Source of the DNA: Hyphomicrobiales bacterium
GTDB lineage: Bacteria > Pseudomonadota > Alphaproteobacteria > Rhizobiales > Rhizobiaceae
Direction of reading: 5' to 3'
Length of the DNA stretch: 64,000 bases
Assembly: GCA_900468625.1 (NCBI GenBank)
Contig: UBUL01000039.1
Coordinates: forward strand, 124,001-188,000
Position numbers and translations under genes: made by a program
Notes under the pieces: model-generated
What the model was told of the DNA's origin: nothing
The model's database searches: none
The model's input: the letters and a program-made list of their open reading frames with translations, nothing else
In this document: positions 1-64,000 of the stretch, in pieces
Layout of the letters: every line of letters begins with the position of its first letter
Position numbering within the stretch: the stretch's first letter is position 1

Positions 1-2
1 TT

Positions 3-239
3 TTCGCCGGCAGCGCGGTGCAGGCAGCGCATGTTCCTGATTCCATTGCTGGCGCAGTGCTGATCGGCGTCGATCTCGGTCCCAACCTGTCGGTTACTGG
101 TTCGCTCGCCACCATCCTTTGGCTTGCGGCCCTTAGGCGCGAAGGCCTCCACATAGGCGCGCTGGCCTTCCTGAAAATCGGCGCCGTCGTCATGCTCCCG
201 GCTTTGATCCTCTCGCTTGCAGCACTCGCGCTGATCTGA
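3..239 (+). CDS. arsB: Arsenite efflux pump ArsB, C-terminal end (partial)
   Basis: Only the last 78 codons are in the window; the gene enters from the left edge in this frame and stops at TGA. The visible part reads DLGPNLSVTGSLATILWL followed by a basic turn (RRE) and a hydrophobic terminal helix, which is the typical end of ArsB/SLC13-like arsenite permeases. ArsB exports arsenite across the inner membrane, alone or with an ArsA ATPase. No other ars gene lies to its right, so any ars operon would be upstream of the window. Another ion permease of the same superfamily cannot be fully excluded from so short a piece. Confidence 0.75.
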   Translation, partial: FAGSAVQAAHVPDSIAGAVLIGVDLGPNLSVTGSLATILWLAALRREGLHIGALAFLKIGAVVMLPALILSLAALALI

Positions 240-260
240 GAGCGAACAACATCGAGTTTA

Positions 261-278
261 TAGACGACCGGTCGATTA
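261..278. promoter_or_regulatory. Candidate TetR operator palindrome
   Basis: A perfect 10-bp palindrome CGACCGGTCG (265-274) with partly symmetric TAGA/ATTA flanks lies 18 bp before the TetR-family start at 296. TetR regulators of the NemR kind bind TAGACCGGTCTA-like sites, so autoregulation is a reasonable inference. Confidence 0.45.
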
Positions 279-295
279 TTTGTTACGCACCGCCC

Positions 296-898
296 ATGGT
301 GACAAAAAAGAAATCAGAGCTGACTCGGAGCCATATTCTCGCAATCGGGCGGGAATTGGTGCTGCGCAAGGGTTTCGGAGGTGTCGGCCTCAAAGAACTG
401 CTTGAACAGAGCGCCGTGCCGAAAGGTTCGTTCTATTACTATTTTGCATCCAAAGAGGCTTTCGGCTGCGCCTTGCTGAAACAATATTGCGCCGACTATG
501 CGGAGCGCCTCGATGCGCTTTTCGGCTGGAAGGGCAATGGTCGCCAACGACTGATGCACTATTGGGACGCCTGGCTCTCCGATGGCAACACGGCCAGTCT
601 CGCGGACCGGTGCCTGGTCGTGAAGCTTGCCGCTGAAATCTCCGATCTCTCGGACAACATGCGCGTGATCCTGCTCGGTGGCGTCGAGGATCTCCTTCGC
701 CGCCTTACCAAAACAATAACCGAGGGGCGCGAGGACGGTTCCATTTCACCATCCTGTATCCCGGAGAAGACGGCTCGTTCGCTCTATAGCCTGTGGCTCG
801 GGGCAGCGATCCTGGCCAAGCTTGGAAGAGACAGGACACCGCTCGACCAGGCGATGCTCGCCACGGAACAAGTGCTTTCCGCGCCCGGCAGCCTCTGA
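296..898 (+). CDS. TetR/AcrR family transcriptional regulator
   Basis: A 200-residue TetR-type repressor. The N-terminal helix-turn-helix spans about residues 10-56 and includes GFGGVGLKELLEQS and the recognition-helix segment VPKGSFYYYFASKEAFG, the classic TetR signature. The C-terminal ligand domain is variable, with LADRCLVVKLAAEIS resembling regulators of electrophile-responsive reductases (NemR/AcuR-like). A palindrome lies just upstream and a quinone-oxidoreductase gene starts 40 bp downstream in the same direction. The two are probably one unit in which the regulator senses an electrophile or quinone detoxified by its partner. The ligand is not known. Confidence 0.85.
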   Translation: MVTKKKSELTRSHILAIGRELVLRKGFGGVGLKELLEQSAVPKGSFYYYFASKEAFGCALLKQYCADYAERLDALFGWKGNGRQRLMHYWDAWLSDGNTASLADRCLVVKLAAEISDLSDNMRVILLGGVEDLLRRLTKTITEGREDGSISPSCIPEKTARSLYSLWLGAAILAKLGRDRTPLDQAMLATEQVLSAPGSL

Positions 899-938
899 TC
901 CAGTCCGGACCAGCAAGTCAACAGATAAGGAAGATAAA

Positions 939-1916
939 ATGCGTAGTGCCATCCACGATGTCTTCGGCGATCCGGCTGACGTCCTTTATCTGGCCGACAT
1001 GCCGCTGCCAGAGCCCGCCGCAACAGATGTGCGCATTCGCACGATTCTCTCTCCCATCCACAATCACGATCTTTGGACAGTGCGCGGAGCCTATGGCTAC
1101 AAGCCGCTCCTGCCGGCCATCGGCGGCAGCGAGGCCGTAGGCGTCGTCGATGCAGTGGGATCTGACGTCGACAAGACGTTGATCGGCAAGCGCGTCGTTG
1201 CGGCCGGCGTGCACGGCACATGGGCCGAGCAATTCACGGCGCCGGCCGCCAGCCTCGTTCCCGTTCCGGATGTCATTAGCGACGAAGCCGCCGCCCAGCT
1301 CATCGCCATGCCATTCAGCGCCATTGCGCTTCTGGAATCGCTGCGTGTCGAAAGAGGCGACTGGATCGTCCAGAACGCGGCCAACGGCGCGGTCGGCAAG
1401 ACGCTGGCCATGCTGGCGCGCAGCCGCGGCATCCACATGATCAATCTCGTCCGGCGCGATGGCGGCATCGATGAGCTGTCCGCATTCGGCATAGGGAATG
1501 CCGTCTCGACCGCGTCTTCTGATTGGAAATCGAAGGTCCGTGCCATGGTCGGCGACGCGCCGATCCGCGCTGCCGTCGACTCCGTCGGCGGTGTTGCGAG
1601 TAACGATCTTGCCGACCTTTTGAGCGAAAATGGTCTCTTGGTTTCCTTCGGCACCGCCGCCGGCAAGCCGATGCAGATCGCGTCAAGGGCGGTCATATTC
1701 AAGCAGCTGACGATCAAAGGCTTCTGGGGTATCAAGGTCAGCGCCGCCATGTCTGCGGATGAGCGACGGCGTTTGATCAGCGAACTGATCGCGCGGGTCG
1801 CCTCGGGCGAGGTCAAGCTGCCGGTGGAAGCGGCCTATGACATCACCGAGATTGCGCAAGCGGTAAAATCCTCGCTGGCGCCTGGCAAGGCCGGCAAGGT
1901 TCTTCTGAAGCTGTAG
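939..1916 (+). CDS. Zinc-independent MDR alcohol dehydrogenase / quinone oxidoreductase
   Basis: A 325-residue medium-chain dehydrogenase/reductase. The start is the ATG at 939, which has an AAGGAAG ribosome site six bases upstream; an upstream in-frame ATG at 822 lies inside the TetR gene. The N-terminal GroES-like fold has GGSEAVGVVDAVG in the usual GxEGxG position. The Rossmann part carries NAANGAVGKTLAMLARSRG, a variant of AxGxVG, and then DSVGG and VSFGTAAG. The cysteine ligands of zinc enzymes are absent, so an NADPH:quinone or enone reductase (QOR/MECR-like) is likely. Expression is probably controlled by the adjacent TetR protein. Confidence 0.8.
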   Translation: MRSAIHDVFGDPADVLYLADMPLPEPAATDVRIRTILSPIHNHDLWTVRGAYGYKPLLPAIGGSEAVGVVDAVGSDVDKTLIGKRVVAAGVHGTWAEQFTAPAASLVPVPDVISDEAAAQLIAMPFSAIALLESLRVERGDWIVQNAANGAVGKTLAMLARSRGIHMINLVRRDGGIDELSAFGIGNAVSTASSDWKSKVRAMVGDAPIRAAVDSVGGVASNDLADLLSENGLLVSFGTAAGKPMQIASRAVIFKQLTIKGFWGIKVSAAMSADERRRLISELIARVASGEVKLPVEAAYDITEIAQAVKSSLAPGKAGKVLLKL

Positions 1917-1997
1917 ATCCGGAAATCCCTTCGCGCCAGCACTCGCCGACGGTCAACGCCGGCGGGGCACACCTGTTAAAAATCCGCAAAACCGCTC

Positions 1998-2028
1998 TTG
2001 TCCCTCTAGTGGCTAGAGGATGTAGCAA
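1998..2028 (+). promoter_or_regulatory. MerR-family type promoter of the P1B ATPase gene
   Basis: TTGTCC (1998-2003) and TAGCAA (2023-2028) act as -35 and -10 hexamers separated by 19 bp. The spacer holds a perfect inverted repeat CCTCTAG TGG CTAGAGG (2003-2019). An over-long spacer filled by a dyad is the hallmark of ZntR/CadR/CueR-controlled promoters. The transporter starts 31 bp downstream. No MerR-type regulator gene is in the window. Confidence 0.75.
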
Positions 2029-2058
2029 TGGTTCCCAGAGTTAATCCGGAACCAGAAG

Positions 2059-4374
2059 ATGACGTCGACAACACAACAGAGCCGCTACCGCGTCGAAGGC
2101 ATGGATTGCGCTTCCTGCGCCGCGAAAATCGACACAGCCGTGCGCCGCCTGCAAGGCGTCGAGGATGTTTCCGTCTCGGTCACCGCCGGCACCATGACGG
2201 TCAAGCATCACGCCGATCCCGATCTTCTGCCAAACATAGCCAAGCGAGTCACGGGGCTGGGCTATAAGCTTTTCCCGCTGCCGCAAAGCAACGCCCCCTT
2301 GCCGAAGGTCGAAAAGGACGATCATGCCTGCGGCTGCGGACATGACCATAAGTCCGATGCTCACGACCATGCCGGGCACAGCGGCCATGATCATGGAGCC
2401 GCCGGCCATCGGCATGACCATGCCGGGCATAGCCACGCCCCCGAGGCGCGCGATGCGGCTGTTGCCGACCTTCATGGGCACGATCACGGACCTGCTTCGG
2501 GACCATGGTGGAAATCGGCCAAGGGCCGCCTGACCATCGTCACGGGCATTGCTGTGGCCGCGGCCTGGGCTATCGGCCAGCTCGTTCCCGCCCTGGACGC
2601 CTGGATCTTTACCGCCGCCATGCTTGTGGGCCTGTTGCCGATCGCCCGGCGTGCCTTCATGGCCGCAAGGGCCGGAACACCGTTCTCGATCGAGATGCTG
2701 ATGACGATCGCAGCCGTCGGCGCCGTCGTCATCGGCGCCAGCGAGGAGGCAGCGGCCGTCGTCTTCCTGTTTCTGATCGGCGAATTGCTGGAGGGTGTTG
2801 CCGCCGGCAAGGCGCGCGCCAGCATTCAATCCCTGACGGATCTGGTGCCCAAGACCGCCCTCGTCGAGGAAAATGGCAAGACACTGGAAGTGCAGGCCGA
2901 AAGCCTCGCCGTCGGCGCCGTCATCCTGGTTCGTCCCGGTGACCGCATTCCCGCCGATGGTGTCATTCTCTCCGGCCAAAGCGCCATCGACGAAGCGCCG
3001 GTCACCGGCGAAAGCACGCCCGTTCGCAAGGGTGTCGATGCGGTCGTCTTCGCCGGCACGGTCAACGGCGATGCCGCGCTGCGGGTCCGCGTGACGGCTG
3101 CGGCATCCGACAATACCATCGCCCGGGTCGTCAGGCTGGTCGAGGAAGCGCAGGAATCGAAGGCTCCGACCGAGCGTTTCATTGATCGCTTCTCCCGGTA
3201 TTACACGCCCGGTGTGGTCGCTGTCGGCGCCCTCGTGGCAATCACCCCTCCGCTATTTTGGGGCGGCGCGTGGAGCGAGTGGGTCTACAAGGGCCTCGCC
3301 ATACTCCTGATCGGCTGCCCTTGCGCTCTCGTCATTTCGACACCTGCGGCAATCGCAGCCTCGCTTTCCTCCGGCGCACGGCGCGGCCTGCTGCTGAAGG
3401 GCGGCGCCGTGCTTGAGAATATCGGCAAGATCACCGCCGTCGCGTTCGACAAGACCGGCACTTTGACCGAAGGCAAGCCCAAGGTCACCGATATCGTCGC
3501 CCTCGGCGTCAGCGATACGGAGGTACTGCGATTGGCGGCAGCGCTCGAAACCGGATCCAGCCATCCGCTTGCCCGCGCGATCCTCGACCGGGCCGCAGCA
3601 GCCGGAACGGATATCCCTCAGGTCATCGATGCAAAAGCGATCAGCGGCAAGGGTGTGAGCGGCACCGTCGAGGGTATCGACGTGTTCCTCGGGTCGCCGC
3701 AAGCAGCCGCTGACAGGATCTCGCTGACGGCCGAACAGTCAGCCCGGATCACTGCCCTCAATGACGAAGGAAAGACTGTCTCGATTGTCGTTGCCAAGGG
3801 GGTGGCTGCAGGACTGCTGGCCATGCGCGACGAACCGCGAGCCGATACGGCCGCCGGCCTCAAGGCGCTTACCCAGGCCGGCATCAAGACGGTCATGCTG
3901 ACGGGCGACAATCAGCGCACGGCGCAGGCAATCGGCAAGACGCTCGGCATCGAGGTCAGGGCGCAATTGCTGCCCGAAGACAAGCAGCGGATCGTTGGCG
4001 AGCTGAGGCGGCAGGGTTTTCGTGTCGCCAAGGTCGGCGACGGCATCAATGACGCACCGGCCCTGGCCGCCGCCGACGTCGGGATTGCCATGGGCGGAGG
4101 CACGGATGTCGCGCTGGAAACGGCGGATGCCGCCGTGCTGCACGGCCGCGTCGGAGATGTCATCGAGATGATCGAACTCTCCAAGCGCACGATGAGCAAC
4201 ATCGGCCAGAACATCAGCATCGCTCTCGGCCTGAAGGGTGTGTTCCTGGTCACGACGATCATCGGTATCACCGGGCTCTGGCCGGCGATCCTCGCCGATA
4301 CCGGCGCCACGGTGCTGGTCACCATGAATGCCCTGCGCCTGCTCGCCGTCCGGCCTCACCAGCTAGCGACTTGA
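2059..4374 (+). CDS. zntA: Heavy-metal P1B-type ATPase (Zn/Cd/Pb exporter)
   Basis: A 771-residue metal-exporting P-type ATPase of the inner membrane. An N-terminal heavy-metal-associated domain has GMDCASC (residues 14-20), followed by a His/Asp-rich linker at about 93-145 with many HDH and HAGH repeats. The transmembrane metal site is GCPCALVIS, the phosphorylation site DKTGTL, then the HP locus SSHPLA and the hinge GDGINDAPA. The CPC motif with a His-rich linker fits the ZntA/CadA divalent group rather than CopA. It is probably a single-gene unit under the MerR-type promoter just upstream. The start at 2059 follows GGAACCAGAAG. Confidence 0.93.
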   Translation: MTSTTQQSRYRVEGMDCASCAAKIDTAVRRLQGVEDVSVSVTAGTMTVKHHADPDLLPNIAKRVTGLGYKLFPLPQSNAPLPKVEKDDHACGCGHDHKSDAHDHAGHSGHDHGAAGHRHDHAGHSHAPEARDAAVADLHGHDHGPASGPWWKSAKGRLTIVTGIAVAAAWAIGQLVPALDAWIFTAAMLVGLLPIARRAFMAARAGTPFSIEMLMTIAAVGAVVIGASEEAAAVVFLFLIGELLEGVAAGKARASIQSLTDLVPKTALVEENGKTLEVQAESLAVGAVILVRPGDRIPADGVILSGQSAIDEAPVTGESTPVRKGVDAVVFAGTVNGDAALRVRVTAAASDNTIARVVRLVEEAQESKAPTERFIDRFSRYYTPGVVAVGALVAITPPLFWGGAWSEWVYKGLAILLIGCPCALVISTPAAIAASLSSGARRGLLLKGGAVLENIGKITAVAFDKTGTLTEGKPKVTDIVALGVSDTEVLRLAAALETGSSHPLARAILDRAAAAGTDIPQVIDAKAISGKGVSGTVEGIDVFLGSPQAAADRISLTAEQSARITALNDEGKTVSIVVAKGVAAGLLAMRDEPRADTAAGLKALTQAGIKTVMLTGDNQRTAQAIGKTLGIEVRAQLLPEDKQRIVGELRRQGFRVAKVGDGINDAPALAAADVGIAMGGGTDVALETADAAVLHGRVGDVIEMIELSKRTMSNIGQNISIALGLKGVFLVTTIIGITGLWPAILADTGATVLVTMNALRLLAVRPHQLAT

Positions 4375-4478
4375 AACATCTACGACCGCTGATTGGCAGT
4401 CGGACGCCGCTTCTCCCGATATCGACATCATATTGGCCGGATCTGCACTCGCCGATCCGGTCTGTCGGTGTGCTACCG

Positions 4479-5519
4479 TCAGGAAGCCGAACGCTGAAGG
4501 ACTGTCGCCTCTTTCCAGCCAAGCTCCGGAGCAATCGATGTCACGAAGTCGTGGATGATCTGCCGATATTCCTCGTCATGAAACTCATAAGGCAGCTCGA
4601 GCCGGAATTCGCTGACATGGGACAGAATCGGATCGCTGCGCAAACGTTCGAGGATCTCGTCGGACGAGCCGACAAGATCGCGCGCGAACAATGTACGGCG
4701 CTCGCCCTGAGGTGACAGCGTGCGCTCATGGCGGCCGGCGGCATAGTCGGTATAACGCTTGCGGGTGATCGCATCGGCGCTGTCGAAAGGCACGATGACC
4801 CGGCCGAGCGCCACGCGCCTGGTATCGCCGCCGGACGCGCGATAGGTTTCCAGCTGCCGTGACTGCGCAACGAAGAAATCATCGGTGTGCTCGCCCGTCG
4901 TGACATTGCCGATCAGCAGATTGAAACCATTGCGTCCAGCCCATTCGGCAGACCGCAGCGAGCCGCCGCCATACCAGAGGCGATCGATCAGCCCCTTCGC
5001 ATAGGGCTGCAGACGAGGACGCTGCGGACCGAACGGCGTCTTGATGAGCGTATCGTGATTGCCGACATACGTTCCCTTCAGATTTTCGGCGAAACGCAGC
5101 ACCCTTTGATGGGAGAAATCGTAACTCTCCCAATCGCCGTCGAAGGCGAGCGGACCAATGAGGTCGGCATGCAACGGACGCCCAGCGCTCAAGCCGATAT
5201 TCAAGCGCCCGCGCGACAGCACATCCACGGTCGCCAGATCCTCGGCAAGCCGATACGGGCTTTCATAGCCGATGGGGATGACGGCAGTGCCGAGCTCCAT
5301 ACGGCGCGTGCGCTGCGTCGCCGCGGCCAGAAAGGCACTTGCCGAAGAGATGCCAGGTTCGAGATGGCGCTGGCGAACCCAGGCGCTGCCAAATCCCCTC
5401 TCTTCGCCATATTCGAGCAATTGCAGCGTCTGTTCCAGGCCGGTCAGCGGATCTTCGTCCGGATAGTTTCCTGGTGTAAGAAAGCCGATATGGCTGATCG
5501 ACGGGGCTGGGCGGCTCAT
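4479..5519 (-). CDS. LLM-class flavin-dependent monooxygenase (KPN_01858-like)
   Basis: A 346-residue luciferase-like (bacterial luciferase TIM-barrel) oxidoreductase that uses reduced FMN and O2. Visible family features are ISHIGFLTPGNYP at the N-terminus, GFGSAWVRQRHLEPG, ELGTAVIPIGYESPYRLAED and LSRGRLNIGLSAGRP. The pattern fits the putative FMN-dependent LLM subfamily often found beside sulfur-compound transporters. It is the last gene of the minus-strand operon, 12 bp after a binding-protein gene. The substrate is unknown; by context it may be an S-substituted amino acid or a sulfonate. It has no flavin reductase partner in the window. Confidence 0.8.
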   Translation of the reverse strand: MSRPAPSISHIGFLTPGNYPDEDPLTGLEQTLQLLEYGEERGFGSAWVRQRHLEPGISSASAFLAAATQRTRRMELGTAVIPIGYESPYRLAEDLATVDVLSRGRLNIGLSAGRPLHADLIGPLAFDGDWESYDFSHQRVLRFAENLKGTYVGNHDTLIKTPFGPQRPRLQPYAKGLIDRLWYGGGSLRSAEWAGRNGFNLLIGNVTTGEHTDDFFVAQSRQLETYRASGGDTRRVALGRVIVPFDSADAITRKRYTDYAAGRHERTLSPQGERRTLFARDLVGSSDEILERLRSDPILSHVSEFRLELPYEFHDEEYRQIIHDFVTSIAPELGWKEATVLQRSAS

Positions 5520-5531
5520 GCGGCTGTCTCC

Positions 5532-6470
5532 TCAAAATTTCGGCAGGCCTGGCGGATTGGTTTCCGACTTCGGCAGCGCTTCTTCCGCAAGGTGCCAATG
5601 GTCGAGGATCTTGGCGTAGGTGCCATCCCTGATCAGTCCGTTTGTCGCAAGCGTCAGCGCCGCCGCGAGACCGCTGCCCTTGCGCGTGGTGATCGCGACA
5701 TCGGAGCGATCCGGCCAACCGGCGCTCAGCGTACCCACGCGCTTGATGTCCTTGTCGCGGGCAGCGATGTAGACAAGCTGGGCATGCGGCTGCACGATGA
5801 CGTCGGCGCGATTGGACCGCAGAGCCAGAAGGCTGGCCGCATCGTCATCATAATATTGCAGCTCAATTGGCTTCAGGCCGGCCTTGACATCCTCGCTACT
5901 CCATTTCAGCAGGATGCGCTCCTGGTTGGTACCGGCGCCGACGATGACGCGAAGACCAGCCGCGTCCTTCGGCTCCTTGATCGACCCGATCTTGCTGTCG
6001 TTCTTGACGAAGAAACCGTGCAGGCCCTGGCGATAGGTGGAGAAATCGAACTTCTCTTTGCGCTGCTCGGTGACGCCGACATTGGAGATCACGGCATCAT
6101 ATTTGCCCGAGGTCAGCCCGAGCGGCCAGTCGATCCAGGCGACCGGGACAAGCTCGAGCTTAAGGCCGAGCGCATCGGCAACGGCATTGGCATAATCTGG
6201 ATCTGCGCCGACGACCGTCTTGGCGTCCGTCGCATAGGTCGCAAGCGGAGGACCGCCGGGCGCGACTGCCACGGTGAATGTGCCTGGCGTAACGAACTTG
6301 AAATCCTTTGGGATTGCGGCAATCGCCGCTTCGTTTTTCGCCGCGTGAAGACGTCCCGGCTGTTCCGGGCTCAGATCGAAATCTTCAGCTGCCATTGCCG
6401 GAGCAAGGCCGGTCAAGGTAAGCGCCACTGCGGCTGCCAGCATAGTTTTGAAGTTAATGCGGATAGACAC
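5532..6470 (-). CDS. Amino-acid ABC transporter substrate-binding protein (family 3), copy 1
   Basis: A 312-residue periplasmic binding protein. The GTG at 6470 is preferred as start because it gives a clean signal peptide (SIRINFKTMLAAAVALTLTG, then APAMAAED) and has GGAG/AGG upstream. The SBP_bac_3 fold shows TFTVAVAPGGPPLATYATD, DPDYANAVADALG, GKYDAVISNVGVTEQRKEK and the ligand loop GAGTNQERI. It is about 60 percent similar by eye to the next gene upstream, so the pair arose by duplication. Both should feed the fused permease-ATPase encoded earlier in the operon. The family binds cystine and related polar or S-substituted amino acids. Confidence 0.87.
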   Translation of the reverse strand: MSIRINFKTMLAAAVALTLTGLAPAMAAEDFDLSPEQPGRLHAAKNEAAIAAIPKDFKFVTPGTFTVAVAPGGPPLATYATDAKTVVGADPDYANAVADALGLKLELVPVAWIDWPLGLTSGKYDAVISNVGVTEQRKEKFDFSTYRQGLHGFFVKNDSKIGSIKEPKDAAGLRVIVGAGTNQERILLKWSSEDVKAGLKPIELQYYDDDAASLLALRSNRADVIVQPHAQLVYIAARDKDIKRVGTLSAGWPDRSDVAITTRKGSGLAAALTLATNGLIRDGTYAKILDHWHLAEEALPKSETNPPGLPKF

Positions 6471-6547
6471 GGAACCTGTTTCTCCATTTGAGATGGATGG
6501 GAGCGGACCGACGTGAGCCCCACTGACGCCGGTCCGCCCGACCAACA

Positions 6548-7492
6548 TTACGAACCGCTCTTCGGCAGGCCCGCAGGGTTGGTCTTGGATTGATCGACCG
6601 CTTCGGCTGTCAGGCTCCAGCGCTTCAGCACTTCACCATATTTGCCGTTCTTGATCAGATCGTTGAGTGCGAGGGTGACGGCGTCGGCAAGGCCAGCGCC
6701 CTTTTTCGTCGTCACGGCGATTTCAGCCGTCAGCGGCCAACCGCCCGAGACTGTGCCGACGAGCTTCCTCGTGCCGTTGATGGCGGCCTTATAGGCCTGT
6801 GTCGCATTCGGATTAAATTCGACATCTGCGCGACCGGACTGCAAGCCAAGATCGGCGGCTGCGCGATCGTCGTAATATTGGACCTCGATCGGTTTCAGGC
6901 CGGCTGCCACATTCTGCCGGTCCCATTCGAGAATGATCTTCTCCTGATTGGTGCCGGCCCCGGTAATGACCTTCAGGCCCGCGACATCCTTTGGCTCCTT
7001 GATCGAGGTGATCTTGCTGTCGGCCTTCACGTAGAAGCCGAGCACGTCCCTGCGATAGGTGGAGAAATCGAACTTCAGCTTGCGCTCTTCCGTGACCGTC
7101 ACGTTGGAAATGACAGCATCATACTTTCCTGAGGAGACGCCGAGCGGCCAGTCCTCCCAGGCGACCGGCACCAGGTCAAGCTGCAGGCCGAGGGAGTCGG
7201 CGAGCAACTGCGCGAAATCGGGATCGGTGCCGACGACCGTCTTCGCGTCGGTCGCATAGGTAGCAATCGGCGGATCCCACGGGTTGATCGCGACCGTGAA
7301 CTTGCCGGGATTGACGAACTTGAAGCCCGGCGCAATCGCCTTGATCGCTGCCTCGTCCTTCTCGGCGCGGATGCGATTGGATGTATCCGGGCTCAGGTTG
7401 AACTTTTCGGCCGCAATCGTCGGCGTCCCACTTATTGCTACCGCCGTCAGGACGCCGGCAACGATATATTTTGCTCTCTCAATGAATGTCAT
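6548..7492 (-). CDS. Amino-acid ABC transporter substrate-binding protein (family 3), copy 2
   Basis: A 314-residue paralogue of the neighbouring binding protein. The ATG at 7492 is chosen over 7510 because GAAGGGAA precedes it directly. A signal peptide is present (KYIVAGVLTAVAISG, cleavage near TIAAEK). The core has KFTVAINPWDPPIATYATD, GKYDAVISNVTVTEERKLK, GAGTNQEKI and VSGGWPL. Two binding proteins for one permease suggest either two ligands or an extended range for the importer. It lies 92 bp downstream of the transporter gene and 77 bp upstream of copy 1, in the same operon. Confidence 0.87.
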   Translation of the reverse strand: MTFIERAKYIVAGVLTAVAISGTPTIAAEKFNLSPDTSNRIRAEKDEAAIKAIAPGFKFVNPGKFTVAINPWDPPIATYATDAKTVVGTDPDFAQLLADSLGLQLDLVPVAWEDWPLGVSSGKYDAVISNVTVTEERKLKFDFSTYRRDVLGFYVKADSKITSIKEPKDVAGLKVITGAGTNQEKIILEWDRQNVAAGLKPIEVQYYDDRAAADLGLQSGRADVEFNPNATQAYKAAINGTRKLVGTVSGGWPLTAEIAVTTKKGAGLADAVTLALNDLIKNGKYGEVLKRWSLTAEAVDQSKTNPAGLPKSGS

Positions 7493-7584
7493 TTCCCTTC
7501 TCCATTTCAATTATAAGTTGTTTATGCTGCTATAATGGTCCGCACGCCTGCTGCGTCAGAGCGTCGAATGCTTGCCTGCGACTG

Positions 7585-9363
7585 CTAGAGAACCTTGGCG
7601 AGGAAAGCGCGCGTGCGCGGATGTCTCGCATCGTTAAGAATCTGGGTTGGTGAGCCGGCTTCGATCACGTGGCCGCCCTCCATGAAGACGATGCTATCGG
7701 CGACCTCGCGGGCAAAGCCGATCTCGTGGGTGACAATGACGAGCGTCGTGCCGGTACGCGCAAGCTCCTTGATCACACCGAGCACTTCGCCCACGAGTTC
7801 AGGATCGAGTGCCGACGTCGGCTCGTCGAAGAGAAGGACCTTCGGCCGGAGTGCCAAGGCGCGGGCGATGGCAACACGCTGCTGCTGGCCGCCGGAGAGC
7901 CGGCGAGGATAGGCATCGATTTTGTCGCTGAGACCGACACGGGTAAGCAATTCCCTGGCAAATGCCACTGCTTCGTCGCGGCTCAATCCCCGCACCTGTA
8001 TCGGCGCCTCGATAATGTTTTCCAAAACAGTGAGATGCGGGAACAAGTTGAAGTTCTGGAATACCATGCCGATGTCGGTCCGGCGCTTCAGAATGTCCTT
8101 CTCCTTGAGCTCATAGAGCACGTCGCCCTTCTGCGTGTAGCCGACGAGTTCGCCATCTACGGAGATGAAGCCGCTGTCGACGCGCTCGAGATGATTGATG
8201 GCGCGCAGCAGGGTCGATTTTCCGGAACCCGAGGGGCCGATGATGGCCGTCACGCTGCCGGCCGGCAGGTTGAGTTCGACATCGTCGAGAACCTTTAGCG
8301 TTCCGAAGCTCTTCGAAATGCCGTGGATGCGCACGGCCCCGCCCTTGGCCCGCCAGTCGGCAACGTGTCCTTGGTTTCCGGACGCCACACCATTTGCGTT
8401 GGTCAATGACGCAGACAACGGTCGCCGGAAGCGCTGAAAATAAGACGGGAAGTGCAAGGGCGCCGGATTGCGCAATGCGCCCTTGGAGAAATAGCGCTCG
8501 ATATAGTGTTGGGCGATCGACAGCACCGTCATGATGACCAGATACCAGACGGTTGCCACCATCAAGAGCGGAATGACTTCCAGATTCCGGCGATATATGA
8601 CCTGTACCGTGTAGAAGAGCTCCGGTAAGGCCAGCACGTAGACCATGGACGTGCTCTTGGCGAGGCCGATGATCTCGTTGAAGCCGGTCGGGAGGATGGA
8701 GCGCATCGCCTGAGGCAGGACAATCCGGAAGGCCTGACGGCGGCGCGGCAGACCGAGAGCAGCGGCCGCTTCCAGCTGCCCCTGATCGACCGACAGGATG
8801 CCGCCGCGCACGATTTCGGCAAAGAAGGCCGACTGGTTCAGCGTCAATCCGAGAAAGGCTGCGGCAAACGGCGTCAGCAGCTGAGTGGTCGGATAATCGA
8901 CCAATATCTTGTCGGTGAAGGGAATCCCGATGCGAATGGTTTCATAGAGATAGCCGAGATTGTTGAGAACCAAGAGCAGCACGATCATCGGGATAGAACG
9001 CAGCAGCCAAATATAACCCCATGAGAGGCTTGCAAGCAGCGGCGACTTCGACACGCGCGCCAGTGCCAGCGCGGTCCCGAGAATGGAGCCGGAAACCGCC
9101 GCGAGCGCCGTCAGAAGCAGGGTCCTGCCGAGTCCCACGAGCACGGGCTCGGCAAAGAACCATTGGGCAAAGACACCCCAACCCCAGCGCGGATTGGTGA
9201 AGGTCGAATAGAGGACGACCGCAATGACGAGAGCAGCAAAGATCGTGCCGGCAATACGACCGGGATGCCTGGCAGGCACGATGCGATAACGCGAATAATC
9301 AGTTTTCGTCTCGGCGGCTCCAGTGCCTCGATCGACACCTGCAAAATCCGTCGTCAGCGCCAT
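7585..9363 (-). CDS. Fused amino-acid ABC permease-ATPase
   Basis: A 592-residue fusion of the two inner-membrane parts of a polar amino-acid importer. Residues about 35-305 are a HisM-type permease with five or six transmembrane segments and the EAA loop EAAAALGLPRRRQAFRIVLP. After a linker, residues about 340-592 are the ATPase with Walker A GPSGSGKSTL, signature LSGGQQQRVAIARAL, Walker B LLFDEPTSALD and the switch histidine in VTHEIGFA. The ATG at 9363 is used; the stretch before it is not conserved-looking. In most bacteria these are separate genes. It should work with the two binding proteins that follow it. Confidence 0.9.
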   Translation of the reverse strand: MALTTDFAGVDRGTGAAETKTDYSRYRIVPARHPGRIAGTIFAALVIAVVLYSTFTNPRWGWGVFAQWFFAEPVLVGLGRTLLLTALAAVSGSILGTALALARVSKSPLLASLSWGYIWLLRSIPMIVLLLVLNNLGYLYETIRIGIPFTDKILVDYPTTQLLTPFAAAFLGLTLNQSAFFAEIVRGGILSVDQGQLEAAAALGLPRRRQAFRIVLPQAMRSILPTGFNEIIGLAKSTSMVYVLALPELFYTVQVIYRRNLEVIPLLMVATVWYLVIMTVLSIAQHYIERYFSKGALRNPAPLHFPSYFQRFRRPLSASLTNANGVASGNQGHVADWRAKGGAVRIHGISKSFGTLKVLDDVELNLPAGSVTAIIGPSGSGKSTLLRAINHLERVDSGFISVDGELVGYTQKGDVLYELKEKDILKRRTDIGMVFQNFNLFPHLTVLENIIEAPIQVRGLSRDEAVAFARELLTRVGLSDKIDAYPRRLSGGQQQRVAIARALALRPKVLLFDEPTSALDPELVGEVLGVIKELARTGTTLVIVTHEIGFAREVADSIVFMEGGHVIEAGSPTQILNDARHPRTRAFLAKVL

Positions 9364-9403
9364 GATGCTTACCCCTTGTGATTGTGATTGATCCAGGCCG
9401 ACA

Positions 9404-9952
9404 CTATCGTCCGGCAGCGGCCAAACGTTGCTGCGAGCCGGAAGCTTCGGCGACATAGGACAATGCCAAGTGGCTGATATTCTTCTCGAAAGGCAGGCTC
9501 TTGTAGACTTCCGGATCGACTGAGGTATCGAAGAGCGCCGTGTAGCCGTTGTTGAGGTAAAGACCGACGGCCTCTGGCTGGCGGAAGCCGGTCGTCAGAT
9601 AGATGCGGCGATAGCCCTGCCGCGCCGCCTGGGCCTCCAGCTCGACCAGCAATGTGCGCGCCAGTCCCTGACGGCGCAGATCATGCCGTGTCCATATCCG
9701 TTTGAATTCGGCGGTATGGTCGTCATAGTGCTTGAAAGCGCCGCCGCCGATCGTCTCCCCGCCTCGCAACAGAAGCAGGAAATTGCCATGCGGCGGCGTG
9801 AAGGCCTCCGGCGGATAGCGATTGAGTTCGGCAGCCGCCCCTTCGGCATTGAAATAGTTGCCGTAGCGGCTGTCATATTCATGGATCAGCTCGTCGATCA
9901 GCGGCTTTGCGCGGGGATCGCGCGGGGTCGTATAGAGAAATGTATCGCTCAT
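9404..9952 (-). CDS. GNAT family N-acetyltransferase
   Basis: A 182-residue acetyl-CoA dependent transferase. The acetyl-CoA loop is seen in RIWTRHDLRRQGLARTLL (the RxxGxA/G motif), preceded by GNFLLLLRGGETIGGGAFK and followed by YLTTGFRQPEAVGLYLNNGY, typical of GNAT proteins. The ATG at 9952 has AGGTG upstream; a GTG at 9961 is a possible alternative. It lies between the M20 hydrolase and the importer. In Bacillus S-alkylcysteine salvage operons the equivalent enzyme N-acetylates the imported thioether before oxidative C-S cleavage; the same role is inferred here from context. Confidence 0.82.
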   Translation of the reverse strand: MSDTFLYTTPRDPRAKPLIDELIHEYDSRYGNYFNAEGAAAELNRYPPEAFTPPHGNFLLLLRGGETIGGGAFKHYDDHTAEFKRIWTRHDLRRQGLARTLLVELEAQAARQGYRRIYLTTGFRQPEAVGLYLNNGYTALFDTSVDPEVYKSLPFEKNISHLALSYVAEASGSQQRLAAAGR

Positions 9953-9957
9953 GTCGG

Positions 9958-11157
9958 TCACCTGTTGTCATTCGCGAGGAAGGTTTCGGCGAGCCGCACC
10001 CAGTAGCGGGCCGCGGGCGCGATGATCGCGTCGTTGAAATCGTACTGGGCGCTGTGCAGGGGCGCGCTGTCGCCATTGCCGACGAAGAGATAGCTCCCGG
10101 GCTTGGCTTTCAGCAGGAAGGCGAAATCTTCACTTGCCGTCCGCGGCCGGAAATCCGTTTCCACCGCGGCGGTCCCGAGCGCCGTCAAGGCAACATTGCG
10201 AGCGAAGGCGGTTTCATCGGCATGGTTGACGAGCGCCGGAAAGCCCAGGCGATAATTCACTTCGGCAACCGCCCCGAAGCTTTCTGCCTGCGCACGCGCG
10301 AGGGCGGGAATCCGCTCCTGCAGCCTCGTGCGCACCTGTTCGCTGAAGGCGCGCATAGTCAGCTTCATCTCGACGCTTTCCGGAATGACGTTGGACGCCG
10401 AGCCCGCATGAATGGAGCCAACCGTCGCGACCGCCATGTCCTGTGGGTCGATATTCCGGGAAACAACGCTTTGAAGCGCCGTGATGAAGGAGGCAGACGC
10501 CAGCACGGGATCGACGGCCCGATGCGGCTCGGCACCATGACCGCCCTTTCCGACGATCTTGATGACGGCCTGATCGACAGAGGCCATCGCCGGGCCGGCA
10601 ACGAAGCCGAACTGACCCGTTGGAACACCGGGCCAATTGTGCAGCCCGAAGACCGCATCGACCGGAAACCGATCGAAAAGCCCATCCGACAGCATTTTGC
10701 GCGCACCGGCGCCGATTTCCTCGGCCGGCTGGAAGATCAGCCGCAGTGTGCCGCTGAATCTGCCGCTTTCGGCAAGATAGCGGGCGGCCGCCAGGAGGAT
10801 CGACGTATGCCCATCGTGGCCACAGGCATGCATGACGCCGGGATTGCTGCTGGCATAGTCAAGCCCGGTTACCTCCTCAATGGGCAGCGCGTCCATATCG
10901 GCACGGATGCCCAGGCTACGCTGCCCATCGCCCCGCTTGAGGGTTGCGACGACGCCGGTGCCAGCTATGCCGGAGACAACATCGTAGCCCCACTCGGCAA
11001 GCAACGAGGCAACCTTCTTGGACGTGCGGTGCTCCTGAAAGGCGAGTTCGGGATATCGATGCAGGTCATGCCTGAGCGCGATGATCTCGCTGAGGTAATC
11101 GGCAATCGCTATCTCGATTTGATCGGCGACCGAAGCGGGCTTGATTATGGCGTTCAT
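9958..11157 (-). CDS. M20 family metallo-amidohydrolase (N-acyl amino-acid deacylase)
   Basis: A 399-residue hippurate-hydrolase type peptidase M20D. Metal-binding motifs are HACGHDGH and QPAEEIGAGA, followed by FGLHNWPGVPTGQFG and the dimerisation-domain signature GKGGHGAEPHRAVDP; the final ligand is in RTASEDFAFLL. Such enzymes remove N-acetyl or other acyl groups from amino acids in the cytoplasm. It precedes the GNAT gene by five bases and follows a flavin monooxygenase gene by 15 bp. A protect-oxidise-deprotect scheme would need exactly this acetylase/deacetylase pair. Confidence 0.9.
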   Translation of the reverse strand: MNAIIKPASVADQIEIAIADYLSEIIALRHDLHRYPELAFQEHRTSKKVASLLAEWGYDVVSGIAGTGVVATLKRGDGQRSLGIRADMDALPIEEVTGLDYASSNPGVMHACGHDGHTSILLAAARYLAESGRFSGTLRLIFQPAEEIGAGARKMLSDGLFDRFPVDAVFGLHNWPGVPTGQFGFVAGPAMASVDQAVIKIVGKGGHGAEPHRAVDPVLASASFITALQSVVSRNIDPQDMAVATVGSIHAGSASNVIPESVEMKLTMRAFSEQVRTRLQERIPALARAQAESFGAVAEVNYRLGFPALVNHADETAFARNVALTALGTAAVETDFRPRTASEDFAFLLKAKPGSYLFVGNGDSAPLHSAQYDFNDAIIAPAARYWVRLAETFLANDNR

Positions 11158-11172
11158 GGAGATCGTCCGGGC

Positions 11173-12522
11173 TCAGGCGCCGACGGCCTTTGCGGGTTCG
11201 ATGCCTTCTTGCTTGGCCGTATAACGGCTTTCACGGAATGGCAGGCCGAGGTGATCACGCAGCGTCTCGCCCTTCAGCACCGGATCGAAGTAGCCGCGCT
11301 CGGTCAGGACCGGCAGGACATGCTTGGAGAAATCGTCGAAACCTTCGCCGATCACTGGGAAGCCGAGGATAAAGCCGTCCGCGGCCTCTCCGTCCACCCA
11401 GCGGATGATCTCATTGGCAATGTGCCCGGCCGTGCCGATGAAGGAGGTTCGTGGCGTTGCCGCGTCGAGCGCCACCTCGCGTAAGGTGAGCCCCTTCTCC
11501 CGCGCCGTCTTCTTGATCCTGTCGGTGGTAGCGCGGAAATTGTTGCGGCCGATCTCGCCGAGATTCGGAAAAGGCTCATCGAGCGGATAGACGCTGAAAT
11601 CATGATGATCAAAGAAGCGGCCGAGATAGGCGAGCGCCTCCTCTATGGTGACGAGATTGCGGATCGCCTGGTACTTGGCCTCCGCTTCTTCCTCAGTCGC
11701 GCCGACGATCGGACCGATGCCGGGAAAAATGCCGACGTCGGTAGCACAGCGGCCATGCGCGATCGCGCTCTGCTTCACCTGCTTGTAGAAGGTTTTCGCA
11801 TCTTCCAGTGGTCCGCCATTGGTGAAGACGGCATCGGCGTGCTTGCCGGCAAGCCGGATGCCGGAATCGGAGGCGCCGGCCTGGAACACCACGGGCTGCC
11901 CCTGTTTGGAGCGGCCGATATTGAGGGGGCCTTCGATGCGGAAAAATCGCCCCTTGTGGTTCAAGCGATGCAGCTTCGATTTATCGGCATAGACGCCGGT
12001 CTCGCGGTTGCGCACGAAGGCATCGTCATCCCAAGAGTCCCACAGGCCTTTGGTGGCATCGAGATATTCGTCGGCGATCTCATAGCGCAGCTCATGCTCG
12101 GGGTGCTCGCGGCTGTAGTTGCGGCCGGAACCTTCGAGCGGTGAGGTCACCGCGTTCCAGCCGGCGCGACCGCCGCTGATGAGATCGAGCGAGGCGAATT
12201 GCCGGGCGATGGTGAAGGGATCGCTATAGGATGTCGAAACCGTGCCCACGAGGCCAAGCTTGGTCGTGAAGGCGGCAAGCGCGGACAGGATCGTCAGCGG
12301 CTCGAAGCGATTGAGGAAATGCGGGATCGATTGCTCGTTGATATAGAGGCCATCGGCAACAAAAGCGAAGGCAATCCCTGCCTCCTCAGCTTTGCGGGCC
12401 GTCTCGACGAAAAAGTTGAGATTGGTGCTGGCATCGGCAGGCACGCTCGGATGCTTCCAGGCATTCATGTGGCCGCCGGGACCTTGCAGCATGATACCGA
12501 AAGTGACGTGTTTTTGAGCCAT
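11173..12522 (-). CDS. NtaA/SnaA/DszA-type flavin monooxygenase
   Basis: A 449-residue LLM-class monooxygenase of the NtaA/SnaA/DszA (YtnJ) subfamily, whose length is usual at about 440-450. Motifs include FGIMLQGPGGHMNAWKH, PHFLNRFEPLTILSALA, GLVGTVSTSYSDPFTIAR, FASLDLISGGRAGWNAVTS and QPVVFQAGASDSG. Members are two-component enzymes that receive FMNH2 from a separate reductase and cleave C-N or C-S bonds. AGGAGG lies eight bases before the ATG. The Bacillus YtnJ homologue acts on S-alkyl-N-acetylcysteine; the present cluster context suggests a similar thioether substrate. Confidence 0.88.
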   Translation of the reverse strand: MAQKHVTFGIMLQGPGGHMNAWKHPSVPADASTNLNFFVETARKAEEAGIAFAFVADGLYINEQSIPHFLNRFEPLTILSALAAFTTKLGLVGTVSTSYSDPFTIARQFASLDLISGGRAGWNAVTSPLEGSGRNYSREHPEHELRYEIADEYLDATKGLWDSWDDDAFVRNRETGVYADKSKLHRLNHKGRFFRIEGPLNIGRSKQGQPVVFQAGASDSGIRLAGKHADAVFTNGGPLEDAKTFYKQVKQSAIAHGRCATDVGIFPGIGPIVGATEEEAEAKYQAIRNLVTIEEALAYLGRFFDHHDFSVYPLDEPFPNLGEIGRNNFRATTDRIKKTAREKGLTLREVALDAATPRTSFIGTAGHIANEIIRWVDGEAADGFILGFPVIGEGFDDFSKHVLPVLTERGYFDPVLKGETLRDHLGLPFRESRYTAKQEGIEPAKAVGA

Positions 12523-12545
12523 GATGATCCTCCTGGAATAGGCGT

Positions 12546-13538
12546 TCAGGCAACGAGGGAAAGGCGTTCTTTGGCGAGCAATTCTATGGAATTGAGCCGT
12601 TCGGCCGCGGTCAGTGCTGGCGTATCGAGCACGAATTCCTCAACTCCGTAGCGGCGATGGAGCGCGTCAAGCTCGTCGCGGATCTGCGCCGCCGTGCCAT
12701 GCAGCACGCTTGGCGCCTTCTCTTCGGTCCTAAAGTCGGAGAAGCCTGCCTGCCGCGCGAATTCAGCCGCCTGCTCCTGGGTGCCGACGTTGACGCTCTG
12801 GCCGCTGGGCAGGAAGAGCTTGACGATGCGCAGCTGTCCGACGCGTTCGCGGGCATACGCCTCGCTTTCGGCCGCGAAGGCTGCGAGCGCCAGGATCGGC
12901 ACCTTACCGCCCGTCGTATGCTCATAGGCTTCGAAGGTCTTCCGAAGATTTTCCGGATCGCCGTTCAGATGGCCGGCGAACACCAGCGTCCAACCCTTCT
13001 CTGCCGCAAGCTTCGCGCTCTCGACGCTGGCACCGAGAAGGAAGCGTTCAGGCGAGCGCGGCGGGAACGGTCTCGCCTGCGCTCCCTCTGAATTGGGATC
13101 GGCGGCGAGATAGGCGTTGATATCGGAGAGCTGCTCGGCAAAGTCCGGCTTCTTCTCCGGATCGAAAGCGCGCTGCAATGCGCGGGTTGAAAGCGGAAAG
13201 CCGCCTGGTGCCTTGCCGACGCCGAGATCGATGCGGCCGGGCGCCAACGAAGCCAGCAGATTGAAGGCCTCCACGACCTTGTAGGCGCTGTAGTGCTGCA
13301 GCATGACGCCGCCGGAGCCAAGACGGATCTTCGAGGTTCTGGCGAGAAGATAGGCAATCAGAACTTCCGGTGCCGAGCTGGCGAGGTTTTCCATATTATG
13401 GTGCTCGGCGACCCAGAAGCGATGATAGCCGAGCTCTTCGGCGCGGATAGCCAAGCGCGTCGTGGCCGCAAGCGCATCTGTGGCACTGACCCCCTGTTCG
13501 ATCGGGCTCTTGTCGAGAAGGCTGAGGAGATAAGACAT
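12546..13538 (-). CDS. MsnO8 family LLM-class oxidoreductase (YtmO-like)
   Basis: A 330-residue luciferase-like oxidoreductase and the first gene of the minus-strand operon. Family features are LSLLDKSPIEQG near the N-terminus, GYHRFWVAEHHNMENLASSAPEV, IRLGSGGVMLQHYSAYKVVEAF, GRIDLGVGKAPGG and FSVASVESAKLA-like text in the middle. These place it with the MsnO8/YtmO group. It probably shares flavin supply and substrate class with the next gene, 23 bp downstream. Upstream lies an AT-rich 255-bp region that must hold the operon promoter; ATAGTCTAT at 13583-13591 is a small dyad there. Confidence 0.85.
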   Translation of the reverse strand: MSYLLSLLDKSPIEQGVSATDALAATTRLAIRAEELGYHRFWVAEHHNMENLASSAPEVLIAYLLARTSKIRLGSGGVMLQHYSAYKVVEAFNLLASLAPGRIDLGVGKAPGGFPLSTRALQRAFDPEKKPDFAEQLSDINAYLAADPNSEGAQARPFPPRSPERFLLGASVESAKLAAEKGWTLVFAGHLNGDPENLRKTFEAYEHTTGGKVPILALAAFAAESEAYARERVGQLRIVKLFLPSGQSVNVGTQEQAAEFARQAGFSDFRTEEKAPSVLHGTAAQIRDELDALHRRYGVEEFVLDTPALTAAERLNSIELLAKERLSLVA

Positions 13539-13794
13539 GCCGCTTCATCCATGTTTGCGCCCTATGCCGACCATCGAGCTGCATAGTCTATAAAAAACAT
13601 ATATTTTAAGTTATTTAAGAAACAGCTTTCTTTTTCTTCCATCCGAAGCGGAAAAAATCGGCAGTCGCCCGAGAAATTGATGAATGGGTTGCAGACGCAG
13701 CCAGTCTGCCCCAAACGAGTTGGGGAGCCAGCCATTCGACGTACCGGCTACCCTGCACCGCCGCTAATGACGCCAAGAACCAGGAGAAATTCGA

Positions 13795-14430
13795 ATGCCT
13801 CACGACTTCCTCGTCGCCGGTCCGGAAGACGCCGAGATCACGATCGTTCTCGCTCACGGGGCGGGTGGCGCCATGGATACGACCTGGATGGAAACGATGG
13901 CCGCGGCATTTTCCGAGAAGGGTTTGCGCGTCGTCCGGTTCGAGTTCGACTACATGTCGGCAAGGCGGTCTTCCGGGAAACGGTCGCCCCCGCCTCGCGC
14001 AGAACTCCTGAGCCAGGAATTCGAAGCCGTAATCGACGAAATCGGTGCCGCAGGGACAGTCGTAATCGCAGGAAAGTCCCTGGGCGGCCGCGTCGCGAGC
14101 ATGATTGCGGATCATCTGCGCGACGCGGGAAAGATTACCGGACTGCTTTGTCTCGGATATCCGTTCCACCCGATAGGAAAGCCGGACAGCCTGCGGACCG
14201 CTCATCTTAAAGGGATGAAGACGCCCGCCCTTATGTGTCAGGGAACGCGCGACCTATTCGGTTCGCGGGAGGAAGTCTCCAGGTACAAACTCTCCGAGAT
14301 GATTGAAATTCTATGGCTGGAAGACGGAGATCACGACTTCCAGCCGCGAAAGGCCGTCTCCGGCCTTACGGCCGCGCAGCATGTCGCGACCGTCGCCGAT
14401 CATGTGGCCCGATGGGCGGCGGCGTTGTAA
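13795..14430 (+). CDS. Small alpha/beta hydrolase (Tex30/dienelactone-hydrolase-like)
   Basis: A 211-residue alpha/beta-fold protein. The nucleophile elbow is GKSLGGRVAS (Ser in GxSxG), the oxyanion region follows the first strand as VLAHGAGGAMDTTWM, the acid is likely in QGTRDLFGSREE and the histidine in EDGDHDFQP. This matches the KANL3/Tex30 family of short hydrolases. The AGGAGAAATTCGA ribosome site precedes the ATG. It is a single-gene unit with a strong terminator just after it. The substrate is unknown. Confidence 0.82.
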   Translation: MPHDFLVAGPEDAEITIVLAHGAGGAMDTTWMETMAAAFSEKGLRVVRFEFDYMSARRSSGKRSPPPRAELLSQEFEAVIDEIGAAGTVVIAGKSLGGRVASMIADHLRDAGKITGLLCLGYPFHPIGKPDSLRTAHLKGMKTPALMCQGTRDLFGSREEVSRYKLSEMIEILWLEDGDHDFQPRKAVSGLTAAQHVATVADHVARWAAAL

Positions 14431-14502
14431 TAGCCGGTGCGGTCGGCTTCACCTTTACCCAATCCACCGCCGAAATGACGGTGTGGTTTCATGACGACGG
14501 GG

Positions 14503-14535
14503 ATGCGCTCTCGTCACGCGACGAGAGCGCATTTT
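14503..14535 (+). terminator. Rho-independent terminator after the alpha/beta hydrolase gene
   Basis: A perfect 13-bp stem ATGCGCTCTCGTC / GACGAGAGCGCAT (14503-14515 and 14520-14532) with a four-base loop is followed by TTTCC. It sits between the convergent hydrolase and DoxX genes. The T-run is on the plus strand only. Confidence 0.8.
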
Positions 14536-14537
14536 CC

Positions 14538-14960
14538 TTATGCGCTTTCCGTAAGCGATATCTGCTTTGACGACGGACGAAGGATATTGTCCAAGGCCCA
14601 GCTACCGGCACCGGCAAAGGCAACGAACAGGAAGATGAAGCAGAACATGATGGCCGCCTCGCCCATATTGAGGGCCGGCCAGAAGCCTTGCGGGGCATGC
14701 GCCATCCAGTAGGCGGCTGCCATTTCGCCCGAGGCGATGAAAGCCGCGATGCGCGTGAAGAGCCCGACAGCCATCAGCAATCCTGTGACGATCTCGATTG
14801 CGCCGGCAGCGAGCATGATGCCCGGCAATGGATAGGTCACACCTGGAATTGCGGCCGGAAACTGGAAGAATTTCATGGTCGCATGTTCGAGGAACAGCAA
14901 TGCGGTCACGATCCGCAAGATCGCAAGAATATGGGGCGTCCATTTCGTGGTATTCAACAT
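14538..14960 (-). CDS. DoxX family membrane protein
   Basis: A 140-residue inner-membrane protein with four hydrophobic helices. It shows ILAILRIVTALLFLEHATMKFF at the N-terminus, PLPGIMLAAGAIEIVTGLLM, the FTRIAAFIASGEMAAAYWMAH segment and GFWPALNMGEAAIMFCFIFL, all typical of DoxX/YphA proteins. The family is linked to thiosulfate or quinone redox reactions but the activity of most members is unknown. It is 173 bp downstream of the dioxygenase gene in the same direction and may share its LysR control. Confidence 0.88.
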   Translation of the reverse strand: MLNTTKWTPHILAILRIVTALLFLEHATMKFFQFPAAIPGVTYPLPGIMLAAGAIEIVTGLLMAVGLFTRIAAFIASGEMAAAYWMAHAPQGFWPALNMGEAAIMFCFIFLFVAFAGAGSWALDNILRPSSKQISLTESA

Positions 14961-15133
14961 GGCATGTCTCCTGAATGGCCGTTGAGATCGTCAAGGGCCG
15001 TGGCTTTGAGTTCGAAATTTTTCTTCAACGGATCGTCATCAGCTTGAGTGCGCCTTCGATGTAACTTGCGAGCACAGGCATGTCGGCTATGTCGCGACCG
15101 GTTCTGGCGGCGCAAGGAGCGAGGACGGTCCGT

Positions 15134-15982
15134 TCATCCTGCCTCGCTATCGGCCGTTGTCGGCACGGGAGCATCGCCGAAGCGGAAGCTGGATGCCGTG
15201 AGCCCGCCAGCAAAGTCAGCCTGATGGTATGTAACGGCACCAGGCTCGTCCCTTGCGGCACCGACAGCCACCATCAGCGGAATGAGATGATCCTCGCGCG
15301 GATGCGCGGCACGGGCCGACGGCGCCTGCTCCCATTCGAGCAAGAGCTTTGCGCGCTCATAAGGAGATGAGCGGATCAAAGTCTGTTGGAGCCAGGCGTC
15401 GAACTGACGGGACGGCTCGTAGCCTTCCTTTCCGCGCATCGCCGGCAAATTGTGATAGCTGAGACCGCTTCCGATGATCAGCACGCCCTCGTCACGCAGC
15501 GGCGCCAGCGCGCGTCCCACCTCAAGATGCAATGCAGGATCATAGCCGGCGTCCAGAGAAAGCTGAACGACCGGAATGCTCTCCTCCGGATAAAGCGGCT
15601 TCAATATGCTGAAAGTTCCATGGTCGAAGCCGCGCGCGGGATCGAGCGCTGCCTCGATCCCGCGCGCTTGCAGCAATGCCTGCACGCGCTTGGCAAGCTC
15701 GGGTTCGCCGGGTGCATCATATTTGATATGATAGAGATATTCCGGAAAGCCATGGTAGTCATAGACCATCCCTGGACGGGCTCCAGACGATATAGTGAAG
15801 CCTTCCTCTTCCCAATGACCAGAAACCACCAGAATCGCCCGAACCGTATTCCCTAGTTCGGCGCGCATCTCGATCAGGGAGTGCTCGAGCTTATCGAACC
15901 TATTGCGGAATTCACCGGTCATATAGGGCCATGGACCACCACCATGGCTGATGAAATACGTCGGAAGACGAAGCTTGTTCAC
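15134..15982 (-). CDS. DODA-type extradiol ring-cleavage dioxygenase (class III, LigB fold)
   Basis: A 282-residue LigB-fold enzyme starting at GTG. Metal-binding histidines are recognisable in YFISHGGGPWPY and LDPARGFDHGTFSILKPLYP, with IPVVQLSLDAGYDPALHLEVGRAL and IIGSGLSYHN between and after. This is the DODA/YgiD family, which opens catecholic rings or related phenols in the cytoplasm using non-haem Fe(II) or Zn(II). It is divergent from a LysR regulator (148-bp gap) and followed by DoxX. The same trio is common in proteobacteria, where the natural substrate is usually not established. Confidence 0.88.
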   Translation of the reverse strand: MNKLRLPTYFISHGGGPWPYMTGEFRNRFDKLEHSLIEMRAELGNTVRAILVVSGHWEEEGFTISSGARPGMVYDYHGFPEYLYHIKYDAPGEPELAKRVQALLQARGIEAALDPARGFDHGTFSILKPLYPEESIPVVQLSLDAGYDPALHLEVGRALAPLRDEGVLIIGSGLSYHNLPAMRGKEGYEPSRQFDAWLQQTLIRSSPYERAKLLLEWEQAPSARAAHPREDHLIPLMVAVGAARDEPGAVTYHQADFAGGLTASSFRFGDAPVPTTADSEAG

Positions 15983-16130
15983 CTATTTCATCCTTCTAGC
16001 AGGCGCCTGTCATCAAACTCAAAGCGGGAGATGGCGATGATTCTGCGGCATGATCACTCAAACTAACTTTTCTCGCTTATTGATCAATTCGGGCTACATT
16101 GAAGGAACGTTTCCTGTAAGTTGACAATCG

Positions 16131-17054
16131 ATGGATACGTTGACGAGCTTGCGGGTTTTTTGCACCGTGGCGGAGCTTAAGAGCTTCACGGCCGCAGCGG
16201 ACAGGCTTGGCCTCTCGCCGGCAATGGCGAGCAAGCATGTGATGCACCTGGAGAGCCGGCTAGGAACCCGATTGCTGAACCGAACCAGCCGGCATGTCAG
16301 CATGACCGAAAGCGGCATGCTCTATCTCAACCAGACCCGGCAGATGCTCGATGGATTGGACGAGGTGGAGGCAGCCGTCAGCAACGTGACGGTCACACCG
16401 CGCGGGACCTTGCGGCTCAGTGCCCCGGTCTGGGCCGCCAACACGCTCGTCGCCCGAATGATTGCCGAATATCACCAGCGCTATCCCGATGTCCGTTTCG
16501 ACATGGATCTCAGCGGTCGGATCGTCAATCTCGTTGACGAAGGCTTTGATCTGGCCTTGCGGGCGACGGCTCCCGAGCGGCTCGATCCCAGCCTCATCGC
16601 CCGGCCGCTGATGCAGGTTGCCTTCCACCTGGTCGGATCACCGGCCTATCTGTCGCGCACAGGCCGTCCCGCCGCGGTGGCTGATCTCAATGGTCACTCA
16701 TTGCTGGCTTATAGCGGCATGAACTCCAACGGCAGCATAGCGGTCGCTGGAGCGGACGGCGCTCAAACCGTGAATTTCCGCCCCGTCATGCAAAGCGAAA
16801 ACGAGATCATGCTGCATCTGGCGGCCCTCGAAGGCATGGGGCTGGTTTTCCTGCCGACGTGGATGACGCAAGACGATGTTTCCGACGGTCGACTGGAGAT
16901 GGTGTTGCCGAAAGCCGTGACATTCAACGCTACCCTGCATGCGGTTTATCCCAGCAGGAAATACCTTTCTGCGAAGGTGCGCACCTTCATCGACTTCCTT
17001 GCTTCGCGACCAAATCTGTACTCGGCGGCGGTCGAAGACCGGCCGACGATATAA
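16131..17054 (+). CDS. LysR family transcriptional regulator
   Basis: A 307-residue LysR protein. The winged HTH covers residues 1-60 (MDTLTSLRVFCTVAELKSFT, ADRLGLSPAMASKHVMHLE, RLGTRLLNRTSRHVSMTESG). The effector domain follows from about residue 90 with PRGTLRLSAPVWAANTLVA and DEGFDLALRATAPERLDPSLIARPL, like the DhcR/AaeR group. It is transcribed away from the dioxygenase gene, the usual LysR arrangement, so it probably controls that gene and itself through the shared 148-bp region. Confidence 0.9.
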   Translation: MDTLTSLRVFCTVAELKSFTAAADRLGLSPAMASKHVMHLESRLGTRLLNRTSRHVSMTESGMLYLNQTRQMLDGLDEVEAAVSNVTVTPRGTLRLSAPVWAANTLVARMIAEYHQRYPDVRFDMDLSGRIVNLVDEGFDLALRATAPERLDPSLIARPLMQVAFHLVGSPAYLSRTGRPAAVADLNGHSLLAYSGMNSNGSIAVAGADGAQTVNFRPVMQSENEIMLHLAALEGMGLVFLPTWMTQDDVSDGRLEMVLPKAVTFNATLHAVYPSRKYLSAKVRTFIDFLASRPNLYSAAVEDRPTI

Positions 17055-17095
17055 GGTCAAACACTTGCCAAATAGAAACACTGCGCGGAGGCAGA

Positions 17096-18016
17096 CTAAT
17101 TGGCGCGAAGCTCTTCTGCTTCCTGCCAGTCGCGAAGCAGAGAGAACAGCTCCTCGCGGTCCTTCTGATCTAGCCGCGGCAGCCCGGGAACACGGACGGG
17201 ACCGACATCCAAGCCGGAATAGGTGACGGCTTCCTTGACGACCGTAACATTCGCTCCGTTGCGGAATTTGGTTCGCATCCGTTCGAAGGGTTCGAGCTTA
17301 TTGACGATGGCCCGGGCGGCGGCAAAATCACCCTTGGCCAAAGCCGCGTGCACGGCAAGCGACAGTTTTGGCGCGACGTTGACGAGACCGGAGGTGAAAC
17401 CGCGCGCACCGGCGGCCGCAAATGTCGGCGCCCAGCTTTCGGCCAGACCACAGACGAACAGCGCACCATTCGGATCGGAGGCGGCGATCGAGCGCGAAAG
17501 GAGCATCAGATCCGTCGTCGCAAACTTGATGCCCGCGATGTTGCCATGACCTGCCAGGCGGACCATGTCCTCGACGCTGAAGCCGTCGGCACGGACGTAG
17601 GCGATGAGTGGCAGGGGCGACGCTTCCGCCAGATCGCGGAAATAATCGATCTGCGACGCAGGCGCGGCAAAAGGATCGACCGGCTGGTGCGACATGACGG
17701 CCGAAGCGCCGATCGAGGCGGCATCCTTGGCCATGCGGATCGCCTCGCGCAACGAGCGGCCGATCGCCGCCGTGACGGGTGCTTTGCCGTCGACGCCTGA
17801 TATCGCCGCTTCGTGGACGCGGCGGATTTCCTCCGGCGTCAGCGCATAGAACTCGCCGGTATTACCGGCCGCGACGATATTGTGGATGCCGGCAGCCGCC
17901 ACGCGCCGATAGACCTGAGCGGTCATGCGCGGTTCCACCTCGCTATTTGCATCATAGGCTGTGACCGGAACGCCGGAAACGCCGGTCAGTGCGTGCCGCA
18001 TGGTTTCAATGCTCAT
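17096..18016 (-). CDS. DapA-superfamily lyase (KdgD/DHDPS-like)
   Basis: A 306-residue (beta/alpha)8 class-I aldolase/dehydratase. The Schiff-base lysine is in GIKFATTDL, the tyrosine in LIAYVRADG and the phosphate-binding-like loop is VAAGNTGEFYALTPEE. The GNTGEF form and the C-terminal TYSGLDVGPVRVP resemble 5-dehydro-4-deoxyglucarate dehydratases more than biosynthetic DapA. The ATG at 18016 has GAAGGGTAGGAAG before it. It lies 83 bp after the FadR-type regulator gene and is divergent from an importer and an acid-sugar dehydratase, which would supply a 2-keto-3-deoxy acid. The substrate is inferred only. Confidence 0.82.
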   Translation of the reverse strand: MSIETMRHALTGVSGVPVTAYDANSEVEPRMTAQVYRRVAAAGIHNIVAAGNTGEFYALTPEEIRRVHEAAISGVDGKAPVTAAIGRSLREAIRMAKDAASIGASAVMSHQPVDPFAAPASQIDYFRDLAEASPLPLIAYVRADGFSVEDMVRLAGHGNIAGIKFATTDLMLLSRSIAASDPNGALFVCGLAESWAPTFAAAGARGFTSGLVNVAPKLSLAVHAALAKGDFAAARAIVNKLEPFERMRTKFRNGANVTVVKEAVTYSGLDVGPVRVPGLPRLDQKDREELFSLLRDWQEAEELRAN

Positions 18017-18099
18017 CTTCCTACCCTTCGTGATCCATCGAGGTATGAGCAAGGAAGCTTCAGGAAGCCGGCCGCCTCGCCCTTACCTCATCCAATGTC

Positions 18100-18813
18100 C
18101 TAGACGCCCTGGAACATGCGGGCGCGTGCGTTCAAGATATGTCGCTTCATGGCATCGTGCGCTTCGCTCTCTCGCCGTTCGAAGATCGCCTGCACGATCA
18201 CCGCATGCTCATCCTGCACGCTGCGGATCTGCTCCGGCGTCCGCTTGAGGCTGAGGCTGCGGGTCACGGAGTGCCCGATCGCAAAATGCGGCCGGAACAG
18301 TTCGCGGGCCGTGACATGGAACTGATTGCCGGTCGCGACGGCAATCGCATCGTGCAGTTCCTGATCCTCTTCAGCACCAAGGCGGCCTTCGCGAAGACAT
18401 TGTTCTATCTTCTGGAGTGCCGCCGAAATCCGTTCCTTGTCGGCCGGCTGCCAGTTGCGCGCTGCAAGTTCGGCTGCTTCGGCCTCAAGTCCGGCGCGAA
18501 ATTCGAAGAAGCGCTGAACATCGGCAAGCGATCCGACGGGCACCATCTTCAGGACCGAAGAATCCGGCCGTTGCCTGACATAGGAACCGGATCCTTTGCG
18601 CGAAACGATCAAACCGTCCGTACGCAGCCGCTCCAGAGCGTCGCGCACGACAGGTCGCGACGCGCCGAACATTTCTGCGAGCTTGGCTTCCGCCGGCAAC
18701 CGCTCGTTCACGGGAAATGTTCCATCCGCGATCATGGCGACGATCCTCTCATAGATGATGTCGCCGAAGCGCGTGGCGCTCGCATCGGAATCGTTGGCGA
18801 CAGAAAGTCTCAT
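18100..18813 (-). CDS. FadR-subfamily GntR transcriptional regulator
   Basis: A 237-residue GntR/FCD regulator. The winged HTH runs to about residue 70 (RFGDIIYERIVAMIADGTF, ERLPAEAKLAEMFGASRPVV, LERLRTDGLIVSRKGSGSYV) and the all-helical FCD ligand domain has FRAGLEAEAAELAARN, with metal-site histidines in ELHDAIAVATGNQFH and HAVIVQAI. Of three ATG codons in a row, 18813 has AAGG at proper spacing. It sits between the DapA-like gene and the divergent ABC operon and probably controls both. Confidence 0.88.
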   Translation of the reverse strand: MRLSVANDSDASATRFGDIIYERIVAMIADGTFPVNERLPAEAKLAEMFGASRPVVRDALERLRTDGLIVSRKGSGSYVRQRPDSSVLKMVPVGSLADVQRFFEFRAGLEAEAAELAARNWQPADKERISAALQKIEQCLREGRLGAEEDQELHDAIAVATGNQFHVTARELFRPHFAIGHSVTRSLSLKRTPEQIRSVQDEHAVIVQAIFERRESEAHDAMKRHILNARARMFQGV

Positions 18814-18877
18814 CATCATCCTTCGTGAAAGCCGACCAGGGGCATCCATAGCGCATTTCCTGCGCGACAGGGCTACT

Positions 18878-18895
18878 AAATCTGTAAAAATCTGT
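18878..18895. promoter_or_regulatory. Tandem AAATCTGT repeats in the divergent control region
   Basis: AAATCTGT occurs at 18878-18885 and again at 18888-18895, one helical turn apart, between the FadR-type regulator and the importer operon. This is the position expected for an operator, but the motif lacks a clear dyad. Confidence 0.3.
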
Positions 18896-19028
18896 CAACT
18901 CTTGTAATTATCTGAGAACGTAATATGGTCTTGCCGCTGCGCCAGACAGGTGCATCGCGGCGGGTCGGGAGCCTGCCGTATCGGCTTGAGGCAAAGTCCG
19001 GCCGAGGTCAAAAAGTGGGAGGGATTCA

Positions 19029-20975
19029 ATGCGCGATGAAATATTGTCCCGTGGCGTCAGCAGGCGTGCCGTTCTGGGAGGCATGGCGGGAATGGCGGCC
19101 CTGTCTCTGGCCGGCCGAGTAAGCGCCGCCGATGCGGGTGGCGAAGCGCCTGCCCTGGCTGCGCTCGTCAAGGACGGCAAGCTGCCGCCGCTGGCCGACC
19201 GCCTGCCGAAAAAGCCGATGGTCGTCACCCCTTACGAGAAGGTCGGGACCTATGGCGGCACGTTGCGGCGCGGCCTGCGCGGCTCGTCCGATCACAACGG
19301 CATCCTGCGCATGGTGGGCAATCAGAGCCTAGTGCGCTGGAACCTCGAGTTCACCCAGGTCCTGCCGAACCTCGCCGAGCGCTGGGACGTCAATGCCGAC
19401 GCCTCGCAATTTACCTTTTACCTTATTCAAGGCGCCCGCTGGTCCGACGGCCATCCGTTCACCGCCGATGATGTGGTTTTCGCCATCGAGGACTGCGTCA
19501 AAAATACCGATCTCTATAGCGCGGTGCCGGCGCAGCTCTCGGTTGCCGGCAAGGCCGTCGATGTCTCCAAAATCGACGACTACACCGTAAAATTCACCTT
19601 TGCCGCACCGAACGCGCTCTATCTGGAAAATCTCGCGACGCCGCTCGGCCAGCATCCGACGCTGTTTCCGAAGCACTATTGCAGCCAGTTCCTGCCGAAA
19701 TACAATCCGAACGCTGCCGACGACGCCAAGAAGGCCGGGGCCAGCAGCTGGCCCGAATTTTTCCGCGCCCGGTGCGGCGACATCGAAATTCCCTCGCGCT
19801 GGGGCAATCCGGCCAAGCCGACGCTCGATCCCTGGATCGTCAAGGAGCCCTATAGCGGCGGCGCGACACGCGTGATCATGACCCGCAACCCATATTTCTG
19901 GCAGGTCGATACATCGGGCAACCAGCTCCCCTATGTCGACGAGATCAATTTCGGCATCTCGCAGGATGTGGAATCCCTGATGCTCAACGTCATTTCCGGC
20001 AAGATCGATATTCAGGAACGCCATATCAGCGTGCTCGCCAACAAGCCGACGCTCTCGCAAAACATGAAGAAGGGCGACTATCGCCTTCTGACCCTTATCC
20101 CTTCGACCTCCCAGCAGTGCCAGATCTACTTCAACATCACCCACAAAGACCCGGCCATGCGCAAGATGTTTGCCGACAAATCGATAAGGCAGGCGCTCTC
20201 GCTCGGGATCAACCGGCAGGAAATCATCGACATCGTCTACTTTGGCCAAAGCCAGCCCTACCAGGCCGGACCGCGACCCGAGCATCCCTGGTACAACGAG
20301 AAATATGCGCGGCAATTTACCGAATACGACCCGGACAAAGCGGGCGCCATGCTCGATCAGGCCGGTTACGGCAAGAAGGATGCGAACGGCTTCCGTCTGC
20401 GGCCGGACGGCCAGAAGATGTTCTTTGCCGTCGATGTCATTCCAACCCTTTATCCCGATCTGGTCGATGCCCTGGAACTGGTGAAGGCGCATTGGGCGCA
20501 GATCGGCGTCGACATGAAGGTCAACACCATCGAGCGGGCGCTCTACTATACCCGTGGTGACGACAATGCCCATGATGCGCAGGTCTGGCCGGGACCCGGC
20601 GGCCTCGACCCGATGCTCGATCCGCGCGATTTCTTCGCCTTCCATCCGCAGGGCTCGCGCTACGCAATCCCATGGTCGGTCTGGTACACCTCGAACGGCA
20701 AAAAGGGCGAGGAGCCGCCGGAAAGCCAAAAGAAGCGCATGAAGCTTTTCGACGAAGCGCGCTCGACGGCCGATCTCGACAAGCGCGGTGCCGTCATGAA
20801 GCAGATATTCGACATCGCCGCCGAAGAGTTTGAAACCGTTGGACTTTGCCTTGCCGTCGGCGGCTTCGGCATCATCCGCAACAATCTGCACAATGTTCCG
20901 GAAAAGCAGCCGGACAGCTGGTCCTGGCCCAATCCGGGGCCGGCCATGCCGCAGCAATTCTTCTTCTCGAGCTGA
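19029..20975 (+). CDS. ABC transporter substrate-binding protein, family 5 (peptide/opine/oligosaccharide type)
   Basis: A 648-residue periplasmic binding protein. A twin-arginine-like leader is seen (SRRAVLGGMAGMAALSLAG, cleavage near VSAADA). The SBP_bac_5 domain has NLAERWDVNADASQFTFYL, GARWSDGHPFTADDVVFAIED, the ligand-lining DKSIRQALSLGINRQEI and AGAMLDQAGYGKKDANGFRL. The family binds peptides, opines, nickel or oligosaccharides. It is the first gene of a five-gene run (SBP, two permeases, fused ATPase, dehydratase), so the cargo is probably a sugar acid conjugate rather than a peptide; that is inference. Confidence 0.88.
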   Translation: MRDEILSRGVSRRAVLGGMAGMAALSLAGRVSAADAGGEAPALAALVKDGKLPPLADRLPKKPMVVTPYEKVGTYGGTLRRGLRGSSDHNGILRMVGNQSLVRWNLEFTQVLPNLAERWDVNADASQFTFYLIQGARWSDGHPFTADDVVFAIEDCVKNTDLYSAVPAQLSVAGKAVDVSKIDDYTVKFTFAAPNALYLENLATPLGQHPTLFPKHYCSQFLPKYNPNAADDAKKAGASSWPEFFRARCGDIEIPSRWGNPAKPTLDPWIVKEPYSGGATRVIMTRNPYFWQVDTSGNQLPYVDEINFGISQDVESLMLNVISGKIDIQERHISVLANKPTLSQNMKKGDYRLLTLIPSTSQQCQIYFNITHKDPAMRKMFADKSIRQALSLGINRQEIIDIVYFGQSQPYQAGPRPEHPWYNEKYARQFTEYDPDKAGAMLDQAGYGKKDANGFRLRPDGQKMFFAVDVIPTLYPDLVDALELVKAHWAQIGVDMKVNTIERALYYTRGDDNAHDAQVWPGPGGLDPMLDPRDFFAFHPQGSRYAIPWSVWYTSNGKKGEEPPESQKKRMKLFDEARSTADLDKRGAVMKQIFDIAAEEFETVGLCLAVGGFGIIRNNLHNVPEKQPDSWSWPNPGPAMPQQFFFSS

Positions 20976-21061
20976 TCACGCCGATCCGGCGCCGCCCGTA
21001 AAGGGCGGCGCTTTCCTTCATGCGGAGCTGCCGCCGGCAGCGCTCACTGCGAGAAATAGCC

Positions 21062-22048
21062 ATGCTGGTTTTTATCGGTAAACGCCTTTTGTGGATGATC
21101 CCGTCCCTATTTGCCATCAGCTTCCTTGCCTTCGTGCTGATCCAGCTTCCTCCCGGCGATTATGTGACGACCTATATCGCTACGCTTGCCTCGTCCAATG
21201 AAGTAATCGACCAGAACATGGCCGCGGAATTGCGCCAGCGCTTCGGCCTCGATCAGCCGATGCTCATCCAATATCTTAAATGGATATGGAACATCGTTTC
21301 GCGCGGCGACTTCGGTATCTCGTTCGAATGGCAACAGCCTGTCTCGGACCTGATCTGGGAACGCATGGCGCTGACACTCGTCCTGGCGCTGGCGACGCTG
21401 ATTGCGACCTGGGCGATCGCGCTGCCGATCGGGGTCTATTCGGCCGTAAAGAAGTATTCGATCGGCGACTATCTGTTTACGGCCTTCACCTTTCTCGGGC
21501 TTGCCATCCCCTCCTTCCTGCTGGCGCTGGTGTTGATGTATGTCGCAGCCGTCGAGTTCGGCCAGGACGTCGGCGGCCTCTTTTCCACCGAGTTCGAGAC
21601 GGCGCCCTGGAGCATCGCCAAGATGCTGAACCTCCTGTCGCATCTCTGGCTCCCTGTCGTCATTCTCGCAGTCTCCTCGACGGCAAGCCTCATCCGCGTC
21701 ATGCGCGCCAACATGCTGGACGAGCTGCCGAAACCCTATGTGACGACCGCTCGCGCGAAAGGCCTGTCGGAGTTCCGGCTGCTGGTCAAATATCCGCTGC
21801 GCATCGCGCTCAATCCCTTCATCTCGACGATCGCCTGGCTGCTGCCCAATCTCATTTCCGGGTCTGTCGTCGTGGCGATCGTTCTCAATCTGCCGACGGC
21901 GGCACCGTTGCTGTTGCAGGCGCTGATGGCGCAGGACATGTATCTTGCCGGTGCCTTCGTGCTTCTGATCTGTGCACTGACGCTGATCGGGTCACTCATC
22001 AGTGACATTCTGCTTGCCCTCGTCGATCCCCGCATCCGGTTGGAATAG
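21062..22048 (+). CDS. ABC transporter permease, OppB/DppB type
   Basis: A 328-residue inner-membrane permease. It starts MLVFIGKRLLWMIPSLFAI with the usual first membrane helix, then RFGLDQPMLIQYLKWIW and the DppB-type GDFGISFEW. Five further helices follow, and the EAA loop is seen around LPKPYVTTARAKGLSEFRLL. The ATG at 21062 is preferred over 21020 because the family begins here and GAGAAA precedes it. It pairs with the OppC-type permease encoded nine bases downstream. Confidence 0.9.
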   Translation: MLVFIGKRLLWMIPSLFAISFLAFVLIQLPPGDYVTTYIATLASSNEVIDQNMAAELRQRFGLDQPMLIQYLKWIWNIVSRGDFGISFEWQQPVSDLIWERMALTLVLALATLIATWAIALPIGVYSAVKKYSIGDYLFTAFTFLGLAIPSFLLALVLMYVAAVEFGQDVGGLFSTEFETAPWSIAKMLNLLSHLWLPVVILAVSSTASLIRVMRANMLDELPKPYVTTARAKGLSEFRLLVKYPLRIALNPFISTIAWLLPNLISGSVVVAIVLNLPTAAPLLLQALMAQDMYLAGAFVLLICALTLIGSLISDILLALVDPRIRLE

Positions 22049-22057
22049 GAGCAGCCC

Positions 22058-23179
22058 ATGGCCGATATCGCCGTCACAAACCTGCGTCCCGACCGCAACG
22101 CGGTCGCCTCGCAATGGCAGCTGATCTGGTGGGCCTTCCGCCGCCACAAGCTCGCCATGGTCGCTCTCGTCGTCACCGTGCTGATGTATATCGTTGCGGT
22201 CGTACCCGGGTTCTTCGCGATCAACGATCCCAATCAGCAAAATGCACGCGCGACCTTCCACCCGCCGCAAAGGGTCCATTTCATCGACACCGAGAACGGC
22301 TTCTCCGTCGGGCTGCATTATTACCCGCTGAAGCTGACCCGCGATCCTGAAACGCTTGCCGCGATCTTCAAGGAAGACACCACGAAGCGTGTCTCCATCA
22401 GCCTGTTCGGACGCGGCTACGAATATTCCGTCCTTGGTCTCTTCACGAGCAACATCCATCTGCTGGCGTCCTCGGACAAGTCGACGCCCCTGCTTCTGTT
22501 CGGAGCGGACCGGCTGGGGCGCGACGTCTTCAGCCGTACCGTCCAGGGCGCCCAGATCTCACTGTCGATCGGTCTTGTCGGCGTGTTCTTCTCGCTCTTG
22601 CTCGGCATCGTTCTTGGAGGTATTTCAGGCTATTACGGCGGAAAGCTCGACTTTTTCATCCAACGCTTGATCGACTTCGTGCTCTCCCTGCCGACGATAC
22701 CTATCTGGCTCGCCATGGCGGCGGCTCTGCCGCAGGGTTGGCCGGCAGCGCTGCAATACATGATGATCACCATCATCCTGTCTCTGACCGGCTGGGCACA
22801 GCTTGCCCGTGTCGTACGCGGCCGTTTCCTGTCGCTGAGAACGGAAGAGTTCGTCGCCGCAGCAAGGCTCGATGGCGCCAGTGAGGGACGTATCATCTTC
22901 CGCCATATGCTGCCGAGTTTTGCGAGCCACATCATCGCCTCCATCACGCTTGCCGTGCCGGCGATGATCCTGGCTGAAACCTCCCTCTCATTCCTGGGGC
23001 TTGGCCTGCAGCCGCCGACCATCTCCTGGGGCGTGCTGCTGCGCGAGGCGCAGAACATACGCTCGATCGCAACGGCGCCATGGCTCTTCCTGCCGGGTAT
23101 CGCCGTCGTCATAGCCGTCATGGCGCTCAACCTTCTCGGCGATGGCCTGCGGGACGCTGCCGATCCCTACAACAAATGA
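22058..23179 (+). CDS. ABC transporter permease, OppC/DppC type
   Basis: A 373-residue permease with an extended N-terminal periplasmic segment (about residues 50-150) that is longer than in DppC. The membrane core begins near GADRLGRDVFSRTVQGAQIS, the DppC hallmark, followed by VGVFFSLLLGIVLGGISGYYGG and the EAA loop VRGRFLSLRTEEFVAAARLDGA. ETSLSFLGLGLQPPTISWG near the end is also diagnostic. The extended loop is typical of a subgroup found with family-5 proteins that carry carbohydrate-like cargo. Start ATG at 22058 follows GGAGCAGCCC. Confidence 0.9.
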   Translation: MADIAVTNLRPDRNAVASQWQLIWWAFRRHKLAMVALVVTVLMYIVAVVPGFFAINDPNQQNARATFHPPQRVHFIDTENGFSVGLHYYPLKLTRDPETLAAIFKEDTTKRVSISLFGRGYEYSVLGLFTSNIHLLASSDKSTPLLLFGADRLGRDVFSRTVQGAQISLSIGLVGVFFSLLLGIVLGGISGYYGGKLDFFIQRLIDFVLSLPTIPIWLAMAAALPQGWPAALQYMMITIILSLTGWAQLARVVRGRFLSLRTEEFVAAARLDGASEGRIIFRHMLPSFASHIIASITLAVPAMILAETSLSFLGLGLQPPTISWGVLLREAQNIRSIATAPWLFLPGIAVVIAVMALNLLGDGLRDAADPYNK

Positions 23180-23186
23180 GGCGGGC

Positions 23187-24908
<1,722 letters not shown>

Positions 24909-25036
24909 TGGCCTTATTCGACAAGGCCGGAACGCTTATTTGCCGCGCATCGGATTTCGCCGCAGCACGGCAAGGTTTTTTCCACCTGCGGCACCTCCCA
25001 CGCCGCATTTATGACCACCGATAGAAGGAAAGTAAG

Positions 25037-26224
25037 ATGAAGATCGACCGCATGCGGGTATTCATGACCCGCGACAAGGATCGCCCGCGCGTCATCGTGG
25101 CGCTGGACACGGATGACGGACTGACCGGCTGGGGCGAATGCTACAATCACGGCCCCGATTTGGCGCTGCCTCCGATCCTCGACTATCTCTATGGCTTTAT
25201 CGCCGGCCAGGACCCGAGCCGCGTGGACTACCTCGTCAACCTGCTGATCCAGCAGAGCCGCTTCCCGCCAGGCGCGCTTGGCCTTTCGGCGATCTCCGCG
25301 CTCGACCATTGCCTTTGGGACCTCTCGGCAAAGGCACTCACTGTTCCGGTCTACAAGCTGCTCGGCGGCGCGGTGCGCGATCGCATCAAGGTCTATGCCG
25401 GTGTCTACACGGCGCCGGATGCACCGGCCGCACGCGACGAACTCGACAGGCTGAACGCCGAATGGGGCTTTACCGCCTTCAAGCTCAGCCCGTGGCGCAT
25501 CGACATGCATGCCCATCGCTGGGGCAATGTCGTCAAGGCATCGGCCGACTATTTCCGTTCGCTGCGCGAGACCGTACGCGACGATTATGAGATCGCCTTC
25601 GACGCTCATGCCAAGATATTCGAGCCGATCGCTGCCCGCCAGCTCGGCAATGCGCTGGCACCCTATGACCCGCTCTTCTATGAAGAGCCGCTGCGCCCGG
25701 AAAATATCGAGATGTGGGGCGAGCTGAAACAGGGCCTCAATTGCGTCCTGGCGACGGGCGAATCTCTCTATAACCGCAACGAGTTCCTGCGCCTGCTGCA
25801 GGTCAAGGGTGCCGACCTCATCCAGCCGGATATCTGCGTCGTTGGCGGCATCAGCGAGATGCGGCGCATCGCGACGATCGCCGAGGCGCATTTCGTCGGC
25901 GTTGCCCCGCACAACCCGATGGGGCCGCTGGCAACCGCCGTCAACGTGCACTTCTCCGCCGCCGCGCAGAATTTCAAGATCCTCGAATACCGGCTGCCGA
26001 AGGGCCAAGCCTATGTCTATGGCGGCAACGAGGTCGAGCAGCGGCAGGGCGAAACCCGCTACGTCGTCGATCCCTATCTGCCAAAGGGCGGCTATCTCGA
26101 ACTCAGGCCCGACCGGCCAGGCTGGGGCGTCGACATGGATGAGAAAGCCATGGAGGAGGAGGGCTATATCCATTGGCAGCGGCGCGTGCCAAAGCGCCCG
26201 GATGGGTCCTACGCCTTTGCGTGA
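25037..26224 (+). CDS. Enolase-superfamily acid-sugar dehydratase (DgoD-like)
   Basis: A 395-residue mandelate-racemase-like enzyme. The capping domain (about 1-125) includes GLTGWGECYNHGP, IAGQDPSRVDYL and ALDHCLWDLSAKAL. The barrel has FKLSPWRIDM, metal ligands in FDAHAKI (Asp plus the acid/base His two residues later), YEEPL and ATGES, and the second histidine in VAPHNPMGPLA. The DxH plus HNP pattern matches the D-galactonate dehydratase side of the superfamily. The product would be a 2-keto-3-deoxy sugar acid. AAGGAAAGTAAG precedes the ATG. It closes the importer operon. Confidence 0.85.
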   Translation: MKIDRMRVFMTRDKDRPRVIVALDTDDGLTGWGECYNHGPDLALPPILDYLYGFIAGQDPSRVDYLVNLLIQQSRFPPGALGLSAISALDHCLWDLSAKALTVPVYKLLGGAVRDRIKVYAGVYTAPDAPAARDELDRLNAEWGFTAFKLSPWRIDMHAHRWGNVVKASADYFRSLRETVRDDYEIAFDAHAKIFEPIAARQLGNALAPYDPLFYEEPLRPENIEMWGELKQGLNCVLATGESLYNRNEFLRLLQVKGADLIQPDICVVGGISEMRRIATIAEAHFVGVAPHNPMGPLATAVNVHFSAAAQNFKILEYRLPKGQAYVYGGNEVEQRQGETRYVVDPYLPKGGYLELRPDRPGWGVDMDEKAMEEEGYIHWQRRVPKRPDGSYAFA

Positions 26225-26251
26225 GCCCGCATCAGCAGCCACTTGAAAAAT

Positions 26252-26276
26252 GGGGCGGCCATTAAGCCGCCCCTTT
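26252..26276 (+). terminator. Terminator between dehydratase and MFS genes
   Basis: An eight-base stem GGGGCGGC / GCCGCCCC (26252-26259, 26266-26273) with loop CATTAA is followed by TTTCATT. It lies between convergent genes and most likely ends the importer-dehydratase operon. Confidence 0.75.
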
Positions 26277-26310
26277 CATTTGGGGGACATTTTTGCTCGT
26301 ACGAGCACAA

Positions 26311-27621
26311 TCATTTCACGCGTGCTGCGCCTGAATTGCCGAGATCTTCCGGACGCGGCGTGCGCGGCACCATGCGCCCGATCACAAGAACCAACAGCAC
26401 CGCGATCACAAGGCAGGCGGCCAGGAAGAACATCGGTGCGATCGTGCTGCCCGTCGCATCCTTGATCCAGGGCACGACGTTCTGGGCGACGAAGCCGCCG
26501 AGATTGCCGACCGAATTGATGGCAGCAAGACCCGCGGCAGCCCCTGCCCCCTGTAGGAAGCGCGACGGCAAGCTCCAGAATACCGGCTGGCCTGCGAAGA
26601 TGCCGGCAGCCGCGATGGAGAGGAAAACGAACTGCAGCGTATGGTCGGGAATAACGGCCGATAAAACCAGACTGACGGCGCCCACCAGCGCGGGAACGAC
26701 GATATAGGGAGTCTTAGACTCGGCCCTGTCCGCAGCCGCGGGCACGACATAAAGAACGATTGCGACCAGAAGCCATGGAATGATGTTCAAGAAGCCATTC
26801 GTCGTGTTGCTGACACCGAAATTCTTGACGATGGTCGGCAGCCAGTAGCTGAGGCCATAGGCGGCAAGCGGGAAGCCGATATAGCACAGCGCCATCAGCA
26901 GCACGCGCGGATTGACGAGCGCCTTGAAGCCGTCGGCGGCGTTCTGCTCCATGCCCGAATTTTCCACCGCGAGCCGGTCCTTCAGCCATTTCTTTTCCGT
27001 ATCGTCAAGGAACGTCGCCTTGGACGGCAGGTCCGGCAGATAAAGCAGGGTAACGAAGCCGGCAAGGATGGCGGGAATGCCTGTCACCAGGAAGACCCAC
27101 TGCCAACCGGCGACACCGTAAAGTCCGTTCAAATCCAGCAGCACGCCGCCGAGCGGCGCGCCGATCGCGTTGGCAAAGGCGCTGAAGATCATGAAAAGCC
27201 CGACCATCCTGCCGCGATAGACCGAAGGATACCAAAGGGTCAGCAGATAGAGCACACCGGGAAAGAAACCCGCTTCACAGGCACCGAGCAGGAAGCGCAG
27301 GATATAAAACATTGTCGCATTCTGCGTATAAGCCAATGCGACCGTGACCGCTCCCCAGGATATCAGGATGCGTGCGAACCATCTGCTGGCACCGAACCGG
27401 TCGAGAAGCAGATTGCTCGGCACCTCGAAGATGAAATAGCCGATGAAGAACAGCGAGGCGCCGAGACCATAGGCATATTCGCTCATGCCGAGCGCATCGA
27501 CCATCTGTAGCTTCGCGTAGCTGACGTTCTGGCGGTCGATATAGGCGATCAGATAAAGGATCCCCAGGAAAGGCATAAGCCTCCAGGTGATCTTGGATAT
27601 GAGCTGCTTTTCATCAATCAC
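26311..27621 (-). CDS. MFS transporter, anion:cation symporter family
   Basis: A 436-residue 12-helix major facilitator. The start reads WRLMPFLGILYLIAYIDRQNV, the ACS-family hallmark (YxxxYxDRxNVxxA). Also visible are EVPSNLLLDRFGASRWFARI, LGACEAGFFPGVLYLLTLWY and a long central loop after residue 200. ACS members import tartrate, glucarate, galactonate, phthalate or 4-hydroxyphenylacetate. Its neighbours on the plus strand are an acid-sugar dehydratase and a KdgD-like lyase, so a sugar-acid anion is a sensible guess. A perfect 9-bp-arm palindrome lies 55 bp upstream. Confidence 0.88.
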   Translation of the reverse strand: MIDEKQLISKITWRLMPFLGILYLIAYIDRQNVSYAKLQMVDALGMSEYAYGLGASLFFIGYFIFEVPSNLLLDRFGASRWFARILISWGAVTVALAYTQNATMFYILRFLLGACEAGFFPGVLYLLTLWYPSVYRGRMVGLFMIFSAFANAIGAPLGGVLLDLNGLYGVAGWQWVFLVTGIPAILAGFVTLLYLPDLPSKATFLDDTEKKWLKDRLAVENSGMEQNAADGFKALVNPRVLLMALCYIGFPLAAYGLSYWLPTIVKNFGVSNTTNGFLNIIPWLLVAIVLYVVPAAADRAESKTPYIVVPALVGAVSLVLSAVIPDHTLQFVFLSIAAAGIFAGQPVFWSLPSRFLQGAGAAAGLAAINSVGNLGGFVAQNVVPWIKDATGSTIAPMFFLAACLVIAVLLVLVIGRMVPRTPRPEDLGNSGAARVK

Positions 27622-27675
27622 GCCTCTTCCTCCCTGAAAGATGATTATGATTGATATAGATAGCGCTGCTCAACG

Positions 27676-27699
27676 TTTATCAATGCGTTGATTGATAAA
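27676..27699. promoter_or_regulatory. Candidate operator upstream of the MFS gene
   Basis: TTTATCAAT (27676-27684) and ATTGATAAA (27691-27699) form a perfect 9-bp inverted repeat with a 6-bp centre, 55 bp before the MFS start. A related half site, ATTGATA, occurs between it and the gene. It is a likely repressor site; the binding protein may be a GntR-type regulator of this region. Confidence 0.55.
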
Positions 27700-27784
27700 G
27701 CACATGCTGCCCCACAGAATTAAAAGATGGCAGCACGCGGACCGCCCTTCTCGTCAAGCGGGCGGCAATCTTGCCGCCTTCGCC

Positions 27785-27991
27785 TCAAGCGACGCGTTCG
27801 AACTGCGTGCGGATGTGCTCGATATAGTGCTGGCCGGGCGAGGACGCCTTTACCATGGCCATCGCCGCTTTTTGCGGAACGCCGGTGAACTGACGCTCCT
27901 CGCCGTTTCTGAAGCGGATAAAAAGCCGCCCGTCATCCGGGCGAAAGTAGACGGATTTGATGATTTTTGACGAAACTTGGAGCTCTTGCAT
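27785..27991 (-). CDS. KTSC domain protein
   Basis: A 68-residue protein made of a single KTSC domain. The sequence IIKSVYFRPDDGRLFIRFRNG followed by FTGVPQKAAMAMVKASSPGQHYIEHI is the family pattern, where the variable K-[ST]-S-x-x tetrad is SSPG here. These short proteins are widespread in bacteria and phages and are thought to bind RNA or associate with lysyl-tRNA synthetase-related functions in a few fusions; the role of free copies is unknown. It is a single gene, divergent from the amidohydrolase gene. Confidence 0.85.
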   Translation of the reverse strand: MQELQVSSKIIKSVYFRPDDGRLFIRFRNGEERQFTGVPQKAAMAMVKASSPGQHYIEHIRTQFERVA

Positions 27992-28266
27992 GGGTCACCT
28001 TACCTTCGGCCGCTTTGTCGCACGAAAACCGAAATATTGCGTGAAATGACCTAGTTAATGAAAGGTCGAGTTGTATCGGCAATTTTTATCGATTGCCGTC
28101 CAATGTCTTATCGGTCCCTCGGCAGGGCGTTTTCCGCATTCGATCGCGCAGCCCTTGCTGTCGATGCCGGCTGCGATGCGAACCGTTATCGTGCTGCTAT
28201 TGCGCATCTGATCGAGCATATAGCAAGTTAGACCTTTATATTCAGGCAGAAACCGAGGTGCCTTTC

Positions 28267-29559
28267 ATGTTCGATCTGATCGTTCGTAGTGCCAATCTGC
28301 CCGATGGCCGTAAGGGCATCGACATCGCGGTCAAGGATGGCAAGATCGCAGCAATCGAAGCCTTGATCGCAACGGAGGCGAAGGAAGAGATCGACGCGAC
28401 CAACCGGCTGGTGAGCCCGCCCTTCGTCGATCCGCATTTCCATATGGACGCGACGCTGTCGCTCGGCTTGCCGCGTATGAACATTTCCGGCACGCTACTG
28501 GAGGGCATCGCGCTTTGGGGAGAGCTGCGCCCGATCGTGACGAAGGAAGAGCTTGTCGAACGCGCGCTGCGCTATTGCGACCTTGCCGTCACGCAAGGGC
28601 TGCTGTTCATCCGCAGTCATGTCGACACATCCGACCCCAGGCTGGTAACGGCCGAAGCGCTTCTGGAGGTGAAGGAGCGGGTCAAGCCCTATATCGACCT
28701 GCAGCTCGTCGCCTTCCCTCAGGATGGTTACTACCGCACCAAGGATGGCGTCGCCTCGCTTGAGCGGGCACTCGATATGGGCGTCGATATCGTCGGCGGC
28801 ATTCCCCACTTCGAACGTACGATGGATGAGGGCAGAGCCTCGGTCGAGGCGCTGTGCAGGATCGCCGCCGATCGCGGCCTTCCCGTCGACATGCATTGCG
28901 ACGAAACCGACGATCCGATGTCACGCCACATCGAGACGCTGGCGGCAGAAACGGTCCGCTTCGGACTGCAGGGCCGCGTCGCCGGCTCGCACCTGACCTC
29001 GATGCATTCGATGGACAACTATTACGTTTCCAAGCTCATCCCTCTGATGGCCGAAGCGAGGATCAACGTCATTCCCAATCCCCTGATCAACATCATGCTG
29101 CAGGGTCGGCACGACACCTACCCCAAACGGCGCGGCATGACACGCGTGCGCGAACTGATGGAGGCCGGACTCAACGTCTCCTTCGGCCATGATTGCGTGA
29201 TGGACCCATGGTATTCGATGGGCTCGGGCGACATGCTCGAAGTCGGGCACATGGCGATCCATGTCGCACAGATGGCCGGCATCGAAGACCAGAAGAAGAT
29301 CTTCGACGCGCTCACCGTCAACTCCGCCAAGACGATGGGCCTTCAAGGATACGGGCTGGAAAAGGGCTGCAATGCCGATCTCGTCGTCCTGCAAGCTGTC
29401 GATACGCAGGAAGCGCTGCGCCTGAAGCCCAATCGTCTCGCCGTCGTCAAGCGCGGCAAGGTCATCGCCCGCTCGGCACCCCGCATCGGCGAGCTTTTCC
29501 TCGATGGCAGGCCGGCAAGGATCGATGGCGGGGTCGATTACGTGCCTGTTCGGAAGTAG
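28267..29559 (+). CDS. Cytosine-deaminase-like amidohydrolase
   Basis: A 430-residue metal-dependent amidohydrolase. Metal ligands are DPHFHMDATLS (HxH on strand 1), RSHVDTSDP, the HCDETDDP segment with its catalytic Glu and the SFGHDCVMDPWYSMG region holding the metal Asp. The HxDET pattern and the short N-terminal sandwich strand match the cytosine deaminase/N-isopropylammelide type rather than dihydroorotase. GAGGTG lies upstream of the ATG at 28267; in-frame sequence before this is not family-like. The true substrate could be cytosine, creatinine-like rings or another cyclic amidine. It appears to be monocistronic. Confidence 0.85.
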   Translation: MFDLIVRSANLPDGRKGIDIAVKDGKIAAIEALIATEAKEEIDATNRLVSPPFVDPHFHMDATLSLGLPRMNISGTLLEGIALWGELRPIVTKEELVERALRYCDLAVTQGLLFIRSHVDTSDPRLVTAEALLEVKERVKPYIDLQLVAFPQDGYYRTKDGVASLERALDMGVDIVGGIPHFERTMDEGRASVEALCRIAADRGLPVDMHCDETDDPMSRHIETLAAETVRFGLQGRVAGSHLTSMHSMDNYYVSKLIPLMAEARINVIPNPLINIMLQGRHDTYPKRRGMTRVRELMEAGLNVSFGHDCVMDPWYSMGSGDMLEVGHMAIHVAQMAGIEDQKKIFDALTVNSAKTMGLQGYGLEKGCNADLVVLQAVDTQEALRLKPNRLAVVKRGKVIARSAPRIGELFLDGRPARIDGGVDYVPVRK

Positions 29560-29802
29560 CTCTGCCACTTGGCAGGATAGGCGGGGAGACACTATCGAGG
29601 AGGGGCGGCCTCCGATATATTGATCAATGCCAGATTAAGCGATCTCGAACGGTTCACTGCCTAAATAAATGACGGAATCTATCGCCACCTCTTCCCGACG
29701 GCGCGTCATTCATGCAGCAATATCATTTCGATATATTGTTATCTTGCAAATTTGATGTATTCGGATCGTCTATCCAAAGAACCTCTATGGCTCCAAACCA
29801 AT

Positions 29803-30924
29803 ATGCATAACGCAGCGCCCGCAAAAACCATGACGAGGCCCAAAAACCATCTTTATATGTTTTTGGATGCACTCAGAGGGGTCGCGGCGGTTTTGGTGGC
29901 CCAGCGGCATATTTCAGAGACTTTTGGCGGACAACCTTTCCAGTCGAGCTATCTGGCCGTCGATTTTTTCTTCGCATTGAGCGGTTTTGTCATAGCGCAC
30001 GCCTATAACGGCAGGCTTGCAACCGGAATGTCGGAAAGGTCGTTCCTCTGGCGACGCCTCGTAAGACTTTACCCCATATTTATCATGGGTCTCGTCTTGA
30101 GGACCGGCTATGATTTAGGAAGGCTTCAAGCCGTTGATGGCGCGACGCTCTTATCGTGGGGCGTAACCTTTTTATTCAACGCTCTTTTTCTGCCGATATC
30201 GCTGCTGGATCAACCCTTCATACTAGGCCCCGCCTGGTCGCTCTTTTGTGAAGTTCTCGCAAATATCCTCTATGGGCGCCTTGCTTCGACCGGAATCACC
30301 TGGAGAAAAACCCTACCTCCCTTGTTGATTGGCGCGCTCCTCATGCTGCTGTTCCTTTGGAAATTTGGAAACCTGGACATAGGCTGGTTTTTCGCCAGCC
30401 TCGCAGGCGGCCCCGCGCGGGTACTGTATTCGTTTTTCGCGGGCGTCCTGATTTACAGCCAGAGAAGCAGAATCCCGTCCGGAGGCATGGGAATCGGCCT
30501 GCTTTGCTGCGCGGCTTTAGTCGCAGTGCTTTGCCTCGACGTCTCGCCGGGCGCACGAGTGTATTATGACGCGATCGTAGCTCTTGCCATCTTGCCACTG
30601 ATCGTGGCTGCCGGGGCTGGCGTCATGCTTCCGCGGATATTCTCCAATACGTGCAGGTTTCTGGGCGCGTCTTCATATCCGATGTATGTACTCCATCTGC
30701 CAATGGCAGCGATATTCTTTTGGTTGTTCTCCTCGTTTTTCGGCACCGCCTCGCAGAGCGAAATCTCTGTTGCAGTCTGGCTTTTCATTACCGTGCTCGC
30801 GGTATTGGGCTGGGCTTTGGACGTGTATGTCGACGAGCCCCTGCGTAGAAAAATCCTTGGCAGGCAAATAGTCGCAACGGCGCTGTTTGAAACGTCAGGC
30901 AATAACCCGCCTCCGAGAATATAG
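29803..30924 (+). CDS. Acyltransferase 3 family membrane protein
   Basis: A membrane O-acyltransferase of about 373 residues with around ten helices. The family start FLDALRGVAAVLVAQRH, with its conserved histidine, is followed by FQSSYLAVDFFFALSGFVIAHA and the basic RRLVRLYPIF. ASSYPMYVLHLPMAA is the usual end motif. Such enzymes decorate surface polysaccharides, lipopolysaccharide or Nod factors. The start is uncertain: in-frame ATGs occur at 29755, 29803 and 29830 and none has a good ribosome site. The gene is orphan, and its base composition and codon choice look less GC-rich than its neighbours, which may indicate transfer. Confidence 0.82.
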   Translation: MHNAAPAKTMTRPKNHLYMFLDALRGVAAVLVAQRHISETFGGQPFQSSYLAVDFFFALSGFVIAHAYNGRLATGMSERSFLWRRLVRLYPIFIMGLVLRTGYDLGRLQAVDGATLLSWGVTFLFNALFLPISLLDQPFILGPAWSLFCEVLANILYGRLASTGITWRKTLPPLLIGALLMLLFLWKFGNLDIGWFFASLAGGPARVLYSFFAGVLIYSQRSRIPSGGMGIGLLCCAALVAVLCLDVSPGARVYYDAIVALAILPLIVAAGAGVMLPRIFSNTCRFLGASSYPMYVLHLPMAAIFFWLFSSFFGTASQSEISVAVWLFITVLAVLGWALDVYVDEPLRRKILGRQIVATALFETSGNNPPPRI

Positions 30925-31116
30925 TATCGGCGCCGGACCCATCCGGGCGGCAAATGCAGTGCGTGCGACAGCGACAACCCCTGCATCGTACGGCATCCGA
31001 CAGCGCGAAATTCCGTGAAAAGCAAACCTAGCGTCATCAGACTGAACCGATCTTTACTTTACATCTAACATGTCAGCATGCTACACACTGACCTCACAAG
31101 ATTGGGAGAGGATCGG

Positions 31117-32001
31117 ATGAGTGAGAATTTTGGCCTGTCGGCCGCGCTGGCAACACCCTTCGATGCGGATGGCGAGATTGCGATCCCGGGCGTGATCGGG
31201 CAGGCGAAGCATTGCCTTGCCAATGGCTGCAGAAGCGTCACACTTTTCGGTACCACGGGCGAAGGCGCTTCCATCGGCATGCAGGAACGCAAGCAGGTTC
31301 TGGCCGCGATGATAGCCGCCGGCTTTGCGCCTGAGCAGATCGTCATGGGCGTACTCGTCGATGCGGCCGAGGACGCCGCTGCCCAGGCTGGACAGGCTCT
31401 GGCGCAGGGTGTCCGCAACATTCTCCTCGCCCCGCCATCCTATTTCAAGAACGTCAGCGACGATGGCCTCTTCAAATGGTTCGCGGCCGTTTTCACCATG
31501 CTGGGCACGCATGCCCGTGACGTGATCGTCTATAACATCCCCTCGGTGACGATGGTGCCGCTTTCCATCTCCCTCGTCGGCCGCCTGCGCGCCGCATTTC
31601 CGGATGTCGTCGTCGGCGTTAAGGATTCCTCCGGCGATTGGCCCTATACCGAGGAGTTGCTGAAGACGCATGGTGATCTCATCATTCTGATCGGTGACGA
31701 GCGGCATCTGGCGCATGCGGTGCGTCTCGGCGGCCAGGGTGCGATTTCCGGTCTGGCAAATCTCCTTCCCCGCGAAGTCCAGGCCTTGGCGGAAAAGGGC
31801 GTTGATGATGCCAAGGTCGAGCGTTTCGTCGACCAACTGGTCCAATATCCGGTCATCCCGTCCATAAAGGCCATTCTCGCCCACTTGACGGAAGACGATA
31901 GCTGGCTTGCAGTGCGCCCACCACTCGTGCCATTGAACAGCCAAGATTCCGACACGCTCTTTGCCGCCTTCGGCGCCTTGTTTCGCGCCAGGGCGGCCTA
32001 A
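31117..32001 (+). CDS. DapA-superfamily aldolase (2-keto-3-deoxy sugar acid type)
   Basis: A 294-residue class-I aldolase. Key residues are FGTTGEGASI (Thr-Thr-Gly-Glu loop), IVYNIPSVTMVP (catalytic tyrosine) and GVKDSSGDW (Schiff-base lysine). It is not the lysine-biosynthesis enzyme by context: it is followed by a GntR regulator, a sugar ABC importer and a sugar kinase. The ATG at 31117 has GGAGAGG five bases upstream, so the earlier in-frame start at 31078 is not used. It probably splits a 2-keto-3-deoxy acid derived from the imported sugar. Confidence 0.85.
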   Translation: MSENFGLSAALATPFDADGEIAIPGVIGQAKHCLANGCRSVTLFGTTGEGASIGMQERKQVLAAMIAAGFAPEQIVMGVLVDAAEDAAAQAGQALAQGVRNILLAPPSYFKNVSDDGLFKWFAAVFTMLGTHARDVIVYNIPSVTMVPLSISLVGRLRAAFPDVVVGVKDSSGDWPYTEELLKTHGDLIILIGDERHLAHAVRLGGQGAISGLANLLPREVQALAEKGVDDAKVERFVDQLVQYPVIPSIKAILAHLTEDDSWLAVRPPLVPLNSQDSDTLFAAFGALFRARAA

Positions 32002-32022
32002 CCGAACGGTCGGGAGCTGCTG

Positions 32023-32682
32023 ATGGACGGACCAGGCGAACAGCCGACGCTGAGAGAGAAGGCCTATGAGAGCTTCACGCGCCATCTTCTGGCGCGCGAC
32101 GTTCGGCCGGGGCAGTTCATCTCGCAGCGGCGGCTGGTCGAACTGACGGGACTGACGCTGGGCGCAATCCGCGAATTGATCCCTCGTCTGGAGGCCGAAG
32201 GGTTGATCAAGACGGTTCCGCAGCGCGGATTGCAGATCGCCCATATCGATCTTGATCTGATCCGCGAAGCCTTCCAGCTTCGTCTTTTCCTGGAGAAAGA
32301 AGCCGTCGCTCTGTTTACCCATACGGCATCGGACGAGACGATTGCCAGGCTTCTCAAGGATCATCGCGACATTGCCGATGCCATCCGGGCCGGCGACAGC
32401 TCGCAGGAACTCGAACTTCATGCGCAATCGGTGGATTGGGGTATGCATGATGCCTTCATCGATGCGCTCGGCAACACGATCATCTCGAACGCCTATCGGG
32501 TCAATTCGATCAAGATGCGGCTGATCAGCCAGGACAGGTTCCGCATCAACGGCCATGTTGGTCCGGTCATGGAAGAGCATCTGAAAGTGCTAGAAGCCAT
32601 CGAACGGCGATCCGCCGAGGAGGCTGTTGCCGCGCTCGTATCCCATATCGGCGGGGCGCGGGATCGCGCGCTTAAGATGTAA
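32023..32682 (+). CDS. GntR family regulator (FCD type)
   Basis: A 219-residue GntR protein. The HTH covers about residues 10-70 (AYESFTRHLLARDVRPGQF, RRLVELTGLTLGAIRELIPR, LEAEGLIKTVPQRGLQIAHI) and the helical FCD domain has FQLRLFLEKEAVALFTH, WGMHDAFIDALGN and HLKVLEAIERR, giving the metal/ligand histidines. It is 21 bp after the aldolase gene and 59 bp before the binding-protein gene, so it is probably co-transcribed and is the local regulator of the sugar operon. Confidence 0.87.
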   Translation: MDGPGEQPTLREKAYESFTRHLLARDVRPGQFISQRRLVELTGLTLGAIRELIPRLEAEGLIKTVPQRGLQIAHIDLDLIREAFQLRLFLEKEAVALFTHTASDETIARLLKDHRDIADAIRAGDSSQELELHAQSVDWGMHDAFIDALGNTIISNAYRVNSIKMRLISQDRFRINGHVGPVMEEHLKVLEAIERRSAEEAVAALVSHIGGARDRALKM

Positions 32683-32741
32683 GCAGCTTTAGACAACAGG
32701 CCGCGAATGAGGAGATTTTCGGCCAAAGGAGGAGGAACGGA

Positions 32742-34073
32742 ATGTCATCGTCATTTTTCAATCCGACACGTCGCGGCTTCATGGCCGGCACGGCTGCACT
32801 TGGCGCGGCGAGCCTTCTGGGCGTGCGCACCGCTTCGGCTGCAGTAGACTGGAAGCGCTTTTCCGGCACGACGCTCGAAGTCAACCTGATCAAGAGTCCG
32901 CGCAGCGAAACGATCCTTAAATATCTGAACGAATTCGAAGCACTGACCGGCATTAAGGTCAACGCGGAAGCAACGCCCGAGCAGCAGCAGCGCCAGAAGA
33001 CCACGATCGAACTTTCCTCCGGCAAGCCGAGCTTCGACGTCGTGCATCTGAGCTACCATGTCCAGAAGCGCCAGTTCGAAAAGGGCGGATGGCTCGCCGA
33101 TATCAGCGGCTTCATGAAGGACCCGTCGCTCACCGATCCCTCGTTGACGGAAAGCGATTTCGCCGAGGCTGGCCTGAAATTCGCCAAGGACTCCTCGGGC
33201 GCCATGCGCTCCCTGCCCTTCTCGGTCGATTACTGGATCGTCTACTGGAACAAGGCCTTGTTCGAGAAGAAGGGCCTCGCCTATCCGCAAACCTTCGAGG
33301 ACATGGCCAAGGCCGCCGAGGCGCTGACCGACAAATCGACCAACACTTATGGCTTCGTCGCCCGCGGCCTGAAGAATGCCAACACGCCGGTCTGGACGGC
33401 CTTCATGCTCGGCTATGGCGCGACGCCGCTTTCGGCCGACGGCAAGCTGCAGACGGAGTCTCAAGGAGCCGTGGATGCCGCCAAGCTCTATCAGCGACTG
33501 ATGACGAAATCGGCACCTCCAGGCGTTTCCGGCTTCAATTGGGCGGAAGCGCAATCGGCCTTCCTGCAGGGCAAGATCGGCATGTGGCTCGATGGCGTCG
33601 GCTTCGCGCCGCCGATCGAAAATGCGGAAAAGTCCCGCGTCGTCGGTCAGGTCGGCTATGGCATCATGCCGAAGGGGCCGAATGCGCAGGCTGCGGCAAC
33701 CTTCGGCGACGGTATCGGCATCACCGCCGCCAGCCAGAAGAAGGAGGCGGCCTACCTCTTCTGCCAATGGGCGATCTCGCACGAGATGGGCGCGCGTCTG
33801 CTGCAGGCAGGCGCCGGCGTTCCGTTCCGTCAGTCCATCCTCGAGGATCAGAAGGTCCGCGAGGGCGTGAAAATGCCGGGTGCATGGCTGGATGCCGTCG
33901 CGGGATCCGCCAAGGTCTCTCAGCTTGCGCTGCCCGTCATCATCCCCGTCACGGAATTCCGTGACATCTACGGCGTCGCGCTGACGAACATGATCGGCGG
34001 TGCCGATCCGGTGGCCGAGCTGAAAACGGCAACGGCCCAGTTCGAGCCCGTTCTGGCCCGAAGCGAGGGATGA
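32742..34073 (+). CDS. Sugar ABC transporter substrate-binding protein (family 1)
   Basis: A 443-residue periplasmic binding protein with a twin-arginine-like leader (PTRRGFMAGTAALGAAS, cleavage after VRTASA). The SBP_bac_1 fold shows KYLNEFEALTGIKVN, KPSFDVVHLSYHVQKRQFE, the sugar-site region LPFSVDYWIVYWNKALFEKK, MTKSAPPGVSGFNWAEAQSAF and KIGMWLDGVGFAPP. It resembles binding proteins for polyols and mono- or disaccharides. GGAGGAACGGA precedes the ATG. The two permeases that follow complete the membrane part of the importer. Confidence 0.9.
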   Translation: MSSSFFNPTRRGFMAGTAALGAASLLGVRTASAAVDWKRFSGTTLEVNLIKSPRSETILKYLNEFEALTGIKVNAEATPEQQQRQKTTIELSSGKPSFDVVHLSYHVQKRQFEKGGWLADISGFMKDPSLTDPSLTESDFAEAGLKFAKDSSGAMRSLPFSVDYWIVYWNKALFEKKGLAYPQTFEDMAKAAEALTDKSTNTYGFVARGLKNANTPVWTAFMLGYGATPLSADGKLQTESQGAVDAAKLYQRLMTKSAPPGVSGFNWAEAQSAFLQGKIGMWLDGVGFAPPIENAEKSRVVGQVGYGIMPKGPNAQAAATFGDGIGITAASQKKEAAYLFCQWAISHEMGARLLQAGAGVPFRQSILEDQKVREGVKMPGAWLDAVAGSAKVSQLALPVIIPVTEFRDIYGVALTNMIGGADPVAELKTATAQFEPVLARSEG

Positions 34074-35008
34074 TGGCTTCCACAAGCATCGAAGACACCG
34101 CCTCAAAAGTGGCTGAAGGGAGGAGCAAGCCGAGACGGCTTGCTCCCAACTACTGGCCCTTCGTCATTCCGGCACTGATCGTCATTGCCGCCGTGATCGT
34201 CTTCCCCTGGCTCTTCACCCTCTGGATGAGCGTGAACAAATGGACGCTCGGCCAATCGCAGAGCTTCGTCGGCTGGGACAATTACGTCCGGCTGGCGACC
34301 GACATGCGCTTCTGGGAATCCCTGTGGCACACGGTTCTCTATACCGTGCTCTCCGTGGTCGGTCCGTTGATCCTCGGAACGCTGGCCGCACTGATCTTCG
34401 ATGCGAACTTTCCACTGCGCGGATTTCTGCGCGGCATCTTCGTGATGCCGATGATGGCAACACCCGTCGCTGTTGCGCTTGTCTGGACGATGATGTTCCA
34501 TCCCCAGCTCGGTGTGCTGAATTACCTATTGTCGCTGGTCGGCATCGGACCGCAAGAATGGATCTACAATCAGGCGAGCGTCATTCCTTCGCTCGTTCTC
34601 GTCGAGGTCTGGCAATGGACGCCGCTGGTCATGCTGATCGTGCTCGGCGGTCTCGCCTCCGTGCCGCGCGAACCCTATGAAAGTGCCGAAATCGACGGCG
34701 CCAATGCCTGGCAGAAGTTCCGCTATCTGACGCTGCCGATGATCTCGCCCTTCCTGATGATCGCCGTCATTATTCGCGGCATCGACGCGATCAAGAGCTT
34801 CGACATCATCTACGCGATGACGCAGGGCGGCCCGGGAACGGCGTCCGAGACGATCAATATCTACCTCTACAACACGGCCTTTTCCTATTACGACATCGGC
34901 TATGGCTCGGCCATGGCAGTGGTTTTCTTCATTCTCATCGTCGCACTTTCCTTCATCCTGTTGATGATGCGGCAGCGGACGAAATGGGCGGATGCGGAGG
35001 GACATTGA
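34070..35008 (+). CDS. Sugar ABC transporter permease (UgpA/MalF type)
   Basis: A 312-residue permease with six predicted membrane helices. The start overlaps the binding-protein stop by four bases (ATGA), and a second ATG follows directly. Diagnostic text is PALIVIAAVIVFPWLFTLWM, FVGWDNYVRLATDMRFW, RGIFVMPMMATPVAVALVW and the EAA loop REPYESAEIDGANAWQKFRY, followed by the MalF/UgpA-type FDIIYAMTQGGPGTASE. It partners the next permease in a heterodimer. Confidence 0.92.
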   Translation: MMASTSIEDTASKVAEGRSKPRRLAPNYWPFVIPALIVIAAVIVFPWLFTLWMSVNKWTLGQSQSFVGWDNYVRLATDMRFWESLWHTVLYTVLSVVGPLILGTLAALIFDANFPLRGFLRGIFVMPMMATPVAVALVWTMMFHPQLGVLNYLLSLVGIGPQEWIYNQASVIPSLVLVEVWQWTPLVMLIVLGGLASVPREPYESAEIDGANAWQKFRYLTLPMISPFLMIAVIIRGIDAIKSFDIIYAMTQGGPGTASETINIYLYNTAFSYYDIGYGSAMAVVFFILIVALSFILLMMRQRTKWADAEGH

Positions 35009-35009
35009 G

Positions 35010-35825
35010 ATGAAGCGCTCGACACTCAACCGCATCGGCCTGTTCTTCGTGGCGCTGGTGATCGTTTCGCCTGTCCTCCTGTTCTTCCTCTGGATGATCT
35101 CGCTGTCGCTGAAATACGAGATCGATAACGGCGCCTATCCGCCTATCCTCATTCCGGATCGCTTCGCCTGGACGAACTACGTCAATGTCTTCCGGGAAAA
35201 CAACTTCTTCCTCTATTTCTGGAACTCCATGCTGGTGACGGGGGCCGCGACCCTGCTTGCGCTCGTCATCGGCGTGCCGGCGGGCTACGGCATTGCGCGG
35301 CTGAAGGCGGAGAAGTCGGCAATCGTCATTATGATCGCCCGCATGACGCCCGGCCTCTCCTTTCTCATCCCACTGTTTCTCTTGTTCCAGTGGCTCAACC
35401 TGCTCGGAACGCTCTGGCCGCAGATCATCATCCATCTCGTCGTCACCGTACCGATCGTCGTCTGGATCATGATCGGTTATTTCGAGACGACCCCGATGGA
35501 GCTGGAGGAGGCGGCAGCCATCGACGGCGCCACTCCATGGCAGGTCTTTCGTCTGGTCGCCCTGCCGATCGCGCGCCCCGGCATCGTCGTCGCATTCATC
35601 CTCTCGGTCATTTTCTCTTGGAACAATTTCGTCTTCGGCATCGTGCTTGCCAGTCGCGAGACCCGCACGCTGCCCGTCGCCGTCTACAACATGCTCTCCT
35701 TCGAACAGGTAAGCTGGGGACCGCTGGCTGCCGCTGCCCTGATCGTGACGCTGCCGGTTCTCGTGCTGACCATGTTCGCGCAGCGGCAGATCATTGCAGG
35801 ACTGACGGCCGGCGCCGTCAAATGA
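35010..35825 (+). CDS. Sugar ABC transporter permease (UgpE/MalG type)
   Basis: A 271-residue permease. It begins MKRSTLNRIGLFFVALVIV just after the previous stop (one base apart). The core shows FAWTNYVNVFRENNFFLYF, NSMLVTGAATLLALVIGVPA, GYGIARLKAEKS and the EAA loop TPMELEEAAAIDGATPWQVF. It is a standard MalG-type partner. No ATPase gene of the MalK/UgpC type follows, although such importers need one; a shared ATPase from elsewhere is the likely solution. Confidence 0.92.
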   Translation: MKRSTLNRIGLFFVALVIVSPVLLFFLWMISLSLKYEIDNGAYPPILIPDRFAWTNYVNVFRENNFFLYFWNSMLVTGAATLLALVIGVPAGYGIARLKAEKSAIVIMIARMTPGLSFLIPLFLLFQWLNLLGTLWPQIIIHLVVTVPIVVWIMIGYFETTPMELEEAAAIDGATPWQVFRLVALPIARPGIVVAFILSVIFSWNNFVFGIVLASRETRTLPVAVYNMLSFEQVSWGPLAAAALIVTLPVLVLTMFAQRQIIAGLTAGAVK

Positions 35826-35940
35826 CCTGTCCGACACCGGTGGACAAACAAAGCATTGGGAAGCATCGCAGTGACCGGATGGATATCGCCATCGATCCGG
35901 CGGGTTTGCATTGCGTCTACAAAACAAGCGGGAAAAGCCT

Positions 35941-36894
35941 TTGAGCCCTGTATCCATTTTCGATCCACCCGCTGGTGCGGCCAGGCACATCCTCTGTGTC
36001 GGCGCTGCGGTTCTGGATACGCTCTTTCGCGTGCGCACTCTTCCGCAGGGTCAGGGAAAGGTCCTGCCATATGACATGCTGCAGATCGCCGAGGGTATGG
36101 CTTCGAGCGCGGCCTGCGCCATCGCCAGACTCGGCGGCAAGGCGAGCCTGTGGGGCGCCGTCGGCGATGACGAAACCGCCGAGCGCATCGTCCGCGATCT
36201 TGATGCCGCCGGTATCGATGTCGGCGGCATGTCCCGGGTGCCGGGCGCCCGCTCGGCCGTCTCGACCATTCTGGTGGACGATGACGGCGAAAGACTGATC
36301 GTTCCCTTCTACGATCCGAAGCTGCACCATAAGGAGAAGGAATTCGCAGCGAGCGATATTATCGCCTTCGATGCCGTGCTCGTCGATGTCCGTTGGCCGG
36401 CCTTGGCGCTTCAGGTTCTAAGAGCGGCCAAAGCCATGGGCAAGCCGGCCATTCTCGACGGCGATGTGGCACCTGACGGCATCATCGAGCGCCTCGCCCC
36501 GGAAGCCACGCACATCGTCTTTTCGGAACCGGCCGCGCAACGTCTTGCCGGCGCAAAGCGGCTTCCGGAAATGGTCCTCCGTTTGAAACAGAAATCCGCT
36601 CACGCCTTCATCTGTGTGACGGCAGGTTCGGCCGGCAGCTACTGGTTTGACGAACAAGACAATAAAGTCGCGCATTGCCCGGCCATTACCATCAAGGCTG
36701 TCGATACACTTGCCGCCGGCGATATTTTCCACGGCGCCTTCGCTCTCGCCATCGCGGAAGGAATGGCACCGGAGGACGCGATCCGCTTCTCCTCCATCGC
36801 CGCCGCCATCAAGTGCGAGCTATTCGGGGGACGATCGGGGGCGCCGACCCGCGCCGAGGTGATCGGGCGGTCCCGCCTAGCAATTTCCGACTGA
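35941..36894 (+). CDS. PfkB-family sugar kinase, YihV-like
   Basis: A 317-residue ribokinase-fold kinase. The TTG at 35941 is chosen because GGGAAA precedes it; a TTG at 35911 is possible. It has [35 protein letters not shown] and the substrate lid [15 protein letters not shown]. The C-terminal ATP/catalytic motif reads [13 protein letters not shown], keeping the base Asp but with Ala replacing the first Gly of GAGD. The segments [23 protein letters not shown] and [12 protein letters not shown] match the sulfofructose kinase YihV as I recall it. Together with the aldolase encoded upstream it could run a kinase-aldolase route. The substrate is inferred, not shown. Confidence 0.82.
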
Positions 36895-37013
36895 CGCCGC
36901 TGCCGCCATTTTATGAACCGCCTCCGCTGCAGGTGTTGATGGCGAAGCTGCTACCTTTGTGCAAAAGAACTACGCCAAGTCCTGTTCATGCGGAATTGCA
37001 GCGGTGCTGTTAC

Positions 37014-37253
37014 GAGGCCACATCCGCGCTCGATACCGCGACCGAATACGCGATCCAGCAGGCTCTATTGGAGCTTGCGAAAGGACGCACGACGCTGGTC
37101 GTCGCACATCGGCTGTCGACGATCCGCAATGCGGACCGCATCATCGTCATGGGCGACAACGCCATTGTCGAGCAGGGGTCGCATGACGAACTGCTTGCCA
37201 GCCGCGGTGCCTATGCGCGGCTGCATGATGCACAATTCGGGCTTTATGCCTGA
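37014..37253 (+). pseudogene. Remnant of an ABC exporter ATPase domain (C-terminal end)
   Basis: Only the last 79 codons of an ABC exporter (ATM1/MsbA type) remain. Recognisable text starts at [20 protein letters not shown], just inside Walker B, and continues through [20 protein letters not shown] and [16 protein letters not shown] to a normal stop. The aspartate that should precede Glu is tyrosine, and the Walker A, signature motif and membrane domain are missing. Sequence from 36895 to 37013 shows no ABC similarity. This is a deletion remnant, not a working gene. Confidence 0.8.
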
Positions 37254-37327
37254 CTTGCCTGCGTAAGCGGACAAGAGAGGCGTGGCGGGCGGCGTCCCGG
37301 CCCTCGAGCAAGCGGCGATCGATGCGG

Positions 37328-38740
37328 TCACTGGAAATCGAATACACTGAGGCCCGCCGCCATTTCGTCGAGGCCAAGCGGGCGTGTGACCGGCGGTTCG
37401 GCTCTTGCCAGGCAGCCCTGGCGCTCGCATAGACGACAGGCCGGACCGATCGCGATGTGATTGACGCCAAGCGCTGTCCCATAGATCACCTCGTCACGAT
37501 GGGCGATATCGCAGCCGATCAAAAGTGCCGTGTGTCGCACCCTGTCGCCAAAGTCGGCCCGCGGGCCTTCGATCGTTCGCGAGACCGTTAGAATGCTTCC
37601 GCCGTCCGGCATTTGGGCGGAATCGACCAGTATCTGTCCGGGCTGCGCGAAAGCGGCATGGATATTGAGCTTGGGGCAGCCGCCACCGAAGCGCGCCTGC
37701 GGAAAGCCTTGAGCGCCTGTCTTGCGCAGGCGATGGCCGGCATTGTCGATCTCCATCAGGAAAAACGGAATGGCCGATGCGCCCGGGCGCTGCAGGCTGG
37801 TCAGCCGCGTGGCGGCCTGCTCGTAGGAAACGCCGAAACGGGCGCCCAGACCATTGATATCATAATGCATTCGCTGCGCAGCCGAGAGATAGGCGCCGTA
37901 TGGCATCAAAAGAGCATGGGAAGCATAACGCGCCAGCTCGAACCGGGCGATGCGGTTGCCTTCAGGCGTGGAAAGCGCCAGAGCGTTCAGCTCGGCAGCG
38001 ATCTCCTCGCGCAGGGCCAAAAGAGAGACTTCTGTCGCAATCTCACGGATCTGATCGAAAGGCGACAGACGTTCCGACAGAAAAAGCCGCATCGAATGCC
38101 GGTCGTAGCGCCGGCGCAAGCCGGGCATGGAGCGCACCGGCAACAGCCGCACCGCAATTCCATGCTGGCCCTTCAGCCATGCCTTCAACGCACCCACCAT
38201 GTCGTCGCCGGGCGACAAGCGGTCATGAAAGGCCTCGGCGGCATCTTCGATACGCATGAAGAAATTCGGGCGCGACTGCAGGCGGTCATGAACCTCGTCG
38301 AGCGGGAGACGCGGTCCGGCAACCTCGGCAACCCTGCCCTCGCGCGACAGAAGCTCGGCGAGATCGGAAAGCCTTGCCGCCTGCTCGCGATAGGCGCGGT
38401 AGAGCCGGATCACGCCGTTTGCCGCGTTCGGCGCGGCGTCGGCAAGTTCGATCAGTTCCTGATCGCCGGGAACCTCGCCCGCAAGCAGCGGGTCGGCAAA
38501 GACTTCGCGCAATTGCGCCGCACTGCCGCCCTGCTCGCCCTGCAGTTCGTCGAGGTCGACCTTGTAGACCGCTGACAGCTTCAACAGCAGCTGCACCGTC
38601 AGCGGCCGCTGATTGCGCTCTATGAGATTGAGATAGGACGGCGAGATATCGAGCGCCTGCGCCATCGTCGTCTGTGTCAGGCCGAGCCCCATGCGGATGC
38701 GCCGAACCTTAGGCCCGGCAAAGATCTTGCGCTCCACCAT
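37328..38740 (-). CDS. RamB-like XRE/IrrE-type regulator of acetate metabolism
   Basis: A 470-residue regulator. Residues about 8-65 form a Cro/XRE HTH (RRIRMGLGLTQTTMAQALD, SPSYLNLIERNQRPLTVQLL). The middle is an ImmA/IrrE-like domain, and the C-terminal part (DUF2083) ends with a cysteine-containing GPACRLCERQGCLARAEPP motif, which may bind a metal or iron-sulfur cluster. This layout is that of RamB and short-chain acyl-CoA responsive regulators. It is divergent from isocitrate lyase, so control of aceA is the obvious role, by analogy with RamB and aceA in actinobacteria. Confidence 0.85.
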   Translation of the reverse strand: MVERKIFAGPKVRRIRMGLGLTQTTMAQALDISPSYLNLIERNQRPLTVQLLLKLSAVYKVDLDELQGEQGGSAAQLREVFADPLLAGEVPGDQELIELADAAPNAANGVIRLYRAYREQAARLSDLAELLSREGRVAEVAGPRLPLDEVHDRLQSRPNFFMRIEDAAEAFHDRLSPGDDMVGALKAWLKGQHGIAVRLLPVRSMPGLRRRYDRHSMRLFLSERLSPFDQIREIATEVSLLALREEIAAELNALALSTPEGNRIARFELARYASHALLMPYGAYLSAAQRMHYDINGLGARFGVSYEQAATRLTSLQRPGASAIPFFLMEIDNAGHRLRKTGAQGFPQARFGGGCPKLNIHAAFAQPGQILVDSAQMPDGGSILTVSRTIEGPRADFGDRVRHTALLIGCDIAHRDEVIYGTALGVNHIAIGPACRLCERQGCLARAEPPVTRPLGLDEMAAGLSVFDFQ

Positions 38741-38750
38741 ACGTCATACC

Positions 38751-38889
38751 TTTTACAAATTCTCAGCCGTCAATTTTTACATAATTTACAATTTTACTGG
38801 GAGTCAATGTCAACGATAACACATCATAACCCTTTTGTTCAATGGGATCTTCGGGTTTCACTGGCTACCGCAGCGGCGATATTGTAAAA
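38751..38889. promoter_or_regulatory. TTTTACA/TGTAAAA repeats in the aceA-regulator control region
   Basis: TTTTACA occurs at 38751-38757 and 38775-38781, TTTACA at 38785-38790, and the complement TGTAAAA at 38883-38889, all within the 205-bp gap between the divergent RamB-like gene and aceA. The cluster of AT-rich repeats is a reasonable candidate for binding of the XRE regulator. Confidence 0.45.
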
Positions 38890-38945
38890 ATAGTTATGCG
38901 ATCGAGATCGATCGGAGGATCGAAAGGAAATATCGGGAGAGTATA

Positions 38946-40235
<1,290 letters not shown>

Positions 40236-40261
40236 CATCAGGATTACAGGAGGAGAATGAC

Positions 40262-40507
40262 ATGGCATCGATAGCACGCGTTCGCGAGAGAGCCGAAGAG
40301 CAATCTCTCACCATGAATGCCGATCAGCAGGCGGCCATCCGTATGCTGGCCAATGAGCTGCATCGCCTCAATCAGGCCGTGATGAACGCGGTCGAGGCCG
40401 GCGTTTCCGTCGAGCTCGTCCGCTCGGCACGCCACCATGGCGGCAACGGCAACTGGGGCGATCTCTTGATCCCCGTTGTCGTCGCCAATGCTGCGCACAC
40501 GGCTTGA
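40262..40507 (+). CDS. Small conserved protein of the aceA locus
   Basis: An 81-residue protein starting at ATG 40262, six bases after an AGGAGGAG ribosome site and 26 bp after aceA, so the two are co-transcribed. It is predicted to be soluble and helical (ERAEEQSLTMNADQQAAIRM, LANELHRLNQAVMNAVEAG) with a His/Gly-rich turn HHGGNGNWGD and a hydrophobic end. I do not recognise a named family. The strong translation signal and the operon position support a real gene linked to glyoxylate metabolism. Confidence 0.75.
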   Translation: MASIARVRERAEEQSLTMNADQQAAIRMLANELHRLNQAVMNAVEAGVSVELVRSARHHGGNGNWGDLLIPVVVANAAHTA

Positions 40508-40694
40508 CGAAGGCATTATCCAGTCAATGTGAGAGGCCGCGCCGTCAATCGACGGCCGGCCCGTTCCCATGGTTGAAATCGACTTTCAAAGGGTTGCGAC
40601 CGAAACTTGATTGCTGACATGCAAATCGCCCGCGATGACCTTCAGATCGCAGAGTATTGCCGCTCAGCTTGTCTTATTTTTACGGGAAAGACGC

Positions 40695-41099
40695 TCAATC
40701 TAGCCAGTTTTCGACGCGGAGATGCCGGATGCGCTTAAACTCGCCGATGTTGGCCGTTACCAGGACTGCTTCCAGCGCATGGGCATGGGCAGCGATGAAC
40801 AGGTCGTTTGGACCGATGGGCTTGCCGGCAACTTCCAGCTCAGCCCTGATGGCGCCGTATTCGGCATCGGCAGGAACATCAAGCGCCAGCACCGGTATGC
40901 TTCCCAGAATGGCCTCGACCTGCGCCTGTAGTTTTGGCGATCCCTTTTTGGCGCAGCCATAGCGCAACTCTGCGGCTGTAATGATGCTGACACAAATAGC
41001 ATCCGGCCCGACATCAGCGATGCGCCTGGCAACGGCACCCTGTGGGTTTCGCGCAAGTTCGGATACGATATTGGTATCCAGCATATAGAGCTTGCTCAA
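40695..41099 (-). CDS. vapC: VapC-type PIN-domain ribonuclease toxin
   Basis: A 134-residue PIN domain protein, the toxin of a type II toxin-antitoxin pair. Conserved acidic residues are seen in YMLDTNIVSELAR (Asp), IITAAELRYG (Glu) and KPIGPNDLFIAAHA (Asp), and the C-terminal part TANIGEFKRIRHLRVENW is typical. VapC toxins cut tRNA or rRNA when freed from VapB. The start overlaps the antitoxin stop by four bases, giving translational coupling. All catalytic acids look present. Confidence 0.92.
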   Translation of the reverse strand: MSKLYMLDTNIVSELARNPQGAVARRIADVGPDAICVSIITAAELRYGCAKKGSPKLQAQVEAILGSIPVLALDVPADAEYGAIRAELEVAGKPIGPNDLFIAAHAHALEAVLVTANIGEFKRIRHLRVENWLD

Positions 41100-41365
41100 A
41101 GCTCGACTTCCTTCGCTGGCAGCAGAGTATCATCGATATCGGGAAACTGATCCTCCGGTCCGAGTGGCTCCAGGCTCGCCAAAACATCAAGCAAGCTCTT
41201 GCGGCGCACCGGCTCGATGATAAGCCGCTCCCCTTCCCGGTAGATCATCGCCCGATCGCCAGGAAGTTCGAAGTCAGCCGGAATACGTACAGCCTGACTC
41301 TTGTTGTTGCGAAAGAGCTTGGCTTCTCGCGGCTGCGTAGGTTCGTTATGTCGGAGATGGCGCAT
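41096..41365 (-). CDS. vapB: VapB-type antitoxin
   Basis: An 89-residue antitoxin with the AbrB/MazE-like swapped-hairpin fold: EAKLFRNNKSQAVRIPADFEL is the VapB signature, followed by MIYREGERLIIEPV. The C-terminal tail with PEDQFPDIDDTLLPAKEV should wrap the toxin. AGAAGGAAGG precedes the ATG at 41365. A near-perfect palindrome directly upstream is the expected autoregulatory operator. It has an extra N-terminal dozen residues compared with the usual VapB start, so an internal start cannot be excluded. Confidence 0.9.
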   Translation of the reverse strand: MRHLRHNEPTQPREAKLFRNNKSQAVRIPADFELPGDRAMIYREGERLIIEPVRRKSLLDVLASLEPLGPEDQFPDIDDTLLPAKEVEL

Positions 41366-41378
41366 GCTGGCCTTCCTT

Positions 41379-41404
41379 CTTGCATATCCACATGTATATG
41401 CAAG
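41379..41404. promoter_or_regulatory. vapBC operator palindrome
   Basis: CTTGCATAT (41379-41387) and ATATGCAAG (41396-41404) form a perfect 9-bp inverted repeat with an 8-bp centre, 14 bp before the vapB start. VapB-VapC complexes usually bind such palindromes in their own promoter. Confidence 0.7.
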
Positions 41405-41531
41405 GTAATAGACCTGATTTCAAGCCCTCTGAATCCAACGAGACAAGATTGCTTTTCCACGGACTAACGTCGTTAAGCTGGCAGAAGAGCGCTTTAGCCC
41501 TTGCTCTCATCCTGCCCCTGAAAGCCCTTGC

Positions 41532-42491
41532 TCAGGACTTCACGTCTGAGAAATCCGCGAATGCCTGCCTAATGAGTTGAGGTGCGGCGCCGGAAGCGAC
41601 AAGGGCTGCCAGCAGGATCCTCGCCTGCCCCGGCCGCAGCGTGGAGGAATGGATCGCACCGGCCTCGGCAAGATCATGTCCGCCACCGCCGCCGCCATAG
41701 CTCGAAACGAGCAGCCCATCCGGAACTCGGCTGGAAACCACGACCGGTACGCCGACATCGGCGCAACGCCTGACGGCTTCGACCAGGCGCGGATTGGCGT
41801 TGCCCGAGCCCAGCGCCGCCAGAACGATGCCATCGGCGCCGGCCCTCACGCTCGCATCCACATGCACCGAGTCGCAGCCCGGATAGATTGCCGCGATATC
41901 GATCCGCACCTTATCGAGCGCCGCCGCAAGGCGCGGGCTTGGCGGATTTTCGAGCGGCCGCGATTGCCTGAAAGCATCGGCAATATCCGAAGAGTGCTTA
42001 TAGAGCCCCCAAGCCGGCAGCAGCCGGCCGCCGAAACAGACGAGCACGCCGCGATCTGCATTGACAGGATCGATGGCAGCGGCAACGGCGGTGGCAAGAT
42101 TTGCAGGTCCGTCAGCCCTGGGATGATCCGCGGTAAATTGCGCCCCCGTAAACACGACCGGTTTGCTCAAATTGCGCTGCAGATGGACAAGGAGCGCGGT
42201 CTCTTCCATCGCATCCGTGCCATGCAGGACAACCACGCCGCTGATGGCGGCATCGTCCAGTAATTCACGGATCTTGTCGCTGATGTCCTGCATGTCGGCG
42301 AGCGCGAGGCTCGCAGAATCCTTCGCCATCAGTTCGACGGGCTGGAGATCGACGGGCATGTCCGGCAGAAGCGCCAGCAGGCTCTCTCCCGACAATGATG
42401 GGACGCTGGCGCCGCTATCGGTGCGCTCGCTTGCAATGGTGCCGCCGGTGGCGATGACTGCCACCAGCGGATTGACCTGCCCTGCCGTCAC
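41532..42491 (-). CDS. ansA: L-asparaginase
   Basis: A 319-residue asparaginase of the bacterial type I/II fold. The two catalytic threonine motifs are present: [15 protein letters not shown] and [34 protein letters not shown] and [16 protein letters not shown] also fit. The GTG at 42491 overlaps the permease stop (GTGA), which sets the start; the frame upstream of this lies within the permease gene. No signal peptide is present, so it is cytoplasmic. It hydrolyses asparagine to aspartate and ammonia; the aspartase encoded nearby takes the next step. Confidence 0.93.
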
Positions 42492-43951
42492 GACCGGCCC
42501 CGTTCGGCCGCCAGCCGATGGATACGGTCGCGCAGCAGATACCAGCCGATGACGAGGGCTGGCACGATCAGGATGAGCGAGGCGATCGTCCAGGTGCCGA
42601 CCGGATAGTCGAGCGCCATCAGCACCAGCACCGCGAAAAGAAAGACAAGCGTCAGGATACCGGTATAGGGGGCGCCGAACATGCGGAAATCCGGACGTTT
42701 CATCTCGCCGCGCTTCGACAGATTCCAGAGCTTCAGCTGGCACAATACGATCACGCCCCATGCCGAGATGATGCCGAGCGCCGAAATATTGAGGGCAATT
42801 TCGAAAGCGGCCGACGGCACGACGGCATTCAACGCCACGCCGATGACGGTCACGGCGGCCGTTACGGCAATGCCGACATAGGGCACGCCGGCCTTGTTCA
42901 TCCTGGCAAGCGCTGCCGGCGCGGAGCCGGAAACGGCCATCGAATGCAGGATGCGGCCGGTGGAATAGAGGCCGGCATTGAGCGAGGACAGCACGGCCGT
43001 CAGCACGACGAGGTTCATGATGATGTCGGCGCCCTTGATCCCGATCAGCCCGAAGAAGGTGACGAAGGGACTCTCGCCGGCCTTATAGGCCGTATAGGGC
43101 AGAAGCAGCGACAGAAGCAGAACCGAACCGACATAGAAGATCAGCAGGCGGGCGACCACCGTGCGGATCGCACCGGGCATGACCTTGCGCGGATCTTCCG
43201 TCTCGCCGGCGGTCGTGCCGATCAGCTCAATCGATGCATAGGCAAAGACCACGCCTTGAATGATGACGAAGGCTGGCAGAATGCCATTGGGGAAGAAGCC
43301 GCCGCTGTCGCTAATGATGCTGAAGCCTGCCGAATGGCCGGCAATGGGAGTGCCGGAGACGACGAAATAGATGCCGATGACGAGGAAACTGACGAGCGCC
43401 AGGACCTTCACAAGGCTGAACCAGAATTCGAGTTCGCCGAAAACCTTGACCGACAGAAGGTTCATGACCAGCACGACCATCAGGGCAATCAGTGCGAAAA
43501 CCCACTGATCGATACCGGCAAGGACGGGAACGTAATGCTTGAAGAAGTTCATGTAGAGGGCAACGGCCGTCACATCGGCAACCGAGGTCATCGCCCAGTT
43601 GAGCCAATACATCCAGCCGACGGCAAAGGCCATCTTCTCGCCGTAGAACTCACGGGCATAGGAGACGAAGGAGCCCGAACTCGGGCGGTGCATGATCAAC
43701 TCACCAAGCGCACGCAGCACCAGGAAGGCGAAAAAGCCGCAGATCGCGTAGACGAAGATCAGCGCCGGGCCGGCTGCGGCAAGCCGCCCGCCAGCACCGA
43801 GGAAAAGTCCAGTGCCAATCGCGCCGCCGATCGCGATCATCTGGATCTGACGCGGCTTCAGCGCCTTGTGATAGCCAAGATCCTCATTGGCCGGCGGCTG
43901 GCGATCTGCCGGCACATTCTGAATGGTTTCCTGGATGGTTTCGACTGACAT
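42488..43951 (-). CDS. ansP: Amino-acid permease, AnsP-like (asparagine)
   Basis: A 487-residue APC-family transporter with 12 helices. The family start is [20 protein letters not shown], followed by [40 protein letters not shown] and [19 protein letters not shown]. These match the AAT subfamily and the AnsP branch in particular. It is translationally coupled to ansA, which makes asparagine import the most likely function. The gene is divergent from aspartase and shares a control region carrying two perfect repeats. Confidence 0.9.
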
Positions 43952-44075
43952 TGCTCCTCCCTTGAGCCGTTTGTCCGTGGACAGGTCCGAGGCGCTCGCT
44001 TGCGCCCGACAGGATGCCCTTTCGCTTCAATCAAGCCGCCGATCGAAGTCAGCGATCGCCGGTCATGCTGTAATG

Positions 44076-44091
44076 CTGTATGACAGATTTT
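44076..44091. promoter_or_regulatory. Putative AnsR operator 1 (ansP side)
   Basis: CTGTATGACAGATTTT here is repeated in exact reverse orientation at 44173-44188. Its core CTGTATGACAG is itself a dyad (CTGT-3-ACAG) with the GTNNNAC heart of FadR-subfamily GntR sites. It lies about 125 bp before ansP. Confidence 0.6.
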
Positions 44092-44172
44092 TCCTCTTAG
44101 ACATAGAATTTGGCTGAGGTCAACCCAGCATCAGGCTTGTTGACGCGGTTCGGCGCAATCGATAACAGAATT

Positions 44173-44188
44173 AAAATCTGTCATACAG
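44173..44188. promoter_or_regulatory. Putative AnsR operator 2 (aspA side)
   Basis: AAAATCTGTCATACAG is the perfect reverse complement of the site at 44076-44091, 81 bp apart, and is followed at once by another half site, CTTGACAGAT. It ends 40 bp before the aspartase start, a position suited to repression. Confidence 0.6.
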
Positions 44189-44228
44189 CTTGACAGATAC
44201 AACTTGATTTCGACCATAGGAGGATAAT

Positions 44229-45656
44229 GTGGTCAAGACGCGAAGCGAATATGACCTGTTGGGCGAAAAGGACATCCCGGCCGATGCCTATTGGGGGGTG
44301 CACACTGCAAGAGCGGCTGAAAACTTCCAGGTAACAGGCACGCCGATCGGGCGCTATACGCATCTCATCCGCGGCCTCGCATTCGTCAAGGAGGCCGCCG
44401 CGCTTGCCAATCATGAACTTGGCCTACTTACCAAAGAAAGGCTCGATGCCATCGTGCGGGCCTGCCGGGAAATCCGCGCCGGCGAGCTGCATGAACAATT
44501 CGTCGTCGATGTGATTCAAGGCGGTGCCGGTACATCCACCAACATGAATGCCAACGAGGTCATCGCCAATCGTGCGCTTGAGCTGCTTGGCCATGCCAAG
44601 GGCGATTATGCGCATCTGCATCCGAACGATCATGTCAATCTCAGCCAATCGACCAACGACGCCTATCCGACGGCCGTCAATGTCGCGCTGATCGAGGCAA
44701 TCGACGAACTGGCGGCGGCAATGGAAACGCTGCAGGAAGCCTTCGAACGCAAGGCCAAGGAATTCGACGGCATTTTGAAGGTCGGCCGCACGCAGCTGCA
44801 GGACGCCGTGCCGATGACGCTCGGCCAGGAATTCAGGACCTTTTCCGTCATGCTCGGTGAAGACCGGTCCCGCCTGATCGAATCGGCCGCTCTCCTGCAT
44901 GAGGTCAACCTCGGCGCTACCGCCATCGGCACCGGCCTTAATGCGCCGGTCGGCTATGCCGCCCTTGCCTGCGCCCATCTCGTCCGGCTGACAGGCCGCC
45001 CGCTGGTTACTGCAAGCGACCTCATCGAGGCAACACAGGACCCCGGTGCCTTCGTCCATCTGTCGGGCGTGCTGAAACGCGTTGCAGTCAAGCTTTCGAA
45101 GACCTGCAACGATCTGCGCCTTTTGTCGTCCGGCCCTCGCGCCGGCATCGGCGAGATCACCCTGCCGGCCATGCAGGCCGGTTCGAGCATCATGCCCGGC
45201 AAGGTCAATCCGGTAATCCCGGAAATGGTCAACCAGGTGGCGTTTTCGGTTATCGGCAACGACATCACCGTGACCATGGCGGCGGAAGCAGGCCAGCTCC
45301 AGCTCAATGCCTTCGAACCGATTATCGTGCGTTCGCTGTCGGAAAGCATCCTGCATTTGACCGCAGCCTGCCACATCCTTGCCGAACGCTGCGTCGACGG
45401 CATCGCGGCCAATCCCGCTCTGATGGCGCAACGCCTGCACGAGTCGATCGGCCTCGCCACGGCGCTCAATCCGCTGATCGGCTATCAGGCAGCCACCAAG
45501 GTTGCCCGCGAGGCGCTGGCGAGCGGACGCACGGTGCCGGAGATCGTGCTGGACCATGGATACCTGACCGCCGAAGAGCTTTTCGAGGCGCTGCAGCCAG
45601 AGCGGCTCGCCAACCTGCCCGCCGCCCTCAATGCTGAGGCTGATCCTCGCCGATAA
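44229..45656 (+). CDS. aspA: Aspartate ammonia-lyase (aspartase)
   Basis: A 475-residue fumarase/aspartase superfamily enzyme. The signature SSIMPGKVNPVIPE (flexible loop with catalytic Ser) is intact, along with QGGAGTSTNMNANEVIANRA, HPNDHVNLSQSTNDAYPTA and KVGRTQLQDAVPMTLGQEF. It converts aspartate to fumarate and ammonia, completing asparagine catabolism. Translation starts at GTG 44229, with AGGAGG six bases upstream. Divergent from ansP-ansA; its 3-prime end overlaps the convergent regulator gene by 29 bp. In R. etli work this gene is called ansB. Confidence 0.95.
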   Translation: MVKTRSEYDLLGEKDIPADAYWGVHTARAAENFQVTGTPIGRYTHLIRGLAFVKEAAALANHELGLLTKERLDAIVRACREIRAGELHEQFVVDVIQGGAGTSTNMNANEVIANRALELLGHAKGDYAHLHPNDHVNLSQSTNDAYPTAVNVALIEAIDELAAAMETLQEAFERKAKEFDGILKVGRTQLQDAVPMTLGQEFRTFSVMLGEDRSRLIESAALLHEVNLGATAIGTGLNAPVGYAALACAHLVRLTGRPLVTASDLIEATQDPGAFVHLSGVLKRVAVKLSKTCNDLRLLSSGPRAGIGEITLPAMQAGSSIMPGKVNPVIPEMVNQVAFSVIGNDITVTMAAEAGQLQLNAFEPIIVRSLSESILHLTAACHILAERCVDGIAANPALMAQRLHESIGLATALNPLIGYQAATKVAREALASGRTVPEIVLDHGYLTAEELFEALQPERLANLPAALNAEADPRR

Positions 45657-46350
45657 TCGTGGTCACCACCCGCTTGACCTGACCGAGATGAGCTTCCATC
45701 GCCGCGATGGCCTCTTGTTCCGAACCCGCCGCAATCGCCTCGACGATGCGCCGGTGCTCGACATTCGAGGCCAAGCGGCGCTGGGCCATCATGTTGACCA
45801 GCTCCGATTGGCGCATCAGCGCATCGCGGGCGTCGGATACGATCTTGGCGAAAACCGCATTCCCCGAAGATTCGGCGATCGTCGAATGGAATTCCGAATC
45901 CAGATTCACCCATTTCAAGGGATCGTCCTCTCGATCCATTTCTTCGCAGAGCTCAAGCAATCCCGCCAATTGCTCCTCCGTGCGCCGCAGCGCCGCCCAG
46001 CCTGCAGCAGGAACCTCGATGAAGGGTCGCGCCTCGATCAGGTCGCGGGCAGAATAGCCGCCGTAACGCAGCTCCGGACCGGGTGTCGAGGTGACGACAT
46101 AGGTGCCGCTGCCGGTGCGCGTCTGGGTCAGGCCCAGTGTTTGAAGGGAACGGAGCGCCTCACGGATGATGGGGCGGCTGACACCGTAACGCGCGGCAAG
46201 CTGCGACTCGGCGGGCAGCCGTGTCCCGACCGCCAACCGTCCCGATGTAATTGCCGAACGAACATCCTCAAACACCGCCTCGGCAGCGTTTTTCCGACTG
46301 ATCGGACTTGTATAAGATAACCAATCAGCCACCTCACTCATGACGGCCAA
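45628..46350 (-). CDS. ansR: FadR-subfamily GntR regulator (AnsR-like)
   Basis: A 240-residue GntR/FCD regulator. HTH region: AAEAVFEDVRSAITSGRLAV, TRLPAESQLAARYGVSRPII, SLQTLGLTQTRTGSGTYVV. The FCD domain has ARDLIEARPFIEVPAAGWAA and the histidine in NLDSEFHSTIAESSGN. It ends within the aspA gene, in opposite orientation. Location beside ansPA and aspA, and dyads of the FadR type in their shared promoter region, support a repressor that responds to asparagine or aspartate. An alternative start is the ATG at 46341. Confidence 0.85.
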   Translation of the reverse strand: MAVMSEVADWLSYTSPISRKNAAEAVFEDVRSAITSGRLAVGTRLPAESQLAARYGVSRPIIREALRSLQTLGLTQTRTGSGTYVVTSTPGPELRYGGYSARDLIEARPFIEVPAAGWAALRRTEEQLAGLLELCEEMDREDDPLKWVNLDSEFHSTIAESSGNAVFAKIVSDARDALMRQSELVNMMAQRRLASNVEHRRIVEAIAAGSEQEAIAAMEAHLGQVKRVVTTIIGEDQPQH

Positions 46351-46529
46351 ACTTCACAAACATTCTCCGCTTGTCAAGGATCGAACGCGAAACGACAGAT
46401 ATACGCACGGCTCGAAACTATTCGAAAACGCCGGACTTGTGCAGAGAATGGCATTGGCGGCAACTCACGCTTGATGTCTTCTTTGTTGCAATATAAAGAA
46501 ATCCTTATGTCCTTATATGGGAGTTGGAT

Positions 46530-47711
46530 TTGCCCTTACCCCTGTTTGCCTTGTTTCTGGCCGCGTTTGCTTTCGGCACGACCGAGTTCGTCATCGCAGG
46601 CATTCTTCCGGATGTGGCTCAGGACTTAGGTGTCTCGATTCCTTTTGCCGGCTATCTGGTTTCCGGCTATGCGCTCGGAATTGCCGTCGGTGGACCTTTC
46701 CTGACCATGGCGACACGACGGGTTTCGCGCCGCACCATTCTCCTTTCCCTGACGATCGTCTTCTGCTTGGGCCAAGTCGCTTGTGCGCTCGCTCCGGACT
46801 TCGCAGCCATGCTCTTCTTCCGCGTCGCGACCGCCATCGCTCACGGCGCGTATTTCGGCATTGCCATGGTGGTTGCAGTCGGCCTCGTCCCGCAGGCGTT
46901 TCGAGGACGCGCGGTCTCCGTGATCCTCGCAGGCTTGACCGTCTCGAATATTATCGGCGTCCCTGTCGGCGCGGCAATCGGTGGCCTTTGGGGATGGCGC
47001 ACGACGTTTTGGGCAATGACCTTGGTCGGCGCCCTCGCTTTGGTCGCGATATGGGCGCTGATCCCGCCGACGAAAGCCGAAGCTCAGCAATCCGGCAACC
47101 TGAGCCGCGAAGTGCGCGTTCTCGGCCGCCAGCAGGTCTGGACATCACTTATCATGATGCTCGCGCTGATGATCGGGCAAATGGTGCCGTTCACCTACAT
47201 AACCCCGCTTTTGCGCGAAGTGACGGGTCTCGATGCCATGCTCATTCCCTGGGTGCTCCTGCTCAATGGCGTCGGAGCAACACTGGGTGTTGTGATTGGC
47301 GGCCGGCTGTCGGACTGGAAACTGATGCCTTCGCTGATCGTGCTGCTCGCCATTCAGGCCGCGATACTCGTCGCCCTTTACCTGGTGAGCCCCTATCCCT
47401 TGCTGATGAGCCTGACGATTTTCATTTGGGGTGCCCTCAATTTTGCGATCGGCACTCCCATCCAGGCCCGCATCCTGATGTGGACCGCCGATGCGCCGGG
47501 CCTTGCCTCCTCGCTCATCCCGTCGGGATTCAATATCGGCATTGCGATCGCGGCAAGCGTCGGCGCCGCTCTGCTCGAAAGTGGATATGGCTATCGCAGC
47601 TTGCCCGTGCTCGGCGCTGTCGCGCTTGCCTTGGCCTGCGTGGTTGCCATCCTCTCCGCGGCGCGCGAAAGGCGCAGCGGCGCCATCCCGCCGCACGCGG
47701 CTCTCACGTAA
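46530..47711 (+). CDS. MFS transporter, DHA1 (AraJ-like) efflux family
   Basis: A 393-residue 12-helix facilitator. The start PLFALFLAAFAFGTTEFVIA is the DHA1/AraJ hallmark, followed by GYLVSGYALGIAVGGPFLTM and FRVATAIAHGAYFGIAMVVA. Translation most likely starts at TTG 46530, since GGGAG lies six bases upstream and the family begins with MPL; a TTG at 46524 is the alternative. These proteins export sugars or drugs. The gene stands alone and converges on the HxlR gene. Confidence 0.85.
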   Translation: MPLPLFALFLAAFAFGTTEFVIAGILPDVAQDLGVSIPFAGYLVSGYALGIAVGGPFLTMATRRVSRRTILLSLTIVFCLGQVACALAPDFAAMLFFRVATAIAHGAYFGIAMVVAVGLVPQAFRGRAVSVILAGLTVSNIIGVPVGAAIGGLWGWRTTFWAMTLVGALALVAIWALIPPTKAEAQQSGNLSREVRVLGRQQVWTSLIMMLALMIGQMVPFTYITPLLREVTGLDAMLIPWVLLLNGVGATLGVVIGGRLSDWKLMPSLIVLLAIQAAILVALYLVSPYPLLMSLTIFIWGALNFAIGTPIQARILMWTADAPGLASSLIPSGFNIGIAIAASVGAALLESGYGYRSLPVLGAVALALACVVAILSAARERRSGAIPPHAALT

Positions 47712-47833
47712 TTTCCAGATGCCTGCTCCGGGAATTGGCGCTTGGGATCAATCATATCCTCTGTCCGCTGGCCGGATTTGTTTCGATCAGGCGCGCCTCG
47801 TGTTCTCCTCTCACCCACCCGAGCCATAAAAAA

Positions 47834-48214
47834 CTATAGGCCGGCGTCGTAGCGCACCCGAGCGTCCTGAATGACATCCTGATTGGAATCAGCCCAGGTT
47901 ACGAGCGCCATCACTGGGGCAAGCAACGTCCGTCCGACATCGGTCAGCTCATAGTCGACACGAGGCGGGATGGTGGGAAACAGCGATCTCTTCACCAGCC
48001 CGTCACGCTCCAGCCCGCGCAGGGTCAATGTCAGCATCCGTTGCGAGATACCATCAATACGGCGGCGCAACTGATTAAAACGGACAGGACCGCCCTTCAG
48101 CGTGGCAATGACGTACAAGCTCCACTTGTCGCCGACCAGATCAAGGATTTCTCGGACCATCCGACAGTCGTAACCGTCGCCGGGGATAGGAAAATCGGTG
48201 TGACTGAGTGCCAT
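47834..48214 (-). CDS. HxlR family transcriptional regulator
   Basis: A 126-residue winged-helix regulator. Features are a single N-terminal cysteine in GYDCRMVREILDLVGDKWSL, then LYVIATLKGGPVRFNQLRRR and SQRMLTLTLRGLERDGLVKR. The conserved N-terminal Cys is the redox switch of YodB-type quinone/diamide sensors. The gene is divergent from an azoreductase, the classic partner, so control of azoR in response to quinones is likely. A dyad in the intergenic region is described separately. Confidence 0.9.
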   Translation of the reverse strand: MALSHTDFPIPGDGYDCRMVREILDLVGDKWSLYVIATLKGGPVRFNQLRRRIDGISQRMLTLTLRGLERDGLVKRSLFPTIPPRVDYELTDVGRTLLAPVMALVTWADSNQDVIQDARVRYDAGL

Positions 48215-48250
48215 GAATGTGCCTTCTTGCGGGAATTGTCCTGGTTACCA

Positions 48251-48271
48251 TAATAGTGTCAGTAACTATTA
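48251..48271. promoter_or_regulatory. Candidate HxlR operator
   Basis: TAATAGT (48251-48257) and ACTATTA (48265-48271) form a perfect 7-bp inverted repeat with a 7-bp spacer, between the divergent HxlR and azoreductase genes and 30 bp from the latter. HxlR/YodB proteins bind comparable AT-rich dyads. Confidence 0.55.
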
Positions 48272-48301
48272 TTTACCACCAGACACCCGCAGGGAGCAAT
48301 C

Positions 48302-48919
48302 ATGACCAGCATTCTACTCGTAACCTCAAGCCCACGCGGCGCTGAGGGCCTGTCCACTCGTTTTGCAACGGAAATCGCGGAAGGGCTCAAAGCCCGCTCC
48401 GGCGGCACGATCACCGTCCGCGATCTGGCGACAAACCCGCTGCAGCACATTGCGCCGGCCTATATCAACGGCCGCGCGATACCATCGGAGAGCCGCACGC
48501 CTGAACAGGCCGAAGCCGTCGCGCTCGCCGAAGCACTGATCGATGAACTGCGTCATGCCGACACCGTCGTCATTGGGTCCAGCATGATCAACTTCGGGCC
48601 ATCCTCTCTGCTCAAGGCCTGGTTCGATCACATCATCTGGCCGGGCGTGACCTTCGGTTACGGAGAAGATGGCCCTAAAGGATTGCTGTCCAATAAGAAG
48701 GTTTATCTGGTAACGGCAACGGGTGGCGTGTTCTCCACCGGAAATTATGCGCCGCTTGATTTCCAGGCGGGATACTTGCGCCATCTGCTCGGCTTCATCG
48801 GCCTGACCGACGTGGAACTCATACGTGTCGAAGGCACCGTCTTCGGCCCGGATGCCGCAAATGCTGCCATTGCCGCCACCGAAGCCCAGGTTCGCGAAGT
48901 GCTCGAACGCGCCGCATAG
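48302..48919 (+). CDS. azoR: FMN-dependent NADH azoreductase
   Basis: A 205-residue flavodoxin-like quinone/azo reductase. It shows [19 protein letters not shown] (FMN phosphate loop), [20 protein letters not shown] and [20 protein letters not shown], and the AzoR-type [20 protein letters not shown]. The enzyme reduces quinones by two electrons and detoxifies them. The AGGGAGC ribosome site lies six bases before the ATG. It is divergent from the HxlR gene, which likely represses it until a quinone or electrophile appears. Confidence 0.93.
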
Positions 48920-49006
48920 GGAGCAAGAACAACGTTACGGACTGCAACGTGGCCGGAAACGACTGCGCCAGTGTGTGAGAAATCCCCGGATGGATCGGAG
49001 CGCGGC

Positions 49007-50227
49007 TCAGACAATCAGCCCTTTCATCGGCAGGACATGATCGGATCCGGGGAAGACATCCCGCGTCAATACGGCCGGCGATGCTCCGAGCAGATCGACC
49101 GCAATGCCCTTGGCGACGGCGCGCAGGTCCGTGGTGGCGGCAAGATCGCGGCCGTCGCGCAATTGCGCCTGCTTGAGACCGGGCCAATCGGCAATCACCC
49201 GGCCGCCCTTGATCGCGCCGCCGGCGAGGAAGGCGGTGGTTCCGGTTCCGTGGTCCGTGCCCTGCGTGCCGTTGACCTGCGCCGTGCGGCCGAATTCGGT
49301 CGCAACGAAGATCGCGGTATCCTTCCATGCAGGACCAAGCTCCTGCTGGAACGCGGCAAAGGAATTGTCGAGCCCGACGAGAAGCTTGTTCAGCCGATCC
49401 ACCTCGCCGGCGTGGGTATCCCATCCTTCGAAGGCCAACGCTGCGACGCGGGGACCATCGTCCTGTGCCAACAGCCGGGCTGCGCCTCTCGCCATCTGTT
49501 CCATACCCGTGGGGTCGCCGGGGCCGCCTCTCGCCTTGACGTCGAGACCGGCGGCGATCTTGCCGGTCGAAATGCCCTCGGCGAGAATTTTCGCAAAAAG
49601 CGGATCGGTGTGATTGTAGAGATCCATCAGGCGCGGCGGTAGATCGTCGCTGACCGGCTGCAGGTTGGATGGCGACCAGCCAAGCACCGGCGCCTTGCCG
49701 CGAATGACAAGCGGCGCGTTGGCGCCAATGGACAATCCGCGGATCGCCGATGCGCCCGGAGAAACCTTGTCGCCCTTCGGCAGGCCCTCCAGCATCCGGT
49801 TCAGCCAGCCGGAATCGACGCGGCCGGGCATTTCGTAGCCAGATTCCAGCACATCCTGACCGTCGAAATGGGACCGGTCGCGGTAGGGCGTGGCGCTGGC
49901 ATGCACGACGGCCGCCTGCCCTGCACGATAGAGCCGGTTGAAGTTCGGCATCGAGGGATGCAGCGCAAAGAAGCTGTCGAGCGGAAGAGCCGCCTGCGGG
50001 CCGCTCGTCGTCATGGCGATCGACTGCCGCAGCGTCTGATAATCGGGATCGCCGACAGGCGGAACGGCCGTCAAGCCATCAAGCGCACCGCGCAGGATGA
50101 TGGTGATGAAGCGCGGGTCGCGTCCGCCGGCGGCATGGGCAAAGCGCGGGATGAAAGCCCAGGCGAACAAGGCGCCGGAAGCGCCAAGCACGGCACGGCG
50201 GGTGGGGGTCATGAGTTCGCAGGTCAT
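49007..50227 (-). CDS. DUF1501 domain protein, Tat-exported
   Basis: A 406-residue protein with a twin-arginine leader (TPTRRAVLGASGALFAWAFI, cleavage near FAHAAG). The rest is a DUF1501 domain: FITIILRGALDGLTAVPPVG, LPLDSFFALHPSMPNFNRLY and the phosphatase-like HASATPYRDRSHFDGQDVLE, then FVATEFGRTAQVNGTQGTDH. The fold is alkaline-phosphatase/sulfatase related and metal-dependent activity has been proposed, but function is unknown. It follows the DUF1800 gene by two bases; the two families are almost always encoded together. Confidence 0.9.
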   Translation of the reverse strand: MTCELMTPTRRAVLGASGALFAWAFIPRFAHAAGGRDPRFITIILRGALDGLTAVPPVGDPDYQTLRQSIAMTTSGPQAALPLDSFFALHPSMPNFNRLYRAGQAAVVHASATPYRDRSHFDGQDVLESGYEMPGRVDSGWLNRMLEGLPKGDKVSPGASAIRGLSIGANAPLVIRGKAPVLGWSPSNLQPVSDDLPPRLMDLYNHTDPLFAKILAEGISTGKIAAGLDVKARGGPGDPTGMEQMARGAARLLAQDDGPRVAALAFEGWDTHAGEVDRLNKLLVGLDNSFAAFQQELGPAWKDTAIFVATEFGRTAQVNGTQGTDHGTGTTAFLAGGAIKGGRVIADWPGLKQAQLRDGRDLAATTDLRAVAKGIAVDLLGASPAVLTRDVFPGSDHVLPMKGLIV

Positions 50228-50229
50228 GG

Positions 50230-51792
50230 TCAGCGCCTTTGAAATTCGGGGGAAAGATAGGCGATCGTCAGGCCCTGCTTGCGGGTCTCCGCGCGCGATA
50301 CGGCCTGCAGCGTCTCACTCGAAAGAAGCGGCCCCAGGCTGTCGGAAACGAAACTGCGCGGATCGACCTGGGGCGGCACCGCATTCGCAATCATATTGGC
50401 AACATCCATGCGCATGCTGAGACTCTCGCTGGATGCCCAGGCATCGACTGTGTCGGCAAAGCCGTTGGGGCCGGCAGGCGCCCAAAAGGGCTGGCCCATG
50501 GCGGTCAAGGCGCCGAGAATGACATTCGGCTTCGGCGTCTCGCCGCTTGCCCTCAGAAGTGCCGCCATGAATTCGAGCGGCGAGCGAACCTTCGACAATG
50601 TCGGGTTCCAGGCCTCTTCGGAACCGACGAGGGCGCGATAGACGGCCGAGAGATCGCCATCCGTCTTGCTGAAGGTGGCGGCGACAGTCTGCACCAGCGA
50701 CGGCGGTGGCGTGTCGGCAACGAAATGCCGGACGAGCTTGGTGGCGATATGCTGGGCCGTCGCCGGATGGCGGGCGAGATCGCGCAAGGCTTCCCGCCCC
50801 TGCCCCACGCCGTTGTCGGCATAGGTGAGACCGAGCAGCGTCTGGTCGCCAGGCTCATGAGCACCCGCATTGAAGACGAACGTGCCGGGTGCCCCGAGCC
50901 TGCCTTCGGCGCCTGCCACCGTCCAACCGGTGATGATCTTGGCAAGCGTCGTCACATCGGTCTGCGTATAGCCGCCGTTGACGCCGAGGGTGTGCAGCTC
51001 CAGCGTCTCGCGGGCGAGATTTTCGTTGAGGCCGCGCTTCTTGTTGGCGTTCGCCTTTGAGTTCGGTCCGATCGATTGCTGATTGTCGAGATAGCCAAGC
51101 ATGGCCGGATGGGTCTCGACGGCGAGCAGCATATCCGCGAAACGCCCGAAGACATGCGGCCGGATGGCCTCGCGCTCGAAAGCGCCGGCAGCGATATGAA
51201 CCTCTTCGTTCTTTGAGATTGCAACCGCGAAATGGTTTGCCCAGAACATGGCAAGCCGCTCGCCGAAGCCGATCAAGGGCTGGCGGATGGTGCCATTGAA
51301 GCGGGCATCCGCCTCGGCTAACAGGATCTGCTGCGGAAGATAGGGCATTTGCTGCATTTGCGGCTTGTCGGCCGTTTTCCCAGCCGCCACCGCCATGGCC
51401 TGATTGTTCGACTGAGACTGATTGGCCGCCTGGGCTGGCATCGCTTGATTGCTCGGCTGTTCCGCCATCATGGCACCCGAGGACTGCACCGGCGGCTTCT
51501 GCGGCTGTTGCGGTCCCTGCATCGGCTTGTCTTGCGCCGCGGCGGCGACGGCGGTCGCGGCCTGCTGCCTGGCTTCCTTGCGCTGCTCCTGGAATACGTG
51601 GAGAGAAACGAGAAGATCGGCCGTGGATTGGAGCAGCGGTCCGACCGGAACCGGGACGTAGCGTTCGGTGATTTCTTCCATCAAAGCCCCGCGCGGGTCC
51701 GACACGATCGACGCGGTGCCGTTGCGATCTGCCCCCAGCCCAAACCGGGAAAGGGCAAGCGCGGCATAAACATCATTCGACTGCTGAGCCAT
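50230..51792 (-). CDS. DUF1800 domain protein
   Basis: A 520-residue DUF1800 protein. The start VYAALALSRFGLGADRNG is the usual N-terminus. The core has MFWANHFAVAISKNEEVHIA, FEREAIRPHVFGRFADMLLA, NENLARETLELHTLGVNGGY, TLAKIITGWTVAG and ATKLVRHFVADTPPPSLVQ. Between about residues 65 and 145 it carries a low-complexity insert rich in Gln, Ala, Pro and Met that breaks up the domain. No signal peptide is evident, unlike its DUF1501 partner. ATG 51792 is used; the frame before it has no support. Function unknown. Confidence 0.9.
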   Translation of the reverse strand: MAQQSNDVYAALALSRFGLGADRNGTASIVSDPRGALMEEITERYVPVPVGPLLQSTADLLVSLHVFQEQRKEARQQAATAVAAAAQDKPMQGPQQPQKPPVQSSGAMMAEQPSNQAMPAQAANQSQSNNQAMAVAAGKTADKPQMQQMPYLPQQILLAEADARFNGTIRQPLIGFGERLAMFWANHFAVAISKNEEVHIAAGAFEREAIRPHVFGRFADMLLAVETHPAMLGYLDNQQSIGPNSKANANKKRGLNENLARETLELHTLGVNGGYTQTDVTTLAKIITGWTVAGAEGRLGAPGTFVFNAGAHEPGDQTLLGLTYADNGVGQGREALRDLARHPATAQHIATKLVRHFVADTPPPSLVQTVAATFSKTDGDLSAVYRALVGSEEAWNPTLSKVRSPLEFMAALLRASGETPKPNVILGALTAMGQPFWAPAGPNGFADTVDAWASSESLSMRMDVANMIANAVPPQVDPRSFVSDSLGPLLSSETLQAVSRAETRKQGLTIAYLSPEFQRR

Positions 51793-51867
51793 GGTCCTGC
51801 CAACTCCTGCATCTAACACATCTTTTAAACGTGAGCGCCCGTCCGATCCGTCGGTCGGCAAGTGTGA

Positions 51868-52317
51868 TCATTTTGTGGCGCCAGCCTTCGGCATGCTGCG
51901 GCGGATAAGGCTTTCGGCAAGCGCCCGACGCTCGTCGTAGGAAAGCGTTGCCGCGAAATCCACCGCGCGCTGCTCCAGCTTCGCTCTCAAGGCGATATCG
52001 GCATCGCGTGCCCTTGCCAGAGCAGCCGACAGAGCCTCCTTGTCCAATGTCGGTTGACCCAGAAGGGAGGCGGCATCGACCTTGGCCTGCTGAGCCTCAA
52101 GAATGGTCTGGCGATCGCCCTTACGTGCCTCGTTGAGTGCCGCGCGCAAAGCCTTCCTCTGAACTGATGGCAATTGCTCGCCGGCAAGCGGCATCATCCC
52201 GGCGCGCGCCTGCGTCTTGCGGATCCACGTCAGCCCGCCGCCGGCCAACGCTCCGATCAGGAATGTGTTCAACACCAGCAGAGATATTACCACTATTCGA
52301 AAGCTGCGATCCGTCAT
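51868..52317 (-). CDS. Metal_resist/CnrX-like membrane-anchored periplasmic protein
   Basis: A 149-residue protein with an N-terminal membrane anchor (FRIVVISLLVLNTFLIGALA) and a helical periplasmic domain (about 40-149), of the Metal_resist/Spy-like kind: LPSVQRKALRAALNEARKG, ALSAALARARDADIALRAKL, and the closing LSYDERRALAESLIRRSMP. In CnrX this part senses Co/Ni through histidines, but here there is no His or Cys at all, so metal sensing is doubtful. The ATG at 52317 overlaps the previous stop by four bases (ATGA), so it is coupled to the anti-sigma-like gene. Confidence 0.75.
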   Translation of the reverse strand: MTDRSFRIVVISLLVLNTFLIGALAGGGLTWIRKTQARAGMMPLAGEQLPSVQRKALRAALNEARKGDRQTILEAQQAKVDAASLLGQPTLDKEALSAALARARDADIALRAKLEQRAVDFAATLSYDERRALAESLIRRSMPKAGATK

Positions 52318-52763
52318 TGGCTGTCCTGAACTATGCCTGCGTCCGGCCCGATATCGCCAAACATGGTTGCGGTTCCGTCGGAAACGATTGTGGCATCGGA
52401 TGTGAGATTGGGCGCGAGCACGGCGATGGCGATGCTGCCGGCAAGCGCGCCGGCTATGCCGACCCCCACCAGGCCGATGCCGGCCGAACCGAAGCGGAAC
52501 CAGTTTCGGACCGTCAGACGACGCACGAGCTTTGCGAGAATCCGGTCTTCCAATCGCGCATGGCGAGGCTGCACGACGTAGGTATCGAGCAACGCATCCA
52601 GATCGGCGGCACGTGCAAGCATTCCGGCGGCAGCAGGGCTCTTTGCAAAATTGCGCGCATCCGCACGTTCGGCCTGCGGCCAACGGCCGATATCGCCGCC
52701 ATAGGTGGCGGTCAATTCTTCAAACCGCTCGGCATTCATCGGACCCGCGATATTCTCAACCAT
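52314..52763 (-). CDS. Single-pass membrane protein, probable anti-sigma factor
   Basis: A 149-residue protein with a cytoplasmic N-terminal part (about 1-95; FEELTATYGGDIGRWPQAER, AADLDALLDTYVV), one membrane helix (GIGLVGVGIAGALAGSIAIA) and a short periplasmic tail. It overlaps the sigma gene by eight bases and the next gene by four. This size, topology and placement are those of small membrane anti-sigma factors. No zinc-binding ZAS motif is seen. The first ATG is used; a second at 52739 would avoid the overlap. Confidence 0.7.
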   Translation of the reverse strand: MVENIAGPMNAERFEELTATYGGDIGRWPQAERADARNFAKSPAAAGMLARAADLDALLDTYVVQPRHARLEDRILAKLVRRLTVRNWFRFGSAGIGLVGVGIAGALAGSIAIAVLAPNLTSDATIVSDGTATMFGDIGPDAGIVQDSQ

Positions 52764-53328
52764 CGCCCTGCTCCTTCAGCAAAAGCACCTGCAACGAGCG
52801 CCTTCCACGCGCAAGCAAGCTCTCCAGCGCATCGACGCTGACATCCATGATCTCAGCCGCCTCGGCGTTCGACAGCGCCTGATAGTAAACAAGAATGATC
52901 GCCTCGCGCTGCCGCGGCGCGATCATCTGCATGGCCCGTTCCACACGCCGCGATGGATCGTCCTCGTTCATCAAACCCGCGTCCGGCGCCGGCCCTTCAT
53001 ATTCGATGTCGGGCGGATGCTCGGCAAGAACGTCCTTGCGCCGCCTTAGGCGATCGTAGCAGAGGTTGATCGCAACGCGGTGCACCCAGGTGCTGAAGCG
53101 GGCATTGCGCTGGCGCCAACCGCCGGCGTTTCGCCAGACCTTCATGAACGTCTCTTGCGCCACATCCTCTGCTTCGGTCGCATCGCCGAGCAGGCGGGTC
53201 GCCACGGCCATTATGCGCGGCAACTGCCGGGATACCATCGCACGCATTGCCGGAACGTCGCCTGCCGCGATGCGCCCGAGCAGATCCTCATCCGGGTCGC
53301 CACTCTTGGGCGCGCGATCCCACTTCAT
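52756..53328 (-). CDS. ECF-type RNA polymerase sigma factor
   Basis: A 190-residue sigma-70 family factor with regions 2 and 4 only. Region 2 shows GDATEAEDVAQETFMKVWR and FSTWVHRVAINLCYDRLRRR; region 4 shows RVERAMQMIAPRQREAIIL and NAEAAEIMDVSVDALESLLA. The ATG at 53328 is chosen because upstream in-frame sequence is Ala/Arg-rich and not family-like. It is first in an operon with a membrane protein, a CnrX-like protein and the DUF1800/DUF1501 pair, so it probably drives that operon in response to an envelope signal. The signal is unknown. Confidence 0.92.
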   Translation of the reverse strand: MKWDRAPKSGDPDEDLLGRIAAGDVPAMRAMVSRQLPRIMAVATRLLGDATEAEDVAQETFMKVWRNAGGWRQRNARFSTWVHRVAINLCYDRLRRRKDVLAEHPPDIEYEGPAPDAGLMNEDDPSRRVERAMQMIAPRQREAIILVYYQALSNAEAAEIMDVSVDALESLLARGRRSLQVLLLKEQGDG

Positions 53329-53751
53329 CGACAACCGCCACCGTTCCGGTTTCGTGCGATACCGGCACAACGCGGCCGCCTCGGCCCCTTGGCCGGCAAG
53401 CGGCGCCAATCGGATCGCAGCATCTCGGTCAGCGTATCATCCTTCGACGTCAAACACAGGTTTACATTGATTGAACGGCGCACCCGCCGAAATCCGTCGC
53501 CATAACTTCAAGAATTTCAGATTTTCTTTTCAGGGCCTGCAGCATAATTGCTTAATTCAGCATCGATTTAAGGAATCATGCAGTAGATTTAAAGGGTTAC
53601 AGCAACCTTTGCGCGCTACGTGGACGCGGCGCTGTAAGGCCGATCTCGCCACGCGAACGAAAAGAGCCGGCTCACCTGATCGAGAGATCAAAACCTCTTC
53701 CGTCCAGGCTGCCGGCACTTCGCATGATCGAATGCGAACCTTCATGTCCGA
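53329..53751. other. Intergenic region upstream of the ECF operon
   Basis: No gene is supported in these 423 bases. The right part is AT-richer than its surroundings. From about 53562 to 53622 GATTTAA recurs twice (CGATTTAAGGAATCATGCAG, then AGATTTAAAGGGTTACAGCA), which has the feel of a short dispersed rhizobial intergenic element. The ECF promoter must lie in the left part but no clear hexamers could be assigned. Confidence 0.45.
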
Positions 53752-54615
53752 TCAGAGCGTCAACAGGTCGCTTGTCGTCTGATCCTGGTCATTTGCCGTA
53801 TAGAAGCTGCTCAAATCCGGCATCTGCAATTGCTGCGGTCGCTGAGCCTTCATGGCCGATTCGAACTGGCTTTGCGTCAGCGGGCCGGAACCGGACGTAT
53901 CGAGACTGTTGAACAACGCCGTTGCCTGGTCCTCGCTCACATTCGACGGGCGAGCGGCAACGAATTCGGCTTGAGTGACGCCGCCGTCGCCGTTGGTGTC
54001 CATGGAGGAAAACGCGCTGGCAAGTTCATCGTCGCTCATTTGGGCGCCGGAATGGGCATGATGATGCCCGTGCCGTCCTGACTGCATGGCTTTGGCAAGC
54101 TGCGCTTCGGTCAGCGAACCGGTCTTGTTGCTGTCGAAGCTTTCGAACAGTTTCTGCGCCTGGGCTTCGGTGACATCCGCCGGACGGGCGGCCACGAATT
54201 CCGCCTCGCTGATACTGCCGTCGCCATTGGCGTCCATGGCGCTGATCATATCGCTCTGCGTGCTGTTCTGGCTTCCGTTTGCAGAGGTCTGCTGGGCTGC
54301 CGACGCACTGCCGGTTGCGGATGCCTGCTGGGTACTCGACGTGGAGTCGTTGGAATCACCATCCGAATTCGGGGTCGAGCCATTGCTGCCGCCGTTGGCC
54401 TGCAGGTTGAGAATGATGTTCATAAGCTGTGCGATGAGCTGCTGAGCTGCAGCCATCTGAGCCTGATCGTTCGACGAGGGCGATGACGAGTTGACGCCGG
54501 AAGAGTTGCCGGACGAACTGTCGGACAGCAGCGACGAAATGGAATCGTCCGTAATCGAACGAGACGTCCGATACTGGTAATAATTGCTGGATGAGATCGA
54601 AGAGATGCTCGTCAT
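53752..54615 (-). CDS. EF-hand calcium-binding protein (calsymin-like)
   Basis: A 287-residue protein with four EF-hand loops in its C-terminal half: MDANGDGSISEAEF, FDSNKTGSLTEAQL, MDTNGDGGVTQAEF and LDTSGSGPLTQSQF. Loops 1 and 3 are canonical; 2 and 4 are weaker. ARPADVTEAQAQKLFESFDS and ARPSNVSEDQATALFNSLDT show that the hands come as two duplicated pairs. The N-terminal half is Ser/Asn/Gln-rich and low complexity, with no signal peptide. Exported rhizobial calsymin also has EF-hand repeats and no cleaved leader. GGAGG precedes the ATG at 54615. Confidence 0.87.
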   Translation of the reverse strand: MTSISSISSSNYYQYRTSRSITDDSISSLLSDSSSGNSSGVNSSSPSSNDQAQMAAAQQLIAQLMNIILNLQANGGSNGSTPNSDGDSNDSTSSTQQASATGSASAAQQTSANGSQNSTQSDMISAMDANGDGSISEAEFVAARPADVTEAQAQKLFESFDSNKTGSLTEAQLAKAMQSGRHGHHHAHSGAQMSDDELASAFSSMDTNGDGGVTQAEFVAARPSNVSEDQATALFNSLDTSGSGPLTQSQFESAMKAQRPQQLQMPDLSSFYTANDQDQTTSDLLTL

Positions 54616-55114
54616 GGGGCCTCCAGATACGAGCGTTGAGAGGAACTCCGATGGCTTACGCGTACGCGGCTTGAACACAATTGTCGTCAGGCCTCACCGC
54701 AAAAGGGGTAAAGGATGTGACGGCATGCTATCGACATGTGTGGATGGAACAGCAACCACCCAAGATCAAATGCACCTTGCGCCCCAACTTGGCCTATGCA
54801 TCATCTTCGGAACAGGTAGACCTGAGATCGTATCGCCTGTTCAGGTTGCCGTCACGGCTACCTTCGCATCCGCACACTTTCGATTTTCACTTCCCAACGC
54901 GGAGGAAACTGCACAAGGAAACTTGCGCGTGGCTTATAGGTGCTTGACGAATACATCCCGTTGCGATTTTCTCTCCCGATTTTCAGGGGGCATAAATTCC
55001 GCCATTCTGTTGTGCACTACTGGTATTGGAGGGCCGGTAGTGGCAGCATCGATGGAAAGGGAAAAGCAAAAGAAGAGGGGCACAGCGTGGCAATCTGTTT
55101 CTGTGGAGACGTGA
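54616..55114. other. Intergenic region between the EF-hand and AcrR-like genes
   Basis: About 500 bases with no supported gene. Open frames present here lack ribosome sites and recognisable sequence. It must hold the EF-hand gene promoter (left end, minus strand) and the AcrR-like promoter (right end). An imperfect dyad at 55015-55042 is listed separately. Confidence 0.6.
55015..55042. promoter_or_regulatory. Imperfect dyad upstream of the AcrR-like gene
   Basis: CACTACTGG (55015-55023) and CCGGTAGTG (55034-55042) match in eight of nine positions around a 10-bp centre, 72 bp before the regulator start. It may be the regulator's own operator. Confidence 0.35.
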
Positions 55115-55756
55115 ATGAGGCGTACTAAGGAGGAGGCGGCGGAAACGAGGAGCGAGATTTTGCAGTCTGCAAAAGCTCTGTTCCTCGATAAGGGCTATGA
55201 AAATGTCAGTCTGGAGGAGATAGCAGCCGCCGCCGGTGTCACGCGGGGCGCGGTGCACTGGCATTTCAAGAACAAGCAGGGGCTGATGTTCGCGATTCGC
55301 GATGAGGCTCAGCAACCGTTTCAGGATTTGGCGGATCGGATGTCGAAGGAGCTGCCGCTCGATCCTCTCGATCTCATCGCCGATACGATCGCAGCAATAT
55401 TCGACGACGTTCAGGGCGATCCACGCAATCGCAGCATGCTGAAGGTGATGATGCATCTCGACATGGCGTTTTGCGACGGCGCCACAAGCCGCGCCAGTTC
55501 TTTTCGGCACGACATGCAGGAACACTTCGAACGCATATTCACCTCGATGAATAAGAGGACGAAGCTGCCGGCACCCTGGACGCCGGACACCGCCGCTTCC
55601 GCACTCACCGCGGTCATCGGCGGCCTGATCACTGAATGGACACTCGATAGGGGCAATTTCCAGCTCGTGCCCTGCGGACAAATGTTCATAAAGATGGTCT
55701 TGAAGACCTGGTTCCCGTTTCCCCATACGGAAGAGCTGGCGGCTACGCCAGTCTAG
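55115..55756 (+). CDS. TetR family regulator, AcrR/TtgR-like
   Basis: A 213-residue TetR protein of the multidrug-efflux regulator group. The HTH spans about residues 10-55 (RSEILQSAKALFLDKGYENV, SLEEIAAAAGVTRGAVHWHF, KNKQGLMFAIRDEA), with VTRGAVHWHFKNK being the AcrR/TtgR hallmark. The C-terminal TetR_C_2 part ends with LTAVIGGLITEWTLDRGNFQ. No RND or MFS efflux gene is adjacent, which is unusual for this group; its target is elsewhere, or the neighbouring pump genes were lost. Confidence 0.88.
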   Translation: MRRTKEEAAETRSEILQSAKALFLDKGYENVSLEEIAAAAGVTRGAVHWHFKNKQGLMFAIRDEAQQPFQDLADRMSKELPLDPLDLIADTIAAIFDDVQGDPRNRSMLKVMMHLDMAFCDGATSRASSFRHDMQEHFERIFTSMNKRTKLPAPWTPDTAASALTAVIGGLITEWTLDRGNFQLVPCGQMFIKMVLKTWFPFPHTEELAATPV

Positions 55757-55913
55757 CAATTCCAGGAAAAGCGCGGCGGTTCTCAGCCCGATTAGGCAAG
55801 CAAACCACTGCAGCGACTTTTGCGCGTCATATACGATGCGCGCCGCTGCAAAGGCATGACAAGAGCAGCTTGCAGAGCCTGTGAAGAGCTGAGCCGACCC
55901 AAGAAACCCGGAA

Positions 55914-55949
55914 AACAAAAAAGGATCCGGAGGGAAAGCCAGATCCTTT
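55914..55949 (-). terminator. Rho-independent terminator of the porin gene
   Basis: Read on the minus strand, AAAGGATC (55949-55942) and GATCCTTT (55927-55920) pair across a 14-base loop and run into TTTGTTTTCC. It lies about 95 bp after the porin stop and would end its transcript. Confidence 0.7.
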
Positions 55950-55980
55950 GCTTTGATCGGAGGTCAACCGATCGATGAAA

Positions 55981-56035
55981 GAAGCCCGACTGATTGGAAC
56001 GCCGGGCTTCTCTTACCCGGCGCGAAGCCGGGTAA
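55981..56035 (-). repeat. Two hairpins in the porin 3-prime region
   Basis: GAAGCCCG/CGGGCTTC (55981-55988, 56003-56010) and TTACCCGG/CCGGGTAA (56013-56020, 56028-56035) form two GC-rich hairpins directly after the porin stop codon at 56043. Such paired hairpins commonly protect or end outer-membrane protein mRNAs; neither has a T-run of its own. Confidence 0.5.
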
Positions 56036-56042
56036 TTTGGCA

Positions 56043-57134
56043 TTAGAAATTGCGCTCGAAGCGCAGGATACCAGCCCACTGATCCTGATTTACAGAATCG
56101 AAGTTGGTGTAGGAGACTTCCGGCTCGATGAGCAGGTTCTTGACCGGGTTCCACTTGACGTTCGTGGTCGCGGCAAAGATCTTCGAGTCGGTGTAGGCGA
56201 GCTGCAGGTTCCACTTCAGCTTTTCGTTGATCGGAACGGCAACGCCGCCCCAGACGGCCCAGTCACCCCAGCCGCACTTCGACGGATCGTTGACAGGGCA
56301 AGCCGAACGGTCGAGGTTGGTGCCGGCATACTTGTTGAGCTTGGAACCATCGGTGTTCCAGCCGCCCATCAAGAAGGCCGAGAAGACGCCGAAGTCGGCA
56401 TCGACACGAGCCTTGATGGCGCCTTCTTCGACGATCGAATCGTAACCGCCGACGACCTTGAAGCCCCATGCGCCAGACTTGAAGCCAGCACCGGCAACAA
56501 CGTCGGGAGCGTAGTGGTTGGCCTTGTCGTCCGTCCACCAGCTGGAGCCATAGGAAGCGCCAGAACCGCTGGAGTTCGAATCTTCGACCGAGACGACAGC
56601 CGTGAAGCCGTTGCCGGCATCATAATTGTAGGTCAACTGGTTGAGTTCGTACGGGCCGTCATAGATCACGTCGTCGTTGATGACGTCGCCGGCGTAACCG
56701 ATGTAGGAGTTATACTGAGAGTCGGCCTTACCGACGAGGAAACCACCGAGGCTGATGTTGGCGAACAGCAGCTTGGTGCTGGTCGTGTTGCCGTCGTTCC
56801 AGTCCCAACGGATGACCGTGTTGGTCTTCAGCGGGCCGTATTCGGTGTCGGTCGCGGTATCGAGCGACAGCTCGGCGCGGGTGTGCCAGAGCGTGCCGTT
56901 GTGGCTGTTCGGGTTATAGGCGTCATACCACTGACCTTCGGTACGAACCTTGCCGCCGATCTTGAGGCAGGTTTCGGTGCCGGGGATGAAGAAGTAGCCA
57001 GCGCCGTATGCATCGCAGATACGGACGTATTCCAGCGGCTCCGGCTGAGCGGCAACGATGGCGTCGGCCGCATGGGCACCGGAAACTGCTGCCAGCGCAG
57101 CAGCGGAGCCGAGAAGAAGGCTCTTGATGTTCAT
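56043..57134 (-). CDS. ropA: Outer-membrane porin, rhizobial RopA/Omp2-like
   Basis: A 363-residue beta-barrel porin of the Porin_2 family. A signal peptide is clear (MNIKSLLLGSAAALAAVSGA, cleavage after AHAA). The N-terminal motif EPLEYVRICDAYGAGYFFIP followed by TETCLKIGGKVRTEGQW is the family trademark, and the protein ends with an aromatic FERNF, the outer-membrane sorting signal. CAGGAG lies six bases before the ATG. It is a single-gene unit with hairpins and a terminator after it. The family forms major general porins in Rhizobiales; the exact name is by analogy. Confidence 0.92.
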   Translation of the reverse strand: MNIKSLLLGSAAALAAVSGAHAADAIVAAQPEPLEYVRICDAYGAGYFFIPGTETCLKIGGKVRTEGQWYDAYNPNSHNGTLWHTRAELSLDTATDTEYGPLKTNTVIRWDWNDGNTTSTKLLFANISLGGFLVGKADSQYNSYIGYAGDVINDDVIYDGPYELNQLTYNYDAGNGFTAVVSVEDSNSSGSGASYGSSWWTDDKANHYAPDVVAGAGFKSGAWGFKVVGGYDSIVEEGAIKARVDADFGVFSAFLMGGWNTDGSKLNKYAGTNLDRSACPVNDPSKCGWGDWAVWGGVAVPINEKLKWNLQLAYTDSKIFAATTNVKWNPVKNLLIEPEVSYTNFDSVNQDQWAGILRFERNF

Positions 57135-57747
57135 TTTAAACTCCTGGTTGTAATATACATTTCTAATTTACCGCGAGTACAAAGCTGGATACCGCCTCAG
57201 AGATCGGTTCGGTCAAAACGCGACCGGCAGCCCGGCAAATACGCACCTGATGTTGGCTAGAGTCCCCTCGAACCTCCTTGATTGACCCCGCGGCAAAGGT
57301 TTCGAAATGCCTCTACCGATCCGGACGATTGCTCGACCGCAAGACAATTTATGTCCTATATTTTGCTTACAAACCGCCCGTATGTTTGTCAATTATATGA
57401 AGGTGACCCAGGCGCTACTCTTGCGCGCTGTTGCTCAAATGCAACTCGCCACGGCGGGGCCGGGACCGCTCCTTCCGGCGAACGCAAGGCACGACAACTC
57501 GCGCAAATGCATGCCAGCGGCGATCGCTAACCGTGCGCGGGCGGAATCGACATCGACAAACGATCGGTGGACGGCCGCCAGCGCCGACGTTGTCACCGAC
57601 CTATCCTGGTCAAAATCCGGTGGGTGAGGTCTTTCGCGAAAACCTCGGCAAGGCTCAGAAATAAAATTCAACAAATCAGCACACACAGAAATGTTGAATT
57701 TTCCTAGATTCCGGCGACTCGCGCCATTGGAAAGGGACAAATCGCGA
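57135..57747. other. Intergenic region between the porin and glycosyltransferase-like genes
   Basis: About 610 bases with no supported gene. The porin leader and promoter (minus strand) take up the left part. Open frames in the middle have no ribosome site and no recognisable family. An AT-rich tract around 57660-57710 precedes the glycosyltransferase-like gene and probably holds its promoter. Confidence 0.6.
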
Positions 57748-58491
57748 ATGAACGAGAACCGGTTGATCTTCATCGCGACCCCCTGCTTTGGCGGGCTCGT
57801 TACCAAGGATTACATGCAATCCATCTTCTCTTTGATGCAGACGGGCGCCCGCGCCGGGATACAACTGACACTTGCGCTTCTCGGCAATGATGCTCTGATT
57901 ACCCGCAGTCGCAATACGCTCGTATCGTCCTTCCTCAACGACACCTCGGCCACCCACATGCTGTTCGTCGATGCCGACATCAGCTTTGAACCCGATCAGG
58001 TCATGCGGCTGCTGGAGGCCGATAAGGATGTCGTCGCCGCTATGTATCCGATCAAGGATTATGATTGGGATACCGCTGCCCGCGTCAATACGAACGACGG
58101 CGAATCGCTTTCGGCCGCAGCACTCCACTATGTCGGAACGCCGCTGGTCGGCCAAAGCGCCGAACGCGACGGCGATTTCGTCAGCGCCGTCTATGCGGGC
58201 ACCGGCATGCTGCTGATCAAGCGCGCCGTCATCGAGATGATGATCGCCTCCTATCCTGAGCTGCGCTACGGCACCATCCACGCCTATCCCAGCGCCAAGC
58301 GCACGCCGAGCACCCAATATGCCCTGTTCGAATGCATGATTGAAGAGGGAACGGGCATCTATCTCAGCGAGGATTTCGCCTTCTGCCATCGGTGGCGGGC
58401 GCTCGGCGGCAAGATCTGGCTCGATACAGCCAGCAAGCTTTCCCACACCGGCCCTCATCGTTTCGTCGGCAATACCGCGCCACGTTACTGA
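57748..58491 (+). CDS. Glycosyltransferase-like protein
   Basis: A 247-residue soluble protein that resembles GT-A fold glycosyltransferases. After RLIFIATPCFGGLVTKDYMQ it has NTLVSSFLNDTSATHMLFVDADISFEPDQVM in two parts: TRSRNTLVSSFLNDTS and MLFVDADISFEPDQ, the latter with the DxD metal motif. YAGTGMLLIKRAVIEMMIAS and LSEDFAFCHRWRALGGKIWL are typical acceptor-side segments. ATG 57748 has GGAAAGGGACAAA upstream. Neighbouring genes do not belong to a polysaccharide cluster, so substrate and pathway are unknown. Confidence 0.75.
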   Translation: MNENRLIFIATPCFGGLVTKDYMQSIFSLMQTGARAGIQLTLALLGNDALITRSRNTLVSSFLNDTSATHMLFVDADISFEPDQVMRLLEADKDVVAAMYPIKDYDWDTAARVNTNDGESLSAAALHYVGTPLVGQSAERDGDFVSAVYAGTGMLLIKRAVIEMMIASYPELRYGTIHAYPSAKRTPSTQYALFECMIEEGTGIYLSEDFAFCHRWRALGGKIWLDTASKLSHTGPHRFVGNTAPRY

Positions 58492-58631
58492 ACCGCCGCA
58501 CGCTGAACGCTCGCCTTTGCACGATAACGTTGTAATTGCATGGCTGCGGCACTGATCGATCGGACGAAAAAGTGCCACTATCGTTGCGGGGTTGACAGAG
58601 GGCGAGGGTAAGGCATAGCCTTTTCCACATT

Positions 58632-60676
<2,045 letters not shown>

Positions 60677-60677
60677 C

Positions 60678-61658
60678 ATGCGCATTCTCGTCAAGGGGGC
60701 CGGCGTTGCCGGCCTCACGGTCGCTCACGAACTTGTTCGGCGGGGAGCCGAAATCACGATCTCGGACCCCGGCCGGAATTTCAGCCGAGCCGCTTCATGG
60801 CTTGCCGGCGGCATGCTGGCGCCATGGTGCGAGCGGGAGAGCGCCGATGAGGCTGTGCTGGAGCGCGGCCGTGATTCTGCCGATCGATGGGACGCCATCC
60901 TGCCGGGCCGGGTCCTCCGCAATGGAACGCTCGTCGTCGCGCCGAACCGGGATCAAAACGAGCTGAAGCGGTTCGCCAGCCGCACAACGGGCTATCGCTG
61001 GATAGAGGAGCGCGAGATCGCCACTCTGGAACCCTCTCTTGCCGGCCGCTTTCGCCATGCGCTGCTCTTTCCGCAGGAAGCGCATCTCAACCCGCGCGAG
61101 GTCCTGCAGCTATTGAAAAACGATCTGTTGGCGAAGGGCGCAAACTTCATCGAAGGGCTGGCGGACGACGGCGACTTCACGGAAATCGTCGACTGCACGG
61201 GGGCGGCCCGCGTCGGCGAAAGCCGCGAGCTGCGCGGTGTACGCGGCGAAATGCTCTATCTACAAACGCAGGAGGTCGCGCTCTCGCGCCCCGTCCGCCT
61301 GCTGCATCCCCGCTTTCCAGTCTACATCGTGCCGCGCGGCGAAGGCCTTTTCATGGTTGGTGCGACGATGATCGAAACGGACTCCGACGGGCCGATCACC
61401 GCCCGCTCGCTGATGGAACTCCTGAACGCCGCCTATGCGCTGCACCCCGCCTTTGCCGATGCGGCCATCGTCGAAACCGGCGCCGGCATCCGTCCTGCCT
61501 TTCCAGACAACCTCCCGCGCGTGACGCGGCAGGGCAAAACCATCCTTATCAACGGCTTCTATCGCCACGGCTTCCTGCTGGCGCCGGCAATGGCTGCGGA
61601 GGCCGCGGATCTCATCTTCTCCGGACACGACAACGACAGGAACCGCCAATGCGCCTGA
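60678..61658 (+). CDS. thiO: Glycine oxidase ThiO
   Basis: A 326-residue FAD enzyme that makes the dehydroglycine (imine) used by ThiG. The dinucleotide-binding motif VKGAGVAGLTVAHELVRRG is at the very N-terminus, and ASWLAGGMLAPWCERES, RGVRGEMLYLQTQEVALSRP, VGATMIETDSDGPITARSL and the C-terminal YRHGFLLAPAMA are typical of ThiO/DAAO-like oxidases. The ATG at 60678 is two bases after the thiC stop, which sets the start. Rhizobia use ThiO instead of the tyrosine lyase ThiH. Confidence 0.93.
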   Translation: MRILVKGAGVAGLTVAHELVRRGAEITISDPGRNFSRAASWLAGGMLAPWCERESADEAVLERGRDSADRWDAILPGRVLRNGTLVVAPNRDQNELKRFASRTTGYRWIEEREIATLEPSLAGRFRHALLFPQEAHLNPREVLQLLKNDLLAKGANFIEGLADDGDFTEIVDCTGAARVGESRELRGVRGEMLYLQTQEVALSRPVRLLHPRFPVYIVPRGEGLFMVGATMIETDSDGPITARSLMELLNAAYALHPAFADAAIVETGAGIRPAFPDNLPRVTRQGKTILINGFYRHGFLLAPAMAAEAADLIFSGHDNDRNRQCA

Positions 61659-61846
61659 TCATCAATGGCGAAGCGCAGATCGTCAGCGCAACTACGCTTT
61701 CACAGCTTCTGGCCGATCTCGACTATGAGGGCGAGTGGCTGGCAACCGCCGTCAACGGCGAACTTATCCATCGCGAAGAACGCGACGATCACGCTCTCGT
61801 CGAAAATGACAGGATCGAGATCCTCACGCCAATGCAGGGAGGCTAA
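61649..61846 (+). CDS. thiS: Sulfur carrier protein ThiS
   Basis: A 65-residue ubiquitin-like sulfur carrier. It ends with the required Gly-Gly (TPMQGG), which is converted to thiocarboxylate and gives sulfur to the thiazole. MRLIINGEAQIVSATTLSQL and LATAVNGELIHREERDDHAL match the family. The start overlaps the thiO stop by 10 bases, indicating coupling. The activating enzyme ThiF is not in this window. Confidence 0.95.
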   Translation: MRLIINGEAQIVSATTLSQLLADLDYEGEWLATAVNGELIHREERDDHALVENDRIEILTPMQGG

Positions 61847-61849
61847 TCC

Positions 61850-62623
61850 ATGCTCGAACTCTACGGAAATCAGATCGAATCACACCTTCTTCTCGGTACG
61901 GCGCGCTATCCCTCCCCGGCCGTGCTGGCTGAAGCCGTCAAGCGCTCGGGAACCGAAATCGTTACCGTTTCTCTGCGCCGGGAAACGGCCGGCGGGCGCA
62001 ATGGCGGTGCGTTTTTCGAGATGATTCGCGACCTTGGCGTTCGCGTTCTTCCCAATACCGCCGGCTGCCATGGCGTCTCCGAAGCCGTACTGACTGCAAA
62101 AATGGCGCGCGAGGTGTTTCGGACCAGCTGGATCAAGCTCGAAGTCATCGGCAACCACGACACGCTGCAGCCCGATGTCTTCGCGCTGGTCGAGGCAGCG
62201 AGGATTCTCACCGATGACGGATTCGAGGTCTTTCCCTATACGACGGACGATCTCGTGGTCGCCGAGCGGCTGCTGGAAGCCGGATGCAGGGTATTGATGC
62301 CCTGGTGCGCACCGATCGGATCCGCGGCAGGTCCGCTCAACCTTTCCGCGCTTCGCTCCATGAGAGCGCATTTTCCGGAGGTGCCGCTAATCGTGGATGC
62401 CGGCATCGGCAGGCCTTCGCACGCGACCACCGTCATGGAACTCGGCTTCGATGCCGTACTCTTGAACACAGCCGTTGCCGGTGCCGGCGATCCGGCCGCA
62501 ATGGCGGAAGCTTTTGCCAAGGCGATCGATGCAGGCATGCAGGCGTTTGGCGCGGGCATGCTGGAGCCGCGCGACATGGCCGTGCCATCGACACCGGTGA
62601 TCGGAAAGGCGGTTTTCTCGTGA
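61850..62623 (+). CDS. thiG: Thiazole synthase ThiG
   Basis: A 257-residue (beta/alpha)8 enzyme that joins deoxyxylulose 5-phosphate, dehydroglycine and ThiS-bound sulfur to form the thiazole. The Schiff-base lysine is in [17 protein letters not shown], and [53 protein letters not shown] and [20 protein letters not shown] are all characteristic. It starts three bases after thiS and overlaps thiE by four bases. Confidence 0.97.
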
Positions 62624-63231
62624 CGCTCGACCCCTTCTATCTGATCGTCGACGACGCAGTCTGGATAAAGAGGCTGGCGCCGCTCGGCGTTAAGCTCGTG
62701 CAATTGCGCGTCAAGGATCGCGCGCCGTCGGAAATCCGCACGGAAATTCGCGAATCAAAGGCAATTTGCGCCGCCCACGGATGCCAGTTGATCGTCAACG
62801 ACTACTGGCAGCTTGCGATCGAGGAGGGTTGCGATTTCATTCATCTCGGCCAAGAGGACCTTGCCGCGGCCGATCTGGATGCGATTCGCGCAGCCGGATT
62901 GAAACTGGGCCTTTCGACGCATGACGAGGCGGAACTGCAAACGGCGCTCGCCGCCAAACCCGATTACATAGCGCTTGGGCCGATCTATCCGACCATCCTC
63001 AAGGCCATGCCGTGGGCTCCGCAGGGGCTGGAGCGCATCGGCCAATGGAAGGCCCGCATCGGCGACATTCCGCTTGTCGCAATCGGCGGCCTGTCGGTCG
63101 AACGCCTTGCGGGCGTTTTCGCACATGGTGCCGATAGCGCAGCCGTGGTAACGGACATCACCCGCAATCGCGATCCCGAAGCGCGGACACTTGAATGGAT
63201 AGGAGCGACAAGACGATCGCCTCTGGCCTGA
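62620..63231 (+). CDS. thiE: Thiamine phosphate synthase ThiE
   Basis: A 203-residue enzyme that couples the pyrimidine and thiazole into thiamine phosphate. It starts at the GTG of a GTGA overlap with the thiG stop. Family motifs are [69 protein letters not shown] and [19 protein letters not shown], with [20 protein letters not shown]. It is the last gene of the operon. ThiD and ThiL must be encoded elsewhere. Confidence 0.95.
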
Positions 63232-63390
63232 AAAGACGAGGCCGCGCCCACGTCACTGGCCCCGACCTTCAGAACTTCCGCCCGATGAACGGTGCATTCA
63301 TAATATATTCAGGTGAACATAATCATGCTTAAAGCGTTGATTAAATGGCTCGCGCATTCGCTGAGCACAAAGACTGCTTTGGAGGTAGTC

Positions 63391-63717
63391 ATGATAAAGA
63401 AGACGGTTCTTACGGTTTTGCTGGCCGCTACGGTCGTAGGCGGCGTATTGGCGCCCGTCAGCAGCGCGCAGGCGCAGTATTACGACGGCTATCGCGGTGA
63501 TTGGCATCGTCATCACCACCATGGTAACGGCGGCGCGATCGCCGGCGGTGTTGCCGCAGGTCTCCTCGGTGGCCTGATTGTCGGCGGCGCTCTTGCCAAC
63601 AGGGGTCCGGTTTACGAAGTCGCCCCCCCGCCGCCGAGATGCTGGTTCGAGGACCGCCGCGTCCAGAACGAGTACGACTACGGCTGGCACTACGAGCGCG
63701 TTCGCGTTTGTAACTAA
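63391..63717 (+). CDS. Small exported glycine-rich protein
   Basis: A 108-residue exported protein. A signal peptide (KKTVLTVLLAATVVGGVLA, cleavage near SSAQAQ) is followed by a Tyr/His-rich part (YYDGYRGDWHRHHHHGNGG), a glycine-zipper stretch (AIAGGVAAGLLGGLIVGGAL) and a short C-terminal domain with two cysteines (RCWFEDRR, RVRVCN) that could form a disulfide. Glycine-zipper proteins of this size are usual in rhizobial envelopes. GGAGG precedes the ATG at 63391. Function unknown. Confidence 0.85.
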   Translation: MIKKTVLTVLLAATVVGGVLAPVSSAQAQYYDGYRGDWHRHHHHGNGGAIAGGVAAGLLGGLIVGGALANRGPVYEVAPPPPRCWFEDRRVQNEYDYGWHYERVRVCN

Positions 63718-63772
63718 GCAATAAACGATGCATCCGCACGGAATGGCTGCGTCGTTTGATGGGTGATTTGGA

Positions 63773-63807
63773 TTTGCCGGCGGCCACAACCGCCGGCAAA
63801 CTGTTTT
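63773..63807. terminator. Hairpin terminator between convergent genes
   Basis: TTTGCCGGCGG (63773-63783) and CCGCCGGCAAA (63790-63800) pair perfectly around a six-base loop, followed on the plus strand by CTGTTTT. It separates the glycine-rich protein gene from the lipoprotein gene coming from the right edge. Confidence 0.7.
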
Positions 63808-63827
63808 AAGCCTGCTGCAATGACAAA

Positions 63828-64000
63828 TTACAGGCCGTGTGTCCTCGGATAGGCGTTGCGTTCCGGGAAAGTCCTCCCGGCAAGGCTTTCAGCCTCAGGT
63901 CGCCAGATTTCGACCTGCAAGGGGTAGCAGGGCGCCGTATCGCTTGAATGCCCGCTGCCGCAATCGCCGCCGGGGCAGGCCGAAAGCGCGCCGAGAAGAT
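63828..64000 (-). CDS. Probable lipoprotein, N-terminus cut by the window edge
   Basis: A minus-strand frame runs from the right edge to a TAA at 63828-63830, giving 56 residues. The first visible part is LLGALSACPGGDCGSG, which reads as the end of a lipoprotein signal peptide with lipobox LSAC, and the rest (SDTAPCYPLQVEIWRPEAES, then AGRTFPERNAYPRTHGL) looks like a short secreted tail. The start lies outside the window. A full protein of about 70 residues would be expected. The family is not recognised. Confidence 0.55.
   Translation of the reverse strand, partial: LLGALSACPGGDCGSGHSSDTAPCYPLQVEIWRPEAESLAGRTFPERNAYPRTHGL

Follow-up and report, generated by a model that had tools for sequence, protein, structure and literature searches.

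A rhizobial operon pairing a YihV-like kinase with a Schiff-base pyruvate aldolase, a candidate system for Kdo utilization

The Operon and the Question of Its Substrate

Which substrate is served by an operon whose kinase resembles the sulfofructose kinase YihV, and whose aldolase does not resemble YihT? The operon in question was noticed in a 64-kb stretch of DNA (the window) from a Hyphomicrobiales bacterium of the Rhizobiaceae, and a preliminary description suggested a variant pathway for a sulfo-sugar or for another unusual sugar. We propose, with moderate confidence and from sequence comparisons, that the operon is a dedicated system for the import and cleavage of 3-deoxy-D-manno-oct-2-ulosonate (Kdo).

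Six genes, all on the plus strand, are confirmed at positions 31117–36894 of the window, encoding an aldolase, a GntR/FCD regulator, a binding protein and two permeases of an ABC importer, and a kinase. Their order is maintained in 70 of the 73 relatives fetched, the gene set being broken by contig ends in the remaining three. In Rhizobium johnstonii 3841, the aldolase is encoded by RL_RS32965 and the kinase by RL_RS32990. The genes upstream of the aldolase vary among the Rhizobium loci inspected.

The Kinase and Sulfoglycolysis

The kinase (35911–36894, plus strand) is a PfkB protein of the YihV subfamily, for which we propose a role as a D-arabinose 5-kinase or a Kdo 8-kinase. Its start is uncertain, as the TTG at 35911 is located inside a stretch resembling an ATPase (see below), and an alternative TTG, at 35941, overlaps the stop of that stretch. 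The closest solved structure to the kinase is 2rbc, an entry titled simply “Sugar kinase” (402 bits), followed by the sulfofructose kinase of Escherichia coli (7ag6, 184 bits), while the top-scoring ribokinase reaches 102 bits. The segments DVRW, DGD, and FSEP, originally singled out as YihV-like, do align with YihV, and the PfkB tree agrees with a YihV-like identity, as opposed to ribokinase or KDG kinase, showing no clustering with either KdgK or ribokinase. Both of these assignments are ruled out by the tree and by equivalog scores below the cut-offs (131 bits versus 300 for ribokinase, 42 bits versus 400 for KDG/KDGal kinase). In some Rhizobiaceae (loci L099 and L102) a related kinase is present, with no aldolase match at E 1e-40, which counts against the Kdo assignment.

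Within the YihV-like subfamily, however, the kinase belongs to its own clade of 28 rows (support 100/99), while YihV belongs to another. The residues aligned with K27 and R138 of YihV, which, along with N109, are sulfonate-binding in that enzyme, are conserved, but the position of N109 is occupied by Pro, and the loop VGGGPAA of YihV reads IAEGMAS. Nor are K27 and R138 diagnostic, since an equivalent of the former is found in all, and of the latter in nearly all, of the YihV-subfamily rows shown. These observations bear on the possibility of a variant sulfoglycolysis, with the kinase acting on a sulfo-ketose and the DHDPS-type aldolase splitting the product, which we consider extremely unlikely, even though the subfamily membership, the two conserved residues, and a YihS-family protein encoded on another contig of the genome (36% identity, 249 bits) would agree with it. 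The operon encodes neither the isomerase YihS, nor the sulfoquinovosidase YihQ, nor a YihT-type aldolase, and thus lends sulfoglycolysis no support; at E 1e-5, the genome offers a single YihT-like match, a weak one of 74 bits located about 146 kb from the operon; a genome search for YihQ at E 1e-5, conducted without a positive control genome, returned no match; and the binding protein scores just 52 bits against SmoF. The kinase phylogeny, the residues in question, and the absence of the partner genes led us to abandon the sulfo-sugar part of the original proposal. Its other part, a dedication to an unusual sugar, looks to be correct, the comparative evidence favoring a 2-keto-3-deoxy acid, with Kdo as the likeliest candidate.

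The Aldolase and Its Regulator

Judging from its sequence, the aldolase (31117–31998, plus strand; Pfam DHDPS, 119 bits) is a pyruvate aldolase of the Schiff-base type, of the DHDPS/NAL superfamily, with the Schiff-base Lys (in VKDS) and the catalytic Tyr (in YNIP) aligned with those of E. coli NanA. This bears out the early characterization of the enzyme as belonging to the 2-keto-3-deoxy acid type and not to the YihT-like type. Among solved structures it is closest to 3b4u (392 bits), an entry titled dihydrodipicolinate synthase, and the next structure scores 78 bits. The scores are far below the cut-offs of the models for DapA (TIGR00674, 120 bits versus 206) and NanA (TIGR00683, 64.5 bits versus 382). 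2-Keto-3-deoxygluconate, 2-keto-3-deoxygalactonate, or a related hexonate, phosphorylated by the kinase and then cleaved by the aldolase in a semi-phosphorylative Entner-Doudoroff type of pathway, appears to be quite an improbable substrate: while KDG aldolases are known in the DHDPS family, the aldolase scores 68 bits against the archaeal KDG aldolase model, far under the cut-off of 390, and the kinase is positioned outside of the KdgK line. One locus (L231) does encode, beside the aldolase module, a protein scoring above the cut-off for galactonate dehydratase (315 versus 311 bits), but the remaining companion enzymes have pentoses or fucose-like sugars as their substrates.

The regulator gene (32023–32682, plus strand; Pfam FCD and GntR) travels with the aldolase gene. 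We compared the gene neighborhoods, out to 9 kb from the aldolase, of 33 aldolase relatives (41–61% identity) and of 37 more distant controls, and at this range 30 of the 33 relatives possess a GntR/FCD homolog, the one in L228 being a weak match of 24%. The association of the aldolase with its GntR protein and an importer is as expected of the proposed Kdo module.

The Importer and a Probably Lost ATPase

The importer is represented by a family-1 solute-binding protein (32742–34073; SBP_bac_1, 138 bits) and two permeases (34070–35008 and 34992–35825; BPD_transp_1, 76 and 72 bits, respectively), all encoded on the plus strand. The binding protein possibly carries a Tat signal (TAT_signal, 19.7 bits, under the cut-off of 22.7), and its predicted structure is of a mean pLDDT of 36 both from the single sequence and with a 19-row alignment. 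Its nearest solved chains are 5iai (108 bits) and 4rya (“Sorbitol,” 92 bits), so that it is nearest to binders of sugars and polyols and not to an acid binder, which counts against Kdo as the substrate.

The observation of an importer without an ATPase is true of the window, the operon having no gene for one, but this is probably a matter of gene deletion, as 40 of the 73 relatives have an ATPase gene immediately before that of the kinase. The stretch between the second permease and the kinase (35826–35944, plus strand, the stop ending at 35944) resembles an ATPase C-terminus, and likely is the remnant of a deleted gene of the UgpC/MalK type, the match by tblastn to the C-terminus of the ATPase of a relative (L019) being weak (29.6 bits, 26%). 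A similar stretch is present in another relative (L039; 26.9 bits).

Relatives of the Aldolase outside Rhizobium

Outside Rhizobium, aldolases of this kind are frequently found with TRAP transporters: 21 of the 33 relatives have a DctM gene no more than 9 kb from that of the aldolase, versus 2 of the 37 controls. For the three DctP proteins queried, sialic-acid SiaP proteins are among the best solved relatives, and the DctP proteins of L230, L233, and L232 are 86, 86, and 81% identical, respectively, to PDB entry 4pf6, presumably a Kdo-bound structure. On these ligands, a section of a review goes no further than to list “lipopolysaccharide components” among those found for TRAP transporters in one study. 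Open-access literature returned nothing related to 4pf6 among the matches listed, and four further papers on TRAP transporters do not contain that entry.

The SiaP-like DctP proteins would also agree with another ulosonic or cyclic acid, such as the nonulosonate KDN, the plant RG-II acid Dha, or a quinate-like acid. DctP proteins 44–50% identical to 4pf6 adjoin dehydroquinate genes, and shikimate/quinate genes are also present next to the module in L228 and L294, both with a relative of the aldolase and with DctP proteins 65 and 74% identical to 4pf6, respectively. This presence of quinate genes at some related TRAP loci speaks against Kdo. Nevertheless, an acid of this kind seems quite unlikely, as the product-handling genes fit D-arabinose, the product of an octulosonate of the Kdo configuration, and the score against the nanA equivalog is far under its cut-off.

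Kdo cleavage yields pyruvate and D-arabinose, and enzymes fitting D-arabinose are indeed encoded in some of the relatives, often at the position of the Rhizobium kinase. One example is a pentulose kinase (TIGR01315, 536 bits, cut-off 409), found along with an L-fucose-isomerase-like protein in 3 of the 33 relatives. Another is a set of an aldo-keto reductase (AKR), a lactonase, and FucU, present in 4 of the 33 relatives, in 4 of the 6 controls with a GntR homolog, and in 1 of the 31 controls without it. In Roseomonas, whose importer includes a binding protein 71% identical to the one in the window, this set stands in place of the Rhizobium kinase. A third example is presented by 2-keto-3-deoxypentonate-dehydratase-like genes near some relatives. 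Counting against Kdo, an FAH homolog is encoded in two of the 33 (L101 and L234), and also in one of the 37 controls (L252), which lacks the GntR gene. A combination of an AKR and an FAH-type dehydratase is described for D-arabinose in a paper on pentose pathways. Also against Kdo, the genes for the isomerase, the pentulose kinase, the AKR, the lactonase, and FucU are all absent from 24 of the 33 relatives.

The AKR, the lactonase, and FucU fit L-fucose equally well, the AKR family accepting D-arabinose and L-fucose alike, the lactonase scoring 224 bits with the fuconolactonase model (cut-off 400), and the FucU-like protein 81 bits (cut-off 141). The module could then form the last part of an L-fucose-type pathway, in which 2-keto-3-deoxy-L-fuconate, or another short keto-deoxy acid, is split by the aldolase into pyruvate and lactaldehyde. 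We consider this unlikely. No fuconate dehydratase was recognized near the aldolase, either by eye, in L195, L198, L200, L245, and L249, or by two enolase-superfamily queries; the pentulose kinase and the 2-keto-3-deoxypentonate-dehydratase-like genes suggest a pentose; the importers are SiaP-like; many of the loci consist of the aldolase, the regulator, and the importer only; and the kinase would have no role.

In Qingshengfaniella and Alloyangia, an alpha-L-rhamnosidase gene adjoins a locus of the aldolase-GntR-TRAP type. Rha-Kdo is a component of plant RG-II, and such an enzyme would fit; we set it aside, as the respective aldolases are 30 and 34% identical to the one in the window, and homologs are rare, with none in the 33 relatives or the 37 controls, and two in 289 genomes of the class.

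A Proposed Pathway and Its Significance

The genes, their families and conserved order, the active-site residues, and the neighborhoods in the relatives are observed directly; from these we infer what the operon takes up, the two reactions and their sequence, and the role of the regulator as follows. The importer would take up Kdo or a small Kdo glycoside, borrowing an ATPase from other systems, as its own appears to be lost. The Lys of the aldolase would form a Schiff base, and Kdo would be cleaved into pyruvate and D-arabinose, which the kinase may convert into D-arabinose 5-phosphate. The isomerase KdsD, of which a KdsD/KpsF-family homolog is encoded in the genome, would then produce ribulose 5-phosphate, entering the pentose phosphate pathway, while the GntR/FCD protein would sense the substrate. 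NAL enzymes of this superfamily are described to form Kdo from D-arabinose and pyruvate, at 1–1.5% of the main activity.

Alternatively, the kinase might act first, the conserved Lys and Arg of the YihV-like fold holding the carboxylate of Kdo, and Kdo-8-phosphate would then be cleaved into pyruvate and arabinose-5-phosphate. We view this scheme as rather unlikely; if true, it would present a catabolic mirror of Kdo biosynthesis, and we know of no earlier description of a Kdo 8-kinase. Extra basic residues in the aldolase would favor a phosphorylated substrate; no clear set of these was recognized, in an alignment inspected by eye, in the aldolases of the kinase-bearing loci.

Kdo, an acidic sugar, occurs in the outer membranes of almost all Gram-negative bacteria, as well as in the rhamnogalacturonan II of plants, and thus soil and plant-associated bacteria must encounter much of it. 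A Kdo aldolase activity was reportedly described in the 1960s; we know of no gene assigned to it, and none was found among the matches listed in the open-access literature. If Kdo is the substrate, the operon would provide a gene for this activity along with a partner kinase, a tempting sulfo-sugar annotation would be corrected, and a function would be suggested for 2rbc and 3b4u, close relatives of the kinase and the aldolase, respectively. Both are structural-genomics deposits with no function known to us, and nothing related was found among the open-access literature matches listed for these codes.

Comparison with Known Systems

In its layout, the operon is similar to the nan operon for sialic acid, with NanA, NanK, the GntR-FCD regulator NanR, and an importer. 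If the Kdo assignment holds, the chemistry is also shared: import of a 2-keto-3-deoxy ulosonate, a class I pyruvate lyase from the DHDPS/NAL superfamily, phosphorylation of the freed sugar by a kinase, and GntR-FCD control. NanK is a member of the ROK family, whereas the kinase in the window is a PfkB protein; likewise, the aldolase is not a NanA equivalog, no epimerase is encoded, and the expected substrate is of eight carbons and would yield D-arabinose. The sulfo-EMP pathway shares with the operon the PfkB subfamily and the K27 and R138 equivalents, but differs in the kinase clade, the residue at N109, the loop, and the type of the aldolase, and in possessing YihU along with YihS and YihQ. 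The TRAP loci of the 4pf6 type encode an aldolase of the same clade as the one in the window, in L230 and L233 along with a GntR protein. In L230 a YihV-subfamily kinase also adjoins the aldolase; it forms a long branch in the kinase tree, separate from that of the window kinase, and the importer in the window is of the ABC type.

Operon organization and conservation

Kdo (3-deoxy-D-manno-oct-2-ulosonate) is, on balance, the probable substrate of the six-gene operon, which encodes, all on the forward strand, a DHDPS-family aldolase (31117-31998), a GntR/FCD regulator (32023-32682), a family-1 binding protein (32742-34073) with its permeases at 34070-35008 and 34992-35825, and lastly a kinase of the PfkB family (35911-36894). 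The respective genome comprises 6.33 Mb in 70 contigs, and the nearest named loci are from Rhizobium dioscoreae, R. multihospitium and R. hainanense. Comparison of gene neighbourhoods, suggested in the preliminary description, revealed identical gene order and strand in 70 of 73 loci retrieved with the kinase as query, the other three (L027, L031, L066) being interrupted by contig ends. Within the family, the kinase is recognized at E 1e-60 in 15 of 199 genomes, the window's own genome included. Seven of the 14 other family loci possess the window's gene order, four (L100, L101, L103, L104) have the kinase first, followed by aldolase, GntR, binding protein and permeases, and three (L099, L102 and, on a short 7.9-kb contig, L105) have the kinase alone. 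No constant extra neighbour was seen in 88 sequences; the commonest further family, F9, is present in 19 of these, excluding operon genes, the ATPase and their antisense frames. In Rhizobium johnstonii 3841, the operon adjoins repABC on pRL12.

Downstream of the operon, the window carries an ABC exporter remnant (37014-37250, forward), which matches the C-terminal 79 residues of a 573-amino-acid exporter, intact behind the kinase in L025, at 94% identity. Both an isocitrate lyase gene (38835-40235, forward) and a divergent helix-turn-helix regulator (37328-38740, reverse) were also recognized there by eye; L019 and L025 likewise have both families behind the operon.

The kinase

The likeness of the kinase to YihV, proposed in the preliminary description, is borne out by its matches to solved structures (2rbc, 402 bits; E. 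coli sulfofructose kinase YihV, 7ag6, 184 bits, against 102 bits for the best ribokinase) and by the PfkB tree advised there. This 54-row tree, in which long branches (KdgK, the paralogues and the L230 kinase among them) make positions unsure, places it in a YihV-like subfamily split from RbsK, KdgK and own-genome paralogues (support 95/95), and in a 28-member clade (100/99) that leaves outside E. coli YihV and the L173, L174 and L176 kinases, whose surroundings (loci L212, L213, L215) are yih-cluster-like by eye. Residues K27, N109 and R138 of YihV presumably hold the sulfonate. All eight Rhizobium operon-group rows shown retain the equivalents of K27 and R138 and have Pro at the position of N109, while the YihV loop VGGGPAA reads IAEGMAS in the window kinase. 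The separate clade, the Pro and the changed loop all speak against the sulfo-sugar pathway suggested previously, and sulfoglycolysis was rejected for the operon, although a YihS-family protein (36% identical to E. coli YihS, 249 bits) is encoded on another contig of the genome (C45, 4136-5335). Given the Lys and Arg that it retains as a YihV-subfamily member, the kinase might alternatively act on the Kdo acid itself.

YihV-subfamily kinases were also observed in other surroundings. In L210 and L219 (same family, genus g73), such kinases, with Thr at the R138 position, are accompanied by a GH31 glycosidase, an L-fucose-isomerase-like protein and an ABC importer, possibly an unusual-sugar cluster. 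In L211, L221 and L222, they are found with a DeoC/LacD-type aldolase family, a zinc alcohol dehydrogenase (by eye) and an ABC importer, and in L221 and L222 with an enolase-superfamily protein as well. The kinases of L099, L102 and L164-L167 (genus g73) are near relatives of the operon clade; L099 and L102 lack the aldolase and have, by eye, tyrA-, hisC- and metX-like genes nearby.

The aldolase and its genomic context

The DHDPS-family aldolase falls far under the equivalog cut-offs for dapA (120 versus 206) and nanA (64.5 versus 382), and scores 67.7 bits with the archaeal KDG aldolase model (cut-off 390). Its Lys (VKDS) and Tyr (YNIP or YHIP) are conserved whether or not the kinase adjoins, and the GDER motif is kept in most rows. 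We compared 33 target relatives (28 from relative searches, L262, L100, L101, L103 and L104; 41-61% identity, close Rhizobium-Agrobacterium loci left out) with 37 control aldolase loci (33-41% identity), counting genes up to 9 kb away from the aldolase. Targets versus controls encode a GntR homologue in 30/33 (only 24% for L228) versus 6/37, the window-type binding protein in 11/33 versus 2/37, TRAP DctM in 21/33 versus 2/37, an FGGY and isomerase-like pair in 3/33 versus 0/37, a YihV-type kinase in 5/33 versus 0/37 and a ribokinase-like one in 2/33 versus 0/37. The bare counts for AKR (5/33 versus 5/37), lactonase (5/33 versus 5/37) and FucU (4/33 versus 5/37) are similar, thus these are not commoner in targets. 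Four of the five controls with these genes possess a GntR homologue (L245, L248, L249, L253), the fifth, L243, being on a cut contig; sugar enzymes are found in 4/6 controls with a GntR homologue versus 1/31 without, and thus follow GntR. No member of these sugar-enzyme sets is present in 24 of the 33 targets, and L103 is the one target with both kinase and AKR. A second DHDPS-family gene is found in L234, L248 and L253, and the FAH query recognized homologues in the targets L101 and L234 and in L252, a control lacking GntR.

Among the companion enzymes, a pentulose kinase is encoded by the FGGY gene (536 bits with TIGR01315, cut-off 409). Its neighbour matches the L-fucose isomerase C-terminal domain at 27.1, slightly under the Pfam cut-off of 29.3, and no solved relative of it was found, so the isomerase label is soft. 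The lactonase (224 versus 400) and the FucU-like protein (81 versus 141) are also below family cut-offs. In a study of bacterial pentose pathways, D-arabinose and L-fucose are both substrates of an AKR that is induced by D-arabinose and whose gene clusters with those for D-arabinonate dehydratase and 2-keto-3-deoxypentonate dehydratase; FAH-family enzymes are described there as dehydrating 2-keto-3-deoxypentonate (PMC6336799). One example among annotated records is Roseomonas gilardii, in which the aldolase and GntR genes are divergent from a set encoding binding protein, permease, AKR, amidohydrolase, FucU and UgpC (binding protein 71% and aldolase 53% identical to the window's); others are Phyllobacterium (kinase-aldolase-GntR-importer-UgpC-FAH) and Nitratireductor (aldolase-GntR-AKR-FAH). 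The companion genes fit an aldolase releasing D-arabinose; against this pattern, an L231 protein scores over the galactonate dehydratase cut-off.

Two DctP types adjoin the aldolase relatives. The best solved relative of the first is 4pf6 (307 bits for L192, 285 for Qingshengfaniella), followed by sialic-acid SiaP proteins; for the second (L205), SiaP-type chains top at 168 bits, level with 4p9k. In a 31-row DctP tree, 4pf6, which we take to be a structure solved with Kdo bound, groups with L230, L233 and L232 (86, 86 and 81% identity), all with the aldolase close to DctP, and L230 also with a YihV-subfamily kinase. Lipopolysaccharide components were among the TRAP ligands found in the study behind 4pf6, according to a review (PMC5812351). 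Caution is due, as DctPs 44-50% identical to 4pf6 adjoin dehydroquinate genes in Paracoccus, Loktanella, Chelatococcus and Sagittula, and L294 and L228 (DctP 74 and 65% to 4pf6) each combine an aldolase relative (57% to the L230 aldolase and 42% to the window aldolase, respectively) with shikimate/quinate genes.

Further genes were observed near these aldolases. In L286 and L293 (Qingshengfaniella, Alloyangia), a GH78 alpha-L-rhamnosidase gene adjoins those for aldolase, GntR and TRAP. This would suit Rha-Kdo of plant RG-II, but these aldolases are distant. A phytanoyl-CoA-dioxygenase-like protein (by eye) is encoded in L200 (9043-9876), L248 (2194-2976) and L253 (9685-10587). L194 has, a few kb from its main module, a DHDPS-family gene with the NanA-like motif GSTGEAF (by eye; 15004-15909) and a second SiaP-like TRAP importer (16838-19631).

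Proposed pathway

Kdo consists of pyruvate and D-arabinose, aldol-linked, and Kdo aldolase is, to our knowledge, a long-known activity with no assigned gene. No gene assignment for Kdo aldolase or Kdo catabolism was found among the open-access papers listed, PMC4016182 and PMC2431125 included. Within the superfamily of the window aldolase, N-acetylneuraminate lyases can join pyruvate and D-arabinose to Kdo, at 1-1.5% of their rate with N-acetylmannosamine (PMC4016182). In the Rhizobium operon, the kinase is in the place of the arabinose-handling enzymes of some relatives. In the simplest pathway proposed, Kdo would be cleaved to pyruvate and D-arabinose, the latter would be converted to arabinose-5-phosphate, and KdsD, a homologue of which is encoded in the genome (C29; 305 bits, cut-off 204), would convert this to ribulose-5-phosphate. 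In its working, the unit would resemble the nan sialic-acid system, to which it does not belong (nanA score 64.5 versus 382).

The missing ATPase

A UgpC/MalK-type ATPase gene is present directly upstream of the kinase in 40 of the 73 loci (in L024 and L066 seen only in part), or in 39 by a stricter recount, apparently without L073, in which the ATPase gene extends 63 bases into the kinase match. In the window, a short stretch between permease 2 and kinase aligned weakly (29.6 bits) to the ATPase C-terminus, with a stop at 35944, and L039 has a similar stretch. The genome holds at least 34 ATPase matches at E 1e-60, with 150 of 250 candidates scored (best 61% identical among the matches listed), and, with so many homologues, the importer would likely use an ATPase shared with other systems. 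The listed kinase start, TTG at 35911, falls inside this probable ATPase remnant, and an alternative TTG at 35941 overlaps the remnant's stop.
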